Made by a program: the position numbers and the translations under genes. 64,000 nt of DNA, taken from assembly GCF_003352005.1 (NCBI RefSeq), contig NZ_CP024848.1, positions 3,295,001-3,359,000 of the forward strand. The letters run 5' to 3'. The notes under the pieces were generated by a model. It was not told where the DNA came from. It searched no databases and saw only the letters and a program-made list of their open reading frames with translations. Positions 1 through 64,000 of this stretch are shown here, one piece after another; position 1 is the first letter of the stretch; every line of letters starts with the position of its first letter. Source of the stretch: Oceanobacillus zhaokaii. GTDB lineage: Bacteria; Bacillota; Bacilli; Bacillales; Amphibacillaceae.

Positions 1-924
1 TTCCCCAGGATAGTACACTTCGCCGTCACTTGTTGCAGGAACCGATTCTTTAATATATTGAATAGATTCATCAATACTCGCCTCCAATTTGGAAATATCG
101 CCTAATTTATCTGGTGAAATGGAGATAAATACTTGTGATAAGGCATATTCATCTGCTCCTAATTTACCAACATCTTGCGTAGTGTTTCCACCTGACAGCA
201 TGGATGCAATGAGATCAAGTACAATTGATAATCCTGATCCTTTCCAATAACCTATAGGTAATACCCTCCATGTTTCTTCTATTTTTTCTGGCTCTGTAGT
301 AAGGTTCCCCTCGCTATCAAATCCACCTGGTACCGGTAACTCCTTGCCTTCCATTCGGTAACTTTCAATTTTCCCATAAGAATATTGTGACATTGCCATA
401 TCGACAACAACAGGACCATCTTCTCTAGGTAATGCTAGAATAATAGGGTTATTACCAATCCTTCTATCTTTAGCACCCCAAGCAGGCATATTAGGTTGCG
501 TGTTCGTCCATAGGATTCCAATATATCCTTTTTCTGCTGCTTGCCAGCCATACTCCCCGCCCCGCATCCAATGATTCGTGTTCTGTAAAGCGACACAGCC
601 TATTCCAAATTCAGAAGCTATTTCCATCGCCCGATCCATACAGCGTTTTGCGGCTAGATTTCCTAATGCTAGATTTCCATCCCATCTTTCTAATGCACCA
701 AAACCACTGATTTTCTCTGGAACAGCATCTGGCTTTATGTAACCTTTTTCTATATATTCAACAACTCTAGGGAATCTATTTACACCGTGGGAGTAAACGC
801 CGTCACAGCTATTACTAGTGAAAGAAATTGCTGCTTCATCAGCTGTATGTTCAGAGAATCCCTTTTTCATTAGTACTCTTTTAAATTCAGCTTTCATGTC
901 ATCAAATTTTATTCTCAAAGTCAT
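1..924 (-). CDS. dlgD: 2,3-diketo-L-gulonate reductase (YiaK/DlgD-like), 3' end outside window
   Basis: NAD(P)H-dependent oxidoreductase of the malate/L-lactate dehydrogenase-like (LDH2/MDH2) family, expected to reduce 2,3-diketo-L-gulonate to 3-keto-L-gulonate in ascorbate-type sugar acid use. The frame runs open from ATG at 924 to the window edge (308 codons), so the C-terminus is missing. Residues agree over long stretches with E. coli YiaK as I remember it: the catalytic-His segment GVYSHGVNRFPR, then LQNTNHWMRGG, YGWQAAEKGYIGI and LPIGYWKGSGLSIVLD. The start is supported by TGAGGG eight bases upstream. It follows a decayed Gfo/Idh gene and shares its promoter. The family is clear; the exact substrate is inferred from similarity to YiaK. 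Confidence 0.88.
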   Translation of the reverse strand, partial: MTLRIKFDDMKAEFKRVLMKKGFSEHTADEAAISFTSNSCDGVYSHGVNRFPRVVEYIEKGYIKPDAVPEKISGFGALERWDGNLALGNLAAKRCMDRAMEIASEFGIGCVALQNTNHWMRGGEYGWQAAEKGYIGILWTNTQPNMPAWGAKDRRIGNNPIILALPREDGPVVVDMAMSQYSYGKIESYRMEGKELPVPGGFDSEGNLTTEPEKIEETWRVLPIGYWKGSGLSIVLDLIASMLSGGNTTQDVGKLGADEYALSQVFISISPDKLGDISKLEASIDESIQYIKESVPATSDGEVYYPGE

Positions 925-947
925 AATTCCCTCATTCCCCTGTTCGT

Positions 948-1262
948 TTATTTGAAAAATTCAACCATAGCCTGGCTGGCTCTTGCGCCAGAATCCCCGG
1001 TACTTGTATACAGTTCTCTATTACCCGTTAATCCAGCCACGACCGTTTCAAAAAGCGGTTGATGCACATGCTGTAGGTTCGAAACTAAATTCATTTGTTC
1101 CATCAACTGTTCTTAAAACAATGGGCTCACTTCCTAAATTGAAGTAATACTCCCTTTACTGCCGATGATTTCATTTTTATCGAAATTCTCCTAAGCAGAT
1201 AAACGCCAATTTCCGACTCCATGGATACCAGATTCAAATAAATATGTACGTTTCTTCTTAAT
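948..1262 (-). pseudogene. Gfo/Idh/MocA oxidoreductase remnant
   Basis: Minus-strand translation gives only the two ends of a Gfo/Idh/MocA dehydrogenase. After the ribosome site AAAGGAG comes a short N-terminal piece (KKRTY, with ATT where ATG would be expected). It runs directly into a C-terminal piece (FESGIHGVGNWRLSA, then in-frame stops and frame changes, then LQHVHQPLFETVVAGLTGN and STGDSGARASQAM), ending with TAA at 948. The central part, probably more than 200 codons, has been deleted, and the rest carries several stops. It lies between a good promoter and dlgD, so it was probably the first gene of that operon. The family call rests on the typical C-terminal HVHQP...GDSGARA pattern. 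Confidence 0.7.
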
Positions 1263-1291
1263 ACTCTCCTTTCTGTATAGGTGGCGCTTAC

Positions 1292-1320
1292 ATACTAGTC
1301 GACAAGTATAAACTTGTCAA
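1292..1320 (-). promoter_or_regulatory. Sigma-A promoter with palindromic operator in the spacer
   Basis: On the minus strand, TTGACA (1315-1320), a 17-base spacer and TAGTAT (1292-1297) form a near-consensus promoter facing the Gfo/Idh remnant and dlgD. The spacer holds a perfect inverted repeat, GACAAGT-TTAT-ACTTGTC (1301-1318), which also covers most of the -35 box, as expected for a repressor site. The arm sequence resembles GntR-family operators; the regulator itself is not in the window. Confidence 0.75.
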
Positions 1321-1465
1321 GATTATTTTTTAAATATTTCCCGAATTCAGGAAGAAAGGGAGTTTACAGATATTCATACTATTTAGTGGAAAAGATGAAT
1401 GCCCTGGACAAATGAGATAATCTTATGTAACTTTAACCATTCGATATTAGATTCCGTTTAGATGT

Positions 1466-1507
1466 AAAGCCCTGTGGAGAGATTTCCTCCACAGGGCTTT
1501 CTTTTGT
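1466..1507 (+). terminator. Strong Rho-independent terminator without an intact upstream gene
   Basis: A 13-base-pair stem (AAAGCCCTGTGGA / TCCACAGGGCTTT) is followed by CTTTTGT on the plus strand. No intact plus-strand gene precedes it, so it may be left from a deleted gene. Confidence 0.65.
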
Positions 1508-2037
1508 ATTTCTGTATTCCTCGTGAGAACGTAATAAAGATTTGAACCCATTAACTAAGCCATTTTATCAATCGCTTTTCTACTAACCAATTTCCTCCAT
1601 ACGAAAGTAATCCCCAATGCATTCTTATCCCTTTATAACTAATATTTTTGATAATAAATTTATTGACAAACTGCCTGCATAGATTATTTACCGGGTTCCT
1701 TCCGTTTCAGTTTTCTAATATATAGAACCAAGATGATTATAACAACCTCCATGTCACTATGGTAGAAGAAAAGGTAAGCAAGCCTATTTATCGTAACACT
1801 CGAAAAAAGGGGATAACAAAAGATAATTCCAATAATTACCATCATATTTATCATAATTCATTGACTATATCGAAACAATAAGTCTAAAGAATGAATATTT
1901 GATATAGGACTTTAGAATAAATTTTGTGAAGCAAACTTTGGTTATAACAGAAAAACTCTGGTCCATAAACTCTATCAAGAAACTTAATTTCCCTTTAAGT
2001 TTAATATTAATCCTGCGACGCCGTCTGCTTTCCAAAA
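1508..2037. other. Intergenic, no gene seen
   Basis: AT-rich stretch with stops in all frames and no recognisable protein fragment, RNA or repeat. Confidence 0.5.
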
Positions 2038-2109
2038 GATCAGTATCTAGTTCGACCGGAGAATATTCGAGAAGTCTGGGTGCAGGGTGAAAAGGTCTTA
2101 CACGTGAAG
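2038..2109 (+). pseudogene. Possible C-terminal amidohydrolase scrap
   Basis: In the frame starting at 2038 the translation reads DQYLVRPENIREVWVQGEKV. The PENxREVWVxGEKV pattern resembles the last beta strand of amidohydrolase-superfamily enzymes such as deaminases and dihydropyrimidinases. The frame stays open to 2232, but the later residues look random and nothing like the rest of such an enzyme lies upstream. A short fragment like this may be chance, so confidence is low. Confidence 0.25.
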
Positions 2110-2268
2110 AATAATATGCATCAATTTGGCATAATGTATGTAGGTGAGTGCCTTCATGAAATGATAAAATACGAAACCGAAGTGCATCATCAAATGCTAG
2201 TATGCTTACTGTTCACTCATGAGATGGTATGATAGTGAGAAGGAATGATTTAAAGGAAGTGTGACTTC

Positions 2269-3273
2269 GTGGATATACAGCAGTTACAAAAAGCGCTTAG
2301 TCAACATGGCTATAAAAAAGCAGCATTTCTATTGCCTGAACTGAAACAAGGGCATGAAAAACTAGAAACGATTGCCGAAATTTTAGAGGACTGTCATGCA
2401 GAAGCTATCGATTTTTCGTACGATATTGGTATTCTGTATTCACAAGTGAGTGCTTTATCAGCGTATCAAGCAGCATATCAAGAAATCTTATTGCGTGATT
2501 TAGGGTGCCTCTTACGGGAGGTGATTACACCTACCAATGATATGGCTGCCATTACATTGGATAAGGATGAATTGCAGGAAGCGATTACGTTATATCAAAA
2601 CGCGATGCAGGGCGATTCGGAAGCACAGCTTGTACTCGGAAAATTCTATAAGTCAATCGGGCGGGATGATTGGGCGTTTGTATGGTATAATTCGTCAGCC
2701 AATGCAGTTAATATCGATGCCATCTTCTGGGTTGGCAACTATTATTTTGATGGCATTGTTGTAGATAAAAACATTGAAAAGGCATTTGCGTGCTATAAGG
2801 ATGCGGCATTAAAAGGTCATCCTGACGCAATGAACAATTATGCAGACATGTATTTGCATGGAGAGTATGTGGAAAAAGATGATAAACGTGCTTTCGAGCT
2901 CTTTTCAAAAGCTGCTGAACTAGGTGTTGCAGAATCAATGTATACGCTCGGATATTTATATAAAAACGGAATCGGCACGGAAGCTAATTTAACAAAATCA
3001 AAGCATTGGTACATACAATCAGCCCTTCGAGGTGATGACTTTGCAGCAAATCACCTCGGACAGGAAGCATTTGAAAATGACCGTGGCGAAGAAGCCATAA
3101 GCTGGTTTGCAATGGCTGCTGACAGACAGGATGTTGATGGTGAATTCAACCTCGGATTTTGCTATGAAGCCGGTGTAGGCACTCCTATAAACCTAAAAAA
3201 AGCGAAGTATTGGTATAAAAAAGCTGCACTTAAAGGTGATAAAGAAGCACAAATGAAATTGAAGGGTCAATGA
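2269..3273 (+). CDS. Sel1-repeat (TPR-like) protein
   Basis: A 334-residue cytoplasmic protein with no signal peptide or membrane segment. From about residue 118 to the end it has roughly six Sel1-like repeats of about 36 residues, with the usual pattern of a paired aromatic/Gly motif (LGYLYKNGIGTE, NLGFCYEAGVGTP) and a second helix ending KAALKGD or KAAELGV. Such repeats form alpha-alpha superhelices that bind other proteins. The first 100 residues are helical and unassigned. The start is GTG, supported by AAGGAAGTG seven bases upstream. It appears to be transcribed alone. The partner and process are unknown. Confidence 0.85.
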   Translation: MDIQQLQKALSQHGYKKAAFLLPELKQGHEKLETIAEILEDCHAEAIDFSYDIGILYSQVSALSAYQAAYQEILLRDLGCLLREVITPTNDMAAITLDKDELQEAITLYQNAMQGDSEAQLVLGKFYKSIGRDDWAFVWYNSSANAVNIDAIFWVGNYYFDGIVVDKNIEKAFACYKDAALKGHPDAMNNYADMYLHGEYVEKDDKRAFELFSKAAELGVAESMYTLGYLYKNGIGTEANLTKSKHWYIQSALRGDDFAANHLGQEAFENDRGEEAISWFAMAADRQDVDGEFNLGFCYEAGVGTPINLKKAKYWYKKAALKGDKEAQMKLKGQ

Positions 3274-3988
3274 ATTAGAAATGATGCATGTTGGAATGAA
3301 TACAGGGACAGGGGCACTATCCCAAATCTCACCATCAGAAGATGGCAAGGTACCTGTGTTCTTTCTGCCACCCTATCTTCCACCACACTAACGTCCAGCC
3401 AAAGTACCAAAAAGTATGTTCAAAATAAAACCAATCCCGCGGCATCCTTCCTCTTCCTCTCTTCTGTTTTTGTTTTGTTTCTGTTTTAAGTATGGGACTT
3501 ATCGATTTATTGTTTTCTCTTATCTGATTGATGCATGCAAACTGCCGAGCAACGTGATTTTCTAATCAGATGCCCGCACTTTCACTCCAAAGCAATTATG
3601 TATCAACTTATACTTCACCAACGCCGACCGGGTATCAGACTTCCACTTTTTGCATAAAATACCGTGGTTTGACTTATTGAATTGACGCTTTTTGCCAGCC
3701 TCTTTGTTCAACATTATCAAAGATCCAAAAATACTGAAACCGATTCATTCACACATTTTTCCACCTCGTCCAGATTCACCGTCCACTCCCTGGCAGTCCA
3801 TATTTTTCCCTATAAAAAACCCTTTCATAGTTACAATCGAAATAAAAGTGTAAAAGGTGGTATTATATGTTGAATTGGGTTGAGATTTGTATAGTGGGCA
3901 GTCCACTGTAACACATCTCCCCATCGGCAAAAGAACAAGGTATCTGTCTCTGCTCTTTTACACAATAATTTATTCCCAAATTACATTT
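3274..3988. other. Intergenic with one REP-like hairpin, no gene seen
   Basis: Apart from the 19-bp hairpin repeat at 3305-3323, only short open frames without ribosome binding sites or recognisable motifs occur. A short inverted repeat, AGTGG/CCACT, lies near 3892-3907. Confidence 0.5.
3305..3323 (+). repeat. 19-bp REP-like hairpin, copy 1
   Basis: GGGACAGGGGCACTATCCC, a diverged copy of the consensus GGGACAGGCACCTnGTCCC found five times in this window. It lies 32 bases after the stop codon of the Sel1 gene, in the same orientation relative to the gene as the other copies. Confidence 0.6.
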
Positions 3989-4110
3989 ACAATATAGAAC
4001 TAATGTTCTATATTGTATTTATAACGTTTACGGCAGACCTTTAATAGCCTATTTAACAAAAAAAGTAACCCATCCTAAAATTCGATCGAGTCAAGGACGG
4101 TTACTTTTTC
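3989..4110. repeat. Two-hairpin element, copy A
   Basis: First part: a perfect 12-base-pair hairpin (ACAATATAGAAC-taat-GTTCTATATTGT, 3989-4016). Second part: a core CGGCAGACCTTTAATAGC (4031-4048). Third part: a hairpin AGTAACC ... GGTTACT (4064-4105) with T-runs on both sides. Copy B at 6997-7128 has the same core and third part and an equally perfect but unrelated first hairpin. It lies about 120 bases past the stop of the deacetylase gene and probably serves as its terminator, since the minus strand reads GGTTACTTTTTTT. Confidence 0.6.
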
Positions 4111-4229
4111 TCATTTCTTTAACAATCATCACAACAAGTCTTGAATAAATTACTTGAAGGTTCAAATCGTTCCCATACCTACTGATACAGATGCTATACC
4201 ATTAACAAAGTATTCTATACTTTATCCCA

Positions 4230-5423
4230 CTACTTCAAATACTCTTCGGGCCGATTCTCTCTATCCAAGACATAATCAGGGTCGAGTAAATCTGTTAATA
4301 GATGGGGTTGATCAATTAGTGCCATTCCATCGATACGACGACGATCCCCCGTATATACATTATGTACGACCTCTGTATAAGATGTGGGTCCAACGGCAGC
4401 GATCACCTCATACCCTTGCTCGGCGAGATATTGAAATTGTTCCCCGCCATGTTTTACACGGGAGCCAAACGGATAAATGTACAGGGGAGTTGGACCAGTA
4501 ATAATCTCCACTTCTTTTTTCCACTGTTCCGTGTCACGTTTAACACTTTCTAATGAAGCTTTCCCCATATCCATATGAGAGTAAGAGTGACTTGCAAACG
4601 TCCAGCCGGTTTCTTTTAGACGCTCTACTACAGCGATTGCCTTCTTCTTTTCTTTATCATAATCTTTGGAATCGAGATTGTGAGTCGGATATCCAAGAAC
4701 CCCCTCGTATCCAGTTAAGGCAAGGACTCCTTTTGCTCCTTCATGGGAAAAATCAGGATTTTCTTCGACAAAAGTATCTAAGATAGGAATGATTTCATTC
4801 TCGTAAGAAATCACTTCTTCCCCTTTTGGATTAAGGGAATAGGTAGCAACACGACCCTCATCATCCAAAATTAATTTATAAACGTTTCCTTCTTGCCTCA
4901 TGTATTCGTAGTAGTTTACATCATCAACGGAAATGACTACTGGTTTCTTACCCTCAGGAAGTTGAAGTGTTTTCTTCTGAATCTTTCCATCTACTTTTTC
5001 GTAAACATCTCCCAAGTGAACAAGTATAAAATCTCGTTTATACAATTCTTCCAAAGTTCTATTAAACTCGTCAACGGTGATGAACCAATCATTGTATCCT
5101 TGAGCTTGTGGACCCGCAAAAGATAGCTCCGGGTACGCCATAAGCGGGTGGAAAAAGATGTGTTCGACTTCACCCTCATAAGGAAATAGAGTAACGTCAT
5201 CCTCCTTTTCTTCCTTTTCTATAGCCTCTTCTTGAACATTTTCTTCATTATTTTCTTCTACATCTTCGGTTCGACTTTCTAGTTCACTTTCAGGTGAAGC
5301 ATCATCTGCTGCTTCTACTATTTTTGTATTTTCATTCTCTTGTTGATTCACAGTCAGGGATACTTCTTCATCGGAGCAAGCGGATACAAAAAGTAAAATG
5401 AATAGAATAAGATAGCGTTTCAT
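4230..5423 (-). CDS. Polysaccharide deacetylase family lipoprotein
   Basis: A 397-residue exported lipoprotein: hydrophobic signal segment and lipobox VSAC with the lipidated cysteine at residue 16. It is followed by a very acidic Glu/Asp-rich linker (about 17-80) and then a NodB-like carbohydrate esterase 4 domain. The metal-site motifs are visible: the DD of ISVDDVNYYEYM (167-168) and HSYSH (279-283), plus IYPFGSRV (about 316-323), the usual third motif. The family removes acetyl groups from peptidoglycan or exopolysaccharide outside the membrane. The start is supported by GGAGTACG. It is monocistronic, with a hairpin element downstream. The substrate cannot be told. Confidence 0.85.
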   Translation of the reverse strand: MKRYLILFILLFVSACSDEEVSLTVNQQENENTKIVEAADDASPESELESRTEDVEENNEENVQEEAIEKEEKEDDVTLFPYEGEVEHIFFHPLMAYPELSFAGPQAQGYNDWFITVDEFNRTLEELYKRDFILVHLGDVYEKVDGKIQKKTLQLPEGKKPVVISVDDVNYYEYMRQEGNVYKLILDDEGRVATYSLNPKGEEVISYENEIIPILDTFVEENPDFSHEGAKGVLALTGYEGVLGYPTHNLDSKDYDKEKKKAIAVVERLKETGWTFASHSYSHMDMGKASLESVKRDTEQWKKEVEIITGPTPLYIYPFGSRVKHGGEQFQYLAEQGYEVIAAVGPTSYTEVVHNVYTGDRRRIDGMALIDQPHLLTDLLDPDYVLDRENRPEEYLK

Positions 5424-6002
5424 TCTTTCGTACTCCTTCCCTCTTTCATGAATCTGATATTTCTTGATTTTTTAATTCAAACTAAATTGATCACTCACCC
5501 CTCTTTTAAAGTTTAACGATTAAAATCTTTAATTTAATTATCCTACACGAACTAACTTACTCACTACTATTTTATAAAATTCTATTTTTTTTGTATATGA
5601 TTCTTTAGTTTAGTTCGTAAAGTAAATTTGGGCTAAAATGCCCTTTGAAATATATTAAAAATCGTGTATTAATTTCAGGAATCAAGCATTGGGTTCGCTG
5701 ATTCAACGGACTTTATATCAAGATCACTTATTTATATTCTAATAATAAAAAAATAAACTGCGCAGCAAGATTCGTACCTCACTTACTTACACAATCTAAT
5801 TTACACTCCCTCTTCTAAATGAAAATCCTTTTATGCACTTCTCTACCTCACCTCATACAAAAAGTGCAGCATTCTTTATATTCTATTAGAAAGTTTCATC
5901 TTTCCCTTCAATAATTTGCCCTTACCATTTCGAAAAAAAATTATATACTATAGCGAATCCCTTAATGATTATCTTTTAAAATATTTAATGGAGTGATGAA
6001 TA
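5424..6002. other. Intergenic, AT-rich
   Basis: Divergent upstream region of the deacetylase and LysM genes. Many TATA-like strings occur, but no -35/-10 pair good enough to name and no open frame with a ribosome site. Confidence 0.45.
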
Positions 6003-6800
6003 TTGCCAGTAGTTTCTAAGAAAGGTTATATTTATACAGTACGTGAAGGCGATACACTATATTCAATAGCTCGTAGATTGGGAAGCTCTGTCGAGGCGAT
6101 AGAACGTGCGAATCATTTATTTGATCCGATTACTGATCCTGGTCTTATTTTCCCTGGAAATGTACTGGTTGTTCCTAGTCTTTCAGAAACAGGAAAAGTA
6201 ACATATATGGTTAAATCAGGAGATACAGTCAGTGGGATTGCTTCTAGATTTAGTACATTTATTGATTTAGTTTCCGGCGTCAATAATCTAGAAAATCCTA
6301 ATCTTATTTCTGTTAATCAACGATTGATTGTACCTGTATTTATATATGAGATACAATCCGGAGATACACTTTCATCTATTTCACGTAGATTTGGAATTCC
6401 ACTTTCAAATATAACAAAAGCAAACCAAGGTAGACCAAGTTCTCAAGGAGATCTTATTTGGCCAGAATTTCATTTGATTCTTCCTTTACCAACCTCTCGA
6501 AATATTATAGTATGGACTCCTCTTCCAGGAACAAGAATTGTTAATAATCAAAGAATAGAAGGTCAAGCAAGAGCTTTTGAAGCTAATGTTTTACACCAAT
6601 TAAGAGATGCTAACGGAACCATTGTCTCTAAAGAACGTTTTACAATGGCTGATGAAGGGGCACCTGAATATGGAAAGTTCACTAGTACTTTACCATTTGA
6701 TAGAACCCCTACATCAAATACAGGTGAACTTTGGGTTTACACAAGAAGCGCTAATGATGGCAGTATCCAAGATTTGGTGAAAACAAAAGTCTATTTTTAA
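6003..6800 (+). CDS. Triple-LysM protein with C-terminal Gmad2 domain
   Basis: 265 residues, no obvious signal peptide. Three LysM modules (about 8-57, 64-110 and 112-160), each with the typical opening VREGDTLYSIARR, VKSGDTVSGIASR or IQSGDTLSSISRR. The last 100 residues match the Gmad2 immunoglobulin-like domain of spore and germination proteins (WTPLPGTRIVNNQRIEGQAR ... GELWVYTRSANDGS). LysM modules bind peptidoglycan, so a role at the spore cortex or cell wall is likely; Gmad2 is often paired with germination proteins. The start is TTG, chosen because GGAGTGAT lies eight bases upstream. Followed by its own terminator. Confidence 0.82.
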   Translation: MPVVSKKGYIYTVREGDTLYSIARRLGSSVEAIERANHLFDPITDPGLIFPGNVLVVPSLSETGKVTYMVKSGDTVSGIASRFSTFIDLVSGVNNLENPNLISVNQRLIVPVFIYEIQSGDTLSSISRRFGIPLSNITKANQGRPSSQGDLIWPEFHLILPLPTSRNIIVWTPLPGTRIVNNQRIEGQARAFEANVLHQLRDANGTIVSKERFTMADEGAPEYGKFTSTLPFDRTPTSNTGELWVYTRSANDGSIQDLVKTKVYF

Positions 6801-6884
6801 GAAAAGTTACCCTATATTAATGTATACGGAAGACAAACAATCCAGATTAAGGGATTCTTTCTATGTTTGACAATTTTTAGTCAC

Positions 6885-6916
6885 AAAAACATCAGGTTAA
6901 AAGCCTGGTGTTTTTG
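6885..6916 (+). terminator. Terminator of the LysM-Gmad2 gene
   Basis: AAAAACATCAGG-ttaaaa-GCCTGGTGTTTTTG: GC-containing stem flanked by A- and T-runs, 85 bases after the stop codon. Confidence 0.8.
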
Positions 6917-6996
6917 TACTTAAAGAAAATTCCCCAGATACTTGGTACTAGTTGCGCAAACAAAACAAACAAACACAATATATGTATAATAAAAAT

Positions 6997-7128
6997 AGAC
7001 AGAGTGCTGTTACACTCTGTCTAAAGCAACTGCAAGCCGCATGTAGAACGGCGGACCTTTAATAGCTTACCTAGCAAGACAGTAACCTATCCTAAACTTT
7101 GGTCGAGTGGAGGACGGTTACTTTTTTT
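6997..7128. repeat. Two-hairpin element, copy B
   Basis: Starts with a perfect 10-base-pair hairpin (AGACAGAGTG-ctgtta-CACTCTGTCT, 6997-7022), then GCCG...CGGC, the core CGGCGGACCTTTAATAGC (7049-7066) and the closing hairpin AGTAACC ... GGTTACTTTTTTT (7081-7128). Sequence identity with copy A runs from the core to the end; the first hairpin differs in sequence but is kept in shape. It lies 110 bases beyond the stop of the hydantoinase gene, nearly the same distance as copy A from its gene. Confidence 0.6.
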
Positions 7129-7212
7129 CGATATTCGGACAATGTACCTCTTGTCCTTTAGCTAAAGATAAAAGGCTCCCCCAAATGAGGATTCCTTCCC
7201 AACTTCCTATTT

Positions 7213-7231
7213 GGGACGAGGTGCCTGTCCC
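7213..7231 (-). repeat. 19-bp REP-like hairpin, copy 2
   Basis: Reads GGGACAGGCACCTCGTCCC on the strand of the hydantoinase gene, seven bases after its stop codon. Confidence 0.7.
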
Positions 7232-7238
7232 TGCGTCC

Positions 7239-8798
7239 CTATTGGCTCAATTCACCAGCTGCTTTCACTCGTACTCTTGTTGCTCCTCCTGGTAAATAAG
7301 CTAGTGGAACGTCTTCTATGTCCACAATCACGAGGCTGTCTGGATCTGCACCTGCATTGATTGCTTCTCCCTTAGCTTCAGCCTTAGCCCATTCTAATGC
7401 ATCTTCTCTGCCAATTTCATCAAATAGATAAATTTTTTCTATCTGACCACTTACTTGAGAGATTGCCGATCCAATTGCATTTGCAACACCTGAATGCTCA
7501 GGACGTATTACTTGTGAGGCACCTTTTAATTCCGTTGGCAATAAAATACTCCCCCCACCAACCAGGATAACCGGGATAGGCTCTGCACTTGTTTTCATTT
7601 TATCAACTGCTTCTTCAACAAGCTCTACTATTTTTAAATAAACTCGGGTTAGCAATCCTTTATCAAGATGAGCAACCTTTGATGGATCACCAAGCTCTAC
7701 CTTTCCTAAAGCAACAGCGACATCCGTCGTCGTTAATGTGTCTCCACCAAAAATCAGCGCCTTTTCTGGCAAATGGTATCCAACACTGTCTGGTCCAATC
7801 GTGAATTCGCCATCTTCTTGAATTCGAACGATTGTACCCCCACCTAATCCAATCGAAACTAGGTCAGGCATCCGGAAGTTTGTCCGCGCTCCGCCAATTT
7901 CCACTTCTAATGAAGATTCCCGGGGAAATGAATTGATTAATACACCAACATCAGAGGTTGTCCCACCAACGTCAACGACTATCGCATCGGATAAATCACC
8001 TAAATAAGATGCACCGCGCAATGAATTCGTTGGGCCACATGCAACCGTGAAGATAGGGTATTTAACCGCATAATCTACGGACATTAATGTTCCATCATTT
8101 TGTCCAAAAAATACTTTTGCTTCAATTCCTTCATTTTTTAAAGCATTGATAAATCCATCTGCAGCAGTTTTTGCAACGTTCACGACAGAGGCATTGAGAA
8201 TCGTAGCATTTTCCCTCTCGAGTAATCCTACAGAACCAATCTCAGATGATAAGGAAATCGCAACCTCATCTCCCAATACTTCATTAAATATATTTCTTGC
8301 GCGTTCTTCATGGTCTCTTGACACTGGAGAAAAAACAGAAGTGATTGCGATTGAATCGACGTGACCTTTGACTTCCTCAGCAATCTGATACAAATGCGCT
8401 TCATCTAATGAAACAATTTCCCGTCCATCAAATTCATGGCCGCCACGGACAAGATATACATATTTTCCAAGTGCGATGCGAAGTTCATCTGGTACACCTA
8501 CAAGTGGTTTAACTGCCAATGTTGCTGGAGCGCCAATGCGAACAACGGCAATGTTATTCAGTCCTTTTCTTTCTACAATTGCATTCGTGCAATGTGTTGT
8601 TCCAAGCATCGCATAGCCAATATCCTCACGAGAAACATCAGAATTAGTAATGACTTCATGCATTGCTTGATAAATACCTGTTGCAACATCCACAGTTGTA
8701 GATGACTTCGTTTCTGATAAAACTCGATTATTCTGATCTAATAAAACTGCATCAGTATGGGTTCCCCCTACATCAATTCCAATACGATAAGCACCCAT
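7239..8798 (-). CDS. Hydantoinase/oxoprolinase family protein (HyuA-type)
   Basis: 519 residues, cytoplasmic. Starts with the ASKHA-type phosphate loop GIDVGGTHTDAVLLD and has the second nucleotide-binding motif VVDVGGTTSDVGVL (about 275-290) and GLGGGT (about 315). This is the HyuA/oxoprolinase-A fold, with members that cleave or activate cyclic amides with ATP. It is shorter than true HyuA (about 680 residues), as usual for members paired with DUF917. Its ATG overlaps the stop of the DUF917 gene (TAATG), so the two are translationally coupled and probably act on the same compound. The substrate is unknown. Confidence 0.85.
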   Translation of the reverse strand: MGAYRIGIDVGGTHTDAVLLDQNNRVLSETKSSTTVDVATGIYQAMHEVITNSDVSREDIGYAMLGTTHCTNAIVERKGLNNIAVVRIGAPATLAVKPLVGVPDELRIALGKYVYLVRGGHEFDGREIVSLDEAHLYQIAEEVKGHVDSIAITSVFSPVSRDHEERARNIFNEVLGDEVAISLSSEIGSVGLLERENATILNASVVNVAKTAADGFINALKNEGIEAKVFFGQNDGTLMSVDYAVKYPIFTVACGPTNSLRGASYLGDLSDAIVVDVGGTTSDVGVLINSFPRESSLEVEIGGARTNFRMPDLVSIGLGGGTIVRIQEDGEFTIGPDSVGYHLPEKALIFGGDTLTTTDVAVALGKVELGDPSKVAHLDKGLLTRVYLKIVELVEEAVDKMKTSAEPIPVILVGGGSILLPTELKGASQVIRPEHSGVANAIGSAISQVSGQIEKIYLFDEIGREDALEWAKAEAKGEAINAGADPDSLVIVDIEDVPLAYLPGGATRVRVKAAGELSQ

Positions 8799-9892
8799 TA
8801 CTTTGTCACCTCTTTATTCACTAGTTCTTCTACTGGAGTATAATCAACGTCGTAACCAAAATACTTTGGACCGACTGTTTCAATTCCCTTTTCTGTTCGC
8901 CACTTCGGATGACATGGGATGCCAATGACAACACATCTTGAACCATAGCGGATTCCTTCTGTTGTAATTGGAAGTCCTGTTTCTGAATCAAGAACAGCGA
9001 TTAGATCCGGTGTCACACAAAGCAATCGCTTGTCTGTTTGTGCAAGTAAATGTTCATTCTGAAAACGAAGCTGCAATGTTTCATCCTTATAATCATTAAG
9101 CCCTTCAAATGTTGCGATACCTTTTGCAAATCCTGATTCCGTTTTACGATTGATATCGGTCACTTTCCCTTGAAATAATTCAAATCCGCCAACGGTTTTC
9201 AGTACTTCCTGGATGGCATCCACATTGTTAGCTTTAGCAAGTCGGATTGTTTTTCCAATTTCCTCTTCAAGCTTCAAGATATTGCTGATGCCACTTTCCT
9301 TTAAATTTTTCCCGGTCATCGAATACATGGCATTCATGACGGAACCACCCATTTGAATCGTAGCTGCACGAGCAATCCGCTCCGTCCAAACATTATCAAT
9401 CGTCGATAACAATGCTGTATTTCCCTTTTCATCAGCAATCACTGCTGGTGTTGCAGAAATACCATCTAAATAAAAGGTCACCATTTGCAATTCAGGGAAT
9501 GCTCTTCCCATCCCATCTGCATCAATAACAGGTAATCCTAATCTTGCTGCAAGTGCAAATGGAAGCATGGAGTTTACCCCACCCGCTTCAATTGGGAATG
9601 TTGCATAGATTTTCTTCCCTAAGTATTCCTCCAGTTTTTGAAAAGCTTCAATCGCCTCTTCACCACTTGGAATCTTCTCCAGCATAACCGTTGGTGCTCC
9701 CATCATCGATGAAGGAACAATCAGAGCGTCATCGGGAACTTCATCCACATCTAACAATGTTACCGGTCCATATTCCTCGATTGCTTGCAGTGCCATCAGT
9801 TTCCCAATATATGGGTCCCCGCCCCCGCCAGTTCCAAGTAATGCTGCACCTACAGCAATATCTTCAATTTCCTGTTTCCCAATTTTTCTCAT
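8798..9892 (-). CDS. DUF917 family protein (S-methyl-thiohydantoin desulfurase-like)
   Basis: 364 residues. N-terminal glycine-rich motif LGTGGGGDPYIG (about 19-30), a central IDADGMGRAFPELQM segment (about 125-140), and the CVTPDLIAVLD / GIRYGSRCVVIG region near the C-terminus: all features of the DUF917 family. Some members are known to remove the sulfur group of thiohydantoins in thiol-imidazole breakdown; whether this one does is not shown. Start ATG with GTGGAGGT upstream. Lies between the permease and the hydantoinase gene, so the context suggests uptake and ring-opening of a cyclic amide or hydantoin-like N compound. Confidence 0.8.
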   Translation of the reverse strand: MRKIGKQEIEDIAVGAALLGTGGGGDPYIGKLMALQAIEEYGPVTLLDVDEVPDDALIVPSSMMGAPTVMLEKIPSGEEAIEAFQKLEEYLGKKIYATFPIEAGGVNSMLPFALAARLGLPVIDADGMGRAFPELQMVTFYLDGISATPAVIADEKGNTALLSTIDNVWTERIARAATIQMGGSVMNAMYSMTGKNLKESGISNILKLEEEIGKTIRLAKANNVDAIQEVLKTVGGFELFQGKVTDINRKTESGFAKGIATFEGLNDYKDETLQLRFQNEHLLAQTDKRLLCVTPDLIAVLDSETGLPITTEGIRYGSRCVVIGIPCHPKWRTEKGIETVGPKYFGYDVDYTPVEELVNKEVTK

Positions 9893-9917
9893 TTATTATT
9901 ACCTCCACTATTCTTTA

Positions 9918-9943
9918 GAAGACTTAGCATTTACTAAGTCTTC
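9918..9943 (-). promoter_or_regulatory. Intercistronic hairpin
   Basis: Perfect 10-base-pair stem GAAGACTTAG / CTAAGTCTTC between permease and DUF917 genes, with no T-run. It could reduce readthrough or protect RNA ends. Confidence 0.45.
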
Positions 9944-9965
9944 AGGTGAATTTACTTCGTTGTCA

Positions 9966-11282
9966 TTATGCAATTTTTCCATTTAACTCTTTTTTGTTTT
10001 TACCATTTTTTATACGCAATGCGCCCAAATAATAGACGATACCACTGACTAAAAGTGAATTGATTGAAGGAATTCCTACTGTTAGTAGATAACCAGCTGC
10101 AAATCCTGCTGCCCAGGCAATGAGCGTAATTGGATGCATTTTGTCAACAGTTGATGGTAACGTACCTTTTGCTCTCGATTCATCCAATACTTGCCGGTTT
10201 GTTTTTAAGATGAAATATTCAACGACGATAATCCCAGCAATTGGTGGTACAAGCACTCCTAAGAATACAAGGAAATCAACAAAGTAATCCAGAATACCAA
10301 TAACCGAAAGTACTGTTCCAATAATTCCAATAACAAGTGTTACCATTCCGCGATTCAATTTTATTTTAAAGATAGAATCAAAAATGTTCGTAAAGCCGAG
10401 TGAAGAAGAATATAGATTTAAATTATTAATTTTAACCGTCGATAATACAACTACAAGTGCTCCAAGCCAACCAGAAGTTGACACCATAATACTTACAATG
10501 TCATTGGTTCTAGCTGCAAGTGCCATTAGAACTGCGATCATATTGATTCCAAGTTCACCAATAAGCAAGCCAATCGTTGACATCCAAAATACATCTTTCC
10601 CGCTCTTAGCAAATCTGCTGAAGTCTGGTGTAATGACCGCACCAATAATGAACCCACCAGCAATCATTGTAGCAGCAGCACCCATCGATAATGCTTCACC
10701 AGCAGGAGAAGCTGACATTAAATCCGTAATCGAGTGGTCCTTTAATACCTGATATATTCCAACAGCGACCGCCAACAGAAAAGCAGGGACTGTTATCGCG
10801 GCAGTTATACTTAATAGTTTAAAACCAAACATTACAAGCACGGTAACACCTAATCCAGTAATCGCAGCAGCGACAGGAAGCGGTAATTTCCCTCCGGATG
10901 CCTGTACCAGCCCATCTGCAAAAACAGAGTTCTGTACGCCGAACCAGCCAACACAAGATATGGCAATTACGCCACCAATAATACTTGACCCATAGCGACC
11001 AAACCCTGTCCATCTTGACAATAGACTTGTAGATAAACCTTCACGTGCACCAGCATACCCTAGAAGGAAACTGATTACTTGTAAAATAACACTTCCAAGC
11101 ATCGTAGCCCAAAACGCTTGCCAAAATGTCATGCCATATCCTAATGCAGCACCTAATATAAATTGAGAGATTGTCGCTAAAGCACCTACCCGGATTATTG
11201 TGATGCTCCATAATGACTGTCTTGCTGACATCGGTACTCTTGATAGTGAATAGTCGTCTCCAATTGCTACTTTTTTCCCCAT
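9966..11282 (-). CDS. NCS1-family cytosine/purine-type permease
   Basis: 438 residues with about twelve hydrophobic segments. The N-terminus (VPMSARQSLWSITIIRVGALA) and the pattern GAALGYGMTFWQAF, then VISFLLGYAGAREGLSTSLLSRWTGFG over two adjacent stretches, fit the CodB/NCS1 family of sodium- or proton-driven importers of nucleobases, hydantoins and related compounds. It lies directly after the tetR gene and before DUF917/hydantoinase, so it is likely the importer for that pathway. ATG with AGGAGGTAAGG upstream. The exact substrate is not readable; hydantoin-like rings or purines are plausible. Confidence 0.85.
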   Translation of the reverse strand: MGKKVAIGDDYSLSRVPMSARQSLWSITIIRVGALATISQFILGAALGYGMTFWQAFWATMLGSVILQVISFLLGYAGAREGLSTSLLSRWTGFGRYGSSIIGGVIAISCVGWFGVQNSVFADGLVQASGGKLPLPVAAAITGLGVTVLVMFGFKLLSITAAITVPAFLLAVAVGIYQVLKDHSITDLMSASPAGEALSMGAAATMIAGGFIIGAVITPDFSRFAKSGKDVFWMSTIGLLIGELGINMIAVLMALAARTNDIVSIMVSTSGWLGALVVVLSTVKINNLNLYSSSLGFTNIFDSIFKIKLNRGMVTLVIGIIGTVLSVIGILDYFVDFLVFLGVLVPPIAGIIVVEYFILKTNRQVLDESRAKGTLPSTVDKMHPITLIAWAAGFAAGYLLTVGIPSINSLLVSGIVYYLGALRIKNGKNKKELNGKIA

Positions 11283-11411
11283 TTTCCTTACCTCCTATAT
11301 CCTTCGTGTAATTATTTTTCACATGGGGAATTTTCTTATTAAAAGGAAATGTCAACCCTTGTTAAAATATTCCGTTTTTTTAAGTTGTACTTTACTATTT
11401 GCTTATTTTCT

Positions 11412-11450
11412 AAAGGAAACCTTCGCATTAAATGCCATAAGGTTACCTTT
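11412..11450 (-). promoter_or_regulatory. Inverted repeat in the permease leader
   Basis: AAAGGTAACCTT and AAGGTTTCCTTT (minus strand) form a 12-base stem with one mismatch in the 242-base gap between tetR and permease. It may be an operator or attenuator. A TTGACA at about 11356 (minus strand) lies just downstream, but without a convincing -10 box. Confidence 0.35.
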
Positions 11451-11524
11451 CTATTAGAAAAACTATGGTTTAGCAAGAGCCTTTCTGTGACAGCTTTAGT
11501 AGCTCCACTTTTCGTTTCTTCAAA

Positions 11525-12127
11525 TCAATATTCTCTTTCGTGAATAAGACCTTTGTTTATTTCATCAAATAATGCATGAATTATTTCACTTGCAAGTACT
11601 ACCTGTTCTTCAAAATCTTCATCATTATATAACTTAATTCCCCAAAAAATACCGTTACCAATAAGTACAAATTGCTTAATTACGCGATCAATCTCACGTG
11701 GTAACATTGTTGGATAACTGTTTTTTAAGATAGACTCCAGTGAATCAGCGAGCCACTCGTTATATCGCAGCATATGGCTGTAAAGATACTTCGTAATTTC
11801 TGGTATAGGTGATGTAACGAGCGAAATGTACGCATTTGTACCTTCTATATCTCCTTTATGATGCGATGCAATCCCCTGAAACATCGCGGTGAAGATTTGT
11901 TCAACAGGTTTGTCCCTGTTTTCTAGTAAAATGCTTTCCATTTTCCTGAAGTGATTGTTCAATAGCTGTTTAAATGCAGCGATAAACAACTCTTCTTTAT
12001 TTTTATAAAAAAAGTAAATGGATGCTGGCTTTATCCCAACTTCTGTCGCAATCTTTCTCATCGTTGCCCCATGATACCCATGCAAAGCATATTGATGTAA
12101 TGCTGCATCGATTAATTCTTTCTGCAA
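11525..12127 (-). CDS. TetR-family transcriptional regulator
   Basis: 200 residues. N-terminal helix-turn-helix of the TetR type (ALHQYALHGYHGATMRKIA, then GIKPASIYFFYKNKEELF, residues 7-50) and an all-helical C-terminal ligand domain. The start is TTG at 12127, supported by GGTGGTGAT four bases upstream; no better start lies downstream without cutting the first helix. A palindrome sits just upstream of the gene, downstream of the promoter -10, so the protein probably represses itself and the permease-DUF917-hydantoinase genes that follow on the same strand. The inducer is likely the imported substrate. Confidence 0.85.
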   Translation of the reverse strand: MQKELIDAALHQYALHGYHGATMRKIATEVGIKPASIYFFYKNKEELFIAAFKQLLNNHFRKMESILLENRDKPVEQIFTAMFQGIASHHKGDIEGTNAYISLVTSPIPEITKYLYSHMLRYNEWLADSLESILKNSYPTMLPREIDRVIKQFVLIGNGIFWGIKLYNDEDFEEQVVLASEIIHALFDEINKGLIHEREY

Positions 12128-12136
12128 TATATCACC

Positions 12137-12186
12137 ACCTAACGTTTGTTAGGTTACATTATATGCGCTCTTTAGTACTTGGTCAA
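12137..12186 (-). promoter_or_regulatory. tetR promoter and operator
   Basis: Minus strand: TTGACC (12181-12186), 17-base spacer, TATAAT (12158-12163). Immediately downstream is the perfect palindrome ACCTAAC-AAAC-GTTAGGT (12137-12154), placed to block the start of transcription and adjoining the ribosome site. Confidence 0.8.
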
Positions 12187-12411
12187 CAAGTTATTTGATA
12201 ATTTACTTAAAACCAAATCTTTTACTTATTGTGAGAAAGCGGAACCATTGTTGATTAATCGCTATTAGATGTATTCTGAATTTTATTCAATATATTTTAT
12301 TTTTTGATTTGATTTGAGATGGATAAGCTAATGCCAAATGAGGAAGATGCCGTAGAAATAAAGTGAAGTGCAAGTTGAGCATTAAATCAGTCTTTCTGTT
12401 TCTGAAAAGTA

Positions 12412-12452
12412 AAAAGCCTAATCCCCCGAATTTTAGGCAAGGAATTAGACTT
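12412..12452 (-). terminator. Terminator of the MFS sugar porter gene
   Basis: Minus strand: AAGTCTAAT ... ATTAGGCTT followed by TTTACTTTTC, about 115 bases after the porter stop codon; the loop is long and one base pair is mismatched. Confidence 0.5.
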
Positions 12453-12568
12453 ATAATTTTCACAATCGCGCCGGATTGCGGAAGAACTTATACCTTAAAG
12501 CAAATATTCGAAAATGCATTTGTCCAGCTAATGCATACAAAAGATATTTCCAAACCTCAAACCTCTCT

Positions 12569-13960
12569 TTACGCACTTTTCCCCTTAGCTTGTCTGCTTT
12601 CTCCGATTCTTTCGATTTCCTCCAAGGTAAATCCGCGTGTTTCAGGGACTCTAATTCGGATAAATAATACCCCAAGCAAACAAATCACACCGAAGATTGC
12701 AAAAACAGCTTCTTGAGATATGGAAGCAATCATAATTGGGAACAGCAATCCAACTAAGAAAGAACCTATCCAGTTAAATGATGATGCCAATCCTGATGCA
12801 CGTCCCCGAATCATCAATGGGAATATTTCTCCTACAATAACCCACGTTAATGGAGCCCATGTGAATGAATAAAATGCTACATATATACTTAGAAATGCAA
12901 CAATCAGCATTGGATTTGCATTTGGAATTACTAGATTCAAGATTGCAGGGAAAATGAAGGACAGCCCCATAACCATTCCACCCAATGTTAATAAAGTACG
13001 GCGATTAAATTTATCAGCAATCAGCAGGAATAGTAATGAACCTAGTACGAGAATAACCCCTTGAATAATTGGCCACATCAATGCTGAGCCAGCTGCATGC
13101 CCTGTTGCGTTTTCTACGATCATAGGAATGTAATAAAATATTGCATTAGCACCTTGGAATTGTTGAAAAGCAGCAACACCAACACCGGCAATGACTAAGT
13201 AACGGTATTTATTACTAAGCAGTGAACCCCATGATACATTTTTACTTGCCAGTTTTTCCTCTTTAACAGTATCTTGAATTTGTTTTATTTCAGAATCAAG
13301 TTCTGCTTTTGGACGAATATAGCTCAAAACTTTACGTGCTTCATCAAGTCTATTATTCTTTACTAAAAAGCGTGGAGATTCAGGTAACCTTAACACTCCA
13401 ATAAATAAAATCAATGCAGGCACGGCAGCCAAACTAAGCATCAACCGCCAAGCCATTGTTCCTGGCAAGTCTTTCAAAAAATAAGCGACAATGTACGAAA
13501 GCAACATCCCAGAAACAATCATTGTTTGATTAATTCCTGAAAGACGTCCACGTAAACGTGCAGGCGCCATTTCTGACATATAGGCTGGGACCAACGCTGA
13601 AGCAGCACCAACAGCCAGTCCTAATAAAACCCGAGAAAATATCATAAAGAGAATCCCATTATGAGGGGCTATTCCTGCCAAAATAGATCCAACAGCAAAA
13701 ATGATAGAAGATATTAATATCATTTTGCGTCGCCCTAAACGATCAGACAGTTGTCCAGCCAACGCTCCTCCAAAAATAGCTCCCAGCATTAACGAAGAGG
13801 TAATCCAGCCAATAGCGCTAGGATTGTTTTGAAGGTTCCAATCTTGCTGCAGAAACGGCAAAGCACCTGTCATAACGCCAATATCATAACCGAATAGAAT
13901 GCCTCCAAAAGCCCCAAAGAAATAAATGAAGCCACTCGTTATTTTTTTTTCATTAACCAT
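12569..13960 (-). CDS. araE: MFS sugar:H+ symporter, probably arabinose
   Basis: 463 residues with twelve predicted membrane helices. The sugar-porter signatures are present: GQLSDRLGRRKMI after helix 2, PESPRFLV before the central loop, and PETRGFTLEEIE at the C-terminus. This is the AraE/XylE/IolT group. It is the fourth gene after araB-araD-araA on the same strand, separated from araA by 254 bases with a cre-like site, so arabinose uptake is the natural role; related porters carry myo-inositol or xylose. ATG with AAGGAGGGAACTTT upstream. The symbol follows from context more than sequence. Confidence 0.8.
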   Translation of the reverse strand: MVNEKKITSGFIYFFGAFGGILFGYDIGVMTGALPFLQQDWNLQNNPSAIGWITSSLMLGAIFGGALAGQLSDRLGRRKMILISSIIFAVGSILAGIAPHNGILFMIFSRVLLGLAVGAASALVPAYMSEMAPARLRGRLSGINQTMIVSGMLLSYIVAYFLKDLPGTMAWRLMLSLAAVPALILFIGVLRLPESPRFLVKNNRLDEARKVLSYIRPKAELDSEIKQIQDTVKEEKLASKNVSWGSLLSNKYRYLVIAGVGVAAFQQFQGANAIFYYIPMIVENATGHAAGSALMWPIIQGVILVLGSLLFLLIADKFNRRTLLTLGGMVMGLSFIFPAILNLVIPNANPMLIVAFLSIYVAFYSFTWAPLTWVIVGEIFPLMIRGRASGLASSFNWIGSFLVGLLFPIMIASISQEAVFAIFGVICLLGVLFIRIRVPETRGFTLEEIERIGESRQAKGKSA

Positions 13961-14120
13961 TAAAGTTCCCTCCTTAAGGTTTTAAACTTATATTTTTTAA
14001 GAATCTCTGTTTTCTAGCTGCAAATAGATGCTAGGTTATTAAACTACTAGATAATCTATCTGGATAAATTCTGTGTTATTATCGCTCTTGTTAAACGCCT
14101 TCAATTCTTCTCAAAAGCTA

Positions 14121-14134
14121 CAACAACGCTTACA
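14121..14134 (-). promoter_or_regulatory. Weak cre-like site upstream of the sugar porter
   Basis: TGTAAGCGTTGTTG (minus strand) fits the first ten positions of the CcpA cre consensus but not the last two; it also includes an AraR half-site (ATTTGTA). Confidence 0.35.
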
Positions 14135-14214
14135 AATAAAGGGATTATCATTTTTAACTTCTGGAATACCTTTTTACCTCCAAGGAAACAGAACTTCCTC
14201 GGAGGACAAGGATA

Positions 14215-15639
14215 TTACTTAATCACTACATATTCCAAGTCAACGAGTTTTGCATAGCTTATAATTTGGTCTGTCGTTAAATTCAATGAAACAACTGTAT
14301 GATGACCACCGCCATTTTCAATCCAAGCTTTAACCCCATCCTGGAAGTTTGGCAACACTCTCCAAAGTACACGAGCCACCGGAAGATTCGGAGCTGGAGC
14401 AGTTGGCTCAAATGCAGTAACTTCATTGATCAAAAGCTTGTAATGCGTACCAAAGTCTGCCATCGAGACAACCACACCGTCTCCTGCTTTTCCGTCAAAT
14501 ACTAAACGTGCCGGATCCTCACGATCACCAATCCCTAATGGTGATACGATAATTTTTGGTTTGTTGCTTGCTAACGTTGGGTCTACTTCGAGCATATGTG
14601 ATTGAAGAATTGATTCTTGGCCTTCAGCTAATTCATATGTGTAATCTTCCATAAATCCTGTTGATTGGTTATGGCTCATCACCTTGAGTAAACGATCAAG
14701 TGCTGCAGTTTTCCAGTCTCCTTCACCAGCAAATCCATACCCCTGTGCCATTAGACGCTGAACCGCAAGACCAGGGAGCTGTTTCATGCCATATAAATCT
14801 TCAAAGTTAGAAGTAAAGGCATTGTATCCACCATCGTCAAGGAAACGTTTAATCGCAATTTCATAGCTTGCTTGAACTTTTACGCTAGCCTCCCACTCTT
14901 CCTTACTGTATGTACCATAATCAAATTCATAAAGATTTGCATACTCCTCAAATAATGCATCAATCTCTTCTTCCTTTACAGCATTTACGTATTGTACTAA
15001 GTCTCCAATACCAAAGTAGTCCACTGTCCAGCCTAATTGGATTTGTGCTTCTATCTTATCACCATCGGTAACTGCAACATTCCGCATGTTGTCACCGAAA
15101 CGAGCAACCTTGATATGGAAGCTTTCATTATAAGCAACGGCTACATCCATCCAATCTGCAATTTGCTGTTGTACTTCAGAGCGTTCCCAGTATCCGACTA
15201 CAACTTTATTTTGTTTATTTAAACGTGCATTGATAAACCCATATTCACGGTCACCGTGTGCTGCTTGGTTTAGATTCATAAAGTCCATATCAATCGTTTG
15301 CCATGGAATACTTTCATTAAATTGTGTTGCTAAATGAAGCAGCGGTTTTTGCAGTAACTTTGTTCCGCGAATCCACATTTTTGCAGGTGAGAAAGTATGC
15401 ATCCAAGTGATAACTCCCGCAACCTCATCACGATAGTTAACCTCTTTCATCGTGCTTGTGATTTTATCCGCATTAACAGCTAAATCCTGCAATACTAACG
15501 GATAAGGCAAAACACCGCTTTCATTTAAAGCATCTGTTATCTTTTGTGCGTTCGCTTTAACCTCTGCTAACGCTTCTTCTCCATATAGATGCTGTGATCC
15601 TACTACAAACCAAAATTCTTTTTTCCCCATTGTTGACAT
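14215..15639 (-). CDS. araA: L-arabinose isomerase
   Basis: 474 residues, a normal length for AraA. Converts L-arabinose to L-ribulose in the cytoplasm with Mn2+. The N-terminus [19 protein letters not shown] and the motifs [23 protein letters not shown] and [17 protein letters not shown] are those of the family; the C-terminal metal-site region ENGGGHHTV is present. It is the third gene of the arabinose operon, 37 bases after araD. ATG with AAGAGGATCATT upstream. The reading frame is complete and shows no odd features. Confidence 0.97.
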
Positions 15640-15676
15640 AATGATCCTCTTTTCGTAGTTTTATCGTTTAGTTGGA

Positions 15677-16372
15677 TTATTTTTGCCCATAATAGGCATT
15701 TTCTCCATGTTTTCGCAGATAGTGTTTATCTAAAATTCGTTGTGGCAATACTTCAGCAAAACGATTTAATTCACGTGCAAATAAATTCATTTTTGCTACT
15801 TCCTCTAGTACAACGCTATTCATCACCGCTGATTGAACATCTTTTCCCCAAGTAAATGGAGCATGACCATGAAGCAAGACACCTGGAACTGCTAAAATAT
15901 CCAATCCACGTTCCTGAAAGGTTTCGATAATTACATTGCCAGTTTCGACTTCATAGCCACGATCAATCTCCTCTTGTGTCAAGAAGCGGGCACAAGGTAC
16001 CGAACCATAAAATGTGTCTGCATGCGTCGTTCCCATCGCTGGTACATCAAGGCCTGCTTGAGCCCAAATGGTCGCCCATGTTGAATGCGTGTGGACGATG
16101 CCACCAATCTCAGGGTAATGTTTATAGAGTACTGCGTGAGTCAGCGTATCCGACGATGGATTCAATTTTCCTTCCACAACATTTCCATCTAAATCAACGA
16201 CTACCATATCACTAGCTTTCATAGTTTCATAATCGACACCACTGGGTTTGATAACGAATAAACCGCTATCATAATCAAATGCACTTGCATTTCCCCATGT
16301 ATATTTCACGAGTCCGTATTTAGGTAAGTCTAGATTAGCTTGAAATACTTCTTCCTTCAAATGTTCCAGCAC
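15677..16372 (-). CDS. araD: L-ribulose-5-phosphate 4-epimerase
   Basis: 231 residues, class II aldolase/adducin fold. Epimerises L-ribulose 5-phosphate to D-xylulose 5-phosphate, the last step of arabinose entry into the pentose phosphate pathway. Family motifs seen: TWGNASAFD, FVIKPSGVDY, the Zn ligands in HTHSTWAT (about 95-102), and LLHGHAPFTWG with the third His. The ATG lies one base after the araB stop region (gene ends at 16374), so the genes are tightly coupled. Confidence 0.96.
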   Translation of the reverse strand: MLEHLKEEVFQANLDLPKYGLVKYTWGNASAFDYDSGLFVIKPSGVDYETMKASDMVVVDLDGNVVEGKLNPSSDTLTHAVLYKHYPEIGGIVHTHSTWATIWAQAGLDVPAMGTTHADTFYGSVPCARFLTQEEIDRGYEVETGNVIIETFQERGLDILAVPGVLLHGHAPFTWGKDVQSAVMNSVVLEEVAKMNLFARELNRFAEVLPQRILDKHYLRKHGENAYYGQK

Positions 16373-16373
16373 A

Positions 16374-18005
16374 TCAATTCCTCCTGTTCTCTACTGGTAA
16401 AACCAAGTGTTCTACAGCAGTCTTCTCGATCGCTAAACCTTTCTTATATCGCTCTATAAATTCTTCAAATCCCTGAATGTCGAGTTCATCTGGATAAATT
16501 TCTTTCCCGTCAACATTTTCAAAGACTTTATTGTCAAGGAAGTCTTCTAAACTTTCATTTTGATCTTGATTTATCATATAAGAAGCTAGAATCGCAATTC
16601 CCCAGGCACCACCTTCTCCAGCTGTATCCATCACAGAAATCGGAACATTCATCGCCGCTGCAACAATTTTTTGCCCGACTACAGGAGTTTTAAATAAACC
16701 ACCATGTGCTAAAATGCCATCAATGGCGACATTTTCTCCCTTTGTCAAAATATCCATGCCGATTTTCAAGGCACCAAATGCAGTAAAAAGATGCGTCCGC
16801 ATAAAGTTTGCTAAATTGAAATTACTCTCTGGTGAACGAACAAATAATGGTCGGCCTTCTTCTAATCCTGTTATATTTTCACCAGAGAAATAACCATAAC
16901 TGAGCAAGCCGCCACCATCTGGATCCGCTTCCAAAGCTTTATTCAGCATCACACCGAATAATTGATCTGTTTCAACCTTTTGCCCCATCGCCTCATAGAA
17001 CTCACGGAACAAGCCTAGCCATGCATTGATATCACTTGAACAGTTATTTGCATGAACCATCGCGACTGGACTGCCGTTTGGTGTAGTAACCAAATCAATT
17101 TCTGGATAGACTTTCGAAAGTTCTTTCTCTAATACAATCATGGCAAAAACGGAGGTTCCTACAGAAATATTCCCTGTACGCTTCCTCACACTATTTGTAG
17201 CAACCATCCCTGTTCCCGCATCACCCTCTGGTGGACAAAACGGGATGCCTGGTTGCAGATTTCGGGATCTATCCAGAATTCTTGCTCCAACCTCTGTTAA
17301 TCCCCCTGCCTGTTCTCCCGCTGTATATACCTTTGGAAGAATATCTTTAAGCTCCCAAGGATAATCCCTGTCACCAATTCGTTCATCAAACTGCTTGACC
17401 ATTGATGCATTGTAGTCACCAGTTGTCTCATCAATCGGGAACATTCCCGAAGCATCTCCAATACCGATGGACTTATTTCCAGTCAGTAACCAGTGAATAT
17501 ATCCAGCTAAAGTGGTAATAAAGTCAATACGAGGCAAATGCTTTTCTTCATTTAATATCGCTTGATAGAGGTGAGCAATACTCCACCTTTCAGGGACATT
17601 AAATTGAAACAAATCCGTTAATTCTCTTGCTGCAACGGTGGTGGTTGTATTACGCCAAGTACGAAACGGCACAAGCAGTTCTCCAGTTTTGTCAAAGGCC
17701 ATATATCCGTGCATCATGGCAGAAAATCCAATGGAACCTATTGTTCGAATAGTAATTCCATAATTACGTTCAACTTCTTGCTTCATATCGCTATAAGCTG
17801 TTTGCAGCCCAGTAATAATATCCACTAAGTTGTATGTCCAAAATCCGTTTTCCAAGCGGTTTTCCCATTCATAACTTCCAGATGCGATTGTTTCAAAACG
17901 ATTATCTATCAGCACTGCTTTTATGCGTGTCGATCCGAATTCGATTCCAAGTGAGGTTTCTCCCTTAGCGATTGCTTCCTTAGTGTTTACTTGATTTGTA
18001 TTCAC
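16374..18005 (-). CDS. araB: FGGY-family kinase, ribulokinase role
   Basis: Phosphorylates L-ribulose with ATP, judging by its place directly before araD-araA. FGGY/ASKHA motifs: the phosphate loop [24 protein letters not shown] (substrate side), RTWRNTTTT, and GTSVFAMIV in the second domain. The sequence is not like classical AraB of E. coli or B. subtilis but resembles the alternative kinases found with araDA in other Firmicutes. I place the start at GTG 18005 (544 residues) because GAGAGGGG lies seven bases upstream. An upstream TTG at 18047 would add 14 residues, but it has no ribosome site and would put the cre-like site inside the gene. Confidence 0.85.
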
Positions 18006-18019
18006 TTTAATCCCCTCTC

Positions 18020-18034
18020 TGATAGCACTTTCAA
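18020..18034 (-). promoter_or_regulatory. cre (CcpA) site in the ara leader
   Basis: TTGAAAGTGCTATCA on the minus strand differs from the cre consensus WTGNAANCGNWNNCW at one position (T for C). It lies between the ara promoter and araB, as expected for a catabolite roadblock site. Confidence 0.6.
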
Positions 18035-18118
18035 AACTATTAATCAAAAGGAGGCGCTTTCCTTTTTGCTTATCTTATAAATTTGAAGTTTCTATTCTCT
18101 TAATCTATTTACAAATTT

Positions 18119-18147
18119 ATTGTAATAGTTGTACGTACATTTGTCAA
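18119..18147 (-). promoter_or_regulatory. araB promoter with AraR box in the spacer
   Basis: Minus strand: TTGACA (18142-18147), 17-base spacer, TACAAT (18119-18124). The spacer is an AraR box around TGTACGTACA, so AraR binding would exclude RNA polymerase. Confidence 0.88.
18127..18142. promoter_or_regulatory. AraR box 1
   Basis: AGTTGTACGTACATTT, close to the B. subtilis AraR consensus ATTTGTACGTACAAAT, inside the araB promoter. Confidence 0.85.
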
Positions 18148-18158
18148 TAATTAATATT

Positions 18159-18174
18159 TATTGTGCATACAAAT
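18159..18174. promoter_or_regulatory. AraR box 2
   Basis: TATTGTGCATACAAAT, 32 bases (about three helical turns) from box 1, fitting cooperative binding upstream of the -35 box. Confidence 0.8.
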
Positions 18175-18260
18175 TTATGTCGGTAATAAATTAACCTTTT
18201 TTTAAAATAGCAGGTGATATACTGGGGACACACGAGAACCAATCATCAACCATGAGACAC

Positions 18261-18276
18261 AAATGTACTTATATCT
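18261..18276. promoter_or_regulatory. AraR box 4 (weaker)
   Basis: AAATGTACTTATATCT keeps only one good half-site; it lies on the araR side of the divergent region. Confidence 0.45.
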
Positions 18277-18302
18277 TTTATTTGCTTCGAAACTATGGGA
18301 AA

Positions 18303-18318
18303 ATATGTACATACTACT
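18303..18318. promoter_or_regulatory. AraR box 3, araR autoregulation
   Basis: ATATGTACATACTACT, centred about 57 bases before the araR start codon; a likely operator for araR itself. Confidence 0.6.
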
Positions 18319-18366
18319 ATTTAGAGATAATGAATTGGAATGTGAACAATGAAGGAAGTGAGTGAC

Positions 18367-19464
18367 ATGAAACCAAAGTATCAGTATCAAGTCATCATTG
18401 ATGATATAAAAAGTAAAATACTTTCAGGAGAATATAGCGTATTAGAAAAAATTCCTACTGAAACTGCCTTGCAAGAAAAGTACAATGTAAGCCGGCACAC
18501 CGTTCGTAAGGCCATTTTAGAACTATCAAATGAAGGATTCCTAAAAAGCGAAAAAGGATCCGGTACATACGTTAGCAACCAATATCAATATAAATCCAGC
18601 GCAAACCCTAATAATAGAACCATTGGTGTAATCACAACCTACATTTCTGATTACATTTTCCCATCGATTATTCGAGGAATCGAAGGAAGATTGAATGAGG
18701 AGAATTATTCCTTGTTATTAGCAAGTACAAATAATGATGTCCAACAAGAAAAAAAGGCGCTGGAAATGATGTTGTCATATGGTGTCGATGGTTTGATTGT
18801 CGAACCAACGAAAAGTAATTTATACAATCCAAATATTGCTTATTACTTATCTTTTAAGGAACAGGATATTCCATTCATCATGATTAATGCTTATTATGAA
18901 GAACTAGATGTACCTTTCTTATGTCTTGATGACGTGCAGTCAAGTTATCTTGCAACAAAGGAATTGATTTCCAAAGGACACACACAAATTGGACTTATCT
19001 CAAAAACGGATGATTTACAAGGTAAGTTTCGTATGAAAGGTTATATAAAGGCGCTTAGCGAAGCAAAATTACGATTCGAACCCGAGCATGTTTATTCTTA
19101 CAACACAGAGACAAAGCAGGATTTATACTCTAACTTGATGGAATTTCTAAATAATAATAGAGACGCTATGACTGCAATAGTCTGCTATAACGATGAGGTA
19201 GGATTCATAGTGGCAAATTTATGCAGACATCTTGGTATTTCTATTCCCGAAGAATTGTCAATTATTGGCCAAGACAATTCTTATATAGCCAAAAATGCTA
19301 GCATCAAACTAACAACATTAACACACCCACAAGAACAAATGGGACGTGATGCAGCAGATTGGATTATTAAGAAATTACAGGGAAGGAAAGACTTACCGAA
19401 TGAATACTATTATCAACCAGAGCTGATTGAAGGAGAAACCGTAAAAGAATTGGATGTGAAATAA
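18367..19464 (+). CDS. araR: Arabinose operon repressor AraR
   Basis: 365 residues with the hybrid layout typical of AraR: an N-terminal GntR winged helix-turn-helix (about 1-70; IPTETALQEKYNVSRHTVRK) joined to a LacI/GalR-type periplasmic-binding-like domain (about 85-360; TIGVITTYISDYIFPSIIRG, LISKGHTQIGLIS, SIIGQDNS). It represses araBDA and itself until L-arabinose binds. Divergent from araB with four AraR-type boxes in between. I start at ATG 18367 with GGAAGTGA six bases upstream; a start six codons earlier is possible but would overlap that ribosome site. Confidence 0.94.
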   Translation: MKPKYQYQVIIDDIKSKILSGEYSVLEKIPTETALQEKYNVSRHTVRKAILELSNEGFLKSEKGSGTYVSNQYQYKSSANPNNRTIGVITTYISDYIFPSIIRGIEGRLNEENYSLLLASTNNDVQQEKKALEMMLSYGVDGLIVEPTKSNLYNPNIAYYLSFKEQDIPFIMINAYYEELDVPFLCLDDVQSSYLATKELISKGHTQIGLISKTDDLQGKFRMKGYIKALSEAKLRFEPEHVYSYNTETKQDLYSNLMEFLNNNRDAMTAIVCYNDEVGFIVANLCRHLGISIPEELSIIGQDNSYIAKNASIKLTTLTHPQEQMGRDAADWIIKKLQGRKDLPNEYYYQPELIEGETVKELDVK

Positions 19465-19677
19465 TCTGTTGTGAATTATGATATGGCGTTCTTACGGTTA
19501 GAGGTAGTCTTTGGTTTGCTGGTTGTCGGATCCTATTTCTTGGTTCTACGGAAGTGGGAAGGCGTAGAGGTCTTGTTATGAGGTTTGGCAAAGATTTCGC
19601 CAATACTTTCGCAATTTAAACATGTGCTACTGCTTTATTCTTGTGTTAGGCACATAGATGTAATCTAAAAACAAAAA

Positions 19678-19718
19678 GAAGGGACAACGAGCAGATCAAA
19701 TCCGCTAATTGTCCCTTC
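19678..19718. terminator. Bidirectional terminator between araR and zinc-ribbon gene
   Basis: Long stem GAAGGGACAA ... TTGTCCCTTC with an inner AGCaGAT/ATCcGCT pairing, between converging genes. Confidence 0.65.
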
Positions 19719-19744
19719 CTCCACGTAAAACTTCCTTTTTTTGC

Positions 19745-19763
19745 GGGACGATGTACCTGTCCC
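19745..19763 (-). repeat. 19-bp REP-like hairpin, copy 3
   Basis: Reads GGGACAGGTACATCGTCCC on the strand of the gene that ends at 19786. Two extra GGGACGCAG units fill the space up to the stop codon. Confidence 0.65.
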
Positions 19764-19785
19764 TGCGTCCCTTTCCTGCGTCCCT

Positions 19786-20598
19786 TTACCAAACATAGTA
19801 TAATAGATCTTCAATATCCTCCACTAAGCTTGATAGCAGCGCATCACCTAAGATATAAGAAATAAGACTGATTAATACAATTGTTGCCAGACTGAGATAT
19901 ACCTTTTGTCCGTTCTTATTAATGTTTGATACTTTTTCAAATACAAATAAAACAGGTACAAATGTAAACGTAAATATAACAGAAATTACTAGCGGTATGA
20001 ATGTTAGTTGGTATGATCCAATTAAGCCTCCGAGCATTGCAACTACGTTTAGTGCAGTGAATGGTACGATGATGGAGCCATATTGTGCAATAATCGTTTT
20101 GAATGTTTCCTGATTTTTTGCAAATCTAATCATTGCAAATGCACTTCCAAAAGTAATGACGAATGTTATGATGACTGCTATTGCAAGTCGAGAAACTAAT
20201 GCAAAAAATGGAACAGATTCTCCGAAAAAACCACCAAATGAACGCATTAATGAGTTTGTAAGAAAGTAAATACTTAATGAAAAGATAATTGCATATAATG
20301 CCAGGGTTATTAATCCATTCAGATAGTGTTTTTCATTCGATTGAAATGCACGGGTAGGATTTTTGAATAAGCTTAAAAAATAAGACCAATACTGACTTAC
20401 CCCGCTTTTAATCGCTGTTGCAGTCGGTTGCGCCTGAGTTTCCAATGCTGCAGCACCAGAATTTGCAGAGCTGACGCCAGACTGCTCGATGCTTCCATTG
20501 AATTGTTCTTCACTTAAAGCTTGCTTTAGAGCTCCTCCACAAACTCCACAAAATTTACCATCCTCTTGATGATTGTTGCAATTTGAACAAACTAACAT
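19786..20598 (-). CDS. Zinc-ribbon protein with Yip1/DUF1282-like membrane domain
   Basis: 270 residues. An N-terminal zinc ribbon (Cys 4, 7, 17 and 20 in CSNCN and CGVCG) is followed by a polar linker and five hydrophobic segments from about residue 90, with the layout of Yip1-like bacterial membrane proteins. The start is ATG 20598 with AAAGGAG eight bases upstream; a start 14 codons earlier would translate that ribosome site. Lies divergent from a lipoprotein gene and another zinc-ribbon membrane protein, which may form one functional group at the envelope. No precise function is known to me. Confidence 0.75.
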   Translation of the reverse strand: MLVCSNCNNHQEDGKFCGVCGGALKQALSEEQFNGSIEQSGVSSANSGAAALETQAQPTATAIKSGVSQYWSYFLSLFKNPTRAFQSNEKHYLNGLITLALYAIIFSLSIYFLTNSLMRSFGGFFGESVPFFALVSRLAIAVIITFVITFGSAFAMIRFAKNQETFKTIIAQYGSIIVPFTALNVVAMLGGLIGSYQLTFIPLVISVIFTFTFVPVLFVFEKVSNINKNGQKVYLSLATIVLISLISYILGDALLSSLVEDIEDLLYYVW

Positions 20599-20960
20599 GA
20601 TGAATTCTCCTTTATGTATATTAAAACCTTCTTGCTCCATGCCTTTCTCTATGTATAAAAAGCTTAAAGGTTTTTCACAATCTCACTATTTCTTTTTCAT
20701 TCTATAATACTAAGACTTAATAACTACCAAAATTGATTATAGCAAAAGTTTTCTTATTTTAAAGCATATTTTATTAAATTCACTTAAATTTATTAGGACA
20801 ATTGAATTATATCGAAATAAATAATAGTCATAAAGTCTTAACAAATCAAGACTAATAATCTATAATCATCTTATTGAAATAAATGACTTTTATTCCATAA
20901 TTTTCTTTAGCCAATTATTTCAGGTACATACATAACAACATGAAAAAACAGGAGGAAATC
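20599..20960. other. Divergent intergenic region
   Basis: AT-rich region between two divergent genes; it must hold promoters both ways, but none is clear enough to place. Confidence 0.4.
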
Positions 20961-21401
20961 ATGAAAAAAAGGTTTACAGCATTATTTTTATTTATTCTTT
21001 TATTTTTAAGCGGATGTATGGGCGGAGGAGCTGCGGGAGCAGTTGAAGGCATGTACAAGGCAGCAATAAACGGGAATGGGGAACAAATTGACCAAATATT
21101 TTCACAGGCTGATGAATATGATAGTTATTATTTAGACGACCTTATCGATGAATTAGCTTCTAACGTTATGGACCAAGATGGTATCGATAATATGAAAATC
21201 AAAGAAATAAAAAGGAACATGCTAAATAAAGCAGCAGTTGAAGATCTCGATAATGAATTTGACAGCAATTGGAATTTAGTTGGCGTGCAATTAGACAAGG
21301 ATTATTTGTATGTTTGGGTGTTGAAGGAAGTTAGCGGCAATTATTTTATCGTTTATGGAGAAGATTTTGATCAAGAAGAGTTTGAGGAAATGCTTAAATA
21401 A
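20961..21401 (+). CDS. Small lipoprotein, DUF4878/NTF2-like
   Basis: 146 residues. Signal peptide with lipobox LSGC (lipidated Cys 19), then a Gly/Ala-rich spacer and a small alpha+beta domain of the NTF2/DUF4878 type (GMYKAAINGNGEQIDQIFS at the start; VYGEDFDQEEF near the end). The start is ATG 20961 with GGAGG six bases upstream; the ATG at 20940 would overlap this site. Followed after 30 bases by the TcaA-like gene, which also has NTF2-like repeats, so both probably work together outside the membrane. Confidence 0.72.
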   Translation: MKKRFTALFLFILLFLSGCMGGGAAGAVEGMYKAAINGNGEQIDQIFSQADEYDSYYLDDLIDELASNVMDQDGIDNMKIKEIKRNMLNKAAVEDLDNEFDSNWNLVGVQLDKDYLYVWVLKEVSGNYFIVYGEDFDQEEFEEMLK

Positions 21402-21431
21402 AAAATACATATAGAAGAGGGATTATCACGT

Positions 21432-23243
21432 ATGGATAAGTTTTGTAAAGAGTGCGGGAGTTCTATAACGGATTCCTTAAACTTCTGTCAGCATTGCGGA
21501 CATAAACTGGAAGCAACGAAAGAACAGCCTAAAGAAACTGCTGTAACTCGTGTCAAGCAGACAAGGAATTATACTAAAAAGCAAAAGATATTGATAAGTG
21601 CAGCGGGAGCTCTATTAATTATCATCGCTGGCTTTTACTTATGGGGGAAATCATATACTTCTCCTGAAAATACGGTGGAAAGATTCGTTGATGCATTGAA
21701 TGAAAAAGATGCTGAGACCGTACAAGAACTAACGATTTTAAATGGTTCATCCATTTCAAAAGCTGAAGCAAATGCCCTAATCTCATTGGCAAAAGAAGAT
21801 AAGGATTCGCTTAACCTGGATACTAGCAATCTAAAAGCTTTTTCTTCAGATAATGAATTATTTACGATCATCGATAACGGAAAATGGCTGGGCATTTTCC
21901 CACGTTACGGCTTTTCATTACTGCCGCAATATGCAGCAGTAAGTATCCCATTCGATGGGGTTGCAAGTACATTTAATGAACAGGAATTCCCAATCTTAGA
22001 GAGTGATGAGTCACAAGTTGTCTACGGGCCAATGGCTCCTGGAAAATATAGCCTGAGAAGCAGCTTTAGTGGAGAATATACAGAAGTAGAATCTGATGAA
22101 TCCATAATTCTAGCAGATAGCTATAGTGATTGGGTTTCTCATAGTGTTGAGCTTGGTGCAGCTTATGTAACATTGGAGCTTTTCAATAATCACGGTGTAC
22201 CCATTAAAAATGCATATATTACATTAAATAAGAAAAAAATACCATTCGACGAAGACCTTAGAATCGAATCCCTTGGTCCATTAAATCTAGATGGATCCGT
22301 TAAAGTCACGCCAACTGTCGAGACGAATTGGGGAGAGGTCGAATCAGAAAGCATCGCATTGGAAGAGACTTATTATGAAATCGGTGCGAATACATTGAGC
22401 AAGACACTGATGGATGAATTGTCAGAAGCCATTTTGTTATATGGAGAAGAATATGCCAAGGCAAATGCCTCCTATGATCCGAGTTTGTTCACCAATATTA
22501 CGGATGATATGAGAGAAACCTTCCAGTATAATTTTGAGTATTACAGGGGCGAAGGTGACTATTTCTCAGGACAATTAAATTCGATCGAAGTGGATTACAA
22601 TAATTTAAGATTCGATAGTGATCAGTATATTTCAGTACCTGCTAAGTTCTATTTCACCTCTGCATCTCACAGAGAAGGTGAAAAAGTAGATTTAGGCGAA
22701 CGAATCGATCACACTGATGTCGAAATAATTTATGATTCAAGTGCTAAAAAATGGCTTATTAATTCCAGTTATTCTGTTGATAGCTGGTTCGATGATAACT
22801 TTACTGCAGCGACAACACTGAAAGGCTCGCAGAAATTCTATAAGGCTTCAAAAACCGCTGCTGCAACTGATAGCGAAGGAGAAGCATCAAGCACAGACTT
22901 AAACAGTGATGTTGAAGAAACAACATTAAATTATATCTATCAACTGGTCGAAGCAATTAATGCAAATGATTATGATATTGTCCGACCATATATAAAAGAT
23001 GGAAGTTCACTAAATACGATGCAGCAAGACTTGGTAGATCGATTAAATGAAAGTGGAATGACACAGGAAGTAATCAGCGCATCGGTTTCGAACATTGAAG
23101 AAAATAATGGTAAATGGATTGTAACGACAGATGAAACTATCAAGCTAACCTATGAAAGCGGCGATGAAGAAACAAAGGATTATACTTGGAATTACACAGT
23201 GGAGCAAGTTGAAGAAGGAGTCGTTCTTACAGATATGGAATAG
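21432..23243 (+). CDS. Zinc-ribbon TcaA/YvbJ-like membrane protein
   Basis: 603 residues. Zinc ribbon at the N-terminus (Cys 5, 8, 19, 22), a positively charged stretch, one membrane helix (about 52-71), and a large extracellular part with three TcaA-type domains: an NTF2-like segment after the membrane (SPENTVERFVDALNEKDAE), two beta-rich domains (YGPMAPGKYSLRSSF ...), and a C-terminal NTF2-like domain (NYIYQLVEAINANDYDIV). Same plan and length as B. subtilis YvbJ, and related to staphylococcal TcaA, a glycopeptide-response protein of the cell wall. Likely an envelope-stress or wall-binding protein; function here is inferred. Confidence 0.78.
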   Translation: MDKFCKECGSSITDSLNFCQHCGHKLEATKEQPKETAVTRVKQTRNYTKKQKILISAAGALLIIIAGFYLWGKSYTSPENTVERFVDALNEKDAETVQELTILNGSSISKAEANALISLAKEDKDSLNLDTSNLKAFSSDNELFTIIDNGKWLGIFPRYGFSLLPQYAAVSIPFDGVASTFNEQEFPILESDESQVVYGPMAPGKYSLRSSFSGEYTEVESDESIILADSYSDWVSHSVELGAAYVTLELFNNHGVPIKNAYITLNKKKIPFDEDLRIESLGPLNLDGSVKVTPTVETNWGEVESESIALEETYYEIGANTLSKTLMDELSEAILLYGEEYAKANASYDPSLFTNITDDMRETFQYNFEYYRGEGDYFSGQLNSIEVDYNNLRFDSDQYISVPAKFYFTSASHREGEKVDLGERIDHTDVEIIYDSSAKKWLINSSYSVDSWFDDNFTAATTLKGSQKFYKASKTAAATDSEGEASSTDLNSDVEETTLNYIYQLVEAINANDYDIVRPYIKDGSSLNTMQQDLVDRLNESGMTQEVISASVSNIEENNGKWIVTTDETIKLTYESGDEETKDYTWNYTVEQVEEGVVLTDME

Positions 23244-23254
23244 GGAGGGTCACA

Positions 23255-23273
23255 GGGACAGGCACCTTGTCCC
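23255..23273 (+). repeat. 19-bp REP-like hairpin, copy 4
   Basis: GGGACAGGCACCTTGTCCC, the best copy, with a perfect GGGACA/TGTCCC stem, 12 bases after the stop codon of the TcaA-like gene. Confidence 0.75.
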
Positions 23274-23320
23274 AATGAATCCATTTTAATTTGTTTCGAT
23301 TAATTTTTATAAGCAAAAAA

Positions 23321-23347
23321 AGACCAAGTGTCCTAAACACTCAGTCT
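23321..23347 (-). terminator. Terminator of the M20 amidohydrolase gene
   Basis: Minus strand: AGACTGAGTGT-ttagg-ACACTTGGTCT followed by TTTTTTTGC. The stem starts inside the stop codon. Confidence 0.8.
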
Positions 23348-24575
23348 AATTTAAAGTGGGACTCGGTGCCTGTCCCCTTGTCCCAAAAGGATTTGTCGCA
23401 AGTGCTATAAATAAGCCAATTCCATATTTCATCGCTTTCTCATCAGGCAAAAATCTTTCATTATGTAGCTTATGACTTCCACCCGCTTGATCCTGAACAC
23501 CTAAAAAGATAAATGCACCTGGTACATGCTCTAAATAAAATGAGAAATCTTCACTGGCCATGCTTGGCTTTTCTAAATGCACCACAGCGTTTTGCCCGAA
23601 TAACTTTTCTGCTAATCGACTGGCATGATCAACAAATTCTTCGGTGTTATTTGTAATTGGATAACCAGATTTATAATTGATTTTCGCTTCTAACCTTAGT
23701 GCATTAGCCATACCCTCTATTATTCTTTTAAAATCCTGAGACACTCTTTGTCTTGATTCTTTATTTATCGTTCGGACAGTCCCTTTAAAAACAGCACTTT
23801 CCGGCACAATATTAAAACCGTTTCCGGATTTTAATTCACCAATAGTAATAACAACAGAATCCAGGGGATCTGTTTCACGGCTTATTATCGATTGAAGTCC
23901 AGTAATTACTTGAGCACTCCCAACAATTGCGTCTATCCCTTGATGCGGTGCTGCACCATGACTAGCTTTTCCTTTTAAAGACACTTCAAATGAATCCATA
24001 CTCGCCATTAAAGCGCCACTCTTGAAGCCAAATTGCCCAATGGGCAGTTCTGGCCAAACATGAAATCCGTAGATATAATCCACATCAGGATTTTTTAGGA
24101 CATCTTCTTCAACCATACGTTTTCCACCTGCCAGCATTTCTTCTGCTGGTTGAAAGATAAATTTGATTGTACCGGAAATTTTTTCTCTAACTTGTGAGAG
24201 AGCATTCGCTGCCCCAAGCAACATTGCCATATGCATATCATGGCCACAGGCATGCATGACACCAGATTTCTTAGAAGCAAAAGATGTTCCTGTATTTTCT
24301 TGGATTGGCAATGCATCCATATCTGCTCTTAATGCAATAACAGGTCCCTTCTCCTTACCATGTAGAATGCCTACTAATCCGGTTTTGGCTATACCTGTTT
24401 TCACTTCTATCCCTAAATCGGTAAGATATTTTTTAATGACTGACAGGGTATGGTACTCTTCAAATCCAAGCTCAGGATTTTCATGAAACAATCTTCGCAA
24501 ATTAACTGCATCATCGTAAACAATGGCAACTAAATCTTTTATCTCTTCCTGTGTTAAATTTGTTGAAAGCTGCAA
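23346..24575 (-). CDS. M20-family amidohydrolase (N-acyl-amino-acid/hippurate hydrolase type)
   Basis: 409 residues, cytoplasmic. Di-metal M20D peptidase fold: RRLFHENPELGFEE at the start, ADMDALPI, the metal motif HACGHDMHMAM, QPAEE with the catalytic Glu, and GFHVWPELPIGQF. A dimerisation domain follows (SHGAAPHQGIDAI). Such enzymes release amino acids from N-acyl derivatives. Oddity: the last ten or so residues (GTRGQAPSPTLN) are translated from the REP-like hairpin, so the natural C-terminus has been replaced. ATG with GGGAGGTTC upstream. Single gene with its own terminator. Confidence 0.88.
   Translation of the reverse strand: MQLSTNLTQEEIKDLVAIVYDDAVNLRRLFHENPELGFEEYHTLSVIKKYLTDLGIEVKTGIAKTGLVGILHGKEKGPVIALRADMDALPIQENTGTSFASKKSGVMHACGHDMHMAMLLGAANALSQVREKISGTIKFIFQPAEEMLAGGKRMVEEDVLKNPDVDYIYGFHVWPELPIGQFGFKSGALMASMDSFEVSLKGKASHGAAPHQGIDAIVGSAQVITGLQSIISRETDPLDSVVITIGELKSGNGFNIVPESAVFKGTVRTINKESRQRVSQDFKRIIEGMANALRLEAKINYKSGYPITNNTEEFVDHASRLAEKLFGQNAVVHLEKPSMASEDFSFYLEHVPGAFIFLGVQDQAGGSHKLHNERFLPDEKAMKYGIGLFIALATNPFGTRGQAPSPTLN
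23358..23376 (-). repeat. 19-bp REP-like hairpin, copy 5 (inside a coding end)
   Basis: Reads GGGACAGGCACCGAGTCCC on the gene strand and ends ten bases before the stop codon of the M20 gene, so it is translated. Confidence 0.7.
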
Positions 24576-24819
24576 TATTTGAACCTCCCTTTTTAATGAA
24601 TAGTCTTATAATAACAATTAATTAGATAGTAACATATTCATTAATATATCCCTATTAATTATGAATAATTTATGCAGCTTCCCAGCTTGTCTCTTTTCTA
24701 GATTAAAACAATCATATTGATGTACTCTATTCTATAACCTTCATTCATAGATACTTTTATCAACAATTTTTGTAAGCATCATGGACAGTAAATAACACAC
24801 AATAGACGACTTAAAAAAA
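24576..24819. other. Upstream region of the M20 gene, no gene seen
   Basis: Very AT-rich; no frame with a ribosome site. Confidence 0.4.
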
Positions 24820-24859
24820 TGTTGGTAAAGATTACAACAAGCAGTAACCTCTACCAACA
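24820..24859 (-). terminator. Terminator of the alcohol dehydrogenase gene
   Basis: Minus strand: TGTTGGTA ... TACCAACA followed by TTTTTTTAAG, about 20 bases after the stop codon. Confidence 0.75.
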
Positions 24860-24877
24860 CTATAATCTGCTACTCTA

Positions 24878-25927
24878 TTAATTCGGACTAACCAAAATCT
24901 TAGCCTGACTTTTATCTTCAGTTAGCAGCTCCAAGCCATCTTCCACAAGTTCATCTAGTTTTATTCTTCTTGTGATTACTTTTCTCACATCAAGCTTGCC
25001 TTCAGCAATGGATTTAATAACTGTTGGAAAATCATTTGCATATGCAAGACTAAATTCGATTTTTGCTTCTTTAAACAGCAATGCATTCGGATCGATAGAA
25101 ACCTCTTTTGAAAATCCAGCAACTACTAACAGTGTCCCTTTCTTTCTAAGCGCTGCCAAGGCACTTGTAAATGTAGGCTGTGCTCCAGCAGCTTCAAAAG
25201 CAACCTCAACACCTTTTCCTGTTATAGCCATAATTTTTTCTTCAGCATTCTCTTCCATAGGATTAATTACATGTGTGGCACCCAATTCTTTTGCTTTTTC
25301 CAAACGTTCTTGAGAAATATCGACAACAAAGGTTTCTGCTGCCCCGGCAGCTTTTGCACATAATAACAAAAGAAGACCAATCGGACCTGCACCAAAGATT
25401 GCTGCAGACTCCCCAACCTTTAATCCGCTATTTCTGACAGCGTGAAAAGCAACAGCAGTTGGCTCTACTAGTGCACCTTCTTCAAGTGACATCGTTTCAG
25501 GCAGTTTATGAAAATGTTTTGCATCAGCAACAGCAAACTCTGCAAATCCACCATCATCACTCAAGCCCAAGAAGCCTACATTTGAAACCTCACAAAGATT
25601 ATAATCCCCTTTACGGCAATATTCACATGCTCCACAATATAAAATTGGTTCGATTGCTACATTATCACCAATCGATACATTCGTGACACCTTCCCCAACC
25701 TCTGTTACAGTACCAGAAAATTCATGCCCTAAAACAAGCGGAACTTTTCGCTTCGAAATGGCATGTTCTTCATATGCTACACCTAATCCATGATGATATG
25801 CATGAAGATCACTTCCGCAAATGCCTGTCCAAGCCACTTTAACCTTCACTTTTCCTTTTGTTACCTCTGCTACCTCAACATCTTCAATTCTTACATCTTT
25901 TTCCCCGTATATAACTGCTGCTTTCAT
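24878..25927 (-). CDS. Zn-dependent dehydrogenase, 2,3-butanediol dehydrogenase-like
   Basis: 349 residues, medium-chain dehydrogenase. Catalytic zinc site WTGICGSDLH and GHEFSG, structural zinc site CGACEYCRKGDYNLC, and Rossmann motif AAIFGAGPIGLLLL. The N-terminus (MKAAVIYGEKDVRIEDVEV) and C-terminus (KSQAKILVSPN) resemble B. subtilis BdhA, which interconverts acetoin and 2,3-butanediol; sorbitol- or threonine-dehydrogenase activity cannot be excluded. The start is ATG 25927 with GGGAGGA seven bases upstream; an earlier in-frame start would cross this ribosome site. Monocistronic. Confidence 0.84.
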   Translation of the reverse strand: MKAAVIYGEKDVRIEDVEVAEVTKGKVKVKVAWTGICGSDLHAYHHGLGVAYEEHAISKRKVPLVLGHEFSGTVTEVGEGVTNVSIGDNVAIEPILYCGACEYCRKGDYNLCEVSNVGFLGLSDDGGFAEFAVADAKHFHKLPETMSLEEGALVEPTAVAFHAVRNSGLKVGESAAIFGAGPIGLLLLLCAKAAGAAETFVVDISQERLEKAKELGATHVINPMEENAEEKIMAITGKGVEVAFEAAGAQPTFTSALAALRKKGTLLVVAGFSKEVSIDPNALLFKEAKIEFSLAYANDFPTVIKSIAEGKLDVRKVITRRIKLDELVEDGLELLTEDKSQAKILVSPN

Positions 25928-26242
25928 TCTTTCTTCCTCCCTTTGATAATTAGCTATTACACCTCTGTCTGCCATTATTTCACTATGTATGAGCAGACAG
26001 AATGGATATATGTTGGTCCTTTTATGTTTACGCTTTCATTATAACACTAGTTAAATAGTATTGGGTATTTATATGCTTTTAAATAAAAATGAAACTTAGA
26101 TTGATTAATTTTATAAAGCCATTTAACTTCAATTTAATTACTTCTAATGAATTTTCTACTAATATTATTCGTCTATTTAATCGATAACGGGATGTAAATT
26201 TAAAAATCTTAACTAATTCTATTCAAATTCTATAGAAACAAA
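25928..26242. other. Upstream region of the dehydrogenase gene
   Basis: AT-rich, no gene or clear operator seen. Confidence 0.4.
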
Positions 26243-26282
26243 AACAGCCATAGGTTGATTTCTCTAACCTATCGCTGTTTTT
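26243..26282 (-). terminator. Terminator of the small membrane protein gene
   Basis: AACAGCGATAGGTT ... AACCTATGGCTGTT with TTTTTGTTT after it on the minus strand and T-run on the plus strand too; about 25 bases after the stop codon. Confidence 0.85.
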
Positions 26283-26306
26283 TTATAATAATAAAATATA
26301 ATTGCA

Positions 26307-26621
26307 TTATGCTGCTGTATTTCTAACAGATTTGTTATCAGGTTGTGATGCATTTACCATTAAGAATATAGCGGAAAGAATATGCATAATCATGCCAACG
26401 ACTGGAATCCAACCAACGCAGGATGTAATGATCCCTAAAATACTACCAACTGACTTACCTTCATCCTTTTTAGTTAATACTAATGTAATAATATGTAAGA
26501 TTAACATTACCAATAGTGGGGTCCAATAAAGAGAAATGATGAATGCTCCACCAATTAATGGTATTGCTAAGAATGCTTCGAACGCTCCAGTTACCCATTT
26601 TAAAATTCTTGATACTGACAA
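26307..26621 (-). CDS. Small membrane protein, unknown function
   Basis: 104 residues with three hydrophobic segments (about 12-30, 31-48 and 60-92). No recognised catalytic motif. Short Bacillaceae membrane proteins of this type occur widely without known function. ATG with AGGAGGTGAAATTA upstream, a very strong ribosome site, and a strong terminator, so it is a real, separately transcribed gene. Confidence 0.7.
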   Translation of the reverse strand: MSVSRILKWVTGAFEAFLAIPLIGGAFIISLYWTPLLVMLILHIITLVLTKKDEGKSVGSILGIITSCVGWIPVVGMIMHILSAIFLMVNASQPDNKSVRNTAA

Positions 26622-26729
26622 TTAATTTCACCTCCTATTAAAACTAAGCCTATAGTACCATAACCTTTTTACTAAGTCGATACATATTAAAAATATTAAA
26701 ATAATCTTAATATATTCATTCAGGTTAAA

Positions 26730-26777
26730 GCAGGGTAGTTCCAAGTATCCCTTTCAGCAAAGGGGAACTATCCCTGC
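26730..26777. repeat. Long inverted repeat
   Basis: GCAGGGTAGTTCC and GGAACTATCCCTGC with inner CCCTTT/AAAGGG: a nearly perfect 48-base hairpin between the dead glucosidase gene and the small membrane protein gene. No T-run. It may be a diverged member of the GGGAC hairpin family or a separate palindrome. Confidence 0.5.
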
Positions 26778-26840
26778 GTTCTTCAACCAACAAGACTCCA
26801 CCTTAGACCACTAAAAATCCGGCTAATTTTCACATCAAAA

Positions 26841-26889
26841 AATCCCCCAAATAAGGCACTATCTACAAGTGCAACTTATCCAGGGGATT
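26841..26889 (-). terminator. Terminator of the former glucosidase gene
   Basis: Minus strand: AATCCCC ... GGGGGATTTTTTG with further pairing ATAAG/CTTAT and GCAC/GTGC inside. Confidence 0.75.
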
Positions 26890-26897
26890 ATTTTATA

Positions 26898-28700
<1,803 letters not shown>

Positions 28701-28964
28701 ATGACTGCTGCTGTAAATAAGTCATCCTTAGTTTTATACACTGCATTATTGTATTTTATTAATAGAGTTATAAATGTACATCAAGAAATAGCTTCTTCTA
28801 ATAATGTGCAAAAAAACGCAGGCTGGTGGGTTGTTGTATACCTAATTGTTGCTATTGTGGGTATAGCCTTACTAATGTGGGTGTGTCAAACATATGGTAA
28901 TGGTGCCAAATATGGTGGAGATTTTAAATTAGGGCCATTATCACTTTCTGTATATTGTAAGTAA
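28701..28964 (+). CDS. Candidate bacteriocin-like or signalling peptide precursor
   Basis: 87 residues starting at ATG 28701, six bases after a perfect AGGAGGTGA ribosome site. Two hydrophobic stretches: residues 9-24 and a strong membrane-helix-like one at 41-61 (GWWVVVYLIVAIVGIALLMW). The C-terminal 26 residues are polar and glycine-rich with Cys 62 and Cys 86 and a YGNG at 65-68, which could close in a disulfide loop. No family is recognised. A strong hairpin lies six bases after the stop, then genes for an ABC ATPase, permease, M50-like protease and small membrane protein. That order suggests a processed, exported peptide. This is inference from layout. Confidence 0.6.
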   Translation: MTAAVNKSSLVLYTALLYFINRVINVHQEIASSNNVQKNAGWWVVVYLIVAIVGIALLMWVCQTYGNGAKYGGDFKLGPLSLSVYCK

Positions 28965-28969
28965 AAATG

Positions 28970-29006
28970 TTCAGGCTTAGGATTGTCCAGTAATCCTAAG
29001 CCTGAA
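28970..29006 (+). terminator. Perfect 15-bp hairpin after the peptide gene
   Basis: TTCAGGCTTAGGATT-gtccagt-AATCCTAAGCCTGAA, followed by GTAAAATT rather than a T-run. A partial terminator or RNA-stabilising hairpin here would give much more peptide mRNA than transporter mRNA, as is usual in peptide operons. Confidence 0.65.
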
Positions 29007-29084
29007 GTAAAATTCCACTTATGCCTCTCACATTATCTACATAAGACACTATGGTTAGGCTTTTAGGGGGAAGAGAAAAAATAG

Positions 29085-29105
29085 GATGCAGATCTGCCCT
29101 GCATC
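29085..29105 (+). promoter_or_regulatory. Small hairpin before the ABC ATPase gene
   Basis: GATGCAG-atctgcc-CTGCATC, perfect 7-bp stem in the leader of the transporter genes. Confidence 0.4.
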
Positions 29106-29183
29106 TACTATTAAGCTAAGCGAGGTTCTTCAGATGCTGAGAAATTAAAGTAGCATTGTAAACTTGCTTCGAGGAGCGTAAAT

Positions 29184-29951
29184 ATGATCTCTTTATATAT
29201 TAAACATAAAAAATATAATTCTTTTGAACTTGCTGATATTCCAATAAACATAAAGCCTGGTACGATTAATCTCCTTTTAGGTCATAATGGAGCTGGTAAA
29301 ACAACAATTATTAAATCGTTGTTTGGACTTACAGAATTTGAAGGAGATCTTAATTTAAATAACCGTAAAATATCATTTGAGTCTCTAGAGGATGTCGATT
29401 TTTTTAAAAGTCAAATTGCCTACTTACCAGATAATATTTCCCTATTAGATTATTTAACTCCAACAGAATACTTTCAGTTAATAAAATATACTAGCGACAG
29501 CGTAACAAGTGATACTTATTTAAATCATTTGATCCAAATTTTTAATCTTGATAAATATTTAAATGTGCCTATCAGGAATCTCTCACACGGAAATAAAAAG
29601 AAAACCCAGATCGTTTCGCAATTATCGAGAAAAACTAATTTTATGGTTTTTGATGAACCTACGAACGGGTTGGACCCAGATATGATAATTACCTTAAAAA
29701 GAGTATTAGAGAAGTTAAAAGCCCAAGGTGTAGGAGTGTTAATTTCCACACATGACTTAAATTTCGGTAAAGGTATATTTGATAATATCATTATATTAAG
29801 AGACGGATCGATAAAATTAAATAATACGAAAGAAGAAGTGAAAAGTAAATTTGGCAATATTTTGTTAGAGGATTTATATACACAGGTAAATAAAGATTAT
29901 TATAAGTATATTGAGGGGTTGCTAGATGAACTTAATATATCAAGCAGTTAA
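29184..29951 (+). CDS. ABC transporter ATP-binding protein of the peptide locus
   Basis: 255 residues, complete ATPase domain: Walker A GHNGAGKTT (about 33-41), Q-loop region IAYLPDN, signature motif LSHGNKKK (about 133-140), Walker B FMVFDEPTNGLD (about 152-163) and H-loop STHD. The DEPTNGLD form and the leader-less single domain are typical of peptide or bacteriocin exporters and immunity transporters. The permease gene starts inside its last 26 bases, so translation is coupled. Very low GC compared with neighbours. ATG with GAGGAGCGTAAAT upstream. Confidence 0.88.
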   Translation: MISLYIKHKKYNSFELADIPINIKPGTINLLLGHNGAGKTTIIKSLFGLTEFEGDLNLNNRKISFESLEDVDFFKSQIAYLPDNISLLDYLTPTEYFQLIKYTSDSVTSDTYLNHLIQIFNLDKYLNVPIRNLSHGNKKKTQIVSQLSRKTNFMVFDEPTNGLDPDMIITLKRVLEKLKAQGVGVLISTHDLNFGKGIFDNIIILRDGSIKLNNTKEEVKSKFGNILLEDLYTQVNKDYYKYIEGLLDELNISSS

Positions 29952-31320
29952 AAGAGTAGAAATTTCCAGATTTACAGCAAATATAAAAAACCTTTTAATT
30001 AAAAATCTGTCCCACTCTATCTTACTGTCATTAGGCCTATTGGTTATCTATGTGATAAGCGGAGCGCTAACAATCCAGATGATAATAAATATGGAGTTAG
30101 ATTTAAATGAAATTTATATAAATATGGTTAAGGTTAGCATAATATTTAGTACTTTTTTTGTAATAATGTCAAGAAATAGTTTTAAAGCAGATGAATTTGT
30201 GTTTTTCTATTTAAATACAAAAATAAAAGCCCACCAAATTATTTTTAGCAGAATCCTTTTACCTTTCACTTTTTATTTTTTTGTTCTGGTTTTAATAGCG
30301 GTACCGATAATGGTAGGTATACTTGTAAAAGGTTACACTGTTAATCTTTTTTACGTATTATTATTACTTATGTCATTTACAATTAGTTACTTTTTATCAT
30401 TTACTTTATGGATGGTCATTAACATTTTTACAATAAAATTAACGGGTGTGAAAGAAAAGTTTTGGTTAAATACATTAATTAAAATAACGATAATTGCTGG
30501 AATAATTTATTTGATTGATTTTCTTGGAACATTTTTAGTGGGAAGAGATTTACCGCATGTACTTGCAGTTTTATTACTTAGTATTGCGATTACGTATTTT
30601 TTTGTACGATTTTCATTAGAATTTCTCACTAAAACATTTATGCAAAAGGATGCTGGTAACCTTTCACAAAAATATACAAGTAAGAATTTAAATTATAAGA
30701 ATAAGTTTCTGCTTCAAAGTAAATTAGAAACAATCCATTTTTTTCGTGATCAAGTGTTTAAAGAGCAAAGTTTTTTCTTCATCATTTTATTAGTTATTGT
30801 TATTTGTCTCTATTATTATTTAGATTTAGTTAATTTTACGATGATTTATTCAGTGGTAATAAACTTTGGTCTAAAAGAAATCATTTTATTATTGCCCTTA
30901 AGTATTGGTATTCATTTTAGAAAATATAAGGAAGCAATCTATACGTTGAATGTTGGGAAATACCACTATTTCCTTTCAAGAATATTTTTCATTTATATTT
31001 TAAACTGTCTCACATACTTCTTATTTATAACAATTAGTTACTTTCTAACTGGAATGGAGGTATTTGGGATACTTGAAACTTTCATCATTATAGGGTTTGT
31101 AACAATGGTATCAACAATGGTAAGTTTCGTAATTGAAATTACTGAATTAAACAAGATATATATACTCATCTTTCTTCTGCTAGTCGTAAATATTTTTGAC
31201 ATTTTAATAAAACAACTATTCAATAACCAGATACTTGTACAGTTTACTTATATATCTCTCTCAGTAATAATGTTCTTAATCATTGAAACTATTTATTTAA
31301 GGAGACCAATATTGAAATGA
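29926..31320 (+). CDS. ABC transporter permease of the peptide locus
   Basis: 464 residues with about ten to twelve hydrophobic segments and short loops, matching the ABC-2-like permeases found in peptide export or self-immunity systems. No recognisable sequence family beyond this. Start overlaps the ATPase gene; stop overlaps the next start as ATGA, so the four genes are one translationally coupled unit. Confidence 0.75.
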   Translation: MNLIYQAVKRVEISRFTANIKNLLIKNLSHSILLSLGLLVIYVISGALTIQMIINMELDLNEIYINMVKVSIIFSTFFVIMSRNSFKADEFVFFYLNTKIKAHQIIFSRILLPFTFYFFVLVLIAVPIMVGILVKGYTVNLFYVLLLLMSFTISYFLSFTLWMVINIFTIKLTGVKEKFWLNTLIKITIIAGIIYLIDFLGTFLVGRDLPHVLAVLLLSIAITYFFVRFSLEFLTKTFMQKDAGNLSQKYTSKNLNYKNKFLLQSKLETIHFFRDQVFKEQSFFFIILLVIVICLYYYLDLVNFTMIYSVVINFGLKEIILLLPLSIGIHFRKYKEAIYTLNVGKYHYFLSRIFFIYILNCLTYFLFITISYFLTGMEVFGILETFIIIGFVTMVSTMVSFVIEITELNKIYILIFLLLVVNIFDILIKQLFNNQILVQFTYISLSVIMFLIIETIYLRRPILK

Positions 31321-31712
31321 GCTTATTAACGTTTATGGTTATTTTAATTTTAGCTACATTACTTGTTCTTATAGTTCATGAAATAGGTCATATTATTCCT
31401 ATAATACTATTTAATGTCTTAGAAAAAAGACCGTTCTATTATTTCAGTATAGAAATTAATGCAAAGTACTTTTATGTTATTCATGAAAAATTTAATAAAC
31501 ATTATAAAAATTTAATAGTTGCTATCTGTGGTTCTTTATTTCCGATCTTGTTATCCATGATAATGGTTACTATTATTGATAATCAATTTACTAATTTAGT
31601 TACATTATTTTCTTTTGGGAATCTATTAATGCTTCATCCTAAATTACCTGATGGAAGGAACATAATAAATATATTAAAAGAAATGAGGGAGCATAATGGC
31701 AAAAGTATTTAA
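31317..31712 (+). CDS. Minimal M50-type (site-2) membrane metalloprotease
   Basis: 131 residues. The first helix carries HEIGH (H21, E22, H25), the zinc motif of M50 proteases, and near the end lies LHPKLPDG (Asp 112), matching the M50 second motif NxxPxxPxDG that supplies the third zinc ligand. The protein is close to the smallest conceivable M50 core with about four membrane helices. M50-like proteins occur in other peptide export sets, for example YydH of B. subtilis, so it may cut the peptide within the membrane. ATGA overlap with the permease gene; overlaps the next gene by 17 bases. Confidence 0.7.
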   Translation: MSLLTFMVILILATLLVLIVHEIGHIIPIILFNVLEKRPFYYFSIEINAKYFYVIHEKFNKHYKNLIVAICGSLFPILLSMIMVTIIDNQFTNLVTLFSFGNLLMLHPKLPDGRNIINILKEMREHNGKSI

Positions 31713-31986
31713 AGCTATTTCGAGTGGCCTAAGTGTAACATTCTTATACGTAATGGCAGTATTTATTGCACCTATTATTCTAATGTTATTAGGTTTTTCA
31801 AATTTAATAGCAGCCCCAACACTATTTGGGCTCAAATTATACAACATCGAGGTCAAAGATACGGTATTTACTACAGAAGCAACCTTTTTTGGGTGTTTAT
31901 TAGCCTTTATTGTGGGATTAATTATTCATTTTACAATAAAGTTTTTATTGGGATTAAGGAAGACAGTTTCTGAAGGAAGCAATTGA
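31696..31986 (+). CDS. Small membrane protein of the peptide locus, possible immunity protein
   Basis: 96 residues with two long hydrophobic segments (about 10-38 and 60-86) and a charged tail. No family recognised. It is the last gene of the coupled operon; small hydrophobic proteins in this position often give self-protection in bacteriocin loci, but no sequence evidence supports that directly. Ribosome site GAGGGAG just inside the preceding gene. Confidence 0.6.
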   Translation: MAKVFKAISSGLSVTFLYVMAVFIAPIILMLLGFSNLIAAPTLFGLKLYNIEVKDTVFTTEATFFGCLLAFIVGLIIHFTIKFLLGLRKTVSEGSN

Positions 31987-32017
31987 AGCAAGGGGAAGTG
32001 TAAAAATTATTGTGCAA

Positions 32018-32152
32018 ATGACGATTAAGAAGGAAGGCCTTTTCCTGGTAAAAAATAGTCATACAAGAGGTCTTCCCTATACCGATTTACAGCAGAAAAT
32101 CGTGTATGCACTAGAAAACAAGATATTACTGAAGTTTTTCGTAATTATCTAG
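32018..32152 (+). other. Short open frame, 44 codons, unassigned
   Basis: MTIKKEGLFLVKNSH... reads like protein and has higher GC than the operon before it, but there is no good ribosome site and no family match comes to mind. It may be the scrap of a degraded gene. Confidence 0.25.
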
Positions 32153-32299
32153 AGTAAATCAAGTTATTTAACTTTTGACTAATTAGCTAACTGTGTTTCT
32201 AAATATGGGGCTGGCGCATTTTTGATAATAAATTCGCATCCCCTCCTCTTCTTCTTGAGAAGGTTCATCGCATATGTAATAATACTTTTCATAATTAAA

Positions 32300-32341
32300 C
32301 TGCACCTCCAATTGATAGTTTGTTAACAATTAGAGGTGCAG
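32300..32341 (-). terminator. Terminator of the surface protein gene
   Basis: CTGCACCTC ... GAGGTGCAG with inner AATTG/CAATT, about 30 bases after the stop codon; the minus strand continues TTTAATT. Confidence 0.65.
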
Positions 32342-32369
32342 ATCAGTTCTATTTTAGTTTATTAAAATG

Positions 32370-35300
32370 TTATGGCAATAACTTTCTTAATGCATTTTCT
32401 ACATCTTTACTTACTGCTACTTCTCCACCAAAGATGGAAAGACTATCTGCTTTTTGATTCTTTAAATAGTTTGATAGAGCAGTTGGAACTTGGTTATGCA
32501 CCAATAATATTGTACTTTCGTTCTTCGCAGCGAGTACTGCTCCAGTTAATGCATCGGCATAGTTCTTCCCTGTTGCTACATACAAATGCTTGCTTTCTAC
32601 TCCGAAATGCTCAGAGATCGCAATATTTGTGTCATAACGGCTGCGACCACTTAATCGAGTCGTTTTAGGAAGCTGTGCTTCAACTTTTTTCGAAACAGCA
32701 ATTTCTCCACCAACTACTATTGTTTCCTTCGCCCCAAGCTGTTTAATTTTAGCTTTTGTTGCATCTGGCAGTTTATTAGCCTGTGTTAATAGAATTGGCA
32801 TCCCATTCTTCGCTGCGTGTGATGCAACAGATAATGCATCCGGGAAGTCCATTCCATTTGCAACTACTACTTTTCCAGTGCCCTTAGGTGCGACTTCAGC
32901 AGCGATTACTGCAGCTGTATCGTATCTTGAATGTCCGAAAATGCGTCGTACTTTAAGCCCCGACTTTTCCAGTGTATTTGAAACAGCTTTACTCACCGCT
33001 ACTTCTCCACCGAGGATTACAACGTTCTTCGCGCCGAGTCGTTTAATTTCTTTCAATGAATTATCCCAAAGCTTATAACCAGGGGTCATTAGAATTGGTG
33101 CATCTAATTTATGTGCAAGTGGCACCCCTGCTAATGCGTCTGCAAAATTATCCCCACGTGTGATGATAACCGTTTCCACAGATGTCCAACCACGTTGGCT
33201 AATTTCGATTGCAGTATCATATCTGGAATATCCAGATATACGGTCTAATTGCGCTTGAACGACTACTTTAGCTGCAGTACTCACATTTCCAGCCTTATCT
33301 GTAGCTTTTACTGTTATTTCTTGGCCTGCTTTTTGTTTTGCAATTCTCATTTCAAATGTTCCATCTGCTTTAGCAGTCGCAGTCCCAATCTCTTTGCTAG
33401 AAACTTTTGCGGTCAACTGAGAGCCTGATTCTGCTTTCCCAGTTAGTTCCGTTGATTGATCGGTTATAGCGTCAACTACTGGTGCTTCAGGTGCAGTTTT
33501 ATCTGCTACAATTACTTTCGTAGCTGGACTCACATTCCCAACTTTATCTGTCGCTGTTACAGTTATCTCTTGTCCTGCTTTTTGTTTGGCAATTTTCATT
33601 TCAAATGTTCCGTCTGCCTTGGTAGTTGCAGTCCCGATTTCTTTACCGGAAATTTTTGCTGTGACTTGAGAGCCAGACTCTGCTTCACCTGTTACTACCG
33701 TTGATTGATCGGTTACCTCGTCAACTACTGGTGCTTTCGGTGCAGTCCCATCACCAACTACCACTTTCGTCGATTGACTCACATTTCCAGCTTTATCTGT
33801 CGCTGTTACCGTTATTTCTTGGCCTGCTGTTTGTTTCGCGATTTTTATCTCAAATGTTCCATCTGCTTTGGCAGTTGCAGTCCCGATTTCTTTACCGGAA
33901 ATTTTTGCCGTCAGTTGTGAGTTGGATTCTGCTTTTCCCATTAGTACCGTTGATTGATCAGTTACCGCGTCAACAACTGGTGCTACTGGTGCGGTTTTAT
34001 CCACTACAACTAGTTTAGTTGCTTGACTCACATTGCCTGCCTTATCTGTAGCTGTTACGGATATTTCTTGACCTGCTGTTTGCTTGGAAATTTCTATTTC
34101 AAATGTTCCATCTGCTTTGGCAGTCGAAGTTCCGATTTCCTTTCCTGAAACTTTAGCTGACAGATGAGACTCTGCCTCGGCCTGACCTGTTAATGCCACT
34201 GATTGATCGGATACCGCGTCAACCACTGGTCCTTTCGGTGCAGTTTTATCCACTACAACAATAGAAGTTGCATCACTCTCTAAACCACTTGTTCCGATTG
34301 CAACTACACTTAATGTTGTTCCCCCAGCCTGCTTAGGAATGGTAATTTTAAAATTACCATCTTTTTCAGCTTCGCCACTACCTATTTCTTTTCCATCTAA
34401 TCGTACTTTAATGGTTGCCCCTGGATAGGACTCTCCTGTTACTTCACTATCCTGGTCGCTTATTTCATGCACGGTAGGTGCTTGTAAATTTGTAATAGCC
34501 TGGATAGTAGACAAATCACTGATATTACCACTGTTATCAACAGCTGCGATAGATAGACTATAACTTGTATTTTCTTTTAAATCAGTAAACGTGTACTTAT
34601 TTATATTGGAAGCCACTGAATCAACTTTTTCATCATTTTTATATAAACTATAACTTTCTATATCAGTATCGGTGATTTTATCCCAGTTAACTTCAATAGA
34701 ATTCGGACCATTTTCTACAACATTAAAATTGGTTACTTTATCAGGTGCAGTAACATCCTCAATAGTTACATTTTTATCTATAGTATTTCCAAATACATCT
34801 ATTATTTCAAAAGGTATTTTATTGCTTGTAACGTTATTCACTGTTGTACTAAACAAACCTTTATTATTTAAAGAAACTTTCTGACCTTGAACATATACAT
34901 CTAAAAATGGTAATGTTTTTCCTTCGATTTGAACAGAACCTGTTTCATTCGTTAAGTTTTCGCTAAAAATATCAAATGGTATTTCATAGGGCTGATTACT
35001 TACTTTTGTTGAACCTATACTGTTCGAACCACCTAGAAATTGAACGCTACCATGATTTAACGATCCACTATATCCATAACTAACATTTTTTGCATTTAGC
35101 GTTCCATTAATCTTTAGACCTCCATAGCTTTTTAATGCACCGTAAACATAGACATCACCAGTTATTTCTACATTGCCATTAATCGTAATAATGGAATCTG
35201 GTCCAATGTAAACATCTTTGTCGATTACTTTATTCGACCAGTTTTCATTAGCAGTTGTGATGTAGTATGGAGAATCAGGATCATTAATATTTAATTCTGG

Positions 35301-36446
35301 ATTTATAGTAAAGTTTAGATTACTGTGCTCTTTAAAATCAGCTTCATAGTAAAATTTATTATTGCCTGCACGGTCTATTGCATTTATAAAATCAAATGTC
35401 CACTTGCCCACTTCATCTAACGAAGCTATTGTATAATTGCCTTCCCATAATTCGGTTGTTTCATTATACTTTAATTGAATTGAGACTCCTCTATTTTTAC
35501 TTGGAGAATCAAAAAAAACAGTTACATTTTTTACTCCTGAATTTTTATCAGTAACCCTAGTTTTCACAGTAACCCGCTCCCCAGCACCTACTTCATTAGG
35601 ACTTACTTCTACACTCTCCACAACTGGCGCTTTGGAATCACCTGCTTCATTAATTACATTAAAATATAAATTATTGTTATCTGTGAAATCAGTTTCATAA
35701 TAAAATTTATTATTGCCTGCATGGTCTATTGCATTTATAAAGTCAAATGTCCACTTGCCTGCTTCATCTAACGAAGCTATTGTATAATTGCCTTCCCATA
35801 ATTTGGTTGTTTCATTATACTTTAATTGAATTGAAACTCCTCTATTTTTACTAGGAGAATCAAAAAAAACAGTTACATTTTTTACTCCTGAATTTTCATC
35901 AGTAGCCCTAGCCTTCACGGTAACTTGTTCTCCAACACCTACTTCATTAGGACTTACTTCTACACTCTCCACAACTGGTGCTTTGGAATCACCTGCTTCA
36001 TTAATTACATTAAAATATAAATTATTGTTATCTGTGAAATCAGTTTCATAATAAAATTTATTATTGCCTGCATGGTCCATTGCATTTATAAAGTCAAATG
36101 TCCACTTGCCTGCTTCATCTAACGAAGCTATTGTATAATTGCCTTCCCATAATTTGGTTGTTTCATTATACTTTAATTGAATTGAGACTCCTCTATTTTT
36201 ACTTGGAGAATCAAAAAAAACAGTTACATTCTTTACTCCTGAATTTTCATCAGTAACCTTAGCCTTCACGCGAACCTGTTCCCCTACCCCAACTTCATTA
36301 GGACTTATCTCTACACTCTCAACTACAGGTGGTGTCCCATCAGACTCCGCAGTTACCAAAGTAGGAATGAATAGATTCTGTAACAAAATCATTATCATAA
36401 ATATATATGTAAACTTCTTAAAGCTAGTTAAACTTATAAATCTCAT
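32370..36446 (-). CDS. Large repetitive surface protein with Ig-like repeats and CWB2 anchor
   Basis: 1358 residues, secreted. Signal peptide 1-33 (cleavage after LVTA). Three nearly identical 117-residue domains (36-386; VESVEVSPNEVGVGEQV...). A region of short repeated beta turns (about 395-470; VEITGDVYVYGALKSYG, bactofilin-like or polymer-type). A fibronectin III domain (about 580-660). One diverged and four close 83-residue Ig-like domains (about 665-1065; TDKAGNVS hallmark). Three cell wall binding repeat 2 (CWB2) modules (about 1075-1358; SRYDTAI..., FADALAG..., ILGGEVAVSK) that bind wall polymers non-covalently. Likely an adhesin or S-layer-like protein. GAGGGGAAGATT ribosome site. 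Monocistronic. Confidence 0.9.
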   Translation of the reverse strand: MRFISLTSFKKFTYIFMIMILLQNLFIPTLVTAESDGTPPVVESVEISPNEVGVGEQVRVKAKVTDENSGVKNVTVFFDSPSKNRGVSIQLKYNETTKLWEGNYTIASLDEAGKWTFDFINAMDHAGNNKFYYETDFTDNNNLYFNVINEAGDSKAPVVESVEVSPNEVGVGEQVTVKARATDENSGVKNVTVFFDSPSKNRGVSIQLKYNETTKLWEGNYTIASLDEAGKWTFDFINAIDHAGNNKFYYETDFTDNNNLYFNVINEAGDSKAPVVESVEVSPNEVGAGERVTVKTRVTDKNSGVKNVTVFFDSPSKNRGVSIQLKYNETTELWEGNYTIASLDEVGKWTFDFINAIDRAGNNKFYYEADFKEHSNLNFTINPELNINDPDSPYYITTANENWSNKVIDKDVYIGPDSIITINGNVEITGDVYVYGALKSYGGLKINGTLNAKNVSYGYSGSLNHGSVQFLGGSNSIGSTKVSNQPYEIPFDIFSENLTNETGSVQIEGKTLPFLDVYVQGQKVSLNNKGLFSTTVNNVTSNKIPFEIIDVFGNTIDKNVTIEDVTAPDKVTNFNVVENGPNSIEVNWDKITDTDIESYSLYKNDEKVDSVASNINKYTFTDLKENTSYSLSIAAVDNSGNISDLSTIQAITNLQAPTVHEISDQDSEVTGESYPGATIKVRLDGKEIGSGEAEKDGNFKITIPKQAGGTTLSVVAIGTSGLESDATSIVVVDKTAPKGPVVDAVSDQSVALTGQAEAESHLSAKVSGKEIGTSTAKADGTFEIEISKQTAGQEISVTATDKAGNVSQATKLVVVDKTAPVAPVVDAVTDQSTVLMGKAESNSQLTAKISGKEIGTATAKADGTFEIKIAKQTAGQEITVTATDKAGNVSQSTKVVVGDGTAPKAPVVDEVTDQSTVVTGEAESGSQVTAKISGKEIGTATTKADGTFEMKIAKQKAGQEITVTATDKVGNVSPATKVIVADKTAPEAPVVDAITDQSTELTGKAESGSQLTAKVSSKEIGTATAKADGTFEMRIAKQKAGQEITVKATDKAGNVSTAAKVVVQAQLDRISGYSRYDTAIEISQRGWTSVETVIITRGDNFADALAGVPLAHKLDAPILMTPGYKLWDNSLKEIKRLGAKNVVILGGEVAVSKAVSNTLEKSGLKVRRIFGHSRYDTAAVIAAEVAPKGTGKVVVANGMDFPDALSVASHAAKNGMPILLTQANKLPDATKAKIKQLGAKETIVVGGEIAVSKKVEAQLPKTTRLSGRSRYDTNIAISEHFGVESKHLYVATGKNYADALTGAVLAAKNESTILLVHNQVPTALSNYLKNQKADSLSIFGGEVAVSKDVENALRKLLP
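33255..34250 (-). repeat. Tandem 249-bp coding repeats (4 copies)
   Basis: Four close copies of an 83-codon Ig-like unit within the surface protein gene; spacing checked on the repeated TTTTATCC segment (33995 and 34244, exactly 249 apart). Likely to recombine and vary in number. Confidence 0.9.
35289..36341 (-). repeat. Tandem 351-bp coding repeats (3 copies)
   Basis: Three 117-codon units, nearly identical at DNA level (the repeated CCTGCTTCA segments are 351 bases apart), showing recent duplication or gene conversion. Confidence 0.92.
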
Positions 36447-36911
36447 AATCTTCCCCTCTTTTTTGTTAATTTTTGTGTCAATAATATATTATATCGTGAT
36501 TAGAACTATAATACTAGATAGTTTGAACCAGGAAGACTACTCAAAAGAATAAAATGTGCTCTACTAGAACTGGTTTTTCCTTTTTAAATCTTGACTATAG
36601 ATGTTTTAGTTAAACGTATACAATTAATAGATAGTCCGCATTATAAATAACTAGGTGCTTCAACACCGAATCGGCACAACGACATGCAAGAAGTTCAGTG
36701 ACCAATTTGTTTTAAGCAAATAAGTTACTATCACATTAAAATATGGAAGACAGCTACTCTATTATTGAAGCGCATTACAGCTATAACAATAATTGCTATA
36801 TAAATTAATACTAGTTACGCAACGATGGTTAAAACATTAAATCCCCATTTTACATTTAATATTTTCAACCGATATAATAATTACGAATATGTTTTTACTG
36901 GAGGTAACACC
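36447..36911. other. Divergent upstream region of surface protein and neuB
   Basis: AT-rich; a small hairpin GGTGCTTCAACACC (36654-36667) is the only structure seen. No promoter can be placed with confidence. Confidence 0.4.
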
Positions 36912-37964
36912 ATGAACCCATACATACAAATAGAAAACAGAAAAATCGGGCTTGACCATGAACCCATCGTCATTGCAGAAATCGGTATCAACCATGAAGG
37001 TAGTCTAATAACCGCTAAAGAAATGGTAGATGCAGCATATGAAGCTGGCGCAGAAATTGTAAAACATCAAACTCATATAGTAGAAGATGAGATGAGTAAA
37101 GCTGCTAAACATGTTATTCCTGGTAACACAGATGTATCCATTTATGATGTTATGGCAAGATGTGCACTTAATGAAGATGATGAGAGAGAATTGAAAAGAT
37201 ATGTTGAATCAAAGGGAATGATCTTTTTAAGTACTCCATTTTCTAGAGCTGCTGCCAACCGTTTAGAAGAAATGAATGTGAGTGCATATAAAATTGGATC
37301 AGGAGAATGCAACAATTATCCTCTTATTGAACACATTGCTTCCTTCGGCAAACCAATGATTGTCTCCACTGGAATGAATACAATTGAGAGCATACAAAAA
37401 ACAGTAGAGATTTTAGAAAAATTCCATGTACAATACGCTCTACTCCACTGCACTAATATTTACCCTACACCACCTGAACTAGTTAGATTAGGGGGTATGG
37501 AACAATTACAAAAAGAATTCCCTAATGCAGTTATCGGATTGTCCGATCATACAATTAATAATAATTCCTGCTTAGCAGCAACAGCATTAGGAGCCTCAAT
37601 ATTGGAAAGGCATTTCACAGATAAAAAGTCCAGAAAAGGACCGGATATTATCTGCTCGATGGATAAAGAAGAGTTAAACCAGCTTATCAGTGGAAGTAAA
37701 GAAATATATAAAATGCGCGGAGGAAGAAAAGAACCAGCTGAAGAAGAGCAAGTTACTATAGACTTTGCATTCGCAACTGTCGTGACAACAAAAGATCTCA
37801 AAGCTGGTGATATTCTTACCAAAGATAATATTTGGGTCAAAAGACCAGGTACAGGCGAAATTAAGGCTGAACACTACCATGATTTAATGGGCAAAACAAT
37901 AAAAAACGATATAAATAAAGATGAACATTTAAAATGGAATGACATAGTTGCACTGGAAGGGTAG
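36912..37964 (+). CDS. neuB: N-acetylneuraminate/legionaminate synthase
   Basis: 350 residues, (beta/alpha)8 barrel plus C-terminal SAF antifreeze-like domain (about 290-345; [24 protein letters not shown]). Condenses phosphoenolpyruvate with a 6-carbon N-acetylated sugar to make a nonulosonic acid. Motifs: [43 protein letters not shown] and RHFTDKK. Start ATG 36912 with GGAGGT eight bases upstream; a longer frame begins at 36825 without a ribosome site. First gene of neuB-neuC-neuA; close to flagellin and MAF genes, so the product probably decorates flagellin. Confidence 0.92.
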
Positions 37965-37970
37965 ACAATC

Positions 37971-39107
37971 ATGAAGAAAATCTTATTTTTAACAGGTACA
38001 AGAGCTGATTATGGCAAAATTAAATCTTTAATGCGTGAAGTTGAAAAAAGTAATCAATTTGAATTGCATGTTTTTGTGACAGGAATGCATATGCTTTCAA
38101 AATACGGCTCTACTTATAAAGAAATTGTAAAAGATGGTTTTAAGAATATACACCAATTTATTAATCAGCAAAGTGAAACAAAAATGGATATTACACTGAG
38201 TAGCACTGTTTTAGGTCTAAGCAACTATGTTCACGAGTTAAAGCCAGATTTAATAGTAGTACACGGAGATCGTCTAGAAGCATTAGCTGGTGCCATCGTT
38301 GGTAGCTTCAACAATATACTTGTAGCTCATATTGAAGGCGGAGAAGTTTCAGGTACGATTGATGAGTCTATCCGACATGCTATAACTAAATTTGCTCATA
38401 TACATTTAGTTAGTAATAAAGAAGCAAAAGATAGAATATTACAGCTTGGAGAGAGAGAAGAAACCATACATATTATCGGTTCTCCTGATATTGATATTAT
38501 GCTTTCTGATGAATTACCTTCATTAGCTAAGGTAAAAGACAGATACGACATCGTATTTGTAGATTATGCTATCTTAATGTATCACCCAGTTACAACCGAA
38601 ATAAGTAGCCTTTCCTATAAAGTAAAAATTTTGGTAGATTCATTAATTAAGTCAGAAATAAATTACATTGTTATTTATCCAAATAATGATGAAGGGAATT
38701 CAATAATACTCAGTGAATATGAGCGATTCAATAAAAACAACAAATTTAAAGTATTTCCTTCCATGCGCTTCGAATACTTTTTAACTTTACTTAAAAATTC
38801 TCGATTTATGATAGGAAATTCTAGCTCAGGCATTAGAGAAACAGGAATTTATGGAGTTCCTTCTATTAATGTGGGAAATAGACAAGAAGGAAGATATGAT
38901 CCTAATAGTAAACAAGGAAGTATTATTAGTGTTGATGAAAATGAATATGCACTCCTAAATGCAATTAACAATATCAAGGATTACAAAGAGACAACTGTTG
39001 ATTTCGGTGATGGTAATAGCGATAAAAAATTCATAGAATTAATAGAAAATCAAGCCTTTTGGGAAATACCAATACAAAAAAAATTTATTGATATGCAACT
39101 TTATTAG
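37971..39107 (+). CDS. neuC: UDP-N-acetylglucosamine 2-epimerase, hydrolysing type
   Basis: 378 residues, GT-B fold. Hydrolysing 2-epimerase that releases ManNAc (NeuC) or 2,4-diacetamido-trideoxymannose (LegG/NeuC2 type) from the UDP-sugar for NeuB. Motifs: LTGTRADYGK, VVHGDRLEALAG, HIEGGEVSGTIDESIRHA, MIGNSSSGIRE and NVGNRQEGR, as in NeuC proteins. Lies six bases after neuB. Sequence alone does not tell whether UDP-GlcNAc or UDP-diacetylbacillosamine is used; epsN/M-like genes for the latter sit at 59.5-61.5 kb. Confidence 0.9.
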   Translation: MKKILFLTGTRADYGKIKSLMREVEKSNQFELHVFVTGMHMLSKYGSTYKEIVKDGFKNIHQFINQQSETKMDITLSSTVLGLSNYVHELKPDLIVVHGDRLEALAGAIVGSFNNILVAHIEGGEVSGTIDESIRHAITKFAHIHLVSNKEAKDRILQLGEREETIHIIGSPDIDIMLSDELPSLAKVKDRYDIVFVDYAILMYHPVTTEISSLSYKVKILVDSLIKSEINYIVIYPNNDEGNSIILSEYERFNKNNKFKVFPSMRFEYFLTLLKNSRFMIGNSSSGIRETGIYGVPSINVGNRQEGRYDPNSKQGSIISVDENEYALLNAINNIKDYKETTVDFGDGNSDKKFIELIENQAFWEIPIQKKFIDMQLY

Positions 39108-39118
39108 TAGGTGTTAAT

Positions 39119-39820
39119 ATGTATAAAGAAAAAAAGTTCTTAGCTATTATTCCCGCTCGGGGTGGGAGTATAGGAATTCCAAGAAAAAACTTAGTAAAAA
39201 TTAATAATGAACCACTTATACAATACACAATTGATGAAGCTCTTTCATCTAAATATTTGGATGAAATAATTGTTTCTACTGAAGATCAAGAAATTGCCCA
39301 GGTTGCAAAACAATTAGGTGCAAATGTACCATATTTAAGACCCTACTATTTAGCATCAGATACTTCCAAGACAGTCGATGCAATCATGCATGTCATTGAA
39401 AAACAAAGAGAACACGGATTTGAATACGATTATGTCGTTATACTACAACCAACTCAACCATTAAGAAAGTCATGGCATATAGATGATGCAATTGAAAATA
39501 TCGTGAAATACTACCAAGAAAGTCTTGTGAGTGTATCAAAAGTTAAAGAGCACCCATTATTAATTAGAAAACTGAATGTGGATAATGTACTTGAACCATT
39601 ATTAAAAATGAGTAGTACAGTCAGAAGGCAGGATTTTGAAGACTATTATAAGATAAATGGTGCAATATATATCAATAAAATAAATTCAAATCTAACTAAA
39701 AATACAAGTTTTAATGATAATAAATTTGCATATGTAATGGATGGCCAATATGATATTGATATTGATGAAAAATTTGACCTTGAGGTTTTTAAGTTGATGT
39801 TACGAAAAAAGCGTGAATAG
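39119..39820 (+). CDS. neuA: CMP-nonulosonate cytidylyltransferase
   Basis: 233 residues, complete. Transfers CMP from CTP to sialic or legionaminic acid. Motifs: AIIPARGGSIGIPRKN, VSTEDQEIA, RPYYLASD, VILQPTQPLR and the C-terminal DIDIDEKFDLE, all typical for NeuA/LegF. Starts 12 bases after neuC with GTAGGTGTTAAT as a weak ribosome site. The terminator downstream closes the three-gene operon. Confidence 0.92.
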   Translation: MYKEKKFLAIIPARGGSIGIPRKNLVKINNEPLIQYTIDEALSSKYLDEIIVSTEDQEIAQVAKQLGANVPYLRPYYLASDTSKTVDAIMHVIEKQREHGFEYDYVVILQPTQPLRKSWHIDDAIENIVKYYQESLVSVSKVKEHPLLIRKLNVDNVLEPLLKMSSTVRRQDFEDYYKINGAIYINKINSNLTKNTSFNDNKFAYVMDGQYDIDIDEKFDLEVFKLMLRKKRE

Positions 39821-39828
39821 CATAAAAA

Positions 39829-39869
39829 CAAATTAACAATCCCCAATTAGAGTAGGGATTGTTAATTTG
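39829..39869. terminator. Bidirectional terminator after neuA
   Basis: Perfect 15-bp stem CAAATTAACAATCCC / GGGATTGTTAATTTG between converging neuA and methyltransferase genes. Confidence 0.85.
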
Positions 39870-39884
39870 AATAAAGTAAATTAT

Positions 39885-40550
39885 TTAATCTTCTTTTATT
39901 ATATAACTAGGAGTCTTTGCAAATGGAAATTTCCTTATTTTAACTTTTTTCCCTTTAAAAAATTCATCTACAGCTTTTGTTTCACCGGGAAATACTCCAT
40001 AATCGTCTATTATTAGAATACCACCAATAGTTATTCTCGGGTATAAATTTTCTAGAATGGTAACCGCCGGCTCATATATATCAGTATCTAAATTTAGTAA
40101 TGAAATCTTTAGTTCAGGATGTTTTTCAATATACTCAGGTACAGTATTATTAATATCTCCTTTGATTAATTCCACATTATGATTTAGACCTTTATTTTCT
40201 AACACTTGATATAATTGTTCTATAGATATACCTTCTTCTCCTGCATCATCAATAAAATTCTGTCTAAAGACTTTATCATCATTGTAATTTGTACCCGGAA
40301 ATTCCCCAAATGCATCAAACCCAACGATTTTTTTTGAATGGGAATTTTCAAATAGATCTCTAAACATAACAAACCTTGATAGTGAAGCACCTTTAAATAC
40401 ACCACATTCTACAATTGTACCTGGTGTATTTAAGGCCTTTTTATATAACTCATAATGCGCTATTATTTTACTCATTCTTGAGGAATCACAAGATAAATAA
40501 AAATTATTTTCATACTCAAAACTTTTGGTGAAATTCGGTAATTTTATCAT
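39885..40550 (-). CDS. TylF/MycF-family methyltransferase
   Basis: 221 residues. TylF-type SAM-dependent O-methyltransferase: GTIVECGVFKGASLSR (SAM loop), IVGFDAFGEFPG, LLNLDTDIYEP and LIIDDYGVFPGETKAVDEF with metal-binding Asp residues. Members methylate sugar hydroxyls. Lies between neuA and the flagellin-modification genes, so methylation of the flagellin glycan is plausible. I start at ATG 40550 with AAAGGAG seven bases upstream; the 12 codons before it would translate that ribosome site. Confidence 0.82.
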   Translation of the reverse strand: MIKLPNFTKSFEYENNFYLSCDSSRMSKIIAHYELYKKALNTPGTIVECGVFKGASLSRFVMFRDLFENSHSKKIVGFDAFGEFPGTNYNDDKVFRQNFIDDAGEEGISIEQLYQVLENKGLNHNVELIKGDINNTVPEYIEKHPELKISLLNLDTDIYEPAVTILENLYPRITIGGILIIDDYGVFPGETKAVDEFFKGKKVKIRKFPFAKTPSYIIKED

Positions 40551-41039
40551 TTTTTTCTCCTTTGGATCATATTTATTATAACTCATAAGGCATATGGTGC
40601 CTTTAGCTCGGGTTGTAAACCTGAACCTATTTCATAAGAGCTAAACCAGCTCCTGTTTTTTTCGGTGTTCTGGAGATCCATTTAATTTGTTAAACAAAAA
40701 CCTAAATCTTTCTTTTCCTGTATTTTTAACCGAATAGGCACAGCTCCTAGGAGACCTATGTACTAATTCCTAACGCATTTTCAGAGCTTTGAGTACATTT
40801 TTTTTATGAGTCGATTCAAAATTGAACTTCTTCATTCATTAAAGTGCTCCAAAAAATCGGCATTCAACCCATGTTCAGTAAAAAGGAATTTTAAATTATC
40901 CACCTGATAAAAAGTAGTATTATCTTATCTACACTAGTACAAAATGTTCTCTTTTCCTTATAGTTAACTAAATTATCTGATACACCCTAAAAAGAAAAAA
41001 CACTACTTTATTATCAAACATCAAACCCATTATATAATT
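40551..41039. other. Intergenic, AT-rich
   Basis: Contains an 8-bp stem TTTAGCTC/GAGCTAAA (about 40602-40649) in the methyltransferase leader and otherwise degenerate sequence. Confidence 0.4.
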
Positions 41040-41689
41040 TGGTAAATTTATCCAAATCTAAATTCCTTGCAAAATAATCGAATCGTGTTTGGCAATATTT
41101 CCGAAATTTTGATTCAGATAACGTGAAGATGCTAAATATAAAGGTTTTAACTAATAATTAGAGTAAAATCATTTGGAGCTAACCTATTACATAAATATGC
41201 TAAGTAAGCCCCATGTGAATGACTATACTCTAGTGCTTGCATAAATCCCATGTCATTAAATATTTTTTCATCTTCATATAATCACTCTGTAGCATGTAAT
41301 ACATAGGAATGTTTTGATAAAACCTTAAGAATCTTATTCATATTTTATGTTCATTTTGCAATAATTTAAATTTATCTTTTGAAAGAATTGTCTAAGTCAT
41401 TATATCCAAAGATAGATTGATTTTATTAGAAGTCTACATAAAATCACTACCAAAATAATCACATTGCATTATTGTGTTCATCAGCAAATTCTAATCGCAT
41501 TTTTTTATAAACGTTAGACTTTGAATTTCCATCAAATCCTGAAAACAACTCCATTTCTTTATTAACACCATTATCAGGTTCAGAGAAGTAAATCTCCAAA
41601 TTCCGTTTGTTGTTCTCTCCAGTGTAGATAGTATATGCGCTGGAATGGAGATATGGTTTTCTTTTGCCAATACTAAATATCCTCCTCAT
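41040..41689 (-). pseudogene. DUF2920 alpha/beta-hydrolase remnant
   Basis: The first 76 codons are open (NKRNLEIYFSEPDNGVNKE, LFSGFDGNSKSNVYKKM) and end with a stop. Further recognisable pieces follow in changing frames: CDYFGSDFM, ILSKDKFKLLQNEHKI, DMGFMQALEYSHSHGAYLA with the nucleophile-elbow SHSHG, and DYFARNLDLDKFTKLYNGFDV. These order as in DUF2920 proteins, which travel with flagellin-modification genes. At least four frame changes or stops are seen. It overlaps the MAF gene by 17 bases, so it was once the next gene of that operon. Confidence 0.72.
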
Positions 41690-43529
41690 TTATTAAATTT
41701 GAATTTATCAATTGCTCCAATTCTCCACTCCCCTGCACACACTGCACCATAAAATTATCAAATAACCGCGCAATCTTCTCTCCACGCTCAAGCGGATCCT
41801 TTTCCTTCACTGCTCGCCTTAATTCATTCACCATAAATTCCACATATACACGAATATAAAAAGATAAGAAATTAGCATAATAAGTATTCTGGTTAATCTC
41901 TCCATACAGTTTGTCAAATTGAACAAATAGACTTTCCATTGAGGTTTTATTCCTCAATTCCACAGTACTTGCCATCGATTTTATTAAGGTTTTAAATTGA
42001 GCAACTAAATCCTTAAATTTATGAATACTTTGTTTCAAATGCTCTTCTTGATGAATAAATTTGCTCTTATTATAAGAATTTATCTCGTTCCACCAAGCAG
42101 TTTTTTCTATCGGTTGGATTAGCACATTTTCAATAACTTCTTCAATCGACTGGAAAGGGATACCATCAATCACCGCTCCACCTTTTGTTGTATTAATATA
42201 GTTACCAGCATACAACTTAGCATAGTGTTCAATACCTAAACGCATGTTATTAAAACTAACATTCGTTTTAATTTCATTTCCGTAAACATCCGTGGTCGTA
42301 ATTGCTTTTTCCATTTCGTTCTCTGAAACCTCAGATTTGATAAAATCATATTCAATTCCCTCTGAATATCTTCTATCATGTAGATAACCCAAGTTCTGTC
42401 CAGCAAAAATTATTGGACCAGCACCTATTTTATTTAAAACCTGAAATGTCATAACAGCAATTGAGGGTGAATCCATAATAAGATCTTGAGTAACATCCAA
42501 TTGTTCATCTAAAAAATATGTCGAGGTTTTATCCTGTGATGTAATAAAATGAACTTTTGGACCTTCATAGTTTCTTAGCGTCTCGAACCCAACGCTAGTT
42601 CCAAATAGCATTGGAATGTGATTAATATCTTTTTCTACCATCTTTTTAAATACTAAATGGTTTTTCACACCTGGGTCATATGTACACACCGCATCCGGCA
42701 ACACATCATACTCAATCAAACTATTAATCGCTGACCCAACCGAAAATAGGTAAGCAAGATTATTTTCCTTTATATACCTCAGATGCTCTATATCTTCTGC
42801 AAGTGATGGTCCTGCTGCTACAATAATCGCAGGCTTACCAGCGAAATGGTTACTGTCAATATCACGAAACATGTTTGGCGTATTTAGAACTTCCTTAAAA
42901 TTGATTAGGCTATTTGCAACCCATAATCTTTGGAAGCTCATATTTGTACCTAAAGCAGTGCGTCTAGATTGAATAACATTCTTAATTTTTTCATTAAATC
43001 GATCGATTTTTTCTTTTATGATGTTTTCATAGCTAGGTAAGATGATGAAATGAATGGATTGGTTGCTCGAATTAAACTCCTGTAAATACCCATTCGATTC
43101 TGTCTCATGCGTATCAATATATAGATTGCTTATATTTTTCGTAATAATAGAATTCAATGTTCTTTGCTCAGCCAAAGTTAAAAATATTTCTGGGACAGGC
43201 TCATATAATGAGTAACTATGTTTTGGAAACAGCTCCTGAAACTTCTCAACATGATACCCCATACCAATTCCGTAGAAAAATACATGTGTGTCATCCGTGA
43301 TTTTCTCTTTATGAGAAGAAATAATTCGATCCGCTTCTTTTATTGGATCATACTTACTATGTACCATTAATTGCCTCTGTTCATCTGTCTCGTATTGAAT
43401 TGTTTTGATGCCAGCTTTTGATTCTAATACAGTAATTCGATTTGTATTAATATCCTTCTCATATTCCTGAATATTATTACGTACTTCAGGATAATATTCT
43501 CTTAAAAATAATGTATTATCAATTAACAT
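41673..43529 (-). CDS. MAF/DUF115 flagellin glycosyltransferase-like protein (large form)
   Basis: 618 residues. Motility-associated factor family (DUF115, 6-hydroxymethylpterin pyrophosphokinase MptE-like fold), proteins that transfer nonulosonic acids to flagellin. Motifs: GKPAIIVAAGPSLAEDIEHL (central Rossmann-type loop, about 230-250), AVCTYDPGVKNH, and GPIIFAGQNLGYLHDRRYSEG; the N-terminal SKYDPIKEADR motif is shared with the second MAF protein at 44262. The start overlaps the upstream 202-residue gene by 11 bases, so both are translationally coupled. Confidence 0.85.
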   Translation of the reverse strand: MLIDNTLFLREYYPEVRNNIQEYEKDINTNRITVLESKAGIKTIQYETDEQRQLMVHSKYDPIKEADRIISSHKEKITDDTHVFFYGIGMGYHVEKFQELFPKHSYSLYEPVPEIFLTLAEQRTLNSIITKNISNLYIDTHETESNGYLQEFNSSNQSIHFIILPSYENIIKEKIDRFNEKIKNVIQSRRTALGTNMSFQRLWVANSLINFKEVLNTPNMFRDIDSNHFAGKPAIIVAAGPSLAEDIEHLRYIKENNLAYLFSVGSAINSLIEYDVLPDAVCTYDPGVKNHLVFKKMVEKDINHIPMLFGTSVGFETLRNYEGPKVHFITSQDKTSTYFLDEQLDVTQDLIMDSPSIAVMTFQVLNKIGAGPIIFAGQNLGYLHDRRYSEGIEYDFIKSEVSENEMEKAITTTDVYGNEIKTNVSFNNMRLGIEHYAKLYAGNYINTTKGGAVIDGIPFQSIEEVIENVLIQPIEKTAWWNEINSYNKSKFIHQEEHLKQSIHKFKDLVAQFKTLIKSMASTVELRNKTSMESLFVQFDKLYGEINQNTYYANFLSFYIRVYVEFMVNELRRAVKEKDPLERGEKIARLFDNFMVQCVQGSGELEQLINSNLINEEDI

Positions 43530-44127
43530 TCTTCAAGAACTCCTCATCTATCAGTGCTTCAGTTATCTGCTTTTCTAAAGCTTCATAAGCGGGAGTTACC
43601 TCATAGGTTAAAATATCTAAAATTAGAATCGTATCCTGCATTTCTACGGCTTCTAACAAAGGTTGGAAATTATTTTCACAATTTTTCAAGCTTGATTCAA
43701 GTTTTACCCAGTTAGCAGGCTGCTGGGATGCAGATTTTGTAAGTGAAGCAAATTGCATCATCCACTGCATTCCCTCCGCCAATTGATTGATACCCTCCCA
43801 GGATTTACTTGAGAAGTTATCATAGCTATCATCGACTAACTTAGTTAATGCAGGAATTGCGCGCTGCAAGTATTCATGGATTGATTCCATTGTCTCCCAG
43901 ATTATTTCTTTTATGTTCCGTGTTGCTATTTCAATTTCTGATATTTCATTTGGATGTTCTTTTATGTATTCTTCGTGATTTTCATAGACTTCTGTTCCAT
44001 CTATGATTAAATGACTGAATACAATATCTTTTTGTTGCAATAATTCATTTATTTTTTTAAAAATAATATTTATGGTTGATTCATTATTTTCTATATGTAA
44101 TTGTTCACTATTATGTATTAATTGCAT
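43519..44127 (-). CDS. Unknown protein coupled to MAF
   Basis: 202 residues, helical, acidic, without signal or membrane segments. No family recognised. Starts at ATG 44127, seven bases after GGAGGGTACT; six extra codons upstream have no ribosome site. Its end overlaps the MAF start by 11 bases, and it lies divergent to the second MAF gene, so it belongs to flagellin modification by context. The helical coiled build suggests an adaptor or chaperone for the transferase, but this is a guess. Confidence 0.65.
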   Translation of the reverse strand: MQLIHNSEQLHIENNESTINIIFKKINELLQQKDIVFSHLIIDGTEVYENHEEYIKEHPNEISEIEIATRNIKEIIWETMESIHEYLQRAIPALTKLVDDSYDNFSSKSWEGINQLAEGMQWMMQFASLTKSASQQPANWVKLESSLKNCENNFQPLLEAVEMQDTILILDILTYEVTPAYEALEKQITEALIDEEFLKNVN

Positions 44128-44261
44128 AGTACCCTCCACTAGCATGTGACTTATTATTAATCCTTTCTATTATTATCGGTTGCATCTGGGTAAATTTCAA
44201 ATAGAGATTTATGGAAATATGTTATAATTTGTTTGTATTTATCAATTTAGGATGTGATTTA

Positions 44262-45533
44262 ATGAATATATCTATAGTCGAAACTAAAACGATCCCTACA
44301 ATTAAAATTGAATATAACAATAAAAACATAATTTTACATAGCAAGTATGACCCTATCCGTGAGGTGAATGCATGGTGTAAAAATGCAATCGCGGGTCTTA
44401 GCAAGCAACAAGAAGTTATAATAATAGGTCTTGGAGCAGGTTATCACATTAAACAACTATCAGAATTATTACCAGAGAAAAAAATTACTGTCGTTGAATT
44501 TAATGATGACTATTATCGTTGGTTCAAAACAAGCCCTTTCTATGAGAAAGTCTATAGGTGTATTAATGTTATAGTTAAGCAATATAATAGCCTCTCATCA
44601 ACAGAACAGCAGGAACTGTTTACTGGTATTTCCTCATCTAATCTTTTAATACATAAAAGTGGTTTGGACTTAATACCATCAAAGTGCAAAAAAGTCAAAG
44701 AAATTTTGGACGATATGCAATTTAAAAAGCATTCGATAAAAAATCAAATAGGAAATATGAAAGCTAATTTCACATATAATAGCCAGTTACAAGATGAGGG
44801 AATTGGAAAACTGAAAAATATGTATGGTAATAAGCCAATGATTTTAATCTCTGCTGGTCCTTCACTTGACAAACAAATGACATTATTAAAAAGAATACAT
44901 AAAGAGGGGAAAGTTGTACTTGGTGCAGTAGGGACTGCATTAAAGCCATTAATTAAAAACAATATTACCCCAGATTTCTTTTCAATAATTGATCCAAATC
45001 CTGGTACATATGAGCAATTAAAAAATCTAGATTTACCGATAACAACATTATATTATTTAAGCACTGCATATCACGAAACCATTACATTACATACTGGTCC
45101 TAGGTATATTATGTGGCAAGAAGGCTATGAAGATGCTGAAAAGAAGGCTGCTCAGCTTGGTGACTCATTAATTCAAACAGGTGGTTCCGTTGCTACAGCA
45201 TTACTTGATTTAATGGTTTATCTTGGGGCAGGTCCACTTGCACTGGTTGGACAAGACTTAGCATTTACAAATGGATTGAGTCACGCAAATTACGCACATG
45301 CACAGCGAGATGTAAATGAGACATTAGCAACACTTACGACATTAGATTATCATCGTACTGAACAAGTTCCTACAGCGAAAAATTTAACTATCTATCGAAA
45401 ATGGTTTGAAGACTACGCTTTGAATCATGGAAATCTAGAGCTTTACAATTGTACAGAAGGTGGTGCTTATATTAATCATTGGGAGCACATTAGGTTGAAG
45501 GAGTTTTATGAAAAAGTAATATATATAGGATAG
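44262..45533 (+). CDS. MAF/DUF115 flagellin glycosyltransferase-like protein (short form)
   Basis: 423 residues. Second MAF protein, sharing with the large one the N-terminal SKYDPIREVN, IIGLGAGYHIKQL, the loop KPMILISAGPSLDKQ, FSIIDPNPGTYEQL and LALVGQDLAFTNGLSHA. Together with neuBCA and two flagellins this fits nonulosonate transfer to flagellin Ser/Thr. I start at ATG 44262 (MNISIVETKT) with AGGATGTGA upstream. A longer frame begins at 44211, but the promoter-like TTATAAT at 44221-44227 lies inside it, so the extra part is probably not translated. Confidence 0.85.
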   Translation: MNISIVETKTIPTIKIEYNNKNIILHSKYDPIREVNAWCKNAIAGLSKQQEVIIIGLGAGYHIKQLSELLPEKKITVVEFNDDYYRWFKTSPFYEKVYRCINVIVKQYNSLSSTEQQELFTGISSSNLLIHKSGLDLIPSKCKKVKEILDDMQFKKHSIKNQIGNMKANFTYNSQLQDEGIGKLKNMYGNKPMILISAGPSLDKQMTLLKRIHKEGKVVLGAVGTALKPLIKNNITPDFFSIIDPNPGTYEQLKNLDLPITTLYYLSTAYHETITLHTGPRYIMWQEGYEDAEKKAAQLGDSLIQTGGSVATALLDLMVYLGAGPLALVGQDLAFTNGLSHANYAHAQRDVNETLATLTTLDYHRTEQVPTAKNLTIYRKWFEDYALNHGNLELYNCTEGGAYINHWEHIRLKEFYEKVIYIG

Positions 45534-45543
45534 AGCATAGATC

Positions 45544-45576
45544 AAAAACGCGCCCAATTACTCAGGACGCGTTTTT
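45544..45576. terminator. Bidirectional terminator, MAF / flagellin 1
   Basis: AAAAACGCG ... CGCGTTTTT between the converging genes; the loop motif ATTACTCAGGA recurs after flagellin 2 at about 46651-46671. Confidence 0.8.
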
Positions 45577-45583
45577 AATTTAA

Positions 45584-46393
45584 TTATTGAAGAAGTTGTA
45601 GAACTCCTTGTGGTTGTTGGTTGGCCTGAGCTAACATTGATTGTGCTGCTTGAGAGAGGATGTTATTCTTCGTGAATTCCATCATTTCTTTCGCCATATC
45701 AACATCACGAATACGTGATTCTGCAGCAGTAATATTTTCTGCTTGTGTTCCCAAGTTGTTTATTGTGTGATCTAAACGGTTCTGAACTGCACCAAGTTTA
45801 GAGCGTTCTTCAGAAACTGTATCAATTGCAGTTTGAATATCTGTAATTGCCTGTTCAGCGGATGCTTGACCAGAAATACTAATTCCTGACACTCCTAATC
45901 CACTCGCGGCCATAGAAGCAATAGATACTGCAATATTTTGGCCTGAATTTGCTCCAACATGGAACTTACCACTAAAGTTTCCATCAAGAAGCTTCTTCGT
46001 GTTAAACTCCGTATCAGTAGAAATATCATCTATTGCTGAAACTAACTGATCTACTTCAGCTTGTAATTGTTGACGGTCAGATGTAGTATTCGTATCATTC
46101 GAACTTTGTACAGCTAATTCACGCATACGTTGAAGAATTGCATGTGTTTCATTCAATGCACCTTCAGCAGTTTGAACTAGAGAAATACCATCTTGTGCAT
46201 TCTTAGAAGCCATATCCAACCCACGAATTTGACCACGCATTTTTTCAGAGATTGCTAGACCTGCTGCGTCATCTCCAGCTTTGTTGATACGTAGACCTGA
46301 AGAAAGTTTCTCCAATGAATTTTGTGTTGCACCTTGGTTTGCTCCTAATTGGCGATGTGCGTTAAGAGCAGAAATATTGTGATTAATAATCAT
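45584..46393 (-). CDS. hag: Flagellin 1
   Basis: 269 residues, flagellar filament subunit exported by the flagellar type III apparatus. Conserved D0/D1 ends: [40 protein letters not shown], and C-terminal [16 protein letters not shown] and [13 protein letters not shown]. The middle (about 135-200) is a short variable region with no D2/D3 domain. Nearly identical to flagellin 2 outside the middle. Leader with two CsrA-type sites. Likely substrate of the MAF proteins next to it. Confidence 0.97.
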
Positions 46394-46399
46394 TTTTTG

Positions 46400-46415
46400 C
46401 TTACCTCCATGTAAG
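46400..46415 (-). promoter_or_regulatory. CsrA site BS2 over the flagellin 1 ribosome site
   Basis: CTTAC-ATGGAG-GTAAG (minus strand): a 5-bp hairpin that presents GGAG in the loop and covers the Shine-Dalgarno sequence AGG seven to nine bases before ATG, as BS2 of B. subtilis hag does. Confidence 0.65.
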
Positions 46416-46424
46416 TATATTTTT

Positions 46425-46450
46425 TGCGAGTCACATCCTTGTGTCTCACA
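46425..46450 (-). promoter_or_regulatory. CsrA site BS1 in the flagellin 1 leader
   Basis: GAGACACAAGGATGTGACTC on the minus strand: CACA/TGTG stem with AGGA in the loop. It contains ACAAGGATGT, the CsrA consensus. Confidence 0.7.
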
Positions 46451-46682
46451 TATATATCAACTCTTACTTAGAGTTAATATCCTAATCTGTATAAAGCCCT
46501 GCTATGAGAACTTTATAATCTGTTTGAAGTATTCACTTGTAACTATATTTAGTCCTCTGGCTTGCTGCTGTCGTCTTGACAACTTCAATTTCGATTTTTT
46601 GGGCTTCTTCTTCTATAAGTAATAAACTAGATAAAAGCATAATTATAAACGTGTCCGATTACTCAGGATGCTTTTCATTTAA

Positions 46683-47513
46683 TTATTGAAGAAGTTGTAA
46701 AACTCCTTGTGGTTGTTGGTTGGCCTGAGCTAACATTGATTGTGCTGCTTGAGAGAGGATGTTATTCTTCGTGAATTCCATCATTTCTTTCGCCATATCA
46801 ACATCACGAATACGTGATTCTGCAGCAGTAATATTTTCTGTTTGTGTTCCCAAGTTATTAATCGTATGGTCTAAACGGTTTTGAACTGCACCAAGTTTAG
46901 ATCGTTCTTTAGAAACAGTTTCAATTGCAGTGTTTATCGTCTTAATAGCAGTATTTGCAGTAGCTTGTGTAGTGATGCCGATTCCACTAGATGCATTACC
47001 TACTAGCAAAGTAGCAGCATCCATTTTTCCGATTTTCACATTAATACTTTGACCTGAATTAGCTCCAACATGGAAAGTTAAACCAGAACCACTTTGGGTT
47101 CCATCCAATAGTTTCTTCGTGTTAAATTCCGTATCAGTAGAAATATCGTTCAATGCTCCTGCCAATTGATTTACTTCAGATTGTAATTGTTCACGGTCAG
47201 AAGTTGTATTCGTATCATTAGAACTTTGTACAGCTAATTCACGCATTCGCTGTAATATTGAATGAGTTTCATTCAATGCTCCTTCAGCAGTTTGAATTAA
47301 AGAAATACCGTCTTGAGCATTTTTAGAAGCCATTTCTAATCCACGAATCTGACCACGCATTTTTTCAGAGATTGCTAAACCTGCAGCGTCATCTCCAGCT
47401 TTGTTGATACGAAGACCTGAAGAAAGTTTCTCCAATGAATTTTGTGTTGCACCTTGGTTTGCTCCTAATTGACGATGTGCGTTAAGAGCAGAAATATTGT
47501 GATTAATAATCAT
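46683..47513 (-). CDS. hag: Flagellin 2
   Basis: 276 residues. Same D0/D1 ends as flagellin 1, differing in the central part (about 140-205; [23 protein letters not shown]) and in seven extra residues. The 5' 120 codons and the 3' 60 codons are almost identical at DNA level, so gene conversion keeps the ends alike while the exposed middle varies. Has its own sigma-D promoter and the same CsrA-type leader. Confidence 0.97.
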   Translation of the reverse strand: MIINHNISALNAHRQLGANQGATQNSLEKLSSGLRINKAGDDAAGLAISEKMRGQIRGLEMASKNAQDGISLIQTAEGALNETHSILQRMRELAVQSSNDTNTTSDREQLQSEVNQLAGALNDISTDTEFNTKKLLDGTQSGSGLTFHVGANSGQSINVKIGKMDAATLLVGNASSGIGITTQATANTAIKTINTAIETVSKERSKLGAVQNRLDHTINNLGTQTENITAAESRIRDVDMAKEMMEFTKNNILSQAAQSMLAQANQQPQGVLQLLQ

Positions 47514-47519
47514 TTTTTC

Positions 47520-47535
47520 CTTACCTCCATGTAAG
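47520..47535 (-). promoter_or_regulatory. CsrA site BS2 over the flagellin 2 ribosome site
   Basis: Identical to the site before flagellin 1: CTTACATGGAGGTAAG hairpin over the Shine-Dalgarno sequence. Confidence 0.65.
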
Positions 47536-47545
47536 TGTATTGTTT

Positions 47546-47569
47546 GCGAGTCACATCCTTGTGTCTCGC
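47546..47569 (-). promoter_or_regulatory. CsrA site BS1 in the flagellin 2 leader
   Basis: GCGAGACACA-AGGA-TGTGACTCGC: a longer, better paired form of the same hairpin, loop AGGA. The leader before it also carries an AACTCT/AGAGTT hairpin shared with flagellin 1. Confidence 0.72.
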
Positions 47570-47657
47570 ATATATATTAACTCTGATTTAGAGTTAATAA
47601 CAAATATAGTGTTTCGTTAAGGCCTTAACTGACCATCATCTAGATGACCTAATATTT

Positions 47658-47684
47658 ATATCGGCACAATTCGATAATGATTAA
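47658..47684 (-). promoter_or_regulatory. Sigma-D promoter of flagellin 2
   Basis: Minus strand: perfect -10 GCCGATAT (47658-47665), 15 bases from TTAA (47681-47684), a fair -35. About 150 bases before the start codon, giving a long leader. Confidence 0.75.
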
Positions 47685-47769
47685 CATTATTTAGGAAAAA
47701 TTATTAAACATTTATCACATCCTGCAAAGCTATATTGTCTACACGAGAAATTAAAGGAGGAAGAACCAG

Positions 47770-47985
47770 ATGAGAGCAATCGTTACATTCTTTGGTTAGC
47801 TTGTTCAGCGTTACTTACCTGATGCGTTTTTATTTACCATTATTTTAACTTTCTCTTTGTATATAGTAGGACTCTTATTCACTGATAGTGTGCCTATTGA
47901 AGTTACTATTTTAATAGGCACACTATGGTGAGGTATTTGATACATTCACATATACTCATGATTTAATAGAAACAGCAGAATATTA
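47770..47985 (+). pseudogene. Short-chain fatty acid transporter (AtoE-like) N-terminal scrap
   Basis: After a very strong AAAGGAGGAAGAACC ribosome site the frame reads MRAIVTFFG, a TAG stop, then LVQRYLPDAFLFTIILTF and GLLFTDSVPIEV, which is the N-terminus of the AtoE/short-chain fatty acid carrier family. The family continues for about 400 more residues, but here the sequence ends within 60 codons, followed by a terminator. Truncated and stopped, so not functional. Confidence 0.68.
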
Positions 47986-47991
47986 GAAATG

Positions 47992-48015
47992 AAGCCATCT
48001 ATTCTAAATGGCTTT
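47992..48015 (+). terminator. Terminator of the AtoE scrap
   Basis: AAGCCAT-ctattctaa-ATGGCTTTTT, just after the remnant; possibly the original gene's terminator brought close by a deletion. Confidence 0.7.
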
Positions 48016-48201
48016 TTATATACTGTAATTCACACCTTGAGGCACTACTCTTTACAATATAGTAAAAATGTCCTATTTTAAATTTATAACATCTTCATTT
48101 TTTGACGATTTTTAATCAAAGTTTCCTTTCCTACACCCCCTTTCTATAATCCGCTTCGATTATAACAATGAAGAGATTTTCTAATGAGGAGTGACATGCT
48201 A

Positions 48202-48771
48202 ATGGTAAAAAACACATTTTCATTTGAAGAGATATTTGAACAGAATGAGCGTAGAATTCATTACCACCTTCATAAATTAAACATCCGAGATCCCCATCAG
48301 GAATTTTATCAGGAAGGAATCATCGCAATGTGGAATGCGTACGAGAGCTACCAGCCAGATAAAGGCCCACTTTCCACATACTTCAACTTCACGATTCGCC
48401 ACCGCTTGATTGATCTTATTCGTAAAGAAAATAGAAGGCTAGAAATGGAAGAGCTGGCGCCGAAAGAGGAAGACGCCGCATTTGAAGCCGAAGTTTATCA
48501 TAAGGCAAGTGACCTCACGTCACCTGAGGGAAATCCCGCCGAGCATATCAATGAGGATCTTTATCTTTGGCAGAAAGTAAAAGAATTACTGACCGAAAAA
48601 CAATGGAAATGGGTGCGGTTTTATATTATTGAGCGCATGACATTAAAAGAGATTGCTGAACAAGAAGGTGTTTCTATTGAAGCAGTAAAAAGCTGGGCCA
48701 AGGAGTCAAGAAAGCGACTGCGGAGTTTAGAAGATTTTGGGAAGCTATTGCTGAAGGAAGAATATCCGTAG
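48202..48771 (+). CDS. Sigma-70 family factor (ECF-like)
   Basis: 189 residues. Sigma region 2 (about 10-75; FYQEGIIAMWNAYESYQPDKGPLSTYF, IRHRLIDLIRK) and region 4 with helix-turn-helix (about 130-180; RMTLKEIAEQEG, SIEAVKSWAKESRKRL). Compact two-domain sigma factor, like extracytoplasmic-function or phage/competence-type sigmas. GAGGAG ten bases upstream supports ATG 48202; ATG 48196 is possible but too close to it. No anti-sigma gene adjoins it. The regulon is unknown. Confidence 0.8.
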   Translation: MVKNTFSFEEIFEQNERRIHYHLHKLNIRDPHQEFYQEGIIAMWNAYESYQPDKGPLSTYFNFTIRHRLIDLIRKENRRLEMEELAPKEEDAAFEAEVYHKASDLTSPEGNPAEHINEDLYLWQKVKELLTEKQWKWVRFYIIERMTLKEIAEQEGVSIEAVKSWAKESRKRLRSLEDFGKLLLKEEYP

Positions 48772-48790
48772 AAATTTGTTGCTTTTAATT

Positions 48791-48827
48791 AAGATATGGA
48801 CAGAGGATGGGTTCTCAGTCCATATCT
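48791..48827 (+). terminator. Hairpin after the sigma factor gene
   Basis: AAGATATGGAC ... GTCCATATCTT, 11-bp stem, 20 bases past the stop, without a clear T-run. Confidence 0.5.
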
Positions 48828-48902
48828 TCCTATTAGACAAAAGTGGTAGCTCTCCAGTATCCTGAGGTATTTCCCAAGAAATACATAACACTAATAAAAA
48901 CG

Positions 48903-48929
48903 GGGCCTTTGATTCCCCAATCAAAGCCC
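48903..48929 (-). terminator. Terminator of the Gfo/Idh-ABC operon
   Basis: Minus strand: GGGCTTTGATT-gggg-AATCAAAGGCCC then CGTTTTTATT, 14 bases after the last stop codon. Confidence 0.82.
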
Positions 48930-48943
48930 AACTCCTACTCTCG

Positions 48944-49927
48944 TTATACAAATTTTACTTCTCTTAATCTAATTACTTCATCTTTCTCCTGAGATTCATT
49001 GGCCAAAAGCGTTACTCTCAAAGTTTCAAGGCCATTCTCATAGTCTGACAGAATAAGATCTTTGTTATTTGTACGGACCGCCTCTATAAAAGCATTATCT
49101 TGTTCTTTATAAAAATCTTCCTTTGAACGATAGGTGATAATACCGCCTTCCTCTACAATGGTCAAATCCGCTCCATCAAAGGACAGGCGGAATTTATCAC
49201 CAAGCAGTTCTACCCCCATACGATGATCTATCTGGATAAAGGAGGCATCAAGATGACCTACAGCCCCAGATTCCATTAAAAAGTTCACCGATGTCACATC
49301 CGGAATATCAATATTTGGAATTCCGTCAGACACAAGAAGATTCATGTTTGCATGCACTTTTGCAATATCCCCTGCCAAGTACCGGATAAAATCAACGATA
49401 TGTGTCGCTTGCTCAACCAGCTGCCCTCCTGATTTCTTCTTCTCTCGGTACCATGGAGTGCTCACAAAGGAGGTGAGATAATGGCCTCGGATCATCGCAA
49501 TCTTTTTATCCTTTAGATATTCTTTTGCTATTTTAACGGTATCTATATACCTCAGACAATAGCCTGTTGCACAAAGCACACCAGCGTCCCGTATGACATT
49601 TAGCTTCCTTTCGACAGTGGCCATCTCAAGCCCAATCGGCTTCTCTACCATTAAATGGATGCCTAGCTGGGCTGCTTTTTCCTCTATGTCACCATGTGCG
49701 AACGGAGGGACACAAATAAAAACTGCATCAAGCTTCTCTTCTTTAAACATAAGATCTGCATCTGTATAATAAGCAGCACCGTATTTTTCTCCTGCACGGA
49801 AAGCACTCTCTTCAACGATGTCGCAAACCGCGGCAATCGTCGCATGTTCATTTGCTGCTATATTTTTCAAGTGAATGGAAGCAACTCCACCGACACCAAC
49901 AAAACCTACTTTAATCTTTTGCATCAC
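48944..49927 (-). CDS. Gfo/Idh/MocA oxidoreductase A
   Basis: 327 residues, NAD(P)-dependent sugar dehydrogenase: Rossmann loop GFVGVGGVASIHLKN, VCVPPFAHGDIE-type strand, and the conserved EKP of MVEKPIGLEM. Catalytic-domain motif GGQLVEQATHIVDFIRY with the conserved His. Last gene of a sugar operon; its ATG overlaps the stop of the TIM-barrel gene by four bases. In the proposed oxidation-elimination-hydration-reduction scheme it could be one of the two redox enzymes. Confidence 0.85.
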   Translation of the reverse strand: MMQKIKVGFVGVGGVASIHLKNIAANEHATIAAVCDIVEESAFRAGEKYGAAYYTDADLMFKEEKLDAVFICVPPFAHGDIEEKAAQLGIHLMVEKPIGLEMATVERKLNVIRDAGVLCATGYCLRYIDTVKIAKEYLKDKKIAMIRGHYLTSFVSTPWYREKKKSGGQLVEQATHIVDFIRYLAGDIAKVHANMNLLVSDGIPNIDIPDVTSVNFLMESGAVGHLDASFIQIDHRMGVELLGDKFRLSFDGADLTIVEEGGIITYRSKEDFYKEQDNAFIEAVRTNNKDLILSDYENGLETLRVTLLANESQEKDEVIRLREVKFV

Positions 49928-50790
49928 CTTTGGACCCCATCTTTGCTCAAATATTCTTCACCATACTTTATTACTCTTTCCATATGATTCGCCGTATCAA
50001 AAGCTAGTGAGCAAGGATCAATAAGATGAGGGCTCAGTTCGGCTGTAATCGTATCATCATATCCTATTTCCACCAGTGCTTTGTATACTTCCTTCCAATT
50101 AACATCACCTGCCAGCAAAGGTACAAAACCAGTAATGTTACCGACAGCAGTGCTGAAGTCTTTTACATGCACCTTTCGGATACGTTTACCCAAAATGCGA
50201 ATCCATTGTTCTGGGTAGCCGAACTGCAGTACATTTCCAACATCGAAATATGCACCAACATAATCGGAATTTAGCTCATCAATATAACGTGCCATCTCAA
50301 GAGGGGATAATAAAAATTTGTTCCAGACATTTTCTATGCCGATATGTACATGATGCTCTTCTGCGAAAGGTATGATTTTCTTTAATACTTCCTGGCTTCG
50401 GTTATAACAGTCGACATATGATGTATTTTCATCCACTACACCAGGAACGACAAGAATTGTATCCACATTCATTGCTGCTGCCAATTCAATTTGTTTCTCT
50501 ACAACTTTTCTCCCCTGCTCCCGTACATTCTCACTTGGATCAGAAAGTGGGGATTTCCATAATAATGAGGTGGAAAGACTTCGCAATTTTAAATTATATG
50601 ATGATGCAAGCTGGACAATCTCCTTTGCCTCTGCTGCTGTAGTATCCATCTTCAAGCCAACATCACCAGCAGGATTCAGATTTAGTTCAACAGCATCGAA
50701 CCCTGCATCACGGCTGTATGCAAATACTTGTTCAAGCGGGGTTCCCTCTGGATAGCACCACTGATTAATTCCTTTTAACATAACGTTCAC
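49924..50790 (-). CDS. TIM-barrel sugar isomerase/epimerase family protein
   Basis: 288 residues, AP-endonuclease-2-like (xylose isomerase-like TIM barrel). Metal-site motifs: ELNLNPAGDVG, GIENVWNKFLLSP (Glu ligand), GAYFDVGNVLQFG (Asp), KVHVKDF (His) and TAELSP (Glu). Members isomerise, epimerise or hydrate keto-sugars. Lies in an operon with three Gfo/Idh enzymes; a hydratase or lyase step on a 3-keto sugar is plausible. Start ATG with GGAGTGAACGTT upstream. Confidence 0.84.
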   Translation of the reverse strand: MNVMLKGINQWCYPEGTPLEQVFAYSRDAGFDAVELNLNPAGDVGLKMDTTAAEAKEIVQLASSYNLKLRSLSTSLLWKSPLSDPSENVREQGRKVVEKQIELAAAMNVDTILVVPGVVDENTSYVDCYNRSQEVLKKIIPFAEEHHVHIGIENVWNKFLLSPLEMARYIDELNSDYVGAYFDVGNVLQFGYPEQWIRILGKRIRKVHVKDFSTAVGNITGFVPLLAGDVNWKEVYKALVEIGYDDTITAELSPHLIDPCSLAFDTANHMERVIKYGEEYLSKDGVQR

Positions 50791-50871
50791 TCCTTAATAG
50801 GTCAATTATTAAGCGATATATGAAATATGACGCTGCTCAAACCAAGAAGGAGACCGAGGCCTCCTTGACGA

Positions 50872-51843
50872 TTAATTTACTTTTACTGGTTCCTGCTTCT
50901 TTGATGACTCATATGCAGCAATAGCTACTGCTAAAGCTTTTAGCCCGTCTTCACCAGTAATGGAAGGGGCTTTCCCTGTGCGTACACTGGTGATAAAATC
51001 TTCAACCAACCCCATATCCATGTTGTCTCCCCAGAAATTAAACCGTGCACCATCTTCATTGTAAACATTTATTTTTTGCTCAAATGCGTCTACAGTAAGC
51101 GTTCCACTGGTTCCAACAATCTCCAGTGTGACATCTCCCCATGTAGGATATTTGTCATTTCTTGACCAGCTGCAGTCCAATGTTGCAAACATATTATTAT
51201 CAAATTCCATTGTCAGCAGCCCACAGTCATCGACATCATAATCCGAAATCAGATTTCCGACTTCTGCATACACTTCTTTTACTTCAACGCCAGTGTACCA
51301 GCGAATAATATCGACTACATGGACTGTATGATCAATTACTGCTCCCCCGCCGGATTTTGCTGGGTCAACAAACCATCCCCCAGGATTTGTACCGCGGTTT
51401 GTGCCCTTGATTGCAACAATTTTTCCTAGCTGTCCGCTTTCAATTATCTGCTTCGCCTTCACAACCGGTGTGTTAAATCTGACAGGAAATGCTGTCTGCA
51501 ATATCACATTATGTTCCTTGCACACATCAATGATTTTTTGGGCATCTTCAATTGTATGTGCCAATGGTTTTTCACATAAAATATGTTTGCCTTTTTTTGC
51601 TGCAGCAACCACATGCTCATAGTGTTTGCTGTTCTCAGAGCTGATGATTACCGCATCAATCGATTGATCCAACAGATCCTCGTAGTTCTGATAGTATTCT
51701 GTATTAAACTGGGAAGAAACCCTCTTCCCGCGTTCTTCATTCTCATCCGCTATTCCAGCTATTTCTACTCCATCCAATTGCGTTAATGCATGCGCATAAC
51801 TGAACGCATGACTATGAGCAAAACTTATCATTCCGATTTTCAT
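50872..51843 (-). CDS. Gfo/Idh/MocA oxidoreductase B
   Basis: 323 residues. Starts MKIGMISFAHSHAFSYAHAL, with a His-Ser-His in place of the usual Gly-rich loop (AHSHA), which marks a subgroup of Gfo/Idh proteins that may not bind NAD in the usual way and sometimes act as lyases. LCEKPLAHTIEDA is conserved; GGAVIDHTVHVVDIIRWYTG holds the catalytic His region. Stop lies 82 bases before the TIM-barrel gene; start overlaps the next upstream gene by four bases. Confidence 0.83.
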   Translation of the reverse strand: MKIGMISFAHSHAFSYAHALTQLDGVEIAGIADENEERGKRVSSQFNTEYYQNYEDLLDQSIDAVIISSENSKHYEHVVAAAKKGKHILCEKPLAHTIEDAQKIIDVCKEHNVILQTAFPVRFNTPVVKAKQIIESGQLGKIVAIKGTNRGTNPGGWFVDPAKSGGGAVIDHTVHVVDIIRWYTGVEVKEVYAEVGNLISDYDVDDCGLLTMEFDNNMFATLDCSWSRNDKYPTWGDVTLEIVGTSGTLTVDAFEQKINVYNEDGARFNFWGDNMDMGLVEDFITSVRTGKAPSITGEDGLKALAVAIAAYESSKKQEPVKVN

Positions 51844-52859
51844 TGGACAGCCTCCCTTTCCTTCTTACCTTTTAATACGACGGATTTTCCTATTTCAATC
51901 GATTCAAGTGCAGCGAGTGAGATTTCCATTGCTTTATATGCATCTTCAGCAGATACAATCGGCTTAGTATCTTTTTTAATACAGTTAATGAAATGCTGAA
52001 GCTCTGTGAAATATGGATTTTCTTTCATCGGGCTTTCAGGAACTGCAACCCCTCCGCTTGATGTCGTTTCTTTCTTGCTTGCTACAACTGGGGCTACTTT
52101 CGCACTATCATATTCGATAATGCCTTCCTTTCCAGCTATTTCAAATTTCGTTGAGAATCCCTGATGTGCCCAAGTCCCCTCTACATGAGCAATTACACCG
52201 CTTTCAAATCTTAATGTGACCAGTGCATATTCAAGCCTTTCCAATACTCTGTTTCTGCTGCTCTTTGCATAAACACGCTCCACTTCTCCGAAACACCATC
52301 TTAAGTAATCAAAATCATGAATGATCATATCTAAAACGAGTCCACCACTGCTGTTGAAATCGGAGTACCAGTCATTGGATGCCATTGGAAAAGCCCCGCC
52401 TCTAGTCGTGCGGACAACTGCCGGCTTTCCTATTTTCCCTCCATCAACAACTTGCTTTGCCCTTACATATTCAGGGAAAAATCGGACCACATGGCCAACG
52501 AATAATTTTACTCCCTTATCTTGGCAATAATTAATCATCTCTCTCGCATCTGCAAGCGACCTTGCTAACGGTTTCTCACAAATAACATGTCGATTGTCAT
52601 CTGCTGCCTTCATGACATATTCTTTATGGACCGGTGTCGGCACACAAACAGATACCACATCAATCGCATCAAGCGTTTCTGTTGCCTCTTCATATGTTTG
52701 GAATGCTTTTGTCCCTAATTTTTCTGCCAAATCCTGAGCTTTAGCCAAATCAGTATCTACAATTCCTGCCAATGTTACTTCTTCCATTTTTGCATAGGCA
52801 GCCGCATGGGTCCTGCCCATTGTCCCTGCCCCGATAACTAGCGTATTTAGCATGGTCAA
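51840..52859 (-). CDS. Gfo/Idh/MocA oxidoreductase C (inositol-dehydrogenase-like)
   Basis: 339 residues. Complete Rossmann loop GAGTMGRTHAAAYAKM, CEKPLARSLADA, and GGLVLDMIIHDFDYLRWCFG: closest in look to IolG-type dehydrogenases that oxidise a ring hydroxyl to a ketone with NAD+. In this operon it is the best candidate for the first oxidation step. Overlaps the Gfo/Idh B gene by four bases (ATGA) and follows the ROK kinase gene closely. Confidence 0.86.
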   Translation of the reverse strand: MTMLNTLVIGAGTMGRTHAAAYAKMEEVTLAGIVDTDLAKAQDLAEKLGTKAFQTYEEATETLDAIDVVSVCVPTPVHKEYVMKAADDNRHVICEKPLARSLADAREMINYCQDKGVKLFVGHVVRFFPEYVRAKQVVDGGKIGKPAVVRTTRGGAFPMASNDWYSDFNSSGGLVLDMIIHDFDYLRWCFGEVERVYAKSSRNRVLERLEYALVTLRFESGVIAHVEGTWAHQGFSTKFEIAGKEGIIEYDSAKVAPVVASKKETTSSGGVAVPESPMKENPYFTELQHFINCIKKDTKPIVSAEDAYKAMEISLAALESIEIGKSVVLKGKKEREAVQ

Positions 52860-52875
52860 CTCTCCTTTGTATTTT

Positions 52876-53859
52876 TTAATTCATTGTCACTTGCGCATCA
52901 TTATTCAGATAGAACAGACCTGCCGCACCGATCACACCTGCTTTGTTGCCGAGTGCTGACTCTTTGATTTCAACACCATTAACCATTTTCGGTATTCCAT
53001 ATTTAGCAACTGTTTCTTTTATGGAAGGTAAAATGAACGCTGCCATATTCATAACCCCGCCGCCCAAAACAACAGCTTCTGTGTTGAATAAATGAATTAG
53101 ACTGATTACTCCCATTCCTAAGTATTCTCCAGCCTCCTTCAGCAATCGAATAGAAAATAAATCCCCCTGTTTTGCAGCTGCGTCAATTTCTTTGTTCGTG
53201 ACAACCAATCCTTTTTCGATAATAGAAAGCAAGCTGCTTGTTTCACCGTTTTTAAGCAGCTGGTTCGCTCGCTCATTAATTGCGGTGCCTGATGCGTATT
53301 TTTCTAGACAGCCCCTGTTGCCGCATTCACATAATATACCGTCATGGCTGATGGTAATATGCCCGAATTCTCCAGCACTGTCATGAATTCCTGTAATTAA
53401 TTGCCCATTGCTGATAATTCCTGAACCGACACCAGTACTAACCGTGATATAGATAACATTTTGTTTTCCCCTACCAGCTCCCCATATCCATTCTCCAACA
53501 GCTGCTGCATTTGCATCATTAGAGAGCCTGACCGGCAATTGTAAATTGTCTTCCAGCAAGGTTCCGATAGGGAAATTTTTTAACCCGATATTCTTCGCAT
53601 AATGGATAATCTTTTGCTCCGAATCAATAATCCCAGCACTCGCCACGCCAATGCCAATAATTCTGTTTCTGTCAGCTGCTGTGTCCGCTAGCAGGCTATT
53701 TATCGCAAATAGAATATTGGCAGCTGCATCACGTTTTTCCCCAGCGGATGTCTTACATTCAAACTCACCAAGTATTTCTCCCTGTCTGGATATAAGGGCT
53801 GCAAGAATTTTTGTTCCTCCCAAGTCCAGACCAATCGCCAAATCCTTTGATTCTTCCAT
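52876..53859 (-). CDS. ROK-family sugar kinase (glucokinase type)
   Basis: 327 residues. ATP loop AIGLDLGGTKILAALI, STGVGSGIISNGQLITG, EFGHITISHDG with the catalytic region, and the zinc-binding CECGNRGCLEKYASG. No DNA-binding domain, so it is an enzyme and not a repressor; probably phosphorylates glucose or a related hexose freed by the operon. Start ATG 53859 with AGGGGGAAATC upstream; a start seven codons earlier would translate this ribosome site. Confidence 0.85.
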   Translation of the reverse strand: MEESKDLAIGLDLGGTKILAALISRQGEILGEFECKTSAGEKRDAAANILFAINSLLADTAADRNRIIGIGVASAGIIDSEQKIIHYAKNIGLKNFPIGTLLEDNLQLPVRLSNDANAAAVGEWIWGAGRGKQNVIYITVSTGVGSGIISNGQLITGIHDSAGEFGHITISHDGILCECGNRGCLEKYASGTAINERANQLLKNGETSSLLSIIEKGLVVTNKEIDAAAKQGDLFSIRLLKEAGEYLGMGVISLIHLFNTEAVVLGGGVMNMAAFILPSIKETVAKYGIPKMVNGVEIKESALGNKAGVIGAAGLFYLNNDAQVTMN

Positions 53860-53896
53860 CTGATTTCCCCCTAAAAACATATGCAGTCATTTTTTT

Positions 53897-54709
53897 TTAC
53901 CTTCTAACCCCTTGCAATGCAATTCCAGTAACAAGATGTTTCTGCAGGAAAATAAACATGATCAGCATCGGAATCGTAGACATTACTGCACCTGCCATAA
54001 GCAATGGATAGTCAGTTGAATATTGCCCCTGAAATGCTGCTATTCCAACAGATAATACCCGCATATCCTCTGAGCTTGTCATAATAAGTGGCCATAAAAA
54101 GTCGTTCCATGCTGCAAGGATTGTAAAGATTCCCAGTGCAATTAACGCAGGAGTGGCATTTGGAAGGATGATTCTCCAGTAGATGCCGAAGAATGAACAG
54201 CCATCCATTGTCGCAGCCTCGTCCAGCTCTTTCGGAATTCCCATAAAGAACTGTCGCAGCAGAAAAACACCAAATGCACTAAACATTCCCGGAACAATCA
54301 AAGCATAGAAAGTATCAATCCATCCCAGCTGTGTCAAAATTCCATAGTTTGGAATTAAAATAACCTGCATAGGAACCATCAAAACAGACAGAATTAAGAT
54401 GAAAATCGTATTCTTTCCTGGAAACTCCATCCGCGCAAAAGCAAATGCTGCCAGCGAACATAAGAATAATTGAACCAGCGTCCGTCCTAAGGTCAAAAAT
54501 ATCGTATTCATATAATATTTCAGAAAGTCTACACTTGCGAAGACATTAAGATAGTTATCAAACTTGAATTCCTCCGGCAAAATCGTTGGAGGCACTTGCA
54601 TCGTTTCTGAAAATGTTTTCAGCGACGTTAGAATCATCCATATAAATGGAACAATCATGATAAAAGCGCCGATAATCAGCAGTGTATGATTGGCTAGTTT
54701 TAATTTCAT
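53897..54709 (-). CDS. Sugar ABC transporter permease, MalG type
   Basis: 270 residues, six membrane helices. EAA loop KELDEAATMDGCSFFGIYW and LPNATPAL, the site that contacts the ATPase. Inner membrane partner of the MalF-type permease upstream (18-base gap). The operon has no ATPase gene; such CUT1 systems usually share the MsmX ATPase. Confidence 0.9.
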   Translation of the reverse strand: MKLKLANHTLLIIGAFIMIVPFIWMILTSLKTFSETMQVPPTILPEEFKFDNYLNVFASVDFLKYYMNTIFLTLGRTLVQLFLCSLAAFAFARMEFPGKNTIFILILSVLMVPMQVILIPNYGILTQLGWIDTFYALIVPGMFSAFGVFLLRQFFMGIPKELDEAATMDGCSFFGIYWRIILPNATPALIALGIFTILAAWNDFLWPLIMTSSEDMRVLSVGIAAFQGQYSTDYPLLMAGAVMSTIPMLIMFIFLQKHLVTGIALQGVRR

Positions 54710-54727
54710 CTTTGATCACTCTCCATT

Positions 54728-55672
54728 TTAACCATCATAATGAACCCACTTCTTCTGGAAAACAAACTGAATGATGGTAATTGCTAATATTGCAATGAAC
54801 AATAAGAATGCCTGAGCAGATGCTATCCCCATTTGTGAGTATTCAAATCCATACTCGTAAACGGCATATACAACTGTTCGCAATGGTTCCAACAGGGCAG
54901 TACTATCCCCAATCATGATAAAAATAAGGTCAAACACCTGAAGCGAACTAATCATTCCAGTGATGAAGACGAAGAATAATGTTGGTGTAATCAATGGCAA
55001 TGTAATGCTGAAAAATTGTCTTATCTTTGATGCACCATCAATTTCTGCGGCTTCATAGTATGTTTTTGAAACACCTTGAAGACCAGCAAGAATCAGGATG
55101 ACATTATTTCCGACAGTCATCCAGACATATACTAGGATTACGGAGAACAACGCAATATTTGGATCAAACAACCAGGAAGGCTGAGGTAGATTAAAAATCC
55201 CCAAAACATAATTGATCAAGCCGTAATCTGTATTGTAAAGCCATTTCCAAACCATCCCCACAGCGACTGGCATCGTAACAACTGGCAGGAAATATAATGT
55301 TCTATAAAAGACCATCCCTTTAATTTTTTGATTCAGCATTATCGCGATGACTGTCGCAAAAGCAGCTGACAAAGGAACAGATACTGCAGTGAAGATTAGG
55401 GTGTTGACTATTGCACGGATAAATGATGAGTCTTGAAACAATGTGATGACATTTTCTAATCCGACATATGTAGGTGCAGTTAGTCCGTCCCATCTTGTAA
55501 ATGATAAAAGAAAGGATGCTACTGCAGGAAACATATAGAATACAGCGAGTCCTAATAATGTTGGCAAAATGAACAAGTAGGCCCAGAATGCTTCACGGTT
55601 GAACCGCTTTTTCCTTTTATTTTTCACTGCAGCATTACTCTTGCTTTTCTTCAAAACGGATGCAGTACTCAT
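54728..55672 (-). CDS. Sugar ABC transporter permease, MalF type
   Basis: 314 residues with six membrane helices after a basic N-terminal tail (KKSKSNAAVKNKRKKRF). EAA loop YYEAAEIDGASKIRQFF and LPLITPTL. The start is ATG 55672 with AAAGGAGAGGT upstream; the longer frame from 55696 includes that site. Pairs with the MalG-type permease; CUT1 family. Confidence 0.9.
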   Translation of the reverse strand: MSTASVLKKSKSNAAVKNKRKKRFNREAFWAYLFILPTLLGLAVFYMFPAVASFLLSFTRWDGLTAPTYVGLENVITLFQDSSFIRAIVNTLIFTAVSVPLSAAFATVIAIMLNQKIKGMVFYRTLYFLPVVTMPVAVGMVWKWLYNTDYGLINYVLGIFNLPQPSWLFDPNIALFSVILVYVWMTVGNNVILILAGLQGVSKTYYEAAEIDGASKIRQFFSITLPLITPTLFFVFITGMISSLQVFDLIFIMIGDSTALLEPLRTVVYAVYEYGFEYSQMGIASAQAFLLFIAILAITIIQFVFQKKWVHYDG

Positions 55673-55753
55673 GTTTACCTCTCCTTTCATAAACAATATG
55701 AAGTGCTCTTCCCTTTATTAAATTAAAGGGAAGGAGCATTTCACAACAAATTA

Positions 55754-57013
55754 TCAGTCATTGTTCTCTTCTTCTAAAATCTTGTTCATACCTTCTGCAA
55801 TTCGGTCCAACGCTTCATCAATCGAAGTGCCTTCCAGGAATGCCTGCTGGATTTCTTTTGTTTCAATGTCCTGCCATTCTGTCGTACGTTCTGAGATTGG
55901 ATATGCTGCACCGCCATTTTCCTGTGCATCAAGAAATACTTGCAGATCTACTGATGGAACAGAGTTTAGCCAGATGTCACCAGTGCTTTGCATTGCAGGT
56001 ATAGAAAATCCTGACTCCGCAATATCTTTATTTGCTTGTTCACTTGTAAGACTCTTTATTAAGTCCCAAGCCAACTCTTCATCTTCTACTTTGTCGTTCA
56101 TTGCCCAGCCAATTCCATGTACAATGGAAGCTGCCTGTTTTCCTTTCGGCAATGGAGCAACTCCTAATTTGTCTCCTAAAGCTTCGTGGAGTTCTGGAGT
56201 ATTAACGGAAACTAACGGAATCATCGCTAGCTTGTTAGACATAAACAACTGCTTGGATTCTGTTTCAATCTGATTCTGTGTAGAAGGAGAGATTCCCTTA
56301 TCAATTAAATTCTTAAGAAATGCAAAGGCTTCTTTTGACTCAGGAGAATCGAAGCCTGATTTCGTTCTGTCTTCACTGATAACATAACCACCAGCTTGAT
56401 GGATTAAGTTATAATATCCTTGTTGGTTTACCGTTGTATGTGCAGCATAGCCGAAGACACCTTCATCCTTATTCACCAGTTTTTCACCCTCGGTTTCAAT
56501 ATCTTCCCAAGTCCATGACTCATCAGGATAATCTACACCTGCATCGTCAAATAATTGCTTGTTGTAATACAGACCGACAGAATCTGTGAAATAAGGTGCT
56601 GCATACAGTTCGTCTTCCATTGAATAAAGATCTACTACAGCTGGAACATAAGCATCTTTATTAAATTCATCATCTTCTTTGATGAGTGGTTCTAAGTTTT
56701 TAATTAACCCGTCAGTGGAGTATTTGTAAAAATTCGGGCCGTTCATCCAAAATACGTCAGGACCACTGCTCCCGCCGATACTAGTCTTCAATTTTGTCCA
56801 ATAGTTAGCATACGGAGTATACGTTACTTTGACTTCAACATCTGGATGCTTCTCATTAAATGCTTCAATAGAAGCGTTCACTGTGTCCTTTACGTTTTCA
56901 TCCCAAAGTGCAACTTCCAACACTTGTTTATTAGAACCTGAACTACTGCTGCTGCACGCTGCCAGGAAAACTGCCAGCATTACAATAAACACACCTAATA
57001 CTAATTTCTTCAT
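55754..57013 (-). CDS. Sugar ABC transporter substrate-binding lipoprotein
   Basis: 419 residues. Signal peptide with lipobox LAAC (lipidated Cys 20), then the extracellular solute-binding protein family 1 fold (KVTYTPYANYWTKLKTSIGG, GPDVFWMNGPNFYKYS, ALWDENVKDT). Captures an oligo- or anhydro-sugar for the MalFG-like permeases. AGGAGG six bases upstream of ATG. Third type of gene in the operon after the repressor. Confidence 0.9.
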   Translation of the reverse strand: MKKLVLGVFIVMLAVFLAACSSSSSGSNKQVLEVALWDENVKDTVNASIEAFNEKHPDVEVKVTYTPYANYWTKLKTSIGGSSGPDVFWMNGPNFYKYSTDGLIKNLEPLIKEDDEFNKDAYVPAVVDLYSMEDELYAAPYFTDSVGLYYNKQLFDDAGVDYPDESWTWEDIETEGEKLVNKDEGVFGYAAHTTVNQQGYYNLIHQAGGYVISEDRTKSGFDSPESKEAFAFLKNLIDKGISPSTQNQIETESKQLFMSNKLAMIPLVSVNTPELHEALGDKLGVAPLPKGKQAASIVHGIGWAMNDKVEDEELAWDLIKSLTSEQANKDIAESGFSIPAMQSTGDIWLNSVPSVDLQVFLDAQENGGAAYPISERTTEWQDIETKEIQQAFLEGTSIDEALDRIAEGMNKILEEENND

Positions 57014-57141
57014 AATTACCTCCTGATAAATGTTGGATTTTATTCTTCAGTAAGTTCTGTGATGTGCTTCTAACTTCATCTTCCTGGATTGTTGCTATTC
57101 TTTTAATTATCCACATCACCTCCTAATCATTTTTCATTATG

Positions 57142-58359
57142 CTACATCATCTGAAACTTGAACTTACCATGAAGTATCACTGCCGCAGCACCAAGCAATT
57201 CGAACTCAGAACCAAGTGATGTACTCTGAATATTAACTTGATCCTTAAGAGGGACTATCACTTTACGCACTACTTGTGCATGAATAGCTTCCAGAAATAA
57301 AGGATTGTCTTGGATAATCTCTCCACTCAAAATAATTACTTCGGGATTAAAGAAGTGAATCGTATTTGTAATAGCAATCGATAAATAATTCAAAATATCT
57401 TCCATGATTTCCAGTGCTAAACCATCCTGCCGATTGACAGCCTCAACGAAGATATCCGGCTTTATTCTGTTCAAGTCCCCTGACACCATTTCTCTGATAA
57501 CGGTATCCCTGTTCTGCGTCATGATAGCGGTTACAATTCTGGAATAGATTGCAGGCCAATTGACGTAATTCTCCAGACAGCCCCGATTTCCACAGCTGCA
57601 TTTTACTCCTCCATCTATTACTGTTGTATGCCCTATCTCCCCAGAGCTGCCAAGGAAACCGCGATAAATGGAGCCATTCACCATCATTCCAGAACCCACA
57701 CCTTCACCAATCGTTACATAAAGGAGATCTTTATATTTGCTGAATAGACCGAAGTAATTTTCTGCCAAAACGAATGCATTCGCATCATTATCTAAGAATG
57801 TCGGCAGATTTGTTCTCTCCTCTACTAATTTCTTTAAAGGAACCCCATAGAGATTCAGCTTCGTATTATACGAGATCACGCCATTTTCAGCATCCACAAT
57901 ACCTGGTGAGATAATGGAAATTCCCTGGCAATACTCTAAATCGGCTTTTTGCATCAGGAATTGTTCCACGACTTCAAGAATGAATTGAATGAATTCCTGA
58001 CCTTTCAGCTGATTGGTAGGATGGACTACCTTTTTCAAAATCTTCCCTTCCAGATTCATGTCAGCAATTCTGATGTAAGAGTTTGTTATAGATACACCAA
58101 TAATTGAATGGTTATCTGGATTGAACCGGAGCAAGACAGGTTTTCTTCCACCGCTTGATGTTCCTACACCATACTCGTAAACTAGACCTTCGCTGATTAT
58201 TTCTGAAACAGCGGAAGTTACTGTTGTCGGGCTGATATTTATTAATTTTGCTATTTCACTTCTGGAAATCGGTCCTTTTTTTCGGATTGTATCTAAAATA
58301 ATGGAACGATTTAATTCCTGAATAAACTTTAAATCTCCGGTTCTTTGTTTTTGCATCAT
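57142..58359 (-). CDS. ROK-family transcriptional repressor (XylR/NagC type)
   Basis: 405 residues. N-terminal winged helix-turn-helix (about 15-70; GPISRSEIAKLINISPTTVTSAVSEI) followed by a ROK sugar-binding domain with zinc motif CSCGNRGCLENY and GEIGHTTVIDGG. The ROK fold senses the sugar or its phosphate and releases DNA. First gene of the strand set that continues into the ABC importer, 128 bases away, so it probably controls itself and the operon. Start ATG 58359. Confidence 0.86.
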   Translation of the reverse strand: MMQKQRTGDLKFIQELNRSIILDTIRKKGPISRSEIAKLINISPTTVTSAVSEIISEGLVYEYGVGTSSGGRKPVLLRFNPDNHSIIGVSITNSYIRIADMNLEGKILKKVVHPTNQLKGQEFIQFILEVVEQFLMQKADLEYCQGISIISPGIVDAENGVISYNTKLNLYGVPLKKLVEERTNLPTFLDNDANAFVLAENYFGLFSKYKDLLYVTIGEGVGSGMMVNGSIYRGFLGSSGEIGHTTVIDGGVKCSCGNRGCLENYVNWPAIYSRIVTAIMTQNRDTVIREMVSGDLNRIKPDIFVEAVNRQDGLALEIMEDILNYLSIAITNTIHFFNPEVIILSGEIIQDNPLFLEAIHAQVVRKVIVPLKDQVNIQSTSLGSEFELLGAAAVILHGKFKFQMM

Positions 58360-58656
58360 GTGAGCCCCTTATCATTCTTTCACTTTCTTTCTCCAGTGGG
58401 TTTATTAAGTTTGGTCAATAATTCCTAGTTGCAAAAGAAAATCGACTTCATTTAATAAAATCAGACAATTATTTATGTAAATACACTATTATTGTTCAGA
58501 AAGATCAGATTATATATTTTAACTTTTTCTAATCGTCTTAATAAGTATAATAGTTTAATAATTCTGTTTTGTAAATACCCTTTAACAAAATAGTGAACTT
58601 TCTTTAATATTTTTTCTTAGCCAACAATGCAGGGGTAAATTAGTATACTAAAGAGT
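58360..58656. other. Upstream region of the ROK repressor
   Basis: AT-rich. Holds the promoter listed at 58547-58575; no clear ROK-type palindrome seen. Confidence 0.4.
58547..58575 (-). promoter_or_regulatory. Candidate sigma-A promoter of the ROK-ABC operon
   Basis: Minus strand: TTTACA (58570-58575), 17 bases, TATTAT (58547-58552), about 190 bases before the repressor start. Confidence 0.45.
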
Positions 58657-58689
58657 AAAATACAGGTAGAAATTATCTACCTGTATTTT
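58657..58689. terminator. Terminator between DUF218 gene and sugar operon
   Basis: AAAATACAGGTAGA-aatta-TCTACCTGTATTTT, 14-bp perfect stem with T-runs in both directions. Confidence 0.85.
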
Positions 58690-58843
58690 TTAAAAATATT
58701 TTGTAATTAAAGTTTAAACTGTCTTACTATTACATATTGTTGCCGCTATTTGTAAGTTACCGTTCATTTATTGCCTAGATAATATTTATTTATATCAATC
58801 TAACATACTAATCTACTTATAAATTATCCATTATTAAGTCTTT

Positions 58844-59410
58844 CTATTCTTCGGTAAACTTGTACATATGCAACCAATACCCAATCAACTTTGTCCATTC
58901 TCTAAAGACAATTTCTCTTTCACTTTTCTCCGTTAACCATGTTCTTTCTAAATATGGTGAAGCAATATAAGTAAGTTCAATTCCTGTGTCCTTATATAAT
59001 CTTTGAAAAACTAGCTTGGATCTTCTCATATGAAAATCGGATGACACAACGATTGCCGATTTTAGATTATTTTTCTCCATTTCTTCTTTTGTATAGAGAG
59101 CATTTGTGTATGTACTCGTTGCGTAGTCCTCAGTAATTATTCTATTTTTAGGTATTCCCATCTCAACCGCTTCTTGCACTGAAGTTCCTTGAACATTGGA
59201 ATTGGAAAGCATCATATATTCTGCATATCCACCTTTAAAAAGTTCTACTGCCTTTTCCAATCTACCCGGGCCTCCACTTAGTACAATAATAGCATCTACT
59301 TTCTTTGGCTTTTCATTAACGATTAAAAATTCCCTACCCAAAATTAAAATCAGGTATAAGCACGTTAATAGTAACAATACTATGGAGATTACTCTTTTTA
59401 TTAATTTCAT
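58844..59410 (-). CDS. DUF218/YdcF-SanA family membrane protein
   Basis: 188 residues. One N-terminal membrane helix (about 6-25) then a DUF218 domain: AIIVLSGGPGRLEKAVEL, MLSNSNVQGTSV, EDYATSTYTNALY and VVSSDFHMRRS. This family (YdcF, SanA, ElyC) is linked to envelope or polysaccharide processes. I start at ATG 59410 (MKLIKRVIS) since it begins the membrane segment, though the ribosome site is weak; a longer frame begins at 59479. Sits at the end of the exopolysaccharide cluster. Confidence 0.8.
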   Translation of the reverse strand: MKLIKRVISIVLLLLTCLYLILILGREFLIVNEKPKKVDAIIVLSGGPGRLEKAVELFKGGYAEYMMLSNSNVQGTSVQEAVEMGIPKNRIITEDYATSTYTNALYTKEEMEKNNLKSAIVVSSDFHMRRSKLVFQRLYKDTGIELTYIASPYLERTWLTEKSEREIVFREWTKLIGYWLHMYKFTEE

Positions 59411-59554
59411 ACAGTTACACCAGCCTACAATATTACGATTTTGACAGTTTGATAATTTCCCTAGATAAAAAATTTGCAAAAAAATAATGCTGCCAGTTCT
59501 AGTGGCATTTTAATGCACATTAGTTCCAACAGCCATTTTATTTTTATGAAAAAA

Positions 59555-60703
59555 TTATATTTTTAAAAGTTCCTTTAAAACTTCAATAACCTTTTCCTGC
59601 TCTTCCACACTCATATTCGTTCCACTTGGCAAACAGAGACCATATTCAAATAAATAATCTGATACACTGTTTCCCTCTTCATGTGGATAGTATTTCACAC
59701 CCTCAAAAAGTGGCTGTAAATGCATTGGTTTCCAAACAGGACGTGCTTCAATATTTTCTTCCGCAAGTTTCTCAATAATTTCATGGCGAGAAATGCCTGT
59801 CACTTTAGGGTCTATTGTAAGAGCAGTTAACCAACGATTTGACATTGTACCCTCTAACTCTGGCTGAAATTCAATTCCTTCTATATTACAGAATGCTTTA
59901 TTATAGCGTTCAAAAACAGCACGTTTTTGTAAAACACGTTCATCCAATACCTCCATTTGCCCACGGCCGATACCAGCAACAATATTGCTCATTCGATAGT
60001 TATAACCAACATCACTATGTTGATAGTGTACTGCTTGATCACGAGCCTGTGTAGCTAAGAATCTTGCTTTCTTTAATGCTTCTTCATCATTTGATACAAG
60101 TGCACCACCACCAGAAGTAGTGATGATTTTGTTACCGTTAAATGAAAATACACCATATTTTCCAAATGTACCACTTTTTCTACCTTTATAAGTACTTCCT
60201 AATGATTCAGCTGCATCTTCAATTACATTTACACCATGATTATCACAGATTGCAATAAGTTCATCCATTTTCGCACTTTGCCCATATAAATTAACAACAA
60301 TTACAGCTTTTGGTAGATTACCATTTTGCTTTGCTTCATTTAGCGCTCGTTCCAGTGCAACTGGCGACATATTCCATGTGTCCATCTCTGAATCAATTAA
60401 TACAGGTGTTGCGCCTTGATATAAAATCGGATTTGCACTAGCTACAAACGTTAGAGACGAACAAAATACTGTGTCATCTAATCCAACGTTTAAAAGTCTT
60501 AAAGCTAGATGAATTGCTGATGTGCCAGATACAACCACAGCAGCATCGTTAACTTCATTATATTCCGCTAAATCACGTTCTAAACCATCGACATTATTAC
60601 CTAGTGGTGCAATCCAATTTAAATCGAATGCTTCTTGAATGTATTTCTGTTCGTTTCCACTCATATGTGGGGATGAGAGGAAGATTTTTTTTTGATTTTG
60701 CAT
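59555..60703 (-). CDS. epsN: DegT/DnrJ/EryC1 aminotransferase (EpsN/PglE-like)
   Basis: 382 residues, PLP-dependent sugar aminotransferase. Motifs: SSPHMSGNEQKYI, VVSGTSAIHLALRLL, VIEDAAESLGSTYKGR, SFNGNKIITTSGGGALVS (with the PLP lysine), and RPVWKPMHLQPLF. Fits EpsN/PglE, which convert UDP-4-keto-6-deoxy-GlcNAc to the 4-amino sugar on the way to UDP-N,N'-diacetylbacillosamine. The acetyltransferase and sugar transferase genes for the next steps lie just upstream. Confidence 0.85.
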   Translation of the reverse strand: MQNQKKIFLSSPHMSGNEQKYIQEAFDLNWIAPLGNNVDGLERDLAEYNEVNDAAVVVSGTSAIHLALRLLNVGLDDTVFCSSLTFVASANPILYQGATPVLIDSEMDTWNMSPVALERALNEAKQNGNLPKAVIVVNLYGQSAKMDELIAICDNHGVNVIEDAAESLGSTYKGRKSGTFGKYGVFSFNGNKIITTSGGGALVSNDEEALKKARFLATQARDQAVHYQHSDVGYNYRMSNIVAGIGRGQMEVLDERVLQKRAVFERYNKAFCNIEGIEFQPELEGTMSNRWLTALTIDPKVTGISRHEIIEKLAEENIEARPVWKPMHLQPLFEGVKYYPHEEGNSVSDYLFEYGLCLPSGTNMSVEEQEKVIEVLKELLKI

Positions 60704-60864
60704 TAATACTCAGCTCTCTTCATTAATTTTAATATCGGAATTCTATATATCACTATTCCTTTACTATTATATAAGAAACTAAAATATAATATTGTAAATT
60801 TATTTTTATACCTTTTTATTAATAAGAACATTCTTAACTCCAAAATATTTTGTAAAAACAAAAA

Positions 60865-60888
60865 GAACCAATTTCTCGGAATTAGTTC
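60865..60888 (-). terminator. Terminator after the acetyltransferase gene
   Basis: Minus strand: GAACTAATT-ccgag-AAATTGGTTC then TTTTTGTTTT; overlaps the stop codon. It suggests that the aminotransferase gene has its own promoter or depends on readthrough. Confidence 0.65.
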
Positions 60889-61507
60889 ATTTTAATTTCC
60901 TTGCTGGCACTCCGACCACTGTTACATTATCTTCGACATCAGCAACAACAACTCCACCTGCACCTATAACACTCCACCTGCCAATATGCATTCCAGGAAT
61001 AACAACTGCACCTGCACCTATATGAGTTCCCTCGTATATACTAACAGTTCCCGCCAAAGTTGCATTTGGAGAAAGATGAACATAATTACCCAATACATTG
61101 TCGTGTTCAACAACAGACCCTGTATTGAGAATAGAATGGTTTCCAATTACAGAGTCTCCATTTACTACTACATTGGGCATAATAACAGTTCCATTTCCTA
61201 CTACAGCTGACTTACTAATAACAGCGCTAGAATGAATCAATGTTGCATATTGTTCAATTGGAATGCAAAACTTTTCAAATAGCTTTTTACGAATCCTGTT
61301 ATTACCAATAGCTAAACAGTATTGAAATTCTTCTTTCTGTAATGTATCTAGTAAGCTAGTATTGCCCTGGATAATACCTTCTTTTTTAACAGTTTTAGTA
61401 AAAGCATCATCAACTATTGCATATAGCTCTATATCTCTATTTTCAGCAACTATATCTTGAATCACCTTGCTATGCCCGCCAGCACCAATTAGAACTAATT
61501 TAGTCAC
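60887..61507 (-). CDS. epsM: Sugar O/N-acetyltransferase (EpsM/PglD/NeuD-like)
   Basis: 206 residues. N-terminal Rossmann-like part ([15 protein letters not shown]) and a left-handed beta helix of hexapeptide repeats ([35 protein letters not shown]). PglD/EpsM acetylates the 4-amino group of UDP-4-amino-sugar; NeuD-type members act on sialic acids. Overlaps the sugar transferase gene by four bases. Confidence 0.84.
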
Positions 61508-62124
61508 TTATTAGACACCTTCTTTTGATCAGAACCTTTAAACTTCTCAATCGTAGCTTGTCCATCTTGATTGATACCTTCTGATTTAAATACTTTAACA
61601 ACGGTTAAAAACAGTATTTTAATGTCTAACCAAAACGACTGATTATCAACATACCATACATCTAATTTAAACTTTTCTTCCCAACTGATTGCATTTCTTC
61701 CATTCACCTGTGCCCATCCAGTAATTCCAGGTCTTACTTCATGTCGGCGGGATTGTTCGGATGTGTATAAAGGTAAGTATTCCATCAATAATGGGCGAGG
61801 ACCAACTAAACTAATATCACCCTTCAGTACATTAAAAAGCTGAGGAAGTTCATCTAAACTAAATTTACGTATAAATTTACCAACTTTTGTTAAACGTATA
61901 TTATCTGGTAAAAGCTCTCCTTTTTCATCGCGTTCATCCGTCATAGTTCTAAATTTATAAACGTAAAAGGGGTTACCTTGTATTCCTGGACGTTCTTGTT
62001 TAAATAGTACTGGTGAACCCAGTTTTAATCGAACTATAATTGCGGTTATTATTATAAATACTGATAGAAGTACTATTGCTACCAACGCAACTATAAAATC
62101 GAAAAATCTCTTTATTTTAATCAC
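61504..62124 (-). CDS. epsL: Undecaprenyl-phosphate sugar-1-phosphate transferase (EpsL/PglC-like)
   Basis: 206 residues. Short monotopic phosphoglycosyl transferase: one N-terminal membrane helix (about 8-30), basic [44 protein letters not shown] (written as overlapping pieces) and [12 protein letters not shown]. Moves a sugar-1-phosphate, probably diacetylbacillosamine, to undecaprenyl phosphate, starting exopolysaccharide repeat synthesis. Coupled to the acetyltransferase gene. Confidence 0.88.
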
Positions 62125-62174
62125 CTACCTAACAAAAATATATTTATTTCCATTCAACCTGAAATTGGAGATAC

Positions 62175-62204
62175 TAGACCTACACTTATAATTATGTAGG
62201 TCTA
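62175..62204 (-). terminator. Hairpin between wecB and epsL-like genes
   Basis: TAGACCTACA / TGTAGGTCTA, perfect 10-bp stem without T-run; may partly separate the two transcripts. Confidence 0.45.
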
Positions 62205-62217
62205 ACTTCATCTTCAT

Positions 62218-63330
62218 CTAAACCATATATTTTACAATCGCATCTGCAATTCTTCTAGATGCTTCACCATCGCCGTATGGATTGGATGCTTTTGCCATTT
62301 TATCATGTGCTGCTTTGTCTGAAAGTAGTTCATTCGCAACATTGAAGATTGTATCCTCGTCTGTTCCAACTAACTTCAATGTGCCTGCTTCAATTCCTTC
62401 TGGTCGTTCTGTTGTATCACGAAGTACAAGCACTGGGACCCCTAGAGATGGAGCCTCTTCTTGCACGCCACCAGAATCCGTTAAAATTAAGTATGCATGT
62501 GCAGCAAAATTATGGAAGTCAACAACATCAAGTGGATTAATTAATTGAATTCGATCATCGTTTCCCAAAATTTCATTCGCTGTTTCTTGGACAACTGGAT
62601 TTAAGTGGACTGGATAGACAACTTGGATGTCATCATGTTTTTCCACTAATCGTTTAATTGCACGAAACATCTGCTGCATGTTGCTGCCAAGATTTTCACG
62701 TCGATGTGCAGTCATTAATACGAGTCGCTTATCACCGAGTGCATCAATAATTGGACTTGAATAATCCTTATGAACTGTTGTTTTCAACGCATCAATTGCC
62801 GTATTTCCAGTTACATAAATACGGTCTGCTGGTTTATTTTCATCCAACAGATTTTGCTTCGATTTCTCTGTCGGTGAGAAGTGTAAATCAGCCATTACAC
62901 CTGTAAGTTGGCGGTTCATTTCTTCCGGAAACGGAGAGTACTTATTCCAAGTACGAAGTCCAGCTTCCACGTGACCGACTGCAATTTGGTTATAATATGC
63001 TGCAAGTGAGCCTGCAAAAGTCGTACTCGTATCACCATGTACTAACACGATATCCGGTTGAACCTTTTTCATCACTTCATCAAGACCTTCTAAAGCACGG
63101 GTCGTGATTTGTGCTAACGTTTGTTGCTTCTTCATGATATTTAAATCATAGTCAGGTGTTATGCTGAAGATATCAAGTACTTGATCAAGCATTTCTCGAT
63201 GCTGTGCAGTTACCGTTACAATCGACTCAAATTCGTCTGATCGTTTGTTTAGTTCTAAAACAAGTGGCGCCATTTTAATTGCTTCTGGTCTTGTTCCAAA
63301 AATAGTCATTACTTTAATGCGTTTGCTCAT
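62218..63330 (-). CDS. wecB: UDP-GlcNAc 2-epimerase, non-hydrolysing
   Basis: 370 residues, GT-B fold. Converts UDP-GlcNAc to UDP-ManNAc. Motifs: IFGTRPEAIKMAPLV, VHGDTSTTFAGSLAAYY, HVEAGLRTWNKYSPFPEE, and LTDSGGVQEEAPSLGVP. Followed on the same strand by glycan genes and preceded by wecC (ManNAc dehydrogenase) 62 bases upstream, so ManNAc and ManNAcA are made for wall or exopolysaccharide polymer. Confidence 0.95.
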   Translation of the reverse strand: MSKRIKVMTIFGTRPEAIKMAPLVLELNKRSDEFESIVTVTAQHREMLDQVLDIFSITPDYDLNIMKKQQTLAQITTRALEGLDEVMKKVQPDIVLVHGDTSTTFAGSLAAYYNQIAVGHVEAGLRTWNKYSPFPEEMNRQLTGVMADLHFSPTEKSKQNLLDENKPADRIYVTGNTAIDALKTTVHKDYSSPIIDALGDKRLVLMTAHRRENLGSNMQQMFRAIKRLVEKHDDIQVVYPVHLNPVVQETANEILGNDDRIQLINPLDVVDFHNFAAHAYLILTDSGGVQEEAPSLGVPVLVLRDTTERPEGIEAGTLKLVGTDEDTIFNVANELLSDKAAHDKMAKASNPYGDGEASRRIADAIVKYMV

Positions 63331-63392
63331 TTTATCACTTCGCTTTCTCCGTTATCTTCTTAACGAAACACAAAATCAGTTAAGTGTACATA

Positions 63393-64000
63393 TTAGTTGT
63401 GTACTTCTCTGGAATCTGCATAATCCAACTCATACAAATTACCGAAATTATAATGGTTTACTTCAGCGCTCGCATTTTGAATACAATTCTTAGTATCTAA
63501 TACATTAGCTGCTCGCATTAAGTTGCTTATCTCTTTCCAATTTAAATTCTTAAATTCATTATGATCAGTAAGAATTAACAAGATATCAGCACCTTGCAAT
63601 GCTTCTTCATAGGTGGAAAGTGCAAAATCTACCTGTTCTTGTTTAACATATGGATCATAAATCTTCGTGTTAAAACCTTCAAACATTAATTGCTTAACAA
63701 TCTTAATTGCTGGACTTTCTCTAATATCATCAATATTTCCTTTATAAGCCAACCCAAACACAGCAATTTTCGAAGATTTATCTACAGCTTTTCTCACTTG
63801 ATTAACAACAAACTCAGGCATAGACTCATTTATTGTTCTTGCATTTGTAATTAATTTTGCATTATCCGGGTCTTTTTCAATGATAAAGTATGGATCTACA
63901 GCTAAACAGTGTCCTCCTACTCCAGGGCCTGGTTGATGAACATTCACCCTTGGATGTTCGTTTGCTAAAGAAATTACTTCTAAGGCATCTATATTTAATC
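63393..64000 (-). CDS. wecC: UDP-N-acetyl-D-mannosaminuronate dehydrogenase, 5' part outside window
   Basis: Frame open from the window end to the stop at 63393 (202 codons seen); the NAD-binding N-terminal half lies beyond 64000. Visible are the catalytic-cysteine motif PGPGVGGHCLAVDPYF and the C-terminal NAD/UDP domain (KIAVFGLAYKGNIDDIRESPA, KIYDPYVKQEQ). Oxidises UDP-ManNAc to UDP-ManNAcA in two NAD+ steps. Context with wecB supports wecC over a UDP-glucose dehydrogenase. Confidence 0.88.
   Translation of the reverse strand, partial: LNIDALEVISLANEHPRVNVHQPGPGVGGHCLAVDPYFIIEKDPDNAKLITNARTINESMPEFVVNQVRKAVDKSSKIAVFGLAYKGNIDDIRESPAIKIVKQLMFEGFNTKIYDPYVKQEQVDFALSTYEEALQGADILLILTDHNEFKNLNWKEISNLMRAANVLDTKNCIQNASAEVNHYNFGNLYELDYADSREVHN

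Follow-up and report, generated by a model that had tools for sequence, protein, structure and literature searches.

Five consecutive genes of Oceanobacillus zhaokaii, lying within the 64,000-nt stretch of DNA analysed here (the window), very probably constitute a RiPP bacteriocin cluster of the TMcin type in the order tmcA-tmcB-tmcC-tmcP-tmcE, a reading to which we assign a probability of about 0.88 and which sets the sequence against the published description of TMcin-G1905 (Table 1). As antimicrobial peptides TMcins have been described only recently; published accounts place them in two phyla and credit them with stable, nanometre-wide pores (PMC12328743, PMC13252029). Their core operon, tmcA-B-C-P-E, was described in 2025-2026 (PMC12328743, PMC13252029; Nat Commun 2025, bioRxiv 2026). 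In S. aureus G1905, which carries the TMcin-G1905 cluster on plasmid pCT545, leader removal, the disulfide, secretion, the escort and pore formation have been demonstrated, TmcE being the escort protein required for precursor cleavage (PMC12328743, PMC13252029). A preliminary description of this DNA had listed a small precursor, a dedicated exporter and a minimal membrane metalloprotease, which are the same parts as those of the TMcin core operon; its view of the unit as unrecognised, and as a new system, does not hold, since the unit matches the published biosynthetic cluster part by part. What is new is a member of this cluster type in Oceanobacillus, probably gained horizontally.

Table 1. 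Features of the TMcin-type unit and its surroundings (window coordinates).
Feature	Position	Strand	Basis or detail
Ribosome-binding site of peptide gene, AGGAGGTGA	28687-28695	+	read from sequence; 5-nt spacer to ATG
tmcA-like precursor gene	28701-28964	+	87 codons; ATG at 28701, stop ends at 28964
Predicted leader, residues 1-37	28701-28811	+	inferred; ends in invariant Gln37
Predicted mature peptide, residues 38-87	28812-28961	+	helix 44-62, then Cys62-Cys86 loop
Intergenic hairpin without U-tract	28970-29006	+	between peptide gene and ATPase gene
tmcB-like ABC ATPase, 255 aa	29184-29951	+	PF00005, E 4.1e-21
tmcC-like permease, 464 aa	29926-31320	+	hydropathy: many hydrophobic segments
tmcP-like S2P/DUF3267-type intramembrane protease, 131 aa	31317-31712	+	Pfam best match DUF3267
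HEIGH zinc motif, protease residues 21-25	31377-31391	+	motif
PDG motif with distal Asp, protease residues 111-113	31647-31655	+	motif
tmcE-like two-helix membrane protein, 96 aa	31696-31986	+	hydropathy peaks 14-32 and 67-85
DNA block common with Oceanobacillus chungangensis, enclosing the whole unit	28334-32169	+	blastn, 93% over 3840 positions

The 87-residue peptide gene and its ribosome site stand as first described. Two hydrophobic stretches had been claimed for the product; only residues 44-62 exceed the transmembrane hydropathy threshold, and the leader forms an amphipathic helix (moment 0.47) where the first stretch had been placed. The transmembrane helix is bracketed by Trp42/43 and Trp60, and Trp occurs at both helix ends in 18/19 homologues, the one from L025 being without the second. 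Cys62 closes the helix and Cys86 is the second residue from the C terminus; both are invariant (19/19), at a distance of 24 residues in 16 of the 19 peptides, 23 in two and 22 in one. The TMcin cluster likewise encodes a precursor that has one helix flanked by Trp and a pair of conserved Cys; the Cys distance of TMcin-G1905 (UniProt C0HMD4) is 25, as against 24 in the window peptide.

The Gln at the predicted cleavage site is also invariant (19/19), and conservation among the distant members is concentrated from this residue onward. We infer from these alignments that the leader is removed after Gln37, which would make the first Cys residue 25 of the mature peptide, the position it has in TMcin-G1905 (PMC13252029), and would yield a product of 5.46 kDa (computed) compared with 5.8 kDa; the helix would be retained in the mature peptide. 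For the oxidised form beginning at Lys38 the computed masses are 5464.5 Da (average) and 5460.86 Da (monoisotopic). The TMcin-G1905 precursor has 98 residues and a leader of 45, against 87 and a predicted 37 here, and in the other members a cut at the same Gln would put the first Cys at 23-28. The invariant Gln before the helix is new as a testable cleavage motif. The earlier expectation of peptide cleavage plus one disulfide is probably right. A class IIa (pediocin-like) bacteriocin was rejected, as the peptide has no double-Gly leader followed by an N-terminal YGNGVxC box: its YGNG string lies at residues 65-68, in the C-terminal loop, with no Cys following within it, and distant members have FGGG or FGKG at this position. 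No class II bacteriocin family was found among the Pfam matches. The A-run ahead of Asn39 was considered as a frameshift signal on reading the codons and set aside, other residues standing there in distant members.

As previously stated, no large modification enzyme is present among the five genes, and the TMcin core is also without any further one. This bears on kinship with the epipeptides (yydFGHIJ/epeXEPAB), in which a precursor, a membrane protease and an ABC transporter of one operon deliver a short modified product; the combination of parts is indeed the same (PMC7026026). We nevertheless give that kinship almost no credence, because the radical SAM epimerase described there has no counterpart among the five genes or, by eye, among the ORFs of 24-37 kb, the peptide's NCBIfam matches include no YydF-type model, and the conserved C-terminal region spans about 50 residues, whereas the epipeptide has 17 and no such helix and loop.

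The remaining genes agree with the TMcin assignment. ATPase and permease overlap by 26 nt, permease and protease by 4 nt, and protease and the 96-aa gene by 17 nt, in keeping with the four overlapping genes initially noted. The catalytic Glu of the Walker B motif is residue 158 of the ATPase (156 in TmcB), and an ATPase with a single-chain permease in the same operon is again a TMcin trait. The permease has about 11-12 helices, judged from hydropathy peaks only, compared with 12 in TmcC; it matches no Pfam family, shows no significant internal duplication, and is conserved at 24/24 loci scanned. Like TMcin clusters, the unit encodes a DUF3267/S2P-type protease and a two-helix escort protein of no known family: the 96-aa last protein has no match in Pfam or NCBIfam, and its gene was recognised at 24/24 loci. 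The window protease matches DUF3267 at E 0.0021 and 18.8 bits, below the curated Pfam cut-off of 27.1 bits and within the limits used in the TMcin preprint (E 0.01 for the sequence, 0.03 for the hit). With E values up to 1 allowed, this family is matched by all 13 protease members, the best at 3e-5, and all 13 carry HExxH and PDG with a His-to-Asp distance of 91, against 90 between H68 and D158 of TmcP. The first His is at 21 rather than 68, the window protease having no long N-terminal extension. Profile searches of solved structures gave nothing significant for the protease, the peptide or the permease, site-2 protease aq_1964 being found with the protease at E 0.75. The window protease shows that minimal DUF3267-type proteases under the Pfam cut-off are recognisable by their gene neighbours. 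The unit differs from TMcin-G1905 in lacking the DsbA-like tmcD, in line with the preprint's account of clusters from outside the staphylococci, and inspection by eye showed no regulatory pair beside it.

Cleavage by an S2P-type protease followed by ABC export also has a precedent outside bacteriocins. Eep and PptAB act in this way on Rgg pheromones of streptococci, as PMC7564271 describes, and Eep/RasP with PptAB/EcsAB resemble our unit in handling a hydrophobic peptide but do not form a dedicated cluster. The window peptide could accordingly be a pheromone or sibling signal with no antimicrobial action, and the purifying selection on peptide and exporter genes across 15 genomes (dN/dS 0.09-0.20 for all five genes), which also speaks for the TMcin reading, would suit such a role. 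We consider it quite unlikely: conservation covers an entire helix and a loop of disulfide size, about 50 residues in all, whereas pheromones are short, and the five genes include no recurrent receptor or regulator. Nor is the permease detectably EcsB-like, as none of 13 permeases matches EcsB (PF05975) and a profile comparison gave a probability of 2.6% with a score of 27.1, six separate-family comparisons scoring 9.3-19.1.

The strong hairpin reported after the peptide gene was confirmed, the first 60 nt past the stop giving z = -7.0 against 200 dinucleotide shuffles. A hairpin lies 3' of the peptide gene at 20/22 loci, a recurrence that is new. An ordinary terminator was ruled out because the + strand has no U-tract, the structure being terminator-like on the - strand only. 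Alignment of the upstream region from 15 genomes showed no promoter that convinced by eye, a promoter scan across the window gave 29 hits against 25.9 expected from shuffles, which is background level, and Rfam had no match within the window. The hairpin also weighs against the idea that the peptide is never released and serves as a permanent component of a membrane complex together with the other four proteins. Its strict linkage and a slow rate of evolution that extends to the leader (pN/pS 0.15, against 0.18 in the remainder of the gene) would fit that idea, which we hold to be highly unlikely, given that at 20 of 22 loci a hairpin separates the peptide and exporter genes, that conservation in distant members is focused from the Gln onward, and that one locus has the exporter and last gene with no detectable peptide gene.

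The TMcin-type unit recurs as a whole. All five genes are open and in the same order at 21/24 loci scanned, so their grouping goes beyond chance. Linkage of peptide and exporter genes, the absence of which had been named beforehand as a refutation, was observed at 22 of the 24 loci, the peptide gene adjoining the exporter genes at all 22 loci whose surroundings were seen. The count excludes L001, L002, L004, L007 and L008, which duplicate the window or loci already counted, and shorter pieces of L014 and L015 (L009, L010). Peptides P0010, P0011, P0012 and P0014-P0018 were seen without their surroundings; P0003 is known by gene numbers only (peptide ..17590, protease ..17605), consistent with the same order. 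In one genus 15 of 44 genomes carry the exporter, and these 15 are also the ones with the peptide, a co-occurrence that is new. These data add well-bounded chromosomal TMcin-type clusters, found in Oceanobacillus and its relatives. The TMcins reported so far come from two phyla, whereas permease profile searches found relatives inside one order only; the window unit is chromosomal, with the peptide gene first, whereas TMcin-G1905 is plasmid-borne, and NC_006270.3 holds a chromosomal example. Three of nine peptide-profile matches (G058, G072, G084) were false, with no exporter-gene matches in the scanned stretches (3.2 kb for G084). The G072 match, at E 4.6e-6, is by eye a different, 129-aa membrane protein. 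Gene divergences correlate (Pearson 0.93-0.99, Spearman 0.32-0.94), to little weight, the peptide values taking in upstream codons.

Horizontal gain of the Oceanobacillus unit is probable, as had been proposed, and is better supported by discordant divergence than by the low GC first invoked. The cassette has 28.5% GC against 36.8% in the rest of the window, a weak argument and no proof of transfer, because at third codon positions the GC content of the five genes (0.19-0.26) overlaps the lower part of the range shown by the window's ORFs of at least 150 aa (median 0.302; n=43, ATPase and permease included). Comparison with sister genomes for an empty site gave scattered matches only. Carriage by phage or plasmid was rejected: viral contigs searched with the peptide, phage records searched with the permease, and plasmid records searched by tblastn with three permeases and two peptides returned nothing, and PHROGs gave weak matches to families without function. 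A defence system was also dismissed, as PADLOC had no match for the permease, the protease or the 96-aa protein; the ABC ATPase gave many ATPase-domain matches in 64 families (25 of 64 listed), and the peptide one weak match (KwaA, E 0.0014).

By analogy with S. aureus G1905, the window organism may process and secrete its peptide and form pores with it. The single helix would hold the precursor in the producer's membrane, where TmcP, aided by the two-helix escort TmcE, would take off the leader, presumably after Gln37. Since the unit lacks tmcD, the disulfide Cys62-Cys86 (mature Cys25-Cys49) would form either outside the cell or through an oxidoreductase of the host. TmcBC would then draw the mature peptide from the membrane and release it, and the released peptide would form beta-barrel pores in competing Gram-positive bacteria.

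By its own statement, the TMcin preprint left self-immunity outside its scope (bioRxiv 2026). The 96-aa last gene is not simply an immunity gene, since its counterpart TmcE is needed for precursor cleavage; the escort could still have a part in self-protection. Tentatively, and with the odds somewhat against it, we suggest that in this branch TmcB, TmcC and TmcE double as self-protection, the escort capturing self-inserted TMcin and the transporter expelling it. This would answer the question left by the preprint. At L018 peptide and protease have been lost, the peptide gene being undetectable, and the exporter and escort genes are still open; on the same suggestion, the locus would be an immunity-only remnant kept by selection. 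Their retention hints at such a role, and this natural exporter-plus-escort remnant makes the self-immunity question testable.

We read the five-gene unit of the window as a further member of an already known kind, that of TMcin, the pore-forming bacteriocin class with the tmcA-B-C-P-E reference cluster of S. aureus G1905, and not as a new system. It lies in a 4.10 Mb genome held on a single contig. On the plus strand, the gene for an 87-aa peptide, preceded by a strong ribosome site, is followed by a hairpin and by four overlapping genes encoding an ABC ATPase, a permease, a HEIGH protein and a 96-aa protein. This arrangement is as the preliminary description had read it, whereas its suggestion of an unrecognised, new system gives way to the feature-by-feature agreement with the published TMcin cluster. 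Among the five proteins, the ATPase alone exceeded a Pfam cut-off, and none of the NCBIfam matches listed for them (for the ATPase, the best 25 of 191) stood above cut-off. A second hairpin was seen between the peptide and ATPase genes. The gap between these genes measures 219 nt in the window, 188 nt in O. chungangensis, and 233 nt in locus L025; in the remaining 19 loci that were folded it is 54-79 nt.

Features of the window and of two related loci
Feature	Sequence	Positions	Strand	Basis
Five-gene unit	window	28701-31986	+	sequence reading
Second hairpin	window	29085-29105		
Block common to O. chungangensis	window	28334-32169		93% identity
1358-aa secreted repeat protein	window	32370-36446	-	
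Two adjacent ORFs (294 + 81 aa)	window	26937-28096	-	
104-aa membrane protein	window	26307-26621	-	
L018 remnant	L018 (in genome G261)	5525-8287		
Split protease gene	L015	4488-4848		

In the G1905 core operon, the precursor, TmcA, is integrated in the membrane and has a single helix, a leader of 45 residues and two cysteines that are universally conserved; secretion relies on TmcB and the 12-helix TmcC, the leader is cut off by TmcP, an S2P-clan protease of the DUF3267 type that carries HExxH and a distal Asp, and the two-helix TmcE is required for cleavage (PMC13252029). The DsbA-like tmcD is absent outside staphylococci (PMC13252029). Mature TMcin, of 5.8 kDa, is described as forming large pores, modelled as beta-barrels (PMC12328743, PMC13252029). 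Compared through these published descriptions, the window unit agrees with the cluster feature by feature. The His-to-Asp distance is 91 in 13/13 proteases of the window family and 90 in TmcP, the catalytic Glu of the ATPase is residue 158 against 156 in TmcB, and the cysteines of 16 of 19 peptides are 24 apart, compared with 25 in G1905. Assuming a leader that ends at Gln37, the first cysteine becomes residue 25 of the mature peptide, matching G1905, and the product weighs 5.46 kDa. Counting against the match, this cysteine would fall at 23 to 28 in other members, and the best Pfam hit of the HEIGH protein, DUF3267 'putative zincin peptidase' (E 0.0021), lies below cut-off. Sequence searches of solved structures gave nothing significant.

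A search of 5.8 billion proteins recovered the window peptide together with three close copies of full length and a truncated one, and a six-sequence profile found 15 proteins, ten of them additional, from sources including Pseudogracilibacillus, Virgibacillus, Thalassobacillus and Priestia. The truncated copy, P0005, lies on a 4,095,357-base contig. It is identical to the window peptide over residues 1-38, falls out of frame at the run of A ahead of Asn39 and stops after 47 aa; a sister strain may recently have lost the peptide, or this may be a sequencing error. Of 397 genomes from the order, 11 matched the permease profile, and a wider profile gave 11 again; in the class and phylum samples 4 of 398 and 2 of 398 genomes matched, with no match outside the order in either sample. 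Because the window-family profiles match inside one order only, whereas the TMcin papers report two phyla, our set probably represents a single branch of the TMcin family, or else the profiles are too narrow. We take NC_006270.3 to be Bacillus licheniformis. This chromosome is cited in the discovery paper, whose main text names neither Oceanobacillus nor B. pumilus and whose homologue tree, a figure, may hold close relatives (PMC12328743).

The five genes form a unit. Of 24 loci examined with profiles of all five proteins, 21 have all five frames open in identical order, bearing out the linkage of peptide homologues to ABC/M50 genes that the preliminary description had proposed as a check. Of the three exceptions, L015 has four open genes and a frameshifted protease gene, L019 starts inside the permease at a contig end, and L018 is the remnant described below. 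The permease was the only route to eighteen of the loci (L018-L035), and in 16 of these the peptide gene lies upstream of the ATPase gene. Within one genus the permease occurs in 15 of 44 genomes and the peptide in exactly those 15. From the neighbours of the unit in one carrier (glycolysis genes ending in enolase, a yvbK-like gene and opuC-like genes), the genus is taken to be Bacillus, with the pumilus group as the carriers. Across the carriers, dN/dS is 0.13 for the peptide, 0.09 for the ATPase, 0.17 for the permease, 0.20 for the protease and 0.09 for the last gene. In the window's own genus, a first sample had the peptide in 2 of 28 genomes, the window genome included.

Three aspects may be new. 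The first is a Gln at the predicted leader end, invariant in 19/19 peptides and a short distance ahead of the helix, followed by x-N-A in most peptides and by x-N-P, x-N-S or x-H-A in the remainder. The second is the recurrent hairpin: the first 60 nt 3' of the peptide gene fold more stably than shuffles (z <= -2.2) at 20 of 22 loci, the exceptions being L025 (z -0.9) and L030 (z -1.1). The hairpin sequence varies from genus to genus, which suggests that selection acts on its structure and position; its likely role is to favour peptide mRNA over exporter mRNA.

The third is the exporter and escort remnant at L018. Its ATPase, permease and two-helix genes are open, with intact ATPase motifs, and no peptide gene was found within 14 kb, low stringency included. 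The best alignment of its protease gene contains two frameshifts, one stop, 13 missing residues and a substituted second metal-binding His. With three frame lesions falling within about 120 codons, about 20 would be expected over the approximately 810 codons that make up the other three genes; because none is seen, these genes have probably been retained for something other than production, an argument based on one draft genome. Self-protection may be their role, as the obvious candidate, and L018 a possible immunity-only remnant. The TMcin plasmid is described as conferring immunity (PMC12328743); the preprint presumes that the escort prevents self-poisoning, with the immunity mechanism outside its study (PMC13252029). 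At L015 a single frameshift splits the protease gene and the peptide is intact, so decay can also begin with the protease alone.

Between the window genome and two Gracilibacillus genomes, the housekeeping permease EcsB shows 47% and 46% identity, whereas the cassette reaches 63% for the permease and 79-80% for the ATPase; against Virgibacillus (G177) the relation is reversed, with 68% for EcsB and 31% for the cassette permease. Oceanobacillus and Gracilibacillus have unlike flanks and share DNA only within the unit. An old duplication with later losses may lie behind this pattern instead of transfer; because the identities are discordant and the flanks differ, these comparisons suggest that the unit has probably travelled between lineages, in line with the horizontal gain proposed earlier. 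The window and O. chungangensis share, besides the block around the unit, pieces of a neighbouring surface-protein gene.

Upstream of the unit, the 104-aa membrane protein has a weak MpPF26 match (E 0.00037, below the Pfam cut-off), and the two adjacent ORFs just before the unit look by eye like fragments of a single broken beta-glucosidase gene. The 1358-aa protein ends in C-terminal repeats that look by eye like cell-wall-binding ones. In O. chungangensis, DNA to either side of the unit matches pieces of its gene, and the region has therefore been rearranged.
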